The notes under the pieces are model-generated. The model was not told the DNA's origin and did not search any database. It saw only the letters and a list, made by a program, of their open reading frames with translations. This document shows, piece after piece, positions 1 through 26,683 of a stretch of 26,683 nucleotides of DNA. Position 1 is the first letter of the stretch. Each line of letters begins with the position of its first letter. The position numbers were made by a program, and so were the translations under genes. The DNA comes from a virus, in IMG/VR virus record IMGVR_UViG_3300010375_000047, positions 1 through 26,683 of that record. One strand, written 5' to 3'.

Positions 1-446
1 CCCGACCCGGCCGCGTCGTTCAATGGCCAGAACCGGTATGGAGACGCCCCAAGCACTGCGGACGAAGCCAGATTCCCCAACGTGTTCCGTGACGCAGCAC
101 CCAACATGTCATCACAAGTGATCATGACCGCAGACCACACCGCATCCGCCAGGGCAATAGACAAAATCGACCCCTGCCGCAACTGCCCCCCAACAGACCA
201 ACAAACAGCCATCCGCTCCACAGGCGGAACCGGATAAGGCGACGACGCATTACCGGGAGTGAAGCGACCATCGTAGTTCTCAAGAGTGAAGGTAAACGTC
301 GACGCCGCCGCATCCCTGAACTGATCAGTACGGACCGGCGTCTTCGATATCCCATCAACACCACGCACATACGACGTGACATCGACCAGCGTCCCAGTAC
401 CATTCAGATCCATCGCAACCGACTGCGTTAGCAGACTGTTGCCCAT
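1..446 (-). CDS. Minor tail protein, N-terminal part (runs off the left edge)
   Basis: The frame stays open for 148 codons from ATG 446 to the window edge. Its A overlaps the TGA of the tape-measure gene (TGATG). The N-terminus has a short beta-rich segment with the motif TFTFTLENYDGRFTPGN followed by SSPYPV. This is the signature of actinophage minor tail proteins that follow the tape measure and resemble distal-tail or baseplate proteins. It would bind the tail tip around the end of the tape measure. The C-terminal part is missing, so the full domain content cannot be judged. Family assignment comes from the motif and position; a precise role as distal tail protein is inference. Confidence 0.85.
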   Translation of the reverse strand, partial: MGNSLLTQSVAMDLNGTGTLVDVTSYVRGVDGISKTPVRTDQFRDAAASTFTFTLENYDGRFTPGNASSPYPVPPVERMAVCWSVGGQLRQGSILSIALADAVWSAVMITCDDMLGAASRNTLGNLASSAVLGASPYRFWPLNDAAGS

Positions 447-2149
447 CAGAGCCCCAACGCTGTAAGAACTTCAGTCTTCGAAATCTGCCCGTTACGCAAA
501 CCGTTGATCAGGTGCGAGGCCATCGCCTTGCCAACCTCAGCCGTAGTCCCCACAAAGAAGCCCTGCGGTGCGTGCACATTGATCAACAGCCCGCCACCGC
601 CGTTATTGCCGCCGCCACCGAGGAGTCCCTGACCCTTCGCCCGAGACAACGGAATCACAGCCTCCGGGCCAGCCTCACCGATCATCGCGATCGTCGGACC
701 CGTCACCACACCACCATCAGCCAGGTACGGAATATGCGACAACTTCACGTTAATGCCGATCGCCTTACCCAACGCAGCAACACCATTGATCCCGTCAATG
801 ATCCCGTTGATCGCATGCAGAACCCCGTTCACGCCACCCTTCACAAAGCCGACAATCCCGTTCCACACCCCTTTGCCGAAATCAGCGATCCCGTTCCACA
901 CATTCTTGAAAACGTCCCCGATGCCCTTCCACACGCCGAGCCAGAAGCTCGAGTAGGCCTTGAGTCCGTCCATGATCCAGCCGACAAACCCGTTCCAAAC
1001 ACCCTTGATCCACCCGACGAACCCATTCCAAACATCGGAAACGAACCCAAACGCGCCCTTCCAAAGCCCACGCCACCAGCCGAGAAACCCCTTCAGAACA
1101 TCGGTGATCCACCCGATGAAGCCGTTCCAGATTTTGGTGATGAACTTAACCACCGAGTCCCAGTTCAGAACCAGCAGAACGATGATGGCGATCAGCGCCA
1201 CGATCGCAAGAATGATCCACGTAATCGGGTTAGCAAACATGGCCGCGTTCATCGCCCACACAACAGCCGTCGCGATAATCAAGCCGATAGTCAACGCCGC
1301 CAAAGCTGCGACAAGGATCTGAATCAGGGCCGGATTCTTACCCATCCAATCCGCGAACCCCTTCACCGCAGGGAACACGTTCTTATCCAAAAAGTTGACC
1401 AACTTGTCGAACGTCGGCAGAAGCGACTTGCCCAACGACTCCTCAACCTGCTTCCACCCAGCCGCCATCTTCGCGGACCCGGTAGCAGTAGCGGCGGCCG
1501 TCCCACCCACACGAGACTCAAGCGACTTCAGAATCAAATCCTGCGCACCAGCCGTGTTACCGGCGTCAACCATCGCCTTGATCTGAGCCTTCTGCCCAGC
1601 CGTGAAAGTGACACCCACGCGGGTCAGGGCCGAAACCCCATGGACCGGATCATTCAACGCCCGACCCAACTTCACCGCGTTGCTAGCCGAATCCCCAAAC
1701 CCCGCCGCCTGCATATCAATAGCAGCCTGAGTCGTCCGGTCGAACGCGCCGCCAACCTGATCGGCCGTCGCCGCCAGATCCTTGAACGTCAGAAGCTTCG
1801 CCTGCGTCGCCTTGATCTGATCCGCGTCGATCCCCGTGCTCAGGGACGTCTTCTCGGCCAGCTTCTCAATACGGTCAGCAACCTCCGCCGTCTGACCCTT
1901 GAACTGACCCATCGACTTGATGATGTTCTGGATACGCGAATCAGCAGCCTGAGCACCCTCGCCCGCCGCGACCAGATGGTCACCTATCCCGATAGCAGCC
2001 GCATCGAAGCCGACAACAGCAGCAGTGCCAACCAGCAGCCCCTTCTGAACACGAGCACCCAACGTCTCCGTGTTCCGGGCCACCTGCTCAAACTTCGACG
2101 ACGCCTCATCAACGGCGCGAAGGGTGAACTCAAGAACGGTCGTTGACAT
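446..2149 (-). CDS. Tape measure protein
   Basis: 567 residues. It sets tail length and is threaded through the tail tube. The start chosen is ATG 2149, which has GAGG six bases upstream; a codon 12 nt earlier has no usable spacing. In order: an alpha-helical N-terminal half, a long hydrophobic region (about residues 275-330), a Trp/Gly-rich region (about 340-445) with Trp recurring every 11 residues, and near the C-terminus the tape-measure motif GGVVTGPT...IGEAGPEAVIPL (about 479-501). At about 1.5 angstrom per residue the tail would be near 85 nm (inference). It is short for an actinophage tape measure and has no lysozyme or peptidase domain that I can see. It overlaps the end of the frameshifted chaperone frame by 20 nt. 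Confidence 0.95.
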   Translation of the reverse strand: MSTTVLEFTLRAVDEASSKFEQVARNTETLGARVQKGLLVGTAAVVGFDAAAIGIGDHLVAAGEGAQAADSRIQNIIKSMGQFKGQTAEVADRIEKLAEKTSLSTGIDADQIKATQAKLLTFKDLAATADQVGGAFDRTTQAAIDMQAAGFGDSASNAVKLGRALNDPVHGVSALTRVGVTFTAGQKAQIKAMVDAGNTAGAQDLILKSLESRVGGTAAATATGSAKMAAGWKQVEESLGKSLLPTFDKLVNFLDKNVFPAVKGFADWMGKNPALIQILVAALAALTIGLIIATAVVWAMNAAMFANPITWIILAIVALIAIIVLLVLNWDSVVKFITKIWNGFIGWITDVLKGFLGWWRGLWKGAFGFVSDVWNGFVGWIKGVWNGFVGWIMDGLKAYSSFWLGVWKGIGDVFKNVWNGIADFGKGVWNGIVGFVKGGVNGVLHAINGIIDGINGVAALGKAIGINVKLSHIPYLADGGVVTGPTIAMIGEAGPEAVIPLSRAKGQGLLGGGGNNGGGGLLINVHAPQGFFVGTTAEVGKAMASHLINGLRNGQISKTEVLTALGL

Positions 2150-2350
2150 TGTTCGCCTCATCCCTCAACTTGTCGATCGCAGAACACAACCCGTAGAACT
2201 CCCACACGTTCAATAACTCGTGCTCCCAGGGGCGGATATGAAACTCAGACGTCATATCCGCCAGATACTCCCAATACAGGCGCTCTACGAGCTCGGCTCG
2301 TCCGCCCCACCGAAAGGGGCGGCATCATTCCCATCAGCGGCCCCAGGATC
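2130..2350 (-). CDS. Tail assembly chaperone, -1 frame extension
   Basis: A second frame without a good independent start lies at the 3' end of the chaperone gene and ends with TGA at 2132-2130, inside the tape-measure start. After a -1 slip at 2312-2318 it adds 60 residues to 108 shared ones, giving a 168-residue fusion. The added segment contains DMTSEFHIRPWEHELLNVWE, with the acidic and Trp-rich character of lambda G-T-type tails. The fusion product is expected to bind the tape measure while the short form coats it. The frame is open from at least 2350, so the boundary given here is the open frame and not a start codon. Confidence 0.85.
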
Positions 2351-2635
2351 AGCAACAATGGGCATCTCATCCGCGTCCAGGAACTCGACGTCGGAGATTG
2401 CAACGTTGTCGTAGTCGGAGTACTTCGCGCCCGGATTCGTGCGACGGAAGGCGGTCCATACCAACGACTGCATCGGACCGATGTAGCCCTCCTTCAGCAT
2501 CTTCATGTTCTGCTTCAGCGACTCCCCGGTCACCCGTTCAATCTCGCGAACCTCCGCGAACATGAGCCGGTTGACATCGAACGTGGAAACTTCACCGTTC
2601 AAACGAAACCGGATAGTGGAATCTTGCTCAGCCAC
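2285..2635 (-). CDS. Tail assembly chaperone (lambda gpG-like), zero-frame product
   Basis: 116 residues from GTG 2635, chosen because AAGGAG lies six bases upstream; a longer frame from 2683 would run deep into the preceding gene. The protein has an N-terminal beta segment (DSTIRFRLNGEVSTFDV), a helical middle and an acidic, Ala/Gly-rich tail ending in EPSS. It sits directly upstream of the tape measure, where nearly all siphoviruses carry their chaperone pair. It would keep the tape measure soluble and guide tail-tube polymerisation in the cytoplasm. The start overlaps the preceding gene by 8 nt. The identity comes from position and the frameshift, since sequence is poorly conserved in this family. 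Confidence 0.9.
   Translation of the reverse strand: MAEQDSTIRFRLNGEVSTFDVNRLMFAEVREIERVTGESLKQNMKMLKEGYIGPMQSLVWTAFRRTNPGAKYSDYDNVAISDVEFLDADEMPIVADPGAADGNDAAPFGGADEPSS
2312..2318 (-). promoter_or_regulatory. Programmed -1 frameshift slippery heptamer CCCTTTC
   Basis: On the minus strand the zero-frame codons read GCC CCT TTC, so C-CCT-TTC fits the X-XXY-YYZ rule. A slip one base back continues in an open frame to 2130. It lies about 25 nt before the zero-frame stop (2287-2285). The frame relation, heptamer phase and gene position all agree with the conserved tail-chaperone frameshift. Confidence 0.85.
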
Positions 2636-3083
2636 GGAACTCTCCTTCAGCCCAAGCAGCGATCGTCCGATCAGCTGCCTCAATAGCCCTCGGACCGAGT
2701 ACCTGCAACGGCACGTCCCACATCCCAGGGGTGATCTCTTTCACAAACCAGAACTTCTTGTTGCCAAACAGCGGATGCCGGATCTGACCCCGGTTGATCG
2801 ACTTCATATCCGAACCGGTCTTGCGTTGCCGCAAACCCACCTCGAGCACATCGCCCTTCACCACGAACGTCAGCGCCGGCATCGGGGCGTACTTCTTCCG
2901 CATGCCAGTCGGCAGGTATTCCCGCTCCGCCGCAACGATCTCCCGCCGCAACGGCTTCGACTCAGCCACCAACGCCTTCCGCAGTTGAGCCTTGATCTCC
3001 GACTGCGCCGCCCGCTCCAACTTCCGCTTCACATCAGCGAGCTTCGTCGGGCCCGTCTCAACAAGCCGGAAAGGAGACGTCAC
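2628..3083 (-). CDS. HK97 gp10-like head-tail/tail completion protein
   Basis: 151 residues from GTG 3083, overlapping the major tail stop (GTGA). The N-terminal half is a charged helix (KLADVKRKLERAAQSEIKAQ). The C-terminal half has the motif GQIRHPLFGNKKFWF followed by ITPGMWDVPL and a terminal helix. The order 'R-HP-FGN-W ... PG-f-..P' is typical of phage gp10-like tail-completion or head-tail joining proteins. Here it follows the major tail gene, where many phages place it before. No Shine-Dalgarno sequence is evident, so translation probably depends on coupling. Family call is from the motif; its place in the virion is inferred. Confidence 0.75.
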   Translation of the reverse strand: MTSPFRLVETGPTKLADVKRKLERAAQSEIKAQLRKALVAESKPLRREIVAAEREYLPTGMRKKYAPMPALTFVVKGDVLEVGLRQRKTGSDMKSINRGQIRHPLFGNKKFWFVKEITPGMWDVPLQVLGPRAIEAADRTIAAWAEGEFRG

Positions 3084-4084
3084 AGAGACGTTTCGTTGGA
3101 AATGATCTTCACAAACGGAAGGTTCGTCCCGTCGAACAGAACCGTGAACGGGAACGAACCCGAAATAACATCGGCCCCCTCAACGGTCGGGGTGTCCCCA
3201 TCAAGGAACACACACGGCAACGTCACCTGGAACGTATCGTTGCTACCAGAGACCCCGATCGCAGCCCCGACCGCCTGCAACTGCAACGAGAACCCCGTCT
3301 GCGCGTTGAACTTGTCAGCCCACAGAGTCTTGTCCACAAAGTCAGCCTCGATGGTTCCGGTCAGCTTCGTGAAGGCGTTCTGCAACGGTTCGGCCTTCAG
3401 CCCAGATGCGCCCAAGTAGTAACGGTCCGTCTTGAATGGACGCTCAATCTTGATCGACACCTTCTTCACACCAGTCGTAGCACTAGCCGGGGTCGTCGAC
3501 CCATACGTGCCAACAGTGATCCCAACATCCGTGCCGACGAACTGCCGCAGGGTCGCGTCATACGATGCAGCCGGAACCGCCGTCGACTCCACCACCTGCT
3601 GCGCATCAACCGCCCACTTCGCATCAAGGTTCTTATCGACCTCATACGTCAACTCGAGCGACGGGAACTTGCACCCCTGGAACGTGTACGGCCGCGCCGT
3701 CCCCGTCGTGTCCGGCACCGCCGACTGGATCGTCAAAGACTTACCGGCGTTGATCGCAAACGTGTGCGTCTGCGTGTACGCGGTCGTCGAAGCGATCTGA
3801 ACAGGCGTGACTGAAGTGCCCATCAGGTTCTGGAAGAACAGACCCATGCCACGGTTCGTGACCTGCGTCTCAATCGTCCCAGTCCCCCCCTTAGTCGTGA
3901 TCACACGACGGGAACCCAACTCGAACAGTTGCCCCTGAAACCCACCACCCTGCACGATATTCAGAACCTGCTTGATCGACACCTTGTCCGCGGGCAGGAA
4001 GTGATCCATCGTCACACCCGTACCGTAGGTGGTTTCCTTGCCATAGCTCAGTTGAGAACCGAGACCAGATCCGATGACAGTCAC
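3080..4084 (-). CDS. Major tail (tube) protein
   Basis: 334 residues. Start GTG 4084 overlaps the preceding stop (GTGA) and has GAGGAG eight bases upstream. It begins with GSGLGSQLSYGKETTYGTGV, a typical opening of actinophage major tail proteins, and is Thr/Gly/Val-rich and beta-strand-rich with few charged stretches. Length and position (after the tail terminator, before the chaperones and tape measure) fit the tube subunit, which stacks as hexameric rings around the tape measure. The C-terminal third (about 235-334, from KLTGTIEADF) may form the extra domain seen in long tube proteins; that is inference. Confidence 0.93.
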   Translation of the reverse strand: MTVIGSGLGSQLSYGKETTYGTGVTMDHFLPADKVSIKQVLNIVQGGGFQGQLFELGSRRVITTKGGTGTIETQVTNRGMGLFFQNLMGTSVTPVQIASTTAYTQTHTFAINAGKSLTIQSAVPDTTGTARPYTFQGCKFPSLELTYEVDKNLDAKWAVDAQQVVESTAVPAASYDATLRQFVGTDVGITVGTYGSTTPASATTGVKKVSIKIERPFKTDRYYLGASGLKAEPLQNAFTKLTGTIEADFVDKTLWADKFNAQTGFSLQLQAVGAAIGVSGSNDTFQVTLPCVFLDGDTPTVEGADVISGSFPFTVLFDGTNLPFVKIISNETSL

Positions 4085-4284
4085 TTGCTCGTCTCCTCAA
4101 CCTGCGGAACGTCCGCTGCCTTAGCCGGCGCAGATTTGCCCGACTCATCACCCCAGGTTTCCAACTGGCTCGTATACGCCTCGAGACGGTCGTCAGGAAC
4201 CTCAACAACCTCATCCGGCTGAACCGTCTTACCGAGCTCGGGAACGTACAACGCGATCCCCTTCTTGTTACGCACTCGAGCCAT
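4081..4284 (-). CDS. Small structural-module protein, function unknown
   Basis: 67 residues from ATG 4284, which shares its A with the preceding stop (TGATG), with GAGGAAGGG upstream. It opens with MARVRNKKGIALYVPELGKT, followed by 'VQPDEVVEVPDDRLEAY', and ends in a Lys/Ala/Glu-rich tail. The pattern of a short beta sandwich with a 'v.pGe.veVpd' turn recurs in small head-tail or tail-region proteins located between tail terminator and tube genes. I do not recognise a specific function. An apparent longer reading frame upstream is only a shadow of the tail-terminator gene. Confidence 0.8.
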   Translation of the reverse strand: MARVRNKKGIALYVPELGKTVQPDEVVEVPDDRLEAYTSQLETWGDESGKSAPAKAADVPQVEETSK

Positions 4285-4766
4285 CAGCTCACCCTTCCTC
4301 GAACTTGAATATCGAACGACAACTGCGCGATTGCGCCCTCTTCGTCCTGTGTCTGCTTGAAACTTGCAGCCCGAACCTCGGTAACCTGCAACAGATTGAT
4401 TCCGGCGACCGGGGCGTCTTTGAACCCCAGTGACGGGTCGGTCTGGATCAGTGTCGCCAGCGCGGTCAAAGTTGCGAACACGGCGTCGCGGGCCGCCTTC
4501 ATGTCGGCGTTGCCATCCCACCCCTGCGCCAAACAGTGAATGGTCACGTTCTCGTCACGCATGTTGTGACCCAGCCACGCCCACCCCTGATCCAGGGCAG
4601 CCGATTCGATAAAGTCGATCGAATCGGTACTGTTCAGGCCAATGAAAAGCGCCGACTGGATCGAAGCATCAGTAGCGCCGGGACCGTCAATCACCGTGAA
4701 CCCGTTACCCGCGAGCTGGGCAATCAGCGCATCAATCGCGGCGGGCGCAATCGACCCCAATGTCAT
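4284..4766 (-). CDS. Tail terminator protein
   Basis: 160 residues, ATG 4766 overlapping the preceding stop (ATGA). It has an N-terminal helix (APAAIDALIAQLAGNGFTV), the segment SALFIGLNSTDS, a central strand-rich core with a conserved His (NVTIHCLAQGWDG), a long helix and a terminal strand. Size, order of elements and position after the head-tail adaptor match siphovirus tail-terminator proteins, which cap the tail tube and join it to the head. No catalytic residues are expected. Identification rests mainly on position and fold-like pattern. Confidence 0.8.
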   Translation of the reverse strand: MTLGSIAPAAIDALIAQLAGNGFTVIDGPGATDASIQSALFIGLNSTDSIDFIESAALDQGWAWLGHNMRDENVTIHCLAQGWDGNADMKAARDAVFATLTALATLIQTDPSLGFKDAPVAGINLLQVTEVRAASFKQTQDEEGAIAQLSFDIQVRGRVS

Positions 4767-5353
4767 GCGACACCCGGAACCACGTAGCCGGCCAGAATCT
4801 CCTCAACCCGGTCGGGCCACGCGAAGCTTTCCTTCATCGCGCCATCGTCGCCACCGAGCCCGGGGCGCTTGCCGATTCCTCGCTGCGTAGTCCACATGTG
4901 CTTCAGCAGCAGCAGCACAGCCAACTGGATGTCCTCCGGGACGGTCGCATAACCTGGCGTGTACTGGATATGCACGTTCCGCTCACCCACCGCGAACGGG
5001 ACCGCGACACCGGATGCGCGACGCACAAACGTCCCCGTCACCAAATCGACCGTGTACGCGAAAGCCGTCCCACCCGATCCGGTCGCAACCTCCGAAAGGG
5101 TGTATTTCGAGGAACCCCACGACTCCTCGACCAGGGTCACAGAACCAATCGGCCGCGTCCTCGTGACAATCGTCGGACGACCGCCGTCATACCACTCATC
5201 CAACGGCGCGCCAGGCTGACCGACAGGCCCGCCACGGTTCGCCCACATCGCCGTCGCCGCCGACGTGTAAAACGGCAACTCCGCATCCGAATCGGTCGTG
5301 GTGATGTTCAGGAAGTCTTTCGCCTGCTGCAACGTCACAACAGAAGTCGTCAC
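4763..5353 (-). CDS. Head-to-tail adaptor (gp6-like connector)
   Basis: 196 residues from GTG 5353 (GTGA overlap with the glycosyltransferase stop; weak ribosome site, so coupling is likely). The N-terminus VVTLQQAKDFLNITTTDSDAE is the typical start of connector proteins, where a helix leads into the ring-forming core. The end carries a helical segment (DIQLAVLLLLKHMWTTQRG) and an acidic/aromatic tail. This family forms the ring beneath the portal that receives the tail. The protein is longer than HK97 gp6 because of a beta-rich insert (about 50-130), as is usual in actinophages. Confidence 0.85.
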   Translation of the reverse strand: MTTSVVTLQQAKDFLNITTTDSDAELPFYTSAATAMWANRGGPVGQPGAPLDEWYDGGRPTIVTRTRPIGSVTLVEESWGSSKYTLSEVATGSGGTAFAYTVDLVTGTFVRRASGVAVPFAVGERNVHIQYTPGYATVPEDIQLAVLLLLKHMWTTQRGIGKRPGLGGDDGAMKESFAWPDRVEEILAGYVVPGVA

Positions 5354-6171
5354 CGCGACACCCGATGATCAACCGCACGGTCAACCTTCGACCCGCCGCG
5401 AACAATCTTTCGCAACTCGATCTCTGCCTCGTCGGCAGCGACTTCCTCATCAACTCGCTCAGCCACGATGGCCTCCTTCGGCTTCACGTACTGGGCATCA
5501 GACAGCCAGTACTCCTTGTGGTGCGACAACCGCGCGCCCGTTGCCGCAACGATCGGGATGCCCATATCGCGGACACGGCGGCAAAAGAAAATGTCCTCGC
5601 CCAGCCAGTCACCAGCGACAGGCATGTCGCGGAACCAACACCAACGCCCCTGCTCGTGATCCTTCATCGCGGACGCATTCGAGCTCTCTCGGATCCGCTC
5701 GAGAACGTTCCGGTGAATCAGCAAAGCCCCCGTGCCCGCCGCATCCACCGGGATCACAGCGTCATCAGGGAAATCCCACACCGGGTTGTACCGGCCCGTT
5801 TCGTTCTTCCGCATGATCATCGGAGTCACGGGCGGATACCCGTTCTCTGCCGACCCCGGCCACTGACCGAAATACAGGCCAGCCACAACCGGGCGGTCCT
5901 TGTCATGCGCGGCGTCGATGATCTTGTCGAACGCTTCCGGGTCGATCTGCTCATCCGTATCGATGAAGAACAACCACTCAGCCGTCCCGTTGTCCAAGAA
6001 CGACTGCACAACCTCATTACGTTGACGCGACAGCAACGAACCACCAACGCGAACAACAGACGAGATGCGGCTGCTGCGAGACGTGAACAGGTTCACCATC
6101 GAAAGAGCAAAGAGACCGTCAACCTGCCCCCCATCGATCCACCCGATAGCGACACGATCACGTACACGCAT
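5350..6171 (-). CDS. Glycosyltransferase, GT-A type, within the head gene cluster
   Basis: 273 residues from ATG 6171, with GAAGGG seven bases upstream. A Rossmann-like N-terminal half contains LLSRQRNEVVQ and the metal/nucleotide-sugar motif DTD (71-73, in FFIDTDEQID). The second half has GEDIFFCRR (191-199), a probable acceptor-base region, and a paired His (HH, 217-218). These features fit GT2-like GT-A enzymes transferring a sugar from a nucleotide donor. It lies between the capsid and adaptor genes, suggesting that it modifies a virion protein or a host surface polymer; which one cannot be told. It is preceded by a terminator-like hairpin that may limit its expression. Confidence 0.85.
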   Translation of the reverse strand: MRVRDRVAIGWIDGGQVDGLFALSMVNLFTSRSSRISSVVRVGGSLLSRQRNEVVQSFLDNGTAEWLFFIDTDEQIDPEAFDKIIDAAHDKDRPVVAGLYFGQWPGSAENGYPPVTPMIMRKNETGRYNPVWDFPDDAVIPVDAAGTGALLIHRNVLERIRESSNASAMKDHEQGRWCWFRDMPVAGDWLGEDIFFCRRVRDMGIPIVAATGARLSHHKEYWLSDAQYVKPKEAIVAERVDEEVAADEAEIELRKIVRGGSKVDRAVDHRVSR

Positions 6172-6189
6172 TCCAGATCCCTTCCCAGG

Positions 6190-6226
6190 AAAAGGGGCGG
6201 GTTGCCCTGGGAAAACAACCCGCCCC
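6190..6226 (-). terminator. Intrinsic terminator between capsid and glycosyltransferase genes
   Basis: On the minus strand an 11-bp perfect stem, GGGGCGGGTTG (6226-6216) with CAACCCGCCCC (6204-6194), encloses an 11-nt loop and is followed by TTTT (6193-6190). It begins six bases after the capsid stop codon. The T tract is short, so partial read-through is likely, which would give high capsid and lower downstream expression. Confidence 0.75.
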
Positions 6227-6231
6227 AGCTT

Positions 6232-7566
6232 TTACAGCGTCGGCGTCACCAGACCGGTGCCGTCGATGATCTGCGCCGAAGCCGCGTAGCGCGTAATGAA
6301 CGCGCTGAACGCCAGTGCCCGGAAGAGCACCGAGTTCTGGTTGGCATAGGTCGCATCCCAGCGAGTCCGCTCAACGGGGGTCTCCCATAGAACGTGGTCG
6401 TCCGTGCGGAGCACGTACACCTGGTCCTGGTTCGTGGCCGCGCCGAGGTTCTGGACGATGTTCGGGTCAACATAGACAGGCAGGCCCGCGAACGTGCCCG
6501 CCATGCCCTGGGCAACCGTGTCGCCGGTGACGGCAAGGTTGTTGTAGATGGGTCCGTTCGGCACAACCAGCGGGCGAGACTGCCCGTCAAGCGCCTCAAG
6601 AATCCAACCCCAACGAACCGGGTGCATGACGATCGCGTTGGCCGGCAGGAACCGGGTCTTCGCAAGAGTCGCAACCGCGTTGATGACCTTGTTGTAGAAC
6701 GAGTTCGCCGCAGTCGTCGAGATAACGGAAGGGGTGGTGGTCGTGTACGTGACGGTCGTGCCAGCCGAGGTGAGACCCTTGAGCTGACCGTTCGCACCCG
6801 TACCAGACAGCACCTGCACGTCGATCTGCGACGCATACGCAAGCGCAAGGTCACCGAGGATGATGTCGTCGAACGGAATGCCCGACTGGTTGATGAGCTC
6901 GAGCGACACAACCTGCTGCCCGGCGATCGTGGTGATTCCCGAAGAAACCGACGTGGTAACGATGTCGGTGTTGCTGACGGCGGTGTTCTGCGTCTGCGTC
7001 ACCCCAACGGTCGTACCGGTGGAGATCTTCGGAATGTTGATCGAGGACACACCGCTCGGGAGGTCCTGGTGCTTCACCAGATCGGCGGTCACGCGGGCAG
7101 CGCGCGCCAGTGCCACATATTCCGAAACAAGCCACTCCGGGGGCGCGAAAGTTCCGCCAGCCGTCGCGGTCGTGCTAAGCGCACGGGTTTCCTGCGAACG
7201 CTGCATACGATCGCGGGCAGCAGTGTGCTCCTGCGACGTCGGCTGCGAAGCATGGAACATGTCGCGGAAGAACGAGTTCTCCGGGTCCGACTTCCGGTAA
7301 ACCGGGTTCGGCTCCAACGTGACGCGGGTGGTCGTCTGCGCACGCGCAGTCACAACCGGCTCGGCGTTGCGGGACTCAACCTCAGCGGCCTCATCCTTAC
7401 GCGCCTGATCCAGCTTCTCGCCGATCTCGCGGATTTCCTTGTTGAGCTCGGCAACGCGAGCCTCGTTCTCCGGGGTGAACGTCTCCGGGGTCGCATCTTT
7501 CAGAAGCCCATCACGTTCGGCGATCGCCGCGTCACGCTGAGCCCCGAGAATGAACGAATAGTCCAT
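6232..7566 (-). CDS. Major capsid protein (HK97 fold)
   Basis: 444 residues from ATG 7566. Residues 1-65 are a charged coiled coil (delta domain), which acts as an internal scaffold. After a linker, the HK97-fold body starts near RALSTTATAGG (about 128-138), a likely cleavage region for the adjacent protease. The body then has APPEWLVSEYVALARAARV, GSINIPKI-type strands, FRALAFSAFITRYAA near the end and a hydrophobic C-terminus. Hundreds of copies form the shell after proteolysis. Its gene is isolated by a hairpin-rich leader upstream and a terminator downstream, as expected for the most abundant virion protein. Cleavage position is inferred. Confidence 0.96.
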   Translation of the reverse strand: MDYSFILGAQRDAAIAERDGLLKDATPETFTPENEARVAELNKEIREIGEKLDQARKDEAAEVESRNAEPVVTARAQTTTRVTLEPNPVYRKSDPENSFFRDMFHASQPTSQEHTAARDRMQRSQETRALSTTATAGGTFAPPEWLVSEYVALARAARVTADLVKHQDLPSGVSSINIPKISTGTTVGVTQTQNTAVSNTDIVTTSVSSGITTIAGQQVVSLELINQSGIPFDDIILGDLALAYASQIDVQVLSGTGANGQLKGLTSAGTTVTYTTTTPSVISTTAANSFYNKVINAVATLAKTRFLPANAIVMHPVRWGWILEALDGQSRPLVVPNGPIYNNLAVTGDTVAQGMAGTFAGLPVYVDPNIVQNLGAATNQDQVYVLRTDDHVLWETPVERTRWDATYANQNSVLFRALAFSAFITRYAASAQIIDGTGLVTPTL

Positions 7567-7625
7567 GACAGAGTTCTCTTTCCTGATTACGTGTGCGCGT
7601 CATCAGGTGTTGCCGACAGGTGGTG

Positions 7626-7720
7626 ACCCCTTGGGGTTCCGGCGTGCCGGTACGGCGTAAAGAACAGTGCGCATGAAAAGCCACACACGGTCGTGTGTGA
7701 CCGCCGCCCAAGTCGGGCGG
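7626..7720 (-). promoter_or_regulatory. Hairpin-rich leader between protease and capsid genes
   Basis: The 158-nt gap (7567-7724) holds no gene but four short inverted repeats: GGGCGG/CCGCCC (7720-7704), CACACAC/GTGTGTG (7699-7682) followed by GCTTTTC, CCGG/CCGG (7650-7639) and ACCCC/GGGGT (7637-7626). The second resembles a weak intrinsic terminator. The array may act as an RNA-stabilising 5' leader or processing region for capsid mRNA. I see no convincing -35/-10 pair. Confidence 0.5.
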
Positions 7721-7724
7721 ACGA

Positions 7725-8555
7725 TTAGTGGGAGTCGGCCTTAGCGGACTCGAGACGGGCAGCAGCGAGCGCCAGGGCGGCATCGCGGGCGACCGCCTGG
7801 TCCGCGATCGCACCATCCGCAACAACCTGCGCGGTACGGGCATCCGGGGCCACACCAGCCGCCACGAGTGCGTCCCGTTGCGCGATCGCTTCACGAACGA
7901 ACTCGTGCTGCTCAGCATCCAAACGGTTCCCCGAAGCGATACGCGCCAACGTCGACTCCCGCAGGGCATCCTTATCGGCGGAACGCCCATCAGAGATCGA
8001 CGCCGAAGTCGCCGGGTTCGCCGGATACGTCACAACGGACACATCCAACAGCTTCACCTCGAGCACGGTGCGCTGCGAAAAGTCCTCATTCCATTCCTGC
8101 CGGGTGGCCATGAACGAGAACGACATCTCGGACAAATCACCGCGCGACATTGCGGAACGGATCTCCTGCACAGTCGGATTCGCAGCATCCAGCTCCGGTG
8201 CCTCGCACCACAGACCCGTCTGATTGCGGCCCTGCGGATCATCAGCCGGATCGGTAATCTCAGTCAGCGCCAGAGTGCCAGACTTTGTGCGCGCGATCGG
8301 CACACCATCATGGTTGACCAGAAGACGAACATCGTCCTGCTCACGCAGAGCCTTACTGAACGCACCACGGGCGATCGTCTCGTCATACTCGCCCAGCCAG
8401 TCATAAACCGGGTACGCATCATCCGTAGTCGACGCGAAACCACGGAAAGTAATCTTCCCGTCACCAGAATCACGCAACTCAACAGACGAAAGACGCCCCC
8501 GGCTCACGGTCTTCTTGCCGTAATACGCCTCACGCGCGGCCCGAATGTCAACCAT
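7725..8555 (-). CDS. HK97-type prohead protease (peptidase U35)
   Basis: 276 residues, ATG 8555 overlapping the portal stop (TGATG). The N-terminal protease domain shows the family pattern: FRGFAST..., the active-site His in LLVNHDG (H82), the Ser region LSEMSFSF (S145) and a following strand VLEVKLLDVSVVTYPAN. The C-terminal 90 residues are Ala-rich and helical and could serve as a scaffold tether. It cleaves capsid delta domains during prohead maturation and then itself. Its position between portal and capsid is canonical. The Ser and His are assigned by pattern, not by alignment. Confidence 0.94.
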   Translation of the reverse strand: MVDIRAAREAYYGKKTVSRGRLSSVELRDSGDGKITFRGFASTTDDAYPVYDWLGEYDETIARGAFSKALREQDDVRLLVNHDGVPIARTKSGTLALTEITDPADDPQGRNQTGLWCEAPELDAANPTVQEIRSAMSRGDLSEMSFSFMATRQEWNEDFSQRTVLEVKLLDVSVVTYPANPATSASISDGRSADKDALRESTLARIASGNRLDAEQHEFVREAIAQRDALVAAGVAPDARTAQVVADGAIADQAVARDAALALAAARLESAKADSH

Positions 8556-9718
8556 CAGATCTCCTCGTTAGTGCCGGCAGCCGCAGCCGCAACAGCCTGT
8601 CCCGCAGCCGCAGGCGACATGCCCGGCAGGTACGGCTCATCACCCCAGGAAACCGGCGCATAACCGAGCTGAGCACGCGCCTCATTGATCGTCTTGATGC
8701 CCTGACCGACCCGCCAACGGTCAACAGTGGCCGCATCAGTCGGCGCAAGACGGATCAGCTCATCCGTATCAAACCGGGTGTGCTGCCGGTTCGGCAGAAC
8801 GTTCGAAATCGACTGCTCAAACCGCATCAACCAGTGCTGCACCGAATAGGTCAGGAAATCGAGGGCACGCTGAGTCACGTTCGCATAAGTGATCGACGAA
8901 CCCTGCGCGCCGCCGCCGATCATCTCGGGAGGCACACCAAAGATCCGCGCAATACGAGAAACCCCATACTGTTGCGTCGCCAGGAACTGCGACTCCTCAG
9001 GCGAAACCGACAACGTGGTCATGTTCAGACCAAGCCCCAACACCAACGGCTCCCGCGAAGGAACCGACGACATCACCCGATCCTTAATCTCCTTCGCCTG
9101 CGTCTGATTGATCGGCTTATCTGTCGTCAACACCGCGGCCGGGTGGGGCGCATCCTGGAAATAGCCTCGAGCGAACGAATCAATGTCCATCTGCGTCTGA
9201 ATCATGGTCGCGTGGTAACCAATGGGAGACATGCCCGAAATGTCACCAGGCATGACGTACCCGGTCATGTGGAAGATGTTCGGCTTCTCAACCCCGTTGA
9301 CGCGGTAAACCTTCTGACCCCTCTCGACCGTCAAACGCACCCGATCCGGGGCCAACGGAATCAGTTGCCCGCCCTGGCGAACATCACCAGTCCACTCCGC
9401 ATAAGCGTTGCCGCGCAGAAGCAGCGAAATCATCATCTGCCGCAACCAGTCCGACATCGTGAGACCCGGAGCCGGCTCGATCAGAAGCGACGGCCACCGC
9501 TTCGACGGCAGCGGAACCTCCGTGTCCGACCGGATGTCGAGCGCCTGCAAGGGCAGCATCGCCACCGTGTCGGACAGCAACCGGACACACGCCCACACCG
9601 CATCCAGGCGCATCGCATTGTCCGCTGACGTGCCACCGTACGCGAGCGGGAACGGCGGGATGATCGGCTCGGGAAACGGAGACCCGTCACGCTTACTGAA
9701 CAGCAAACTTGACCTCAT
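8555..9718 (-). CDS. Portal protein (HK97 gp3-like)
   Basis: 387 residues. Start ATG 9718 overlaps the upstream stop (ATGA) and has GGAGG five bases ahead; an in-frame GTG at 9730 is less likely. Family segments are visible: MRLDAVWACVRLLSDTVAMLPL, DRVRLTVERG, MTGYVMPGDISGMSPI, YFQDAPHPAAVL, the IARIFGVPPEMIG motif, and a C-terminal crown-like part ending PYLPGM and an Ala-rich tail. Twelve copies form the DNA channel at one capsid vertex, docking terminase and then the adaptor. Slightly shorter than many portals in the family but complete. Confidence 0.96.
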   Translation of the reverse strand: MRSSLLFSKRDGSPFPEPIIPPFPLAYGGTSADNAMRLDAVWACVRLLSDTVAMLPLQALDIRSDTEVPLPSKRWPSLLIEPAPGLTMSDWLRQMMISLLLRGNAYAEWTGDVRQGGQLIPLAPDRVRLTVERGQKVYRVNGVEKPNIFHMTGYVMPGDISGMSPIGYHATMIQTQMDIDSFARGYFQDAPHPAAVLTTDKPINQTQAKEIKDRVMSSVPSREPLVLGLGLNMTTLSVSPEESQFLATQQYGVSRIARIFGVPPEMIGGGAQGSSITYANVTQRALDFLTYSVQHWLMRFEQSISNVLPNRQHTRFDTDELIRLAPTDAATVDRWRVGQGIKTINEARAQLGYAPVSWGDEPYLPGMSPAAAGQAVAAAAAGTNEEI

Positions 9719-9846
9719 GTAAGCCTCCACGACACGACCAGCAGCTCAACGCCGCCGATGATGTAGCCGGCAGGCCCGTAAATGCACCACACCCCATAAG
9801 CAACCGCAAACAGACCAGCCAGCCCGATAATCGACGCCAGCACCAT
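9715..9846 (-). CDS. Small membrane protein between terL and portal
   Basis: 43 residues. ATG 9846 shares its A with the terL stop (TGATG) and the stop overlaps the portal start (ATGA), so it is coupled on both sides. Almost the whole protein is hydrophobic: ASIIGLAGLFAVAYGVWCIY, a Gly-Pro-Ala turn, then IIGGVELLVVSW and a terminal Arg. This predicts two short transmembrane helices in a hairpin. A holin-like or membrane-regulating role is possible but holins usually sit beside an endolysin, which is not here. Many actinophages carry an unexplained tiny membrane gene at this point. Confidence 0.7.
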   Translation of the reverse strand: MVLASIIGLAGLFAVAYGVWCIYGPAGYIIGGVELLVVSWRLT

Positions 9847-11297
9847 CACCAAACGTTCAACGCGGGGTCCTGCGTTGCGCTTGCCTGCCACACCGCGACG
9901 CAAGCCGCGTACAAAGGTGCCAAATCGGCTATTCCGCTCCTGATCCATACGAACGCAGAATCCCCAATCTTTTTCTGCCGAGCAGCCATAACCGCTTCAG
10001 ACAGGGCGTCCTGACTCATATGAGACAGCCGCTTAGAAGTAACAAGGTCGAAGAAATACCCACACGCAGCAGGCAAAGACGCATGCGGAACACGCGACAG
10101 GATCACCCCGTCACGCTCGAGCTCCGGCACCAACGCCTCAAAGCCACCACCGCCCGCAAACGCGAACGGAACATCCCCGAACGTCTCCCGCAACTCACGT
10201 ATCCGCTCAGGCAGCCAATCCGTACCGGGCCGGTGATCAACAACCCCCTCACGGGACGTCACCTCAACCTGAACCAGATCACCAACCGACCCCGCAGACA
10301 CGATCGCCGCCCACGAATGATCCGGCGACACATCCACAGCAAAAAACGGATCCGTGGGGGCGGCAGCGTCCTCGTCCGCCTCGAGGTTGTTCCAGGCCTC
10401 AAGGGAGAACGCCCCCTCACCATCCGGGTCATCCCACCAACCCAGCATCTCCCGCGCGAACTCATGCGGAGGCAAAGAACGCCGCAGTGCGGCAACCGTC
10501 TCCATGCTCGGGTCCTTACGAAACGACACGAAACACGACTGACGCCACAGATCACGGTTATCTAGCGCGCAACCCTCAGTCCCAACGCGATGATCACAAA
10601 CCGGCGACTCACACTCGACCCGATCAGACATCCACTCCGCATACACCAGCCGGCGCGACCCAACACGACCACGATCACGCAGACCACGCAACACATCAGA
10701 CCGCACAAGACCAGCCGACGACCCATAAAGAATCTGCGGATCAGGAACCTGCGTCAACGTCGGCAACAACGCCCCAAGATGCATCGGCTGAAGCGCAAAC
10801 GCCTCATCCAGAATGATCTTGTCCCCCGTCAGACCACGCCCACCACCGGTCGTGCGGGCCTTAAAAATGATCCGCGCACCCGAGTTCAGAATGATCGCAT
10901 TCTTACCCGCCGCAGTAATAACCTGACGAACCTCACGAGCAAGATCCGGGCACCCCTCGATGATGCCCACCATGTCCTGCTGCGCCTCAATCGCAGTCCC
11001 AAACTCATGCGCAGACCAGATAATCAGAGGCACTTCAGATATAAACAACCACCCCAGAGCCGCCTGCTTCTCCACACCCGTCTTCAACTGCTGACGAGCC
11101 GCAATAACCGCAACCTCAAACGCCGCCGACTTAGAAACATCAACCGGATCGATCGCGAAAATGTCATCCAGAAGCATCTGCTGCTCCGGATACGGCGCAT
11201 ACCCCGCCATCGTGCAGAGCTCGCCCACCTCCGGGCCAAGAGTCTCCGAATACTCGAGATGCGTATAGAAATCAGGTTTCGCCAGTAACGCGGTCAT
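9846..11297 (-). CDS. terL: Terminase large subunit
   Basis: 483 residues. The ATPase domain has a Walker A-like loop AARQQLKTG (66-74), with Gln where most have Gly/Asn, Walker B with catalytic Glu in KIILDEAFA (160-168), and the coupling motif YGSSAG (191-196). The nuclease domain starts near FFAVDVSPDHSW, with D322 a likely metal ligand, and ends near LSEAVMAARQKK. A Cys-rich insert (about 229-255) lies between the domains. It translocates DNA into the prohead through the portal and cuts genome ends. ATG 11297 follows the small-terminase stop by 15 nt and lacks a strong ribosome site. Confidence 0.95.
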   Translation of the reverse strand: MTALLAKPDFYTHLEYSETLGPEVGELCTMAGYAPYPEQQMLLDDIFAIDPVDVSKSAAFEVAVIAARQQLKTGVEKQAALGWLFISEVPLIIWSAHEFGTAIEAQQDMVGIIEGCPDLAREVRQVITAAGKNAIILNSGARIIFKARTTGGGRGLTGDKIILDEAFALQPMHLGALLPTLTQVPDPQILYGSSAGLVRSDVLRGLRDRGRVGSRRLVYAEWMSDRVECESPVCDHRVGTEGCALDNRDLWRQSCFVSFRKDPSMETVAALRRSLPPHEFAREMLGWWDDPDGEGAFSLEAWNNLEADEDAAAPTDPFFAVDVSPDHSWAAIVSAGSVGDLVQVEVTSREGVVDHRPGTDWLPERIRELRETFGDVPFAFAGGGGFEALVPELERDGVILSRVPHASLPAACGYFFDLVTSKRLSHMSQDALSEAVMAARQKKIGDSAFVWIRSGIADLAPLYAACVAVWQASATQDPALNVW

Positions 11298-11312
11298 TTG
11301 TTGCGCGCGAGA

Positions 11313-11726
11313 CTAGGCAGGGCGAGCACGCTTTCGGTCACGCCTCATCCTCAGATCGTCCATCGCGTTCTGCGACGGGGCCAGCGCATCCAGGCGACCG
11401 AATGCGATCGTAAGTTGCCTGTAGAGTGCCGCGAACTTCGACCCGTCCTGGTTGATGGGCAGCGTCATGGCCGCAGCAATAGCGATGGCAGCCATGCCCT
11501 CCGGGGTACCGGCCAGCCCAGCCTGCTCGACGCGATCCACGACGGCATCCGCCAGGTCTCGCTGGTGCGTCAAGTCAAAGGGGTCATCAGAAGCGGAGCC
11601 CAATGTCACAACCTGGTTCTCAACACCAGACATCTTGGCGCGACAACTCGACGAGCAATACTTCGCCGTAGACCGCTTCGCCATGAACTGGTTGTCGCAC
11701 CCAGGCCGCTCGCACGTCTTCAGCAT
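11313..11726 (-). CDS. Putative terminase small subunit with N-terminal zinc-binding motif
   Basis: 137 residues. ATG 11726 is chosen because AAGGAG lies six bases upstream. Residues 4-32 read CERPGC...YCSSSC (C-x4-C and C-x3-C), a likely small zinc finger. The middle is acidic and helical (DLTHQRDLADAVVDRVEQAG) and the end is basic (DDLRMRRDRKRARPA). Position directly upstream of terL and general size suggest the DNA-recognition subunit of terminase, with the zinc finger or basic end contacting DNA. No clear match to a known TerS fold is visible, so the function is inferred from location. Confidence 0.6.
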   Translation of the reverse strand: MLKTCERPGCDNQFMAKRSTAKYCSSSCRAKMSGVENQVVTLGSASDDPFDLTHQRDLADAVVDRVEQAGLAGTPEGMAAIAIAAAMTLPINQDGSKFAALYRQLTIAFGRLDALAPSQNAMDDLRMRRDRKRARPA

Positions 11727-11815
11727 CAGGCGCTCCTTAGCGCTAACCAAATCGGCGCGAAAATAAAAAAGTCGAGTGCGGTCCTCGTCACAATGGCCTC
11801 TAAAAAACGACGCAT
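11726..11815 (-). CDS. Possible 29-residue membrane peptide in the terS leader
   Basis: A short frame from ATG 11815 ends in TGA overlapping the terS ATG (TGATG). It reads MRRFLEAIVTRTALDFFIFA then a second hydrophobic stretch, so a single membrane helix with a basic start is possible. The ribosome site is weak. The same stretch has two T-rich tracts (TTTTTT at 11807-11802 and at 11771-11766), each after a 4-bp hairpin, so it may instead be a terminator region or leader. Both readings remain open. Confidence 0.35.
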   Translation of the reverse strand: MRRFLEAIVTRTALDFFIFAPIWLALRSA

Positions 11816-11828
11816 CGTCAGGTAGTTG

Positions 11829-12161
11829 TTACCAGTCGCGTGTGGTCCGATTGGTCCGAGGCGGCGGGGCATTCCGCTTTTTGTTTACCTTGTCTGCGCC
11901 AGCCGACCGGTTGCAGTGTGCGTGGGCGGGGCCGAGGTAGCCGCTTCTGTCGTCGGTGTGGTCTAGGTCCCATGTGTCTGTTGCTTGTACTGGGTAGCCG
12001 CATCTTGAGCAGGCTGGTTGGGTTCCTGCTTTGATCTTCTTGTCCCAGTAGGCGCGTAGTTCTTTGTGGGCTTTTCCGTATCCACGGTGGGGGGTGGCCT
12101 GTTTTTGTGTGGCGGATATCTTGCGCGGTGGGGTGGTGGGGGTCTTTTTCCTAGGCGGCAT
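11829..12161 (-). CDS. HNH endonuclease next to terminase
   Basis: 110 residues from ATG 12161. After a basic N-terminus (residues 1-45) the HNH fold shows CSRCG (C51, C54), the WDLDHTDDRSG strand with active His (H68), and GPAHAHCNRSAG with H80/H82, C83 and N84. An HNH enzyme beside the terminase genes is common in cohesive-end siphoviruses, where it stimulates or performs specific nicking at the packaging site together with TerL and portal. No strong ribosome site precedes the start. It may be translated by coupling with the short frame ending at 12151. Confidence 0.93.
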   Translation of the reverse strand: MPPRKKTPTTPPRKISATQKQATPHRGYGKAHKELRAYWDKKIKAGTQPACSRCGYPVQATDTWDLDHTDDRSGYLGPAHAHCNRSAGADKVNKKRNAPPPRTNRTTRDW

Positions 12162-12269
12162 CGTTGTCGATAAGTGCGTTGATGGCCGCGATGGCTAACT
12201 CGCACGCGCGTTGATGGTGGCGTCTCGGTCTTTGTCGGTCATGCCGGCGTATTCGTCAGAGGCGATCAT
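12151..12269 (-). pseudogene. Small gene apparently broken by a one-base frameshift
   Basis: ATG 12269 has GGAG six bases upstream and overlaps the previous stop. The first frame reads MIASDEYAGMTDKDRDATIN ARAS and stops at 12195. Going back one base near the end continues as ELAIAAINALIDNDAA, ending at 12151 and overlapping the HNH start by 11 nt. Together they make a sensible 39-residue helical protein with the right spacing to both neighbours. No slippery heptamer is present at the junction. A one-base deletion or sequencing error is the simplest reading; recoding is less likely. Confidence 0.5.
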
Positions 12270-12441
12270 CGGGTTCTCCGATTCCGCCGCGCATGATCTC
12301 GCGGAGTACGGCGAGGGATGCGTGGTCGAGTTTGTCTTGCACTGTTGACCATGTGACTTGTTCGTATCGTGCTGGCTCGTAGTCGTCGTCGAGTTCGGCT
12401 GGTATGTCGCGTGCTTCGGGAACCCAAGCCGGGTCAGACAT
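12256..12441 (-). CDS. Small acidic protein, unknown function
   Basis: 61 residues from ATG 12441, overlapping the preceding gene by 8 nt. It begins MSDPAWVPEARDIPAELDDD, has YEQVTWSTVQDKLDHASLAV and ends in GEPDDRL. The strongly acidic first half and a helical second half are all that can be seen; no family is recognised. It belongs to a run of five tightly packed small genes leading to the HNH and terminase genes, so it may be co-transcribed with packaging functions. Confidence 0.7.
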   Translation of the reverse strand: MSDPAWVPEARDIPAELDDDYEPARYEQVTWSTVQDKLDHASLAVLREIMRGGIGEPDDRL

Positions 12442-12598
12442 GTGCGGGTTCGTCGCTTCCTGTCGGAACGATGGTGCGGTACATGGCGAGCTCGATCTCG
12501 AGCGCTTTGATGGTGTCGGATTGGGTGCTGATGAACTCGAGCATCGCGTCGGTCGTCTTGAGTGGGATGCCGTCACGGGTCGGAATCCACTCAGGCAT
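12434..12598 (-). CDS. Small helical protein, unknown function
   Basis: 54 residues from ATG 12598, overlapping the preceding stop by 8 nt; an in-frame ATG at 12619 is an alternative and neither has a strong ribosome site. The centre (TTDAMLEFISTQSDTIKALE) continues into a predicted helix with hydrophobic residues at coiled-coil-like spacing, ending TGSDEPAHV. No family is recognised. Its neighbours are small proteins in the same operon upstream of HNH. Confidence 0.65.
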   Translation of the reverse strand: MPEWIPTRDGIPLKTTDAMLEFISTQSDTIKALEIELAMYRTIVPTGSDEPAHV

Positions 12599-12761
12599 CG
12601 TCGGGCCTGCGTTTCGCATCCCGTCGTTCGCGTTTATGGGTCGCGCGTTTGATGCTCTTCACGACGCCGGGTCGGCCCGTGTAGATGAGCAGGTGTCGCC
12701 ATGCCGTGTAGGCGTCTTGCTCAGCCCCGTTGACCATTTTCCGGCGTCCCATGCCTGGCAT
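12591..12761 (-). CDS. Small basic protein, unknown function
   Basis: 56 residues from ATG 12761, whose A overlaps the previous stop (TAATG). It contains NGAEQDAYTAWRHLLIYTGR followed by PGVVKSIKRATHKRERRDAKRR. The very basic C-terminal half suggests nucleic-acid or membrane contact. Similar short basic proteins sit near the HNH/terminase genes of other actinophages, but I cannot name a function. A longer frame from 13016 is a shadow of the next gene upstream and is not used. Confidence 0.7.
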   Translation of the reverse strand: MPGMGRRKMVNGAEQDAYTAWRHLLIYTGRPGVVKSIKRATHKRERRDAKRRPDDA

Positions 12762-12943
12762 TAGCCTGCGACCATTGCGTGTAGTTCTTGGTCGATGTTG
12801 TCTTCGGCTGCTTTGAATCCGGCCGTGTGGAGGCCGATGACTATGGCGACGCCGATTGCTAGCGGCCAGACGTGCCAGCCTGCGGTCATGCAGCAGATGA
12901 GGGCACGGTAGGCGAGTGTGAGGGTGATGATGCGACGTTGCAT
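12761..12943 (-). CDS. Small membrane protein
   Basis: 60 residues from ATG 12943, with GGTGA close upstream. Two hydrophobic stretches are visible: IITLTLAYRALICCM (about 5-19) and WPLAIGVAIVIGLHTAGF (about 26-43), after a basic start (MQRR), with an acidic C-terminal tail. A two-helix membrane protein with N- and C-termini on the same side is expected. It opens a small-gene run upstream of HNH. Holin-like topology is compatible but there is no endolysin neighbour, so no function is assigned. Confidence 0.7.
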   Translation of the reverse strand: MQRRIITLTLAYRALICCMTAGWHVWPLAIGVAIVIGLHTAGFKAAEDNIDQELHAMVAG

Positions 12944-13130
12944 ACGTCACCGCCTGCTGGGTTGGTGTGGGTGAGAAGACAACTTGGGTGGGAATCGAAT
13001 CGGGCACCCAAGTCATAACGTGGAGATCAGCGGTTACGATCCGCTATCACTGCCGCCTTGTGAGCGTGCAGACTCGACCAAATCGATCCCCTAAATCCCG
13101 TGGGCGCTGCCGGGATAACGCAGCAGATGT
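12944..13130 (-). other. Non-coding, hairpin-rich gap downstream of the phosphoesterase
   Basis: No gene is visible. On the minus strand there are three stem-loops in a row: TCAC/GTGA, then AGCGG-ATCGTAA-CCGCT (13046-13030), then a 9-bp perfect stem ACTTGGGTG/CACCCAAGT (13013-12982) with a 14-nt loop. The second imitates a tRNA anticodon arm, but conserved tRNA positions are missing. The last may end the transcript from upstream, although it lacks a clean T tract. Confidence 0.5.
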
Positions 13131-13221
13131 TCAGTTGAAAGGTGTTCCCCAGCTCGCAGCGCGTTCGATGAAGAATCGGGCTCGAAGCTCGCTTAGGTCT
13201 TTGGTCGCCGGGTTGGGGAAG

Positions 13222-14409
13222 TCACAGGAATGCCAGATCAGTCATGCCAAGCGGATCGTGTTCACCGATCAGCATCGCCACCACGCCAGAACGTGAGAAC
13301 CGTCCGGTCATGTCGCGAAGCCACTTCGATCCGCCATCGCAACTCGGGCACTGAACCACGAGAGCTGAGCCGAGGTCGAACGACTGATAGTTGTGACGGT
13401 GGGCGGTGATCCACACTCGAGCCTTGTGGGCTTGCTCGTCTCCGCGTGCTTGTCCGTTGAGCCATTTCTCGAATCCGGTCGCATCGGCGCCGGGGATCTT
13501 GTGCCCGTGGTTGAAGCCCGTGAGCACTCCCGCGATGCTCGTGAATACGTTCATCTCGTCGTGGGGGATCGTGTACTTGACGTGATCGAACTCTGGCCGG
13601 CCTTCGAGGATGCGTTGCAACGTTTCGGCAAGGAACGCTGAACCGTTGTCCGAATCAGACGTCTGATTCTTGGCACCACCGAGACGCCCGAGCTCGCCAT
13701 GATTGCAGAGGACGCTCACGAACTGGCCCTTGTCGAACTGTGGGTACAGCTCCCGTGCATACGACGACCAAACGTCGAGTACGGCATTCATCTGCTTCCG
13801 CAGTCCACCCTCAACTGTGTGCAGTTGTGCTGCGTAGTTGCCGGCGATGCCTTCGTACGGGTCTCCGTTGTTGACGATGACGAGTTCATTGATGTTCCGC
13901 CCGGATTTCCGCATTCTGGTTACCCAGTGTTGGAAGTTCTCGAGCCCGTCGTACAGACGTTGCTCGGTCGCTTCGATCCCGCCACCCTCGGACTTTCCCA
14001 GTTGCAGGTCGGCCAGGTTCAGGACTGCGGCAGTGGCGATGCCGAGGCCGGATCCAGAGATCCGTTTCGGCAGCTTCCACTTCTGGACCCGATCACGCGC
14101 CGCATCAATGTCCGCTTCGGTTACCGCGTCGGCGGTCTTGCGACGGAACTGCGCCCGGTACGAGTACAGGTCGATGATGTCGCGGTCGCCGTCGTCTGTG
14201 CGTTTCGACGACTGCCACATTGACATTCGAACCGTGTCGCCAACAATCTCGAAGATCGTCGGGTCGAGCTTGAAGCGGACGAATATCTCATCCCAGTCAG
14301 TGAGCAGATGATCGACGGGGACGTCGAAGAATTCGCCGCCATCGGGTGTCAGTTCGACACGTCCCGCAGCTTTCGCCGGCTCCGACTTCAGATCTTCGAA
14401 CACCGGCAT
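13222..14409 (-). CDS. Metallophosphoesterase (calcineurin-like)
   Basis: 395 residues from ATG 14409, with AGGA seven bases upstream. After a 125-residue N-terminal part with its own mixed fold, the phosphoesterase motifs appear in order: NLADLQLGK (D134, with Gln136 where most have His), NNGDPYEG (D183), LCNHGEL (N236, H237), GFNHGHK (H301, H303) and TAHRHNY (H337, H339). It should bind two metal ions and hydrolyse a phosphodiester or phosphomonoester. Its place between replication and packaging genes and its size suggest action on DNA (Mre11/SbcD-like) or on a nucleotide signal. The substrate is unknown. The preceding HTH gene overlaps it by 22 nt. Confidence 0.85.
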   Translation of the reverse strand: MPVFEDLKSEPAKAAGRVELTPDGGEFFDVPVDHLLTDWDEIFVRFKLDPTIFEIVGDTVRMSMWQSSKRTDDGDRDIIDLYSYRAQFRRKTADAVTEADIDAARDRVQKWKLPKRISGSGLGIATAAVLNLADLQLGKSEGGGIEATEQRLYDGLENFQHWVTRMRKSGRNINELVIVNNGDPYEGIAGNYAAQLHTVEGGLRKQMNAVLDVWSSYARELYPQFDKGQFVSVLCNHGELGRLGGAKNQTSDSDNGSAFLAETLQRILEGRPEFDHVKYTIPHDEMNVFTSIAGVLTGFNHGHKIPGADATGFEKWLNGQARGDEQAHKARVWITAHRHNYQSFDLGSALVVQCPSCDGGSKWLRDMTGRFSRSGVVAMLIGEHDPLGMTDLAFL

Positions 14410-14618
14410 GTCCCGTTCCTGTGCGCGGCGATCGTCTCCGGGTCAACGCTCTCACCCGTTGCGTCGAAGATCTCGCGTGCGATGCGCTTGTGAGGAACTT
14501 GCTGTCTCGGAATCGACAGAGCGGCCACGAGGTTCTTGCGTGATCCTTCGTCGAGTGCGTCGAGGAACGTTGCCATTCGGCAGGGTTCGATTTTCGGAAC
14601 TAGCAGGGATTCGAACAT
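14388..14618 (-). CDS. Helix-turn-helix protein upstream of the phosphoesterase
   Basis: 76 residues from ATG 14618 (GGAG nine bases upstream), overlapping the next gene by 22 nt. The N-terminal segment (FESLLVPKIEPCRMATFLDA) leads into LDEGSRKNLVAALSIP and a second helix pair, KRIAREIFDATGESVDPETI then AAHRNGTCRCSKI. The arrangement 'helix, turn with Gly, recognition helix ending in HRNGTC' is like small phage HTH proteins that bind DNA. A terminator-like hairpin and a palindrome lie in its leader, so it may control its own operon. DNA target unknown. Confidence 0.7.
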   Translation of the reverse strand: MFESLLVPKIEPCRMATFLDALDEGSRKNLVAALSIPRQQVPHKRIAREIFDATGESVDPETIAAHRNGTCRCSKI

Positions 14619-14646
14619 TCGGGTTTGCTCCGATCCCGGCCCACGC

Positions 14647-14676
14647 AAAAGGCCCCCGAACTGAGTCGAGAGCCTT
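14647..14676 (-). terminator. Terminator-like hairpin in the leader of the HTH gene
   Basis: Minus strand: AAGGCTCTCGA (14676-14666), loop CTCAGT, TCGGGGGCCTT (14659-14649), then TT, giving an 11-bp stem with two G-T pairs and a TTTT run at its foot. It lies between the promoter-like sequence at 14749-14721 and the HTH start, so it could act as an attenuator as well as ending the upstream operon. Confidence 0.65.
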
Positions 14677-14694
14677 GGGTGATACCGGCGCTTG

Positions 14695-14707
14695 GGTGCA
14701 ATGCACC
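14695..14707. promoter_or_regulatory. Perfect palindrome GGTGCA-A-TGCACC, operator candidate
   Basis: A 13-bp perfect inverted repeat with a one-base centre lies just downstream of the predicted start of the 14749-14721 promoter. This is a common operator position for a small HTH repressor; the excisionase-like protein upstream (14746-14940) and the HTH protein downstream (14388-14618) are both candidates to bind it. Binding is inferred. Confidence 0.5.
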
Positions 14708-14720
14708 ACAATCAATATGA

Positions 14721-14749
14721 ATTTTCCAGGTTTTCCAGGTCGTTGTCAA
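14721..14749 (-). promoter_or_regulatory. Promoter candidate with TTGACA and tandem CCTGGAAAA repeats
   Basis: A perfect -35 hexamer TTGACA (14749-14744) is followed after 17 bases by GAAAAT (14726-14721), a moderate -10. Two direct copies of CCTGGAAAA (14739-14731 and 14730-14722) fill the spacer and -10. The -35 overlaps the stop codon of the upstream HTH gene. Start of transcription would be near 14713. Confidence 0.5.
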
Positions 14750-14940
14750 GTCTTTTCTGAAACTCGTTGAGATTTTTCTCGCTCAACCACCAAAAGGTCA
14801 GGCAGATTCAGCAAAAGACCCCGACCAGGCCTCCACGTCCGCACCTTCCCCTGCTGAACCCACGAGTACACCGTCGATAGAGACCGGTTCACTCTCGCTG
14901 GCGCTTCCCTTACTGGCAACCAATCGTCGAGCTCGCTCAT
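14746..14940 (-). CDS. Excisionase/MerR-like helix-turn-helix protein
   Basis: 64 residues from ATG 14940, with AGAAGG six bases upstream. The sequence DWLPVREAPARVNRSLSTVY then SWVQQGKVRTWRPGRGLLLN is a classic winged HTH of the HTH_17/excisionase type: helix, turn, recognition helix 'RSLSTVYSWVQQGKV' and wing. Such proteins act as Xis with a tyrosine recombinase or as small regulators. The first 143 nt lie inside the 3' end of the zinc-ribbon gene in another frame. It ends on the -35 box of the next promoter, so it may also regulate that promoter. Confidence 0.85.
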   Translation of the reverse strand: MSELDDWLPVREAPARVNRSLSTVYSWVQQGKVRTWRPGRGLLLNLPDLLVVEREKSQRVSEKT

Positions 14941-15484
14941 CCTTCGCCTTCTGTTCAGCCTCAATCACGAACGCCATCCGAGCGAACATCAACTCGTCCA
15001 CGATCGCGTTGCATGTCTTGTTCATGCACTTCACCTTCGAGTCGATGAGTTCCGCCGCCTTCAGTTCGGGCGGGAAGTACTTCAACGTCATCAGGTTGCA
15101 GGCGGTGCATCGGAAGAACTTCACCTCGTGGGGTTTGTCCTCGAGGGGCCATTTCGCGGCTGCGGTCTCCACCTCGGATGCCAGCAGCATGCAGATGTCG
15201 GATCCGTCGATATCGTTTGCTGCGTCCTCGAGTTCACGCCAACCGTTCAGCTCGTTCAGCAGCCTGGTCACTTCCTCGGCAGCAAGCCATGTGGCCGGCA
15301 GCCCGAGCGGCAAGCTAGACGCTTTCGATCGGGATCCGCGAAACTCGTCAGGGTCATTGCCTGGTTTGAGGTAGCCGGCAACACGCCACCATGAGACGTG
15401 GCGCATACCTACGCTTACTGCTCGTCGGACTCGCTCGAACTGGTCCCAGGTGAGGTACCCGACGTTCTCGTGATCGGCGCTCAA
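14798..15484 (-). CDS. Zinc-ribbon protein of the replication module, unknown function
   Basis: 228 residues from TTG 15484 (TTGA overlap with the SSB-like stop); no better start is seen before M27. The N-terminal 60 residues (TWDQFERVRRAVSVGMRHVS) look helical and DNA-binding. A central zinc ribbon is formed by FFRCTACNLM and VKCMNKTCNAIV (C-x2-C and C-x4-C). The C-terminal 50 residues are acidic and low-complexity and are the part that overlaps the next gene. Context suggests a DNA-binding replication or regulation role. No named family is recognised with confidence. Confidence 0.75.
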   Translation of the reverse strand: MSADHENVGYLTWDQFERVRRAVSVGMRHVSWWRVAGYLKPGNDPDEFRGSRSKASSLPLGLPATWLAAEEVTRLLNELNGWRELEDAANDIDGSDICMLLASEVETAAAKWPLEDKPHEVKFFRCTACNLMTLKYFPPELKAAELIDSKVKCMNKTCNAIVDELMFARMAFVIEAEQKAKDERARRLVASKGSASESEPVSIDGVLVGSAGEGADVEAWSGSFAESA

Positions 15485-15780
15485 AACGGGGTCGAATCGT
15501 TGTGCGGATCGGAAGGGCCGGGGTCTTGCGTGATCGTCTCGTGGTCATTGAGTGACACGTCGACGTAGGTTTTCCCGTCACGTTCGGTCTTCTTCCACGA
15601 CAACTTCCCGCGCACCTCCACCGCATCGCCCGTGGTTGCGGTCATGCCCCAAACGGTCACACGATCCGGGTACTGAGATCCGTTGCGTGCAATCTCGACC
15701 ATGGCGTAGGGTCCGTTCTTTGCGCTACCGGTTCTGCCTACGGTGCCGGCGAGGGTTGCGTTGATGTAGTTGTCGGTCAT
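15481..15780 (-). CDS. Single-stranded DNA-binding-like (OB-fold) protein
   Basis: 99 residues from ATG 15780, with AGGAG six bases upstream. The pattern INATLAGTVGRTGSAKNGPY-AMVEIA, DRVTVWGMTA, GDAVEVRGKLSW, DGKTYVDVSLN follows SSB-type OB folds: first strand, a central strand, then 'GD.V.V.G.l....' and 'dGk.y..v'. The acidic, Pro-rich tail (PGPSDPHNDSTPF) resembles the protein-interaction tail of SSBs. It is shorter than bacterial SSB. It would coat single strands produced by the exonuclease and helicase encoded upstream. Confidence 0.75.
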   Translation of the reverse strand: MTDNYINATLAGTVGRTGSAKNGPYAMVEIARNGSQYPDRVTVWGMTATTGDAVEVRGKLSWKKTERDGKTYVDVSLNDHETITQDPGPSDPHNDSTPF

Positions 15781-15914
15781 GTGGTTCTCCTGACGTAGTG
15801 GTATTGGTAGGCGGCGTATTCCCAGTCGTTGAGGTCGCCGGGTTTGATGGTTGCGAGGAAGATTTGGAGGGCATCGTCTGATGCTTTCCAGGTGTCGTCG
15901 GGCGGGTCGATCAC
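15777..15914 (-). CDS. Small acidic protein between helicase loader and SSB
   Basis: 45 residues from GTG 15914, overlapping the previous stop (GTGA) and ending in TGA within the SSB ATG (ATGA). It reads IDPPDDTWKASDDALQIFLA then PGDLNDWEYAAYQYHYVR. Both couplings, good codon use and lack of any other gene in the gap support it. Function is not recognised. The position between replication genes makes a small replication accessory plausible. Confidence 0.7.
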   Translation of the reverse strand: MIDPPDDTWKASDDALQIFLATIKPGDLNDWEYAAYQYHYVRRTT

Positions 15915-16228
15915 TGTTCCAGGACCCCCATCTCGATCAGACGGGCACGTTCAGCGTTTTCGGCTAGCCGTGTCCGCTCTGCGACAGACAGTTGGCGGTA
16001 CTGTTCCTCACGCTGGGCGGCATGCAGTCGGCGGATCCCATCTACGACGTGGGCGGGTTGCATGTAGTCCGCTGATTTCCGCCGATGCATGGTGACTGCT
16101 TCCACCGCGTCGTCGAACTTGAACGGCTCGAGCACGTCGTACCATTCCGAGATCGTGAGTGCGTCAACTTGTCGGTTGTCGACGATCTGGATCTTCGCCA
16201 GCACTTTGCCGACTTCCTGTTTGTTCAT
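15911..16228 (-). CDS. Putative helicase loader (phage G39P-like)
   Basis: 105 residues from ATG 16228, with AGGAG eight bases upstream and ATGA overlap with the initiator gene. The N-terminal 70 residues (KVLAKIQIVDNRQVDALTIS, EWYDVLEPFKFDDAVEAV, MQPAHVVDGIRRL) follow the all-helical pattern 'W...L....f..a..Av..h.......p.h....r' of G39P-type loader domains. The C-terminal 35 residues form a charged helix ending in GVLEQ. It probably delivers the host replicative helicase to the origin bound by the upstream initiator protein. Identification is by pattern and gene order. Confidence 0.7.
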   Translation of the reverse strand: MNKQEVGKVLAKIQIVDNRQVDALTISEWYDVLEPFKFDDAVEAVTMHRRKSADYMQPAHVVDGIRRLHAAQREEQYRQLSVAERTRLAENAERARLIEMGVLEQ

Positions 16229-16974
16229 CGTTCGAGCTCCTGCTGATCGGTTGCGAGCATGATCGTTTGGCGGGCGCGTTCGGCTGGGGTGAGCCGCGCT
16301 TTGCCTGTGCTGTTGCGTTCGGCTTCGTTGAGCATCCAGTTGCGCCAGGTGGCGAGCCAGTCGAGCTTGGAGGCTTGAGCGCCGGCCTTTGCGGTCCAGT
16401 AGTTGATGAACTTTTCCGTCGCCTTCGCGATGTCGACTGTTGGAGTGTTCGTCTTCGCCCACTGGGTCATGGTCGGGGTGACGGCGAAGCCGTCTGGGAT
16501 GCGCGAACCGCGCTTCTCGCCCTCTCTCTTATTAAGGGTCGGGTCGGGTCGGGTCGGGTCGGGTCGGGAGGCGATAACAGGTGCGTTACCAACGCCTTCG
16601 TTATCTTTTGTGGCAGCGTTACCGTCGCCCGTATTTCCGGCCCTTTTGGCACGCCACGCAGCAACTCTCGCCGTTTGCTCTTCCCGCTTCTGTTCAACTT
16701 TGTCGCGGGTTGGTTGCCACTTCTCCCAGTCCCGAAATACGAAACCGCCTCTTCTTTTCTTCCAGAGGCCACACTTGACGAGCTCGTTCGCCAACTCGAT
16801 GGATGCTCCGAAGTCGAGGACGATATGGGCCGGTACGTCTCCGTCCTTGAGGAACTGCGATGACCAGGTTCCGGTTAGGGTCCATAGCCCGATGGCGGCC
16901 AACCTCAGTTCGGCCGGGATCTTCTTCACTGGTTCGGAGGCGTGGAATCTGTCGTCGGCGCGGAACCAGACCAT
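16225..16974 (-). CDS. Replication initiator / replisome organiser-like protein
   Basis: 249 residues from ATG 16974 (TGATG overlap). N-terminal winged-helix domain: MVWFRADDRFHASEPVKKIP, LAAIGLWTLTGTWSSQFLKD, LVKCGLWKKRRGGFVFRDW. Then a charged helix (DKVEQKREEQTARVAAWRAK), a low-complexity linker with RPDPTRPDPT (137-146), and a C-terminal helical region (YWTAKAGAQ, DWLATWRNWMLNE). The N-terminus is characteristic of actinophage replication initiators of the O/DnaD-like type that bind origin DNA and work with the loader downstream. The linker is encoded by six perfect GGGTC repeats, so its reading frame is prone to slippage. Confidence 0.8.
   Translation of the reverse strand: MVWFRADDRFHASEPVKKIPAELRLAAIGLWTLTGTWSSQFLKDGDVPAHIVLDFGASIELANELVKCGLWKKRRGGFVFRDWEKWQPTRDKVEQKREEQTARVAAWRAKRAGNTGDGNAATKDNEGVGNAPVIASRPDPTRPDPTLNKREGEKRGSRIPDGFAVTPTMTQWAKTNTPTVDIAKATEKFINYWTAKAGAQASKLDWLATWRNWMLNEAERNSTGKARLTPAERARQTIMLATDQQELER
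16536..16568. repeat. Pentanucleotide microsatellite (GGGTC)6 plus GGG inside the initiator gene
   Basis: Six perfect GGGTC units occupy 16536-16565, followed by GGG. On the coding strand it reads GACCC and encodes RPDPTRPDPT. Five-base units do not preserve the frame, so loss or gain of one unit would change the downstream protein. Confidence 0.95.
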
Positions 16975-17546
16975 CAGGCCAGCGCCGCCTTCCGCTTGTC
17001 CTTGGCTGCGATGATTTTGCCGTCTCGAGTGACGCCGGCTGCTGATGCGCCGTGCCATGCTGCCTCGAGTTGTGCGAGCGTGGATGCGTCGTTGATGACG
17101 GACAGCCACTCGTCGACCAGTACCGGATCAGCGGATGTTGCACCCTGGGCGGGTGTTACACCCTTGAGCGGCTGGACAACGAACGTGATCCGTCGACCAC
17201 GAGACACCGTAAGCGGCAGGGGCACCGGGCCGTCGATGTGGGACATGTGGGAGATCCGGATACCCCCCGTCTTGTCCTTGCCGAACGTGATGTCGGGGTC
17301 GCGGTAGAGGGTCAGTTTCCGGCCGGCGTAGTTGGATGCTTCGCCGCCCCATGCGTTGGCGATGACTCGGCGCATTCCGAGGCTGGGCCGGTAGGCGCGT
17401 CCGGGGTATTCGACCAACTGGAAGTCGTAGGGCTGTTCTGCTTTGCCGGGGATGACTTCGGCGATGGTGACTGTGATGGGTCCGCTTATGAGGTCGTCGG
17501 CGTTGAGTTGGTCGGATCGGGGGGCGAGGCTGTTAGTGATGTCCAT
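16974..17546 (-). CDS. Conserved phage recombination/replication-module protein
   Basis: 190 residues from ATG 17546, overlapping the exonuclease stop by 14 nt. The first part is recognisable: MDITNSLAPRSDQLNADDLI, SGPITVTIAEV, EYPGRAYRPSLGMRRVIANA, GRKLTLYRDPDITFGKD, GGIRISHMSHID. This pattern recurs widely in phages next to exonuclease or recombination genes. The last 60 residues are a helical Ala/Lys-rich tail. No enzymatic motif is seen; an accessory or single-strand-annealing partner role is possible but not shown. Confidence 0.75.
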   Translation of the reverse strand: MDITNSLAPRSDQLNADDLISGPITVTIAEVIPGKAEQPYDFQLVEYPGRAYRPSLGMRRVIANAWGGEASNYAGRKLTLYRDPDITFGKDKTGGIRISHMSHIDGPVPLPLTVSRGRRITFVVQPLKGVTPAQGATSADPVLVDEWLSVINDASTLAQLEAAWHGASAAGVTRDGKIIAAKDKRKAALA

Positions 17547-18222
17547 CGAGGGTCATTTCTGTGTAGAGGTCGAGGGTTCGTTCGGTTTGTGGGAGTCCGG
17601 CAACGGCTTCGTCGTAGTGGGCGCGCATGATCGCGGCGGTTTCCTCGAACGCCTGAGCGGTTCTGGCGATGGCTTCTTGCCAGCGCGGGTCGGGTAGCAC
17701 ACGCTTCTTCCAGAGCGGCATGCCACCGCAGAACGACAGATAATCCAGCCAGTCACGGCCTGAGACGAACAGGGCTGCTTGACACTGAGCCACGTTCTCG
17801 GAAGGAACCGCATCGGCGAGGATCGTTGCCAGGTGCTCCTTGGGCCTGCGTGATTTCGTCTCGATCAATCCGTCGTCGCCCACGAGTCCATCGGGTGAGT
17901 ATCCGATCGTGTAGGCGTCTTCCTCGCGGAGGATGAACCCAACCTGCGTAACCGGGGCGTAGTGCTCGCTGTAGATGTCCCTGACAATCGGCTCGATGTC
18001 GTGGCCGCGCTGCATGTCGTAGCTGACGTATCGGTCATCGGTCAAGCCGGTGATTCGTTCGGACACAAGGGCTGCGGTGAGGGCGCGCGATTCTGGATTG
18101 TTAGCGGGCTTGACGGTCTTCGCGGTTATGAGCTGCCCGATAGTCGAGGCGGTGAGGATCCCGCGTCGTGCGTCATCCCATTCCGGAGTGCCCTGCTCGA
18201 CTGGGAGGATTCGTGGCTTCAT
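17533..18222 (-). CDS. YqaJ/lambda-exonuclease-type recombinase nuclease
   Basis: 229 residues from ATG 18222, overlapping the RusA stop (ATGA). PILPVEQGTPEWDDARRG opens the family. RGHDIEPIVRD precedes the active site: YSPDGLVGDDGLIETKSRRP gives D111, E121 and K123, the same spacing as lambda exonuclease (D119, E129, K131). The C-terminus is helical. It digests the 5' strand at double-strand ends for recombination-dependent replication or end repair. A single-strand annealing protein of the Beta/RecT type is not visible beside it. The SSB-like protein and the unknown 190-residue protein are the nearby candidates to work with it. Confidence 0.9.
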   Translation of the reverse strand: MKPRILPVEQGTPEWDDARRGILTASTIGQLITAKTVKPANNPESRALTAALVSERITGLTDDRYVSYDMQRGHDIEPIVRDIYSEHYAPVTQVGFILREEDAYTIGYSPDGLVGDDGLIETKSRRPKEHLATILADAVPSENVAQCQAALFVSGRDWLDYLSFCGGMPLWKKRVLPDPRWQEAIARTAQAFEETAAIMRAHYDEAVAGLPQTERTLDLYTEMTLDGHH

Positions 18223-18599
18223 GTGGTTTCTTCTCTGTCGGGGTTGATGCTGTAGACCGTCACCTCCGTTCGGGCGCGATCCTTGGTGGTGTAGTGCTTG
18301 GTGACGCGGAGGTCGTGGACTTGCCAGTCGTCTGTATAGGCGCGTCCGTTGAGTGCGTCTTTGACGGATTTGACGAGGTTGTCGGCGTCTACGTGTCGGT
18401 GGGTGCCGAGGTAGAAGGCGACGTCTAGGCGGACGCAGGATGGCAACTCGGGTTGCTGTTGTGCATCCCAAGTTGCTCGGATAGCTGCTTCGTAGTCGCG
18501 TGTCGTTTTCGGCGTGTAGGTGCCGTTTCGGGTGACTCGTGGGCGCGCCTTGGCTCTTGGTTCACCGGGGATGGTGAGCCGTGCTGTCTCGATCACCAT
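18219..18599 (-). CDS. rusA: RusA-type Holliday junction resolvase
   Basis: 126 residues from ATG 18599, overlapping the recombinase stop by 7 nt. It has the opening LTIPGEPRAKARPRV, the active-site motif HVDADNLVKSVKDALNG with D71, D73 and K77, and YTDDWQVHDLRV with D90/D91. This matches E. coli RusA D70, D72, K76 and D91 closely. The C-terminal strand (TEVTVYSI) completes the fold. It cuts four-way junctions, resolving recombination or replication intermediates before packaging. It is followed by the exonuclease, as in a recombination operon. Confidence 0.93.
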   Translation of the reverse strand: MVIETARLTIPGEPRAKARPRVTRNGTYTPKTTRDYEAAIRATWDAQQQPELPSCVRLDVAFYLGTHRHVDADNLVKSVKDALNGRAYTDDWQVHDLRVTKHYTTKDRARTEVTVYSINPDREETT

Positions 18600-19408
18600 G
18601 CGCCCATTGCGGCGTCGCGGAGTTGGTCATCGTCGATGCCTACGTACCCCTGCGTCGTTGCGACTGAGGCGTGACCCATGAGCCGCTGCAAGGCCAGCAG
18701 TTCGCCACCGGATTTGATGACTTGGGTTGCGAACCGGTGCCGCAGCTTGTGGCACGTCACACCAGGGGGAAGAACCTTGGATACGTATCGGCTGACTGTT
18801 GCGGGGGCGATGTGTCCGTTGTCGCGGCCGGGGAAGACGTAGCCGGTTCGTTCGTTGCCTTCACGTTCAACACGCAACAGCTTGGCTGTCTCATCGGAGA
18901 TGGGGACGAGGCGAGTCTTGGAACCCTTGCCGACGATGCGCAACGAGTAACGACCTGGTAGTCCTTCGATGTCGCGGACGTGAACTTGGGCGATCTCCAT
19001 GGCCCTGGCACCGATGCGTACTCCGATGATGACCATGAGCTCGACGCGGGGGCTGGCTTTGTCGAGTGCGGCGTTGACGGCTTCGAGGGTTGCCGGCTTC
19101 GGTACACCGTGCGGCACGCGGACTGCGGGCAGATCTTTGGTCGGGTCGTCGGGGAGGAATCCTTTGCGGAATGCGAACCCGAAGTAGCCAGTCAGGGATG
19201 AGCGGACGACGCCTTTGGTATTGGGTGCCCAGCCCGGGTTTCCCATGTAGTCGACGAGGATGTCGTCGGTGATGTCTTCGGCCTCGAGGGTGGGGTATGC
19301 CTTCCGGAGTTTGCGGATTTGGTAGGTGCGCAGTTCGATGGTGCGCGGTGATCTCGTCGCAGCTTTCAGATATTTGAGGTAGGCGGGATCGATTGTGTTC
19401 CACGGCAT
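18593..19408 (-). CDS. int: Tyrosine recombinase (integrase/Xer-like)
   Basis: 271 residues from ATG 19408, with GAAGGAG five bases upstream. The core-binding domain is about residues 1-98. The catalytic domain has all six expected residues: R135 (GARAMEIA), K161 (GKGSKTR), H220 and R223 (CHKLRHRF), H246 (LMGHASVATT) and nucleophile Y255 (TQGYVG). No arm-binding N-terminal domain is present, so it is compact and closer in form to XerC/D than to lambda Int. It could integrate the phage or resolve genome multimers. It is transcribed with RusA and the exonuclease, which is unusual for a prophage integrase. Confidence 0.92.
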   Translation of the reverse strand: MPWNTIDPAYLKYLKAATRSPRTIELRTYQIRKLRKAYPTLEAEDITDDILVDYMGNPGWAPNTKGVVRSSLTGYFGFAFRKGFLPDDPTKDLPAVRVPHGVPKPATLEAVNAALDKASPRVELMVIIGVRIGARAMEIAQVHVRDIEGLPGRYSLRIVGKGSKTRLVPISDETAKLLRVEREGNERTGYVFPGRDNGHIAPATVSRYVSKVLPPGVTCHKLRHRFATQVIKSGGELLALQRLMGHASVATTQGYVGIDDDQLRDAAMGAW

Positions 19409-19440
19409 GTGGACTCCTTCAGTTGATATTCAGTTGTATG

Positions 19441-19526
19441 ACCCGGCCCCGTTGTTCCTCATCAGGGCCATTCCGCGTTTAGCGGGGGCGAGGAGCAACG
19501 GCGTTACGTGGCCCTAGTTGCCGGGT
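19441..19526. repeat. Nested inverted repeats in the gap upstream of the recombinase
   Basis: The 125-nt gap between the recombinase start and the next gene has ordered complements: ACCCGGC (19441-19447) with GCCGGGT (19520-19526), CGTTGTTCCTC (19450-19460) with GAGGAGCAACG (19490-19500), and CCGC/GCGG (19473-19476, 19482-19485) as an inner hairpin. AGGGCCA (19464-19470), in the loop of the second stem, complements TGGCCCT (19509-19515) outside it, which makes a pseudoknot. No gene is seen here. It could be an attachment site, recombinase-binding region, origin or structured RNA. Confidence 0.7.
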
Positions 19527-19533
19527 TGTTCGC

Positions 19534-19674
19534 CTATGGGTGCATGCTTGGATGTAGTCCGGCTACATATCCGGGTCGGCCGTTCTGCGTGTCAACGTGC
19601 GTTCCCCAGGCTTCTGCTCCGGGGCGCTCGCGCATCTCGGTGCAGATGAACTTGGCAAGTTCCTTGTTGTTCAT
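19534..19674 (-). CDS. Small protein, unknown function
   Basis: 46 residues from ATG 19674, overlapping the previous stop (ATGA). It reads MNNKELAKFICTEMRERPGA then EAWGTHVDTQNGRPGYVAGL and ends in HPSMHP. It may be a fragment-sized regulator or inhibitor. No family is recognised. It is the last gene before the structured element and recombinase operon. Confidence 0.65.
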   Translation of the reverse strand: MNNKELAKFICTEMRERPGAEAWGTHVDTQNGRPGYVAGLHPSMHP

Positions 19675-20063
19675 GGCTTCCCGGTTCCGCGGTGGACGAT
19701 CTTCTTCGCGGCCCAATTGACGAGCATGCCCAACGGGTCCAGCAGTTCGAGAAGCCTTGCTGACTGCATTCGTTGGGCATCCCGCCAAGCAGCCGCCCCA
19801 CCGATCCGATCCCGTAGCGCCGAGATCATTTCTTCGACATCTCCGCCGAATGGGTCGAATCCGAGCCGGTCAATCATCCGAGTCTCGGCGCGGCTGTTTC
19901 GCCCACCCATGTAGGCGCGAACGATTTCGTAAGCGGCGTCCCACTGGGAAGTGTTGGACAGGAACGACCAGTCCCGCGAAAGCGATTCAAGTTCTGTCAC
20001 TTGGGCTGGCGTGAAGTTGAACAGCTCAAGCAACTTGATCGTCCTAGTGGAGTCGTCGTTCAT
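19671..20063 (-). CDS. Helical early protein, unknown function
   Basis: 130 residues from ATG 20063 (ATGA overlap). Mostly alpha-helical: IKLLELFNFTPAQVTELESL, WDAAYEIVRAYMGGRNS, EMISALRDRIGGAAAWRDAQ, ending basic (KKIVHRGTGKP). No catalytic motif or membrane segment is clear, although LLELLDPLGMLVNWAAKKIV is hydrophobic. It belongs to the coupled chain of small early genes. Confidence 0.75.
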   Translation of the reverse strand: MNDDSTRTIKLLELFNFTPAQVTELESLSRDWSFLSNTSQWDAAYEIVRAYMGGRNSRAETRMIDRLGFDPFGGDVEEMISALRDRIGGAAAWRDAQRMQSARLLELLDPLGMLVNWAAKKIVHRGTGKP

Positions 20064-20389
20064 GACCTGCCCCCGTGGCTCTTGGACTGGGATACCTTGA
20101 TGTAGCCGTAGCTTCCTGGGGGTCGCACGACCTCGATCTGTTTGACCGTTGATCGGATTTCTCGGGCCGTCATTGTCTGCTGACGCCCTTCGAACTCGTC
20201 AGCAAGATCTAGTACGCCGGCTTCCTTGATCACCGGGATGAGTTGGTCGAGTACGACGCTGCTGAAGTAATCCCAACCCTGTTCGATGTCGAGGCTGAGG
20301 TAGCCGTCGTTCGCACCTTTCCACTCATCCCAAAGTCGTAGCGCGATGGAGTCAATCACTAGCCGAAGCTCGTCGTCGTGCTCGGACAT
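20060..20389 (-). CDS. Early protein, unknown function
   Basis: 109 residues from ATG 20389 (TGATG overlap). Acidic and helical in the first 70 residues (SEHDDELRLVIDSIALRLWD, GWDYFSSVVLDQLIPVIKEA), then basic (TAREIRSTVKQIEVVRPPGS, GYIKVSQSKSHGGRS). The charge change suggests two parts, possibly a host-protein-binding part and a nucleic-acid-contacting tail, but nothing is shown. No family is recognised. Confidence 0.75.
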   Translation of the reverse strand: MSEHDDELRLVIDSIALRLWDEWKGANDGYLSLDIEQGWDYFSSVVLDQLIPVIKEAGVLDLADEFEGRQQTMTAREIRSTVKQIEVVRPPGSYGYIKVSQSKSHGGRS

Positions 20390-20853
20390 CAGTCCTCCAT
20401 CATCCTGAAGTGGTCGCGGATCCGCATGATGATCGCCGCGACCGATGGCTCCGGCAGTGGAGTGTGATCATGGATCGATGCCGCCTGCCGCCAGTCCGAC
20501 GTCTCGATGAACTCCACGACCTCAGCAACCGCAGCGTTACGGCGACGGAAGTTGCCATGCCAATAGATCAGCGCAGCGGCATGTCGGGTGTACTGCTCTC
20601 TGGTCGGCTTGCCTGGCCACAGCCATTGACCACCGGGGCCGTCGAGGAAGTCCATGGCATGCTTGATCTCTGCCCTCAAGGCTTCCAGGGCGGACATGTC
20701 GTCCTCTGCCGGTGATGTAACGCTTCCAGCGATCAGGCAATCACGCAGGTCGAAGATGGCTCGCGTTAGCTCGTCGGGGTGGACGTTGCCGATGCCCTGT
20801 CGAAGTAGGTCGTTGGCGAAATCTATTGCGTGATCGGCCCGCGATCCGGTCAT
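20389..20853 (-). CDS. Early protein, unknown function
   Basis: 154 residues from ATG 20853, whose ATGA overlap with the previous stop is preferred over an in-frame ATG at 20928. Helical and acidic: MTGSRADHAIDFANDLLRQG, LTRAIFDLRDCLIAG, EDDMSALEALRAEIKHAMDF, then WPGKPTREQYTRHAAALIYW. The C-terminus is helical (EPSVAAIIMRIRDHFRMMED). The sequence 'WLWPGKPTREQYTRHAAALI' gives no function. It is part of the small-gene chain. Confidence 0.75.
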   Translation of the reverse strand: MTGSRADHAIDFANDLLRQGIGNVHPDELTRAIFDLRDCLIAGSVTSPAEDDMSALEALRAEIKHAMDFLDGPGGQWLWPGKPTREQYTRHAAALIYWHGNFRRRNAAVAEVVEFIETSDWRQAASIHDHTPLPEPSVAAIIMRIRDHFRMMED

Positions 20854-21047
20854 GGCATCGCCAGAAAGGACGGACCTTTGGGCGGCGGTGGCGGGTACTG
20901 GCCGAGACGCTCCATTTCGGCCTGCCATGCTTCGCCGTATGCCTTGTCGATGTAGCGCAGACCGCCGCCGCCACGAAGATTGCTCCCACCCGTCATTGCT
21001 GGCGGCTTAGCCCACCCGAACTGACGGGCATCACTCTCGGCACTCAT
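20850..21047 (-). CDS. Small protein with poly-proline tail, unknown
   Basis: 65 residues from ATG 21047, with AGGAG six bases upstream and a 4-nt overlap with the 46-residue gene before it. It has a Gly-rich middle (NLRGGGGLRYIDKAYGEAWQ), a short helix (AEMERLGQYP) and PPPPPKGP near the end. The polyproline run could be a binding surface. No family is recognised. Confidence 0.7.
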   Translation of the reverse strand: MSAESDARQFGWAKPPAMTGGSNLRGGGGLRYIDKAYGEAWQAEMERLGQYPPPPPKGPSFLAMP

Positions 21048-21184
21048 TTCGTTCTCCTGCTTTCGATATCTTCTATCCGGCGTTGTAGTTCAACCCACCG
21101 AGCCACCGAAAGCGGCCCAATCTGCCCCCTGCGGAGCATCATGACGATCATGCTGCGGTTGCCGTTATCGAGAAGCTTCCCCAT
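21044..21184 (-). CDS. 46-residue protein, unknown function
   Basis: A small frame from ATG 21184 has a perfect AAGGAGG five bases upstream, the best ribosome site in this region. It reads MGKLLDNGNRSMIVMMLRRG then QIGPLSVARWVELQRRIEDI and ends in ESRRTK, with the stop inside the next start (21047). The strongly helical, basic-ended sequence may be an HTH-like or coiled protein. The gap upstream (21185-21220) contains a GTATATC sequence, which may belong to a promoter. Confidence 0.7.
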   Translation of the reverse strand: MGKLLDNGNRSMIVMMLRRGQIGPLSVARWVELQRRIEDIESRRTK

Positions 21185-21220
21185 GCTGACCTCCTTTGTC
21201 GTATATCGGAACGTGCTGGG

Positions 21221-21466
21221 CTAGGCGACGGCCTTCACGAATCGCGGGTGCTCGTTGAACCAGTGCTCTACGCGCTGGATCCGCTGGTCGAAGGTCAGGC
21301 CCTCGGGCAGCGTTTCGCGCCAGCCCTCGAACTGTTCGACGCCGAGGTTTACGACAGGCCAGGTCCTGTGCGGACCGCTCTGATGCAGGTCGTGCTCGGC
21401 ATCCGCGTGGATGCCACATGTGGTGCCAGTGTCGGGGTCGATTGCGCCGCAGCGGGGGTAGTTCAT
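21221..21466 (-). CDS. Small Cys/His protein, unknown
   Basis: 81 residues from ATG 21466, with AAGGAG six bases upstream. N-terminal YPRCGAIDPDTGTTCGIHAD, then EHDLHQSGPHRTW, hold a C/C/H/H set that could bind zinc. The rest is helical with Trp (GVEQFEGWRETLPEGLTFDQ, HWFNEHPRFVKAVA). It could be a small zinc-finger regulator. It is followed by a 36-nt gap with TATATC and the strong ribosome site of the next gene. Confidence 0.7.
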   Translation of the reverse strand: MNYPRCGAIDPDTGTTCGIHADAEHDLHQSGPHRTWPVVNLGVEQFEGWRETLPEGLTFDQRIQRVEHWFNEHPRFVKAVA

Positions 21467-21489
21467 TTCTGTCTCCTTGTCGTGCATGC

Positions 21490-21708
21490 TCAGATAGTGG
21501 GCGGCGTAGACCGCGGATTGTCCGACGAGATAACGTCGCTGCATTTCGAGCAGCGGAACACGATCGACGTCGAGCCGTTGGGCCAGGTCTTCGTGCCGAT
21601 TTCGCGCCAGTCGTGAGTATGCGTGTAGAGGTAGATCCCCGTATTGCTCTGTGGGTACCGCCTCTGCGGTGTGGTGACAGTGGTGCGGTACCACTTCATT
21701 TCGATCAT
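21490..21708 (-). CDS. Small zinc-ribbon-like protein
   Basis: 72 residues from ATG 21708 (TAATG overlap). Beta-rich: EMKWYRTTVTTPQRRYPQSN, YLYTHTHDWREIGTKTW, then a single C-x2-C in VFRCSKCSDVIS, with two upstream His (HTHDW). This may be a half zinc ribbon. No function is recognised. Confidence 0.7.
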   Translation of the reverse strand: MIEMKWYRTTVTTPQRRYPQSNTGIYLYTHTHDWREIGTKTWPNGSTSIVFRCSKCSDVISSDNPRSTPPTI

Positions 21709-21863
21709 TAGTCATCCTCGTAGAAGAACTGGGTGATGGCCGCTTGATCCATCTCGTCCATTTCGGGCAATAGATCGGTGTCGATGGTGATTGACGCGCG
21801 CTCACCGCGCATGACAGCAGCGCGGGCATTCGCGATAGCGATCGAGATCGGGTTCTCTGACAT
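21708..21863 (-). CDS. Small acidic protein, unknown
   Basis: 51 residues from ATG 21863, with GAGGAG six bases upstream. It reads MSENPISIAIANARAAVMRG, ERASITIDTDLLPEMDEMDQ, ending in FFYEDD. Acidic and helical at the end, with a possible DNA-mimic-like character (inference). An earlier in-frame ATG (21929) lies inside the preceding gene and is not preferred. Confidence 0.65.
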   Translation of the reverse strand: MSENPISIAIANARAAVMRGERASITIDTDLLPEMDEMDQAAITQFFYEDD

Positions 21864-21873
21864 GTCACTCTCC

Positions 21874-22074
21874 TCAGCCAACGCGAGCTGTTTCACGCGC
21901 CCGCGCGTCGCTGATCGGTTCGCCGCCATACTCGCTGGCGATCAGCGTCGCCGCGTGGCGGATGTGGTTGGGTTGCAGGTGACCGATGATGGCTTCGGCC
22001 GCAATGATGCGCTCGGCCAGAATGCGAGCGCCGAGGGCTGCGCCGTCTCGGAAGTCCTGGGATGCGATACTCAC
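21874..22074 (-). CDS. Small helical protein, unknown
   Basis: 66 residues from GTG 22074 (GTGA overlap). It contains SIASQDFRDGAALGARILAE, RIIAAEAIIGHLQPNHIRHA and ATLIASEYGGEPISDARARE. Highly helical and Ala-rich. No family is recognised. It is a link in the coupled small-gene chain. Confidence 0.7.
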   Translation of the reverse strand: MSIASQDFRDGAALGARILAERIIAAEAIIGHLQPNHIRHAATLIASEYGGEPISDARARETARVG

Positions 22075-22349
22075 GATTCCTCCGGCCTAGCATCAGGGGA
22101 TAGTGGTTGGCCGAACATGACATTCAGGATGATGCGCAGATCACGAGCCTCCTGCTCATCCACTGGGAGCGACATGCCTGACACCCGGATCTCGTACATG
22201 GGGATGAACGTCTTGAGCGGCTTGACTCGCACTCGAGAGTTGGCCGAGACGTGCTCCTGCCGGCGAGGATCCGGCTCGAACATCTTGGCGAAGTCTGTTC
22301 GCATTTCGCGGAAGTATCGCTTGACCGGGTTGTCCGGTGTCGTTGTCAT
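22071..22349 (-). CDS. Small early protein, unknown
   Basis: 92 residues from ATG 22349 (ATGA overlap). Basic start (DNPVKRYFREMRTDFAKMFE) and a central strand-rich part (SRVRVKPLKTFIPMYEIRVS) followed by a helix (EQEARDLRIILNVMFGQ). This suggests a small alpha-beta protein. No known family is recognised. Confidence 0.7.
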   Translation of the reverse strand: MTTTPDNPVKRYFREMRTDFAKMFEPDPRRQEHVSANSRVRVKPLKTFIPMYEIRVSGMSLPVDEQEARDLRIILNVMFGQPLSPDARPEES

Positions 22350-22510
22350 TCAGACTCCTTCTCTGGGACAGAACTTGACCGTTCTTGTTCGGCAAGAAGC
22401 GCGTCCGCGATGTGCTCTCCGTACTCGCGGCGCGACCAGCCATCGCCCGGAGAGTCGAAGTGGTCACCCATGACGGCAACAACCGCGTCGATGATCTGTT
22501 GACGTTTCAC
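22346..22510 (-). CDS. 54-residue protein, unknown
   Basis: From GTG 22510, overlapping the previous stop (GTGA). It reads KRQQIIDAVVAVMGDHFDSP then GWSRREYGEHIADALLAEQE and an acidic tail. A short helix-turn-helix-like arrangement is possible. A longer frame (to 22669) lies over the neighbouring gene and is not used. No function recognised. Confidence 0.65.
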   Translation of the reverse strand: MKRQQIIDAVVAVMGDHFDSPGDGWSRREYGEHIADALLAEQERSSSVPEKESE

Positions 22511-22788
22511 TCCGTCCCTGCTTTCTCGCGTAGTGGTACGGATTTCGGACACTCGAAGGGGGTCAGCGTCTGCGACCCGTAGCTCGCGCCGCAGATACAC
22601 ACCCGAAGGAAGTCGTCGCACCACCATCGGTATTCGCCGCTCTGCATCACCTCGCGGTGCACACCACACTCATGGCGACTGGCGTCTGATTCTGCCATCC
22701 TCCGACTCAGCCGGGTTGAGAAGTGGGTGTCGCAAGCGTCGCATTTTGCGGTGTAGACGGTGCGCTCGCTCTCTTCAACCGTCTGCAC
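22507..22788 (-). CDS. Cys-rich, probably zinc-binding small protein
   Basis: 93 residues. GTG 22788 is preferred because GGGAG lies five bases upstream; GTG 22800 is an alternative. It has C-x2-C (AKCDACDTHF), then RHECGVH, WWCDDF, VCICGAS and ECPKS: seven Cys and three His spread over the protein. This indicates one or two zinc knuckles. Function is unknown; such proteins often bind nucleic acids or host proteins. Confidence 0.7.
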   Translation of the reverse strand: MQTVEESERTVYTAKCDACDTHFSTRLSRRMAESDASRHECGVHREVMQSGEYRWWCDDFLRVCICGASYGSQTLTPFECPKSVPLREKAGTE

Positions 22789-23008
22789 GTGAACTCCCAC
22801 ATTCTGCGACAGGTTCCCAGTCGCTGACCGTGATGGTGCGCTCCACGACGACGGCGTTGGCCCCCGGCTTCCAGTTCGGAAGCTCAGAGAGGGCCGTTTC
22901 CTTCATGTAGTACAACCCGTTGTCGTCGTACTCAATGAATAGCGGCCCGTCCCACTCGGGGTCTACCCACTGGATACGGACGGCGTACTCCGTGCGCTGT
23001 TCAGCCAT
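22775..23008 (-). CDS. Small protein, unknown
   Basis: 77 residues from ATG 23008. Beta-rich N-terminal part (EYAVRIQWVDPEWDGPLFIE), YDDNGLYYMKETALSELPNW and VVVERTITVSDWEP. This is the pattern of a small beta-sheet protein. The start overlaps the 51-residue gene before it by 8 nt. No function recognised. Confidence 0.7.
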   Translation of the reverse strand: MAEQRTEYAVRIQWVDPEWDGPLFIEYDDNGLYYMKETALSELPNWKPGANAVVVERTITVSDWEPVAECGSSRADG

Positions 23009-23156
23009 GATCTATCTGCCTATTCGCTAGTTCTGTGACGGGGCGCTCTCTGATCTGCTGACGGTGGTACGACGCCGAATGGTCATGCCCGATCTCGCAC
23101 TGGCAGGAATGCGTCGGATCGATCGTGTCGCCCTTGCACGTGTGCTCGACCATCAT
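23001..23156 (-). CDS. 51-residue Cys/His protein, unknown
   Basis: From ATG 23156 (ATGA overlap with the ribbon-helix-helix gene stop; a second ATG follows at once). It reads MVEHTCKGDTIDPTHSCQCE then IGHDHSASYHRQQ and RERPVTELANRQIDHG. Three Cys and several His in 25 residues suggest a metal-binding knuckle. It fills what would otherwise be a 145-nt gap. Confidence 0.7.
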   Translation of the reverse strand: MMVEHTCKGDTIDPTHSCQCEIGHDHSASYHRQQIRERPVTELANRQIDHG

Positions 23157-23320
23157 TTGCTCCGGTTCTTCTTGACGTACTGCTCGAGTGCCGCGACGAT
23201 GACCGCCGTGAGCGTGGTCCCGTTCGCCTCTGCCGCTACCTGCGCCCGCGCTTTGAGATCCAGGGGGATGCGGAACGTAGAGACCTTGATCGTTGGCATG
23301 CCGCCGATTGTCTCAGTCAT
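23153..23320 (-). CDS. Ribbon-helix-helix (Arc-like) regulator
   Basis: 55 residues from ATG 23320, overlapping the previous stop by 8 nt; ATG 23299 is an alternative. The strand PTIKVSTFRIP is followed by helix LDLKARAQVAAEANGTTLTA and VIVAALEQYVKK. This is the ribbon-helix-helix layout: strand with alternating residues, helix A, Gly-Thr-Thr turn, helix B. Such dimers bind palindromic operators. Its gene lies two genes after the palindrome at 23515-23546, so self-regulation is likely. Confidence 0.85.
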   Translation of the reverse strand: MTETIGGMPTIKVSTFRIPLDLKARAQVAAEANGTTLTAVIVAALEQYVKKNRSK

Positions 23321-23507
23321 TGCGCATGCCAGCCCAGATGCCGCCATACACTCCGTCGCGGACGATGCCGCAGGTGTGAACGCTCCATCCGGCGTTGTCA
23401 GCCTCGGCACGGTTGCAGGCGTCATCCCAGTCAGTGGCTTCGCCAGACCATTTGCGGGTCTGACCGTTGGAGCGAGAAGGAGTGAGGATAGCTGCGTAGA
23501 TTTCCAT
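23313..23507 (-). CDS. Small protein behind the palindromic promoter
   Basis: 64 residues from ATG 23507, which lies six bases after a TATACT -10 box and has no ribosome site, so a leaderless transcript is likely. A longer start at GTG 23552 overlaps the upstream stop but would translate through the palindrome. It reads MEIYAAILTPSRSNGQTRKW, SGEATDWDDACNRAEADNAG, WSVHTCGIVRDG. It appears alpha-beta and is not recognised. Confidence 0.7.
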   Translation of the reverse strand: MEIYAAILTPSRSNGQTRKWSGEATDWDDACNRAEADNAGWSVHTCGIVRDGVYGGIWAGMRND

Positions 23508-23513
23508 GTCATC

Positions 23514-23546
23514 AGTATATACACGAGTTGCCTCGTTTGTATATAC
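23514..23546 (-). promoter_or_regulatory. Promoter inside a 32-bp palindrome, operator candidate
   Basis: GTATATACA (23515-23523) and TGTATATAC (23538-23546) form 9-bp perfect arms, with a second dyad CGAG/CTCG between. On the minus strand TATACT (23519-23514, five of six to the -10 consensus) lies six bases before ATG 23507, with TATACA (four of six to -35) 18 bases further upstream. A bound ribbon-helix-helix protein would block it. Confidence 0.6.
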
Positions 23547-23548
23547 GG

Positions 23549-23854
23549 TCACTCTGCTTTTTCAGGACGTATATCAACGGATGCTTGTTGGCGGCGGTTG
23601 AGCAAGTCGACCGTGAACTTGTGGTCGGCGCGGGCTGCATATCCGCCCATGTGTTCGGGGGCGGATGCGTCATCTGGATCTTTGCTGAGGTGAACCACCT
23701 GGCGCGGATCACCGCCGTATTCGTTCACCCAGTCAGAGAACCCGTACAGATACCCAGAGTCGCGGTAGTCGTCCCATCCGTCCGTCCACTCGAAGTCAAT
23801 CCAGCAGCCGAGGTAGATCGGCAACTCCTCGCACGTGACCGTTCTGGTGGTCAT
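23549..23854 (-). CDS. Trp/Asp-rich small protein, unknown
   Basis: 101 residues from ATG 23854 (ATGA overlap; an earlier in-frame start at 23866 is less likely). It has CEELPIYLGCWIDFEWTDGW, DDYRDSGYLYGFSDWVNEYG, then a helical basic tail. Very aromatic and acidic centre. No family recognised. It is the last gene before the palindromic promoter. Confidence 0.7.
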   Translation of the reverse strand: MTTRTVTCEELPIYLGCWIDFEWTDGWDDYRDSGYLYGFSDWVNEYGGDPRQVVHLSKDPDDASAPEHMGGYAARADHKFTVDLLNRRQQASVDIRPEKAE

Positions 23855-24189
23855 GCGAGGGACCACCAGAGCCCGTGCGTGATGTAGCCATGCCAGGACT
23901 CCTCCGCCGCGCCGCCGACCAGGATGCTGTTGCTCGATCCATCGCCAGGCTTGACCGTGATTGATCCGTCATCTTCTTCGCGGACGGTGTGATTGCCAAG
24001 GTTCCCGTGCAGCCCGTTCGGAGTGATGACGAACCACAACTCGCCAGTGAGATTAGTGTCTCCAACAGCGGACGGCGGGAAGTTAGTGATCTTGCGGAAG
24101 GTCCCTGGTGGGTCCTGACGCATCGTGAAGTTCTCGCGGTAGTCGAGGTCGGGCAGGCGCTGACCCCGCAACTCGTCCGTGCGCTTCAA
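23851..24189 (-). CDS. Small beta-rich protein, unknown
   Basis: 112 residues from TTG 24189, with GGAG four bases upstream and TTGA overlap with the methyltransferase stop. A Pro/Gly-rich mid part (DPPGTFRKITNFPPSAVGD), then TGELWFVITPNGLHGNLGNH, TVREEDDGSITVKPGDGSSN, ending ESWHGYITHGLWWSLA. The sequence looks like a small beta barrel. It is coupled to a DNA methyltransferase, but no functional link is visible. Confidence 0.75.
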   Translation of the reverse strand: MKRTDELRGQRLPDLDYRENFTMRQDPPGTFRKITNFPPSAVGDTNLTGELWFVITPNGLHGNLGNHTVREEDDGSITVKPGDGSSNSILVGGAAEESWHGYITHGLWWSLA

Positions 24190-24716
24190 GTTGTCTCCGA
24201 ACTGTGCGATGTCGGGCTAGCCCAGATCAGCAGGGCGCACCCGAACGGCGGACGCTCGTTGGGCTTGATCTCGGTTGCACCCGGCTTGATGAACCTGAGG
24301 CGACCGCGCAGGAAACGGACGCTCAGGTGTCCGTCCGGTCGGTCACGAAACGGCTCTACCCAGTCCTGCCACCATGCCTGTTCGACGCGATTGGCAGGAA
24401 GGAGCATGACGATTCCGCGCGTGCTCGGCCATTCCTCCCACGCCTTCAGGAGCCAGCGATTCAGATCCGAGTAGGGCGGGTTGCACCAAACCCTCTCGCC
24501 CGCCCAAGACTGCTTTAGCCCGTCGTCCGCCCGTGTGAAATAACGCACACACTTGGCGTTGTGCGGAGCCGCAGCAGCGTCAAGAGTGAATGGCCCGAGC
24601 TCGTCATCCCACCGCGCGAAATCATCCGGATGGGTGGCGCGATCATCCACCTCATCTAGAGCGCCGTGTGCCGCTGTCTGCTGCGGGTGGTTCTGGGCCT
24701 TGAATCCGAGCAGCAT
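24186..24716 (-). CDS. Phage DNA N6-adenine methyltransferase (Dam family)
   Basis: 176 residues from ATG 24716 (TGATG overlap). The family opening FTLDAAAAPHNAKCVRYFT (about 43-61) is followed by the catalytic motif NPPY (79-82, in WCNPPYSDLNRW), MLLPANRVEQAWWQDWV and a C-terminal strand (PPFGCALLIWAS). This is the PF05869-type phage Dam. It would methylate adenine in phage DNA with S-adenosylmethionine, protecting it from restriction or marking origins or promoters. No cognate nuclease is nearby, so it is an orphan. Confidence 0.9.
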   Translation of the reverse strand: MLLGFKAQNHPQQTAAHGALDEVDDRATHPDDFARWDDELGPFTLDAAAAPHNAKCVRYFTRADDGLKQSWAGERVWCNPPYSDLNRWLLKAWEEWPSTRGIVMLLPANRVEQAWWQDWVEPFRDRPDGHLSVRFLRGRLRFIKPGATEIKPNERPPFGCALLIWASPTSHSSETT

Positions 24717-25087
24717 CAGTTGGCCTCGCTAACTGGCCCGGCATCCTGAGATGCTGGCCCATCTACGTCGTCATTGTCGAAGTCGTCGCTGAACTCGCGG
24801 AGCTGGATCGTGCCGTTCAAGAACGCGGTCGGAGTTATCCACGCGAACCGCGTCTGCCCGACCTCGAGCAAGTTGTAGCCTTCGGTGCAGACGTCCCCGC
24901 CCCACTCGAACTCGATCGTCCCGTTGTCCATCGGGATGGCCCACGCATCATCCGGGATGAGTCCGAGCATCGCTACCGCGTTACGGAACACAGCCTTTGA
25001 TGGGGCGAACGATCCGGGTCCAAGCCATCCGTTCTCCATGTGAGAGTCCTCGAGCGCCACTAGACGTTCGCGTGCCTTCGTCATCAT
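24716..25087 (-). CDS. Early protein, unknown
   Basis: 123 residues from ATG 25087 (ATGA overlap). N-terminal helix (MTKARERLVALEDSHMENGW), then an alpha-beta centre (AVFRNAVAMLGLIPDDAWAI, NGTIEFEWGGDVCTEGYNL) and an acidic C-terminus (FSDDFDNDDVDGP). The central pattern suggests a small domain with a strand pair containing Trp and Gly. No function recognised. Confidence 0.75.
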   Translation of the reverse strand: MMTKARERLVALEDSHMENGWLGPGSFAPSKAVFRNAVAMLGLIPDDAWAIPMDNGTIEFEWGGDVCTEGYNLLEVGQTRFAWITPTAFLNGTIQLREFSDDFDNDDVDGPASQDAGPVSEAN

Positions 25088-25404
25088 GCGTTCGTATCCT
25101 TACCTGCATCGTGTGATAGTGGTGCAGTTTCGGGCCACGGTTCGCTCGCGTAGAGGAAGGCGTGCCATTGAGGAGTCGAGTCTTCGTACCCCTTGACCGT
25201 GATCGTGGCGTCAACCTGTCGCAGCCAACCGTCAAGCGTCCGGGTAGACCGCGACTCGACTTTGTGCCCCTTCCGGCGAATCTCGGAGAGGGTGTCCGTG
25301 GCGACATCTGCCAACGTGCGGTCGCGGATGATCGACGCCTTGACCGAACGGAGATTGCCGTCCTCTTCGATGAAACCGTGAACGTGGATGACGGGCTCAG
25401 GCAT
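25084..25404 (-). CDS. Early protein, unknown
   Basis: 106 residues from ATG 25404, overlapping the previous gene by 8 nt. It has a beta start (PEPVIHVHGFIEEDGNLRSV), a central helix (TLADVATDTLSEIRRKGHKV), strands (DGWLRQVDATITVKGY) and an acidic end. This is a typical small alpha-beta protein, unrecognised. Confidence 0.75.
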   Translation of the reverse strand: MPEPVIHVHGFIEEDGNLRSVKASIIRDRTLADVATDTLSEIRRKGHKVESRSTRTLDGWLRQVDATITVKGYEDSTPQWHAFLYASEPWPETAPLSHDAGKDTNA

Positions 25405-25585
25405 CTGTCGTCCTATCTGATGATGTCTGATCGACCCAGACGCTCAGGATTCGGGTCTTGACGACCTGGCGAGCGAAGAGGGGAAGGAACTGCGTCGACC
25501 CCATCTCGATGACCACATTGCGAATGCGAACCGCCGCGGGGAACGTCTTGCCGTTGATTACGAGGCTACGCCGCCAGAACATCAC
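25397..25585 (-). CDS. Small early protein, unknown
   Basis: 62 residues from GTG 25585, with GAGGAG eight bases upstream and GTGA overlap; ATG 25582 is the next codon and also overlaps. It is beta-rich: MFWRRSLVINGKTFPAAVRI, RNVVIEMGSTQFLPLF, KTRILSVWVDQ. No family is recognised. The amphipathic strands suggest a small barrel. Confidence 0.7.
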   Translation of the reverse strand: MMFWRRSLVINGKTFPAAVRIRNVVIEMGSTQFLPLFARQVVKTRILSVWVDQTSSDRTTDA

Positions 25586-25833
25586 GATTTGCTCTCCTCG
25601 ATATCGGCTGATGCTGGGATGGCAAAGTGCTCCCGCGCCCGATCCACGGCTAGGTCAGCGTGGTGGAAGTCCTGCGCTTCGATCCATTCAAGAACGCCAG
25701 CGCGAGCATCCTGTCGGGCTGCGATGTACCAGCGGTCGAACAGTTCGCCGCGTCGCTCCTGGGTCAGGCGGGTTCCAAGGGACACGAAGTCCTGGCGCAC
25801 ATCCGTGGTGTTGGGTTCGTAGTCGACGTTCAC
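25582..25833 (-). CDS. Early protein, unknown
   Basis: 83 residues from GTG 25833, with AAGGAGG seven bases upstream and GTGA overlap. It reads VDYEPNTTDVRQDFVSLGTR, LTQERRGELFDRWYIAARQD, ARAGVLEWIEAQDFHHADLA and ends acidic. Largely helical with many charged pairs. No function recognised. Confidence 0.75.
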   Translation of the reverse strand: MNVDYEPNTTDVRQDFVSLGTRLTQERRGELFDRWYIAARQDARAGVLEWIEAQDFHHADLAVDRAREHFAIPASADIEESKS

Positions 25834-26060
25834 CGGTCGGCCTCCTTGGTCGGGACAGAATGGATGGATGTAGGGCCGAACTTGCTGATGCCGTGGACGG
25901 CCGCGTTGTGCTTGGCGGCGAACCGCTTGGCCTCCGACGTGCTGAAGCCGCGGTAGAGCTCGACGAACGGATGCCCGTCGTTGCACTGTGCCGCGTCGGT
26001 CGGAGTGGTCGGTCCATGTCCGTCCCGTTTCGCCGTCAGGGCGACCCATCCAGCGGGCAT
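25830..26060 (-). CDS. Small early protein, unknown
   Basis: 76 residues from ATG 26060 (TGATG overlap; GTG 26072 is an alternative). N-terminal MPAGWVALTAKRDGHGPTTP, then CNDGHPFVELYRGFSTSEAK, RFAAKHNAAVHGISKFGP. The pattern 'f.ely.gfst.eAkrfAakhnaa' is like short alpha-beta domains in phage early proteins. Function unknown. Confidence 0.7.
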   Translation of the reverse strand: MPAGWVALTAKRDGHGPTTPTDAAQCNDGHPFVELYRGFSTSEAKRFAAKHNAAVHGISKFGPTSIHSVPTKEADR

Positions 26061-26548
26061 CAGGCGGGCCACCGTTCGAATCGCTGATCCGCCTTGATGT
26101 ACAGCGGGTGCTTGGGCTGTCCGTCCTTGGTTGTGCCGAGCGAGTAGACGTTAGCGCCGGCCAGCAGCTTCTTGACCTCGCGCACACGCCAGGAGTCGGC
26201 GTTCGCACCCCACGCGACGATGACCGGAGCGCCCGACCGGACGGCGCGGGCGAACGTGACCTCGAGCATCGTGTCGTTGTCACGCCCGACCGGATCGATC
26301 GCCCGCTTCATCTCTTTCGGGTCGGTCGCGCGGAAGGCGTAGAGATTCACGACAACGATGCCGCCGTACCCGTCGCGCTTAGCGAAGCCGATGCAGCGCC
26401 GGATCGTCGGGTCGTCCAGGGCGGCGTCAGCGGTGCTCGGGTTGAGCATCACGAACGTCATCTTCTGAGCGCCCGCATCCCACTCGCGCACGAGGTAGTA
26501 GCGATACCGGCCATCCGTCGAGAGGGTCGCGTCCGAGAGCATGGTCAC
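26060..26548 (-). CDS. DUF1643 family protein
   Basis: 162 residues from GTG 26548 (GTGA overlap) or ATG 26542. Family hallmarks are clear: RYRYYLVREW, MTFVMLNPSTADAALDDPTI, RRCIGFAKRDGYGGIVVVNL, FRATDPKEMKRAIDPVGRDN, then VIVAWGANADSW. DUF1643 proteins are frequent in phages and bacteria. Their biochemical role is not established; an alpha-beta fold with conserved Asn and Asp suggests a nucleotide- or base-related enzyme (inference). Confidence 0.9.
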   Translation of the reverse strand: MTMLSDATLSTDGRYRYYLVREWDAGAQKMTFVMLNPSTADAALDDPTIRRCIGFAKRDGYGGIVVVNLYAFRATDPKEMKRAIDPVGRDNDTMLEVTFARAVRSGAPVIVAWGANADSWRVREVKKLLAGANVYSLGTTKDGQPKHPLYIKADQRFERWPA

Positions 26549-26683
26549 GACGGGGCACCAGGAACAGAACTGGAAGATGTACGGCTAGCGTTCAGGGCTG
26601 ACCCGGTGTCCCAGTTCGTCTCGTCAAATGCCGCGTCGAGCAGTTCCTCGCCCAGTACCCAGTGGAGCTCGTTGATCGCGTAG
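26545..26683 (-). CDS. C-terminal end of a gene running off the right edge
   Basis: The frame is open from the window edge to TGA 26547-26545, 45 codons, and its stop overlaps the GTG of DUF1643. It reads NELHWVLGEELLDAAFDETN then WDTGSALNASRTSS, ending SVPGAPS. The coupling to the next gene supports it. Too little is present to name it. Confidence 0.6.
   Translation of the reverse strand, partial: YAINELHWVLGEELLDAAFDETNWDTGSALNASRTSSSSVPGAPS

Follow-up and report, generated by a model that had tools for sequence, protein, structure and literature searches.

The 26,683-base IMG/VR virus record analysed here, which we call the window, carries between a chain of small genes and a recombination operon a gap in which the DNA can fold back on itself. 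The question raised by this locus is whether the fold-back is an attachment site of the neighbouring recombinase, a folded RNA of its message, or a segment that came to lie there by exchange between related phages. An earlier note, made from the letters of this DNA, had placed the element where the small-gene chain meets the recombination operon, and this position is right; that it occupies the only non-coding gap of the early region is roughly so by the list of open reading frames. The early operon around the gap is actinophage-like, and the gene next to the element is the following.

18593-19408, minus strand: small tyrosine recombinase of 271 aa, with which the recombination operon begins (Pfam PF00589, E 3e-21; phrog_1 integrase, E 1e-39)

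The recombinase is without an extended N-terminal domain, its alignment to distant phage integrases starting at residue 3, and it is followed downstream on the minus strand by RusA and then by an exonuclease and a replication-initiation-like protein.

Pairing within the gap

The three nested stems and the fourth, crossing pair of the earlier note were borne out, as their arms can be read directly from the sequence.

19441-19447, plus coordinates: left arm of P1, ACCCGGC (sequence, fold)
19520-19526, plus coordinates: right arm of P1, GCCGGGT (sequence, fold)
19449-19460, plus coordinates: left arm of P3, CCGTTGTTCCTC (inverted-repeat scan)
19490-19501, plus coordinates: right arm of P3, GAGGAGCAACGG (inverted-repeat scan)
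19473-19485: small hairpin P4, CCGC-GTTTA-GCGG, with arms at 19473-19476 and 19482-19485 (fold)
19464-19470: crossing (pseudoknot) arm AGGGCCA (shuffle test, p 0.005)
19509-19515: crossing (pseudoknot) arm TGGCCCT (shuffle test, p 0.005)

P1 pairs at 7 of 7 positions, extends to 10 pairs with G-U in plus-strand RNA, and has its foot 32 nt before the recombinase start codon. The main stem, P3, pairs at 11 of 12 positions around a loop of 29 nt, the odd pair being U-G on the plus strand and C-A on the minus strand. P4 pairs at 4 of 4 positions around 5 nt, and the crossing pair, complete at 7 of 7, crosses P3. As far as the letters go, a pseudoknot at the element is possible.

Against dinucleotide shuffles the nested fold of 19437-19531 is better than expected on both the plus strand (z -3.1, p 0.006) and the minus strand (z -2.4, p 0.014), with p values of 0.03-0.07 when wider flanks are included. 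With P1, P3 and P4 held fixed, shuffling the unpaired parts produces a crossing stem of 7 bp or longer 0.5% of the time. Over the entire window, 12-bp inverted repeats of the P3 type are no more frequent than in shuffles (9 versus 5.9, or 18 versus 15.5 with G-U allowed), equally strong folds occur at many other stretches, and a composite whose outer stem reaches at least 7 and whose crossing stem reaches at least 6, a pattern picked after the fact, is found in about 3% of whole-window shuffles. The pairing is real, and its significance is local, modest and post hoc; the structure exceeds chance for the gap, yet is unremarkable in a G+C-rich genome.

Exchange between conserved edges

Six relatives of the recombinase were found in IMG/VR (L002-L007), of which L006 was left out of the gap comparison because its record ends before the gap. 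Recombinase identity to the window is 97-98% for L002, L003 and L004 and 82-83% over the alignment for L005 and L007. The fold-back segment is absent, by alignment and blastn, from all five relatives that have the gap, and the gap sequences of L002, L003 and L004 are unrelated to that of the window despite their nearly identical recombinases. Homology to L002-L005 by blastn stops at 19436-19438, which is the foot of P1; on the far side lies a linker that is conserved in some of the relatives.

19409-19437, minus strand: recombinase leader ACAACTgaATAnCAACTGAAGGAGTCCAC with ribosome-binding site, common to L002-L005 (alignment, 88-97% identity to four records)
19438-19535, no strand assigned: 98-nt segment between the conserved edges, with no homolog in the five gap-bearing relatives
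19536-19578, minus strand: upstream conserved linker CGACCCGGATATGTAGCnGnnCTACATCCAAGCATGCACCCAT, 93% identical to the L003 record (G002), where the flanking genes differ on both sides

The leader edge, (A)CAACTGAATA, begins at 19437 and is kept in L002-L005 and recognisable in L007; the linker edge, ...GCATGCACCCAT, ends at 19536 and is clear in L002 and L003 and shortened in L004. Since homology breaks at the foot of P1 and a conserved linker stands on the other side, 19438-19535 is a mosaic-exchange slot between two conserved edges. What fills the slot varies. One or two small genes lie there in L002 and L003. In L004 a hairpin comes straight after the linker, and then the leader; in L004, L005, L007 and the window alike the slot contains hairpins, and the leader is not immediately preceded by a small gene. 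No further close relative was found through either the alignment query or the leader, and a blastn search with the gap sequence found no match among phage or plasmid records. A scan of IMG/VR with a first pattern from the element returned 36 contigs, none with the rest of the element, and scans with two other patterns returned none.

Several smaller observations belong to this region. The small genes directly 5' of the recombinase in L002 (4757-4956) and L003 (4757-4951) are similar to each other (..PDxNGILExxYPxGxTTLxQG..), and this gene is absent in the window. Positions 19498-19526 show a weak inverted similarity to the small gene of L002 at about 4898-4923 (p 0.003 before correction, with ten comparisons), which may be chance or the trace of an inversion. 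Four minus-strand intergenic linkers of about 30-46 nt (21191-21224, 25841-25870, 22346-22391 and 19536-19578) are 93-100% identical to linkers of related phages though the small genes that flank them differ; several carry a TTCTGTCCC..AAGGAG core before the start codon and resemble the start-associated sequences (SAS) of cluster K. On the minus strand, 19430-19471 reads ATG GCC CTG ATG AGG AAC AAC GGG GCC GGG TCA TAC AAC TGA, a possible frame for a peptide of 13 aa that would end in the conserved leader; inspection by eye shows no clear counterpart in the relatives.

The suggestion in the earlier note of a recombinase attachment or core site with inverted arms loses its support here, the element being absent beside recombinases that are 97-98% identical. 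That it is the core site of the adjacent enzyme strikes us as very improbable, the least probable of the readings weighed. It does lie directly 5' of the recombinase gene, as the repressor gene lies directly 5' of int in the distant relatives Angel, Evamon, JustASigh and McGonagall, and in phage BPs attP is found inside such a repressor gene, an arrangement that gives integration-dependent immunity (PMC4557955). With 38-39% identity to the window recombinase, these distant relatives are integrases from phages of Gordonia and Mycobacterium, and each of the five distant integrase loci that were read adjoins repressor or putative DNA-binding genes. No such neighbour was recognised beside the window recombinase, the gene of which is in line with the early operon rather than in a recognisable repressor-int cassette. 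Profile searches gave no repressor match among the open reading frames upstream, and a BPs-type integration-dependent immunity cassette was rejected on that ground. The core of a tyrosine recombinase site is built of two half-sites of about 10-13 bp, inverted on either side of a spacer of some 6-8 bp; here the arms of P3 are 29 nt apart and those of P4 are 4 bp around 5 nt. The region contains no tRNA-like match, and a search for prophages in bacterial genomes gave two remote matches only, with no host junction. Above all, a core should stay with its recombinase, and in L002, L003 and L004 the enzyme is kept and the element sequence is not, so that an attP core for this enzyme at the element is unlikely.

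Hairpins before the recombinase and their possible role

Four of the five relatives have a perfect stem that ends 29-38 nt ahead of the recombinase start codon. L004 has a 15-bp stem with its foot 38 nt from the start codon and L007 an 11-bp stem with its foot at 35 nt, while L003 and L005 share one homologous 8-bp hairpin, at 29 and 33 nt respectively. The exception is L002, with no clear hairpin near the leader and a sole stem of 7 bp that lies 75 nt away within the small reading frame. The hairpins of L004, of L007, of L003 and L005, and of the window are mutually unrelated in sequence. Long stems are commoner in the six gaps than in shuffles, with a combined p of 8e-6, a value in which L003 and L005 are not independent of each other and to which the window element (p 0.74 on this test of short-loop stems) adds nothing, the loop of its main stem being 29 nt long. 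When perfect stems of at least 9 bp with loops up to 12 are counted, the slot hairpins of L004 and L007 are among only 2 and 3 in records of 20 and 33 kb. What is kept in most relatives thus seems to be a hairpin at the slot position and not the structure of the window.

This pattern bears on the other suggestion of the earlier note, a folded RNA, which found no support: four of the five relatives have other, simpler hairpins, one has small-gene sequence, and no copy of the element was found. A functional pseudoknotted RNA, such as a riboregulator or a ribozyme-like leader of the recombinase message, we regard as improbable. The 7-bp crossing stem, unexpected at p 0.005 given the other stems, and a nested fold better than shuffles speak for it, whereas the pairing is slightly better on the plus strand, which is antisense to all genes, and no homolog appeared in Rfam, phage, plasmid or IMG/VR searches (Rfam covariance models gave no match at the element even at a permissive E of up to 10). 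An RNA selected for its pseudoknot should recur in the relatives; in its place they have simple hairpins or a small gene, which argues against a conserved RNA. The narrower version, in which the leader on the minus strand would act as a pseudoknotted RNA regulating the recombinase operon and the relatives would meet the same need with unrelated structures equally far from the start codon, seems slightly more doubtful again.

The inverted repeats might instead form an operator, bound by a phage-specific regulator with a specificity that differs among the relatives. A clean palindrome, CGTATAGCnACGCTATACG, stands in the slot of L003 and L005, and regulators could differ among phages while the recombinase is unchanged. 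Repressor operators are usually repeated, however, and no second copy of any slot palindrome was found in its respective record; we give this reading little credence, scarcely more than the core site.

Termination is possible in the slot of L007, where the hairpin is followed by a T-rich tail and is terminator-like, the only slot hairpin with such a tail. The stems of the window, L003, L004 and L005 have no T-tract after them on the coding strand, so simple intrinsic termination is no explanation there. In the window the tail on that strand is CATACAAC, and a scan for terminator patterns found no terminator at the element; an intrinsic terminator was accordingly rejected for it, the stem being present and the T-tract absent.

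The best-supported reading is that any stable hairpin is tolerated or favoured in the slot, as an intercistronic spacer between the small-gene chain and the recombination operon. We tentatively propose, with confidence a little short of an even balance, that the occupant of this mosaic-exchange slot is a fold-back spacer which is transcribed and by which the recombinase operon is tuned or insulated in its expression, where transcription and the regulatory effect are what we infer. Slot contents between the conserved edges would be exchanged freely among related phages, and the 98-nt fold-back segment would be transcribed within a polycistronic minus-strand message. In that message an intercistronic hairpin would form with its end 32 nt short of the recombinase start, outside the ribosome-binding site. 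Its most likely role would be to mark off the small-gene chain from the recombination operon, whether through partial attenuation, processing of the mRNA or shielding. If any stable stem would serve, the sequence would be free to change. The stems, the mosaic edges, the non-conservation of the segment and the position of the hairpins in four of the five relatives are in favour of an exchangeable spacer; the missing T-tracts in the window, L003, L004 and L005 and the want of a clear L002 hairpin near the leader are against it.

The main rival, which we consider rather unlikely though well ahead of the RNA, operator and core-site readings, is a functionless fold-back, left over at a mosaic junction from illegitimate or homologous recombination, or one of a set of hairpins that mark such junctions. 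A neutral insertion, or hairpins as markers of the breakpoints of recombination, would leave nearly the same pattern. Homology ends exactly at the segment, inverted repeats of such length occur in the window about as often as chance predicts, and the frequency of the comparable composite in whole-window shuffles also fits. Such a leftover accounts less well for hairpins of mostly unrelated sequence at nearly equal distance from the start codon, or for slot hairpins in L004 and L007 that are among the very few long ones of the whole record.

If the slot works as we propose for the exchangeable spacer, it provides a compact natural series in which nearly the same gene stands behind different, interchangeable hairpins, and this series would allow a direct test of the role of an intercistronic hairpin in an actinophage operon. 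The locus also advises caution, in that a fold from a single genome should not be taken for an attachment site or a family of RNAs if near-identical relatives can be consulted.

Comparison with known systems

HDV-like ribozymes are nested double pseudoknots in which the junction preceding the last strand carries a catalytic C. The element has the same crossing order with a hairpin between (on the minus strand X, Y, hairpin, X', Y'), and was rejected as such a ribozyme since its junction reads GAT instead of the catalytic C and Rfam gave no match. The BPs-type attP of mycobacteriophages (PMC4557955) is alike in its related tyrosine recombinase and its position 5' of int; it differs from the window in that here no repressor is recognised, the sequence is not kept with the recombinase, and the arms are unlike a core site. 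The intrinsic terminators of these phages, at 6194-6226 and in the L007 slot, likewise have a G+C-rich intergenic stem but add a T-tract on the coding strand, which the window element is without. The one at 6194-6226 is a textbook case, on the minus strand with an 11-bp stem and a TTTTCC tail; it adjoins a capsid-like gene and is common to the record G001.

The extended start-associated sequences (ESAS) of cluster K mycobacteriophages are 17-bp inverted repeats with a shared consensus, present in many copies per genome beside SAS (PMC3203893). The window element is unlike them in its single copy, which rules out membership, and in having no shared sequence. By position and shape ESAS are nonetheless the nearest known system (PMC3203893), for they too are inverted repeats with a variable spacer, placed just upstream of gene starts in an actinophage.
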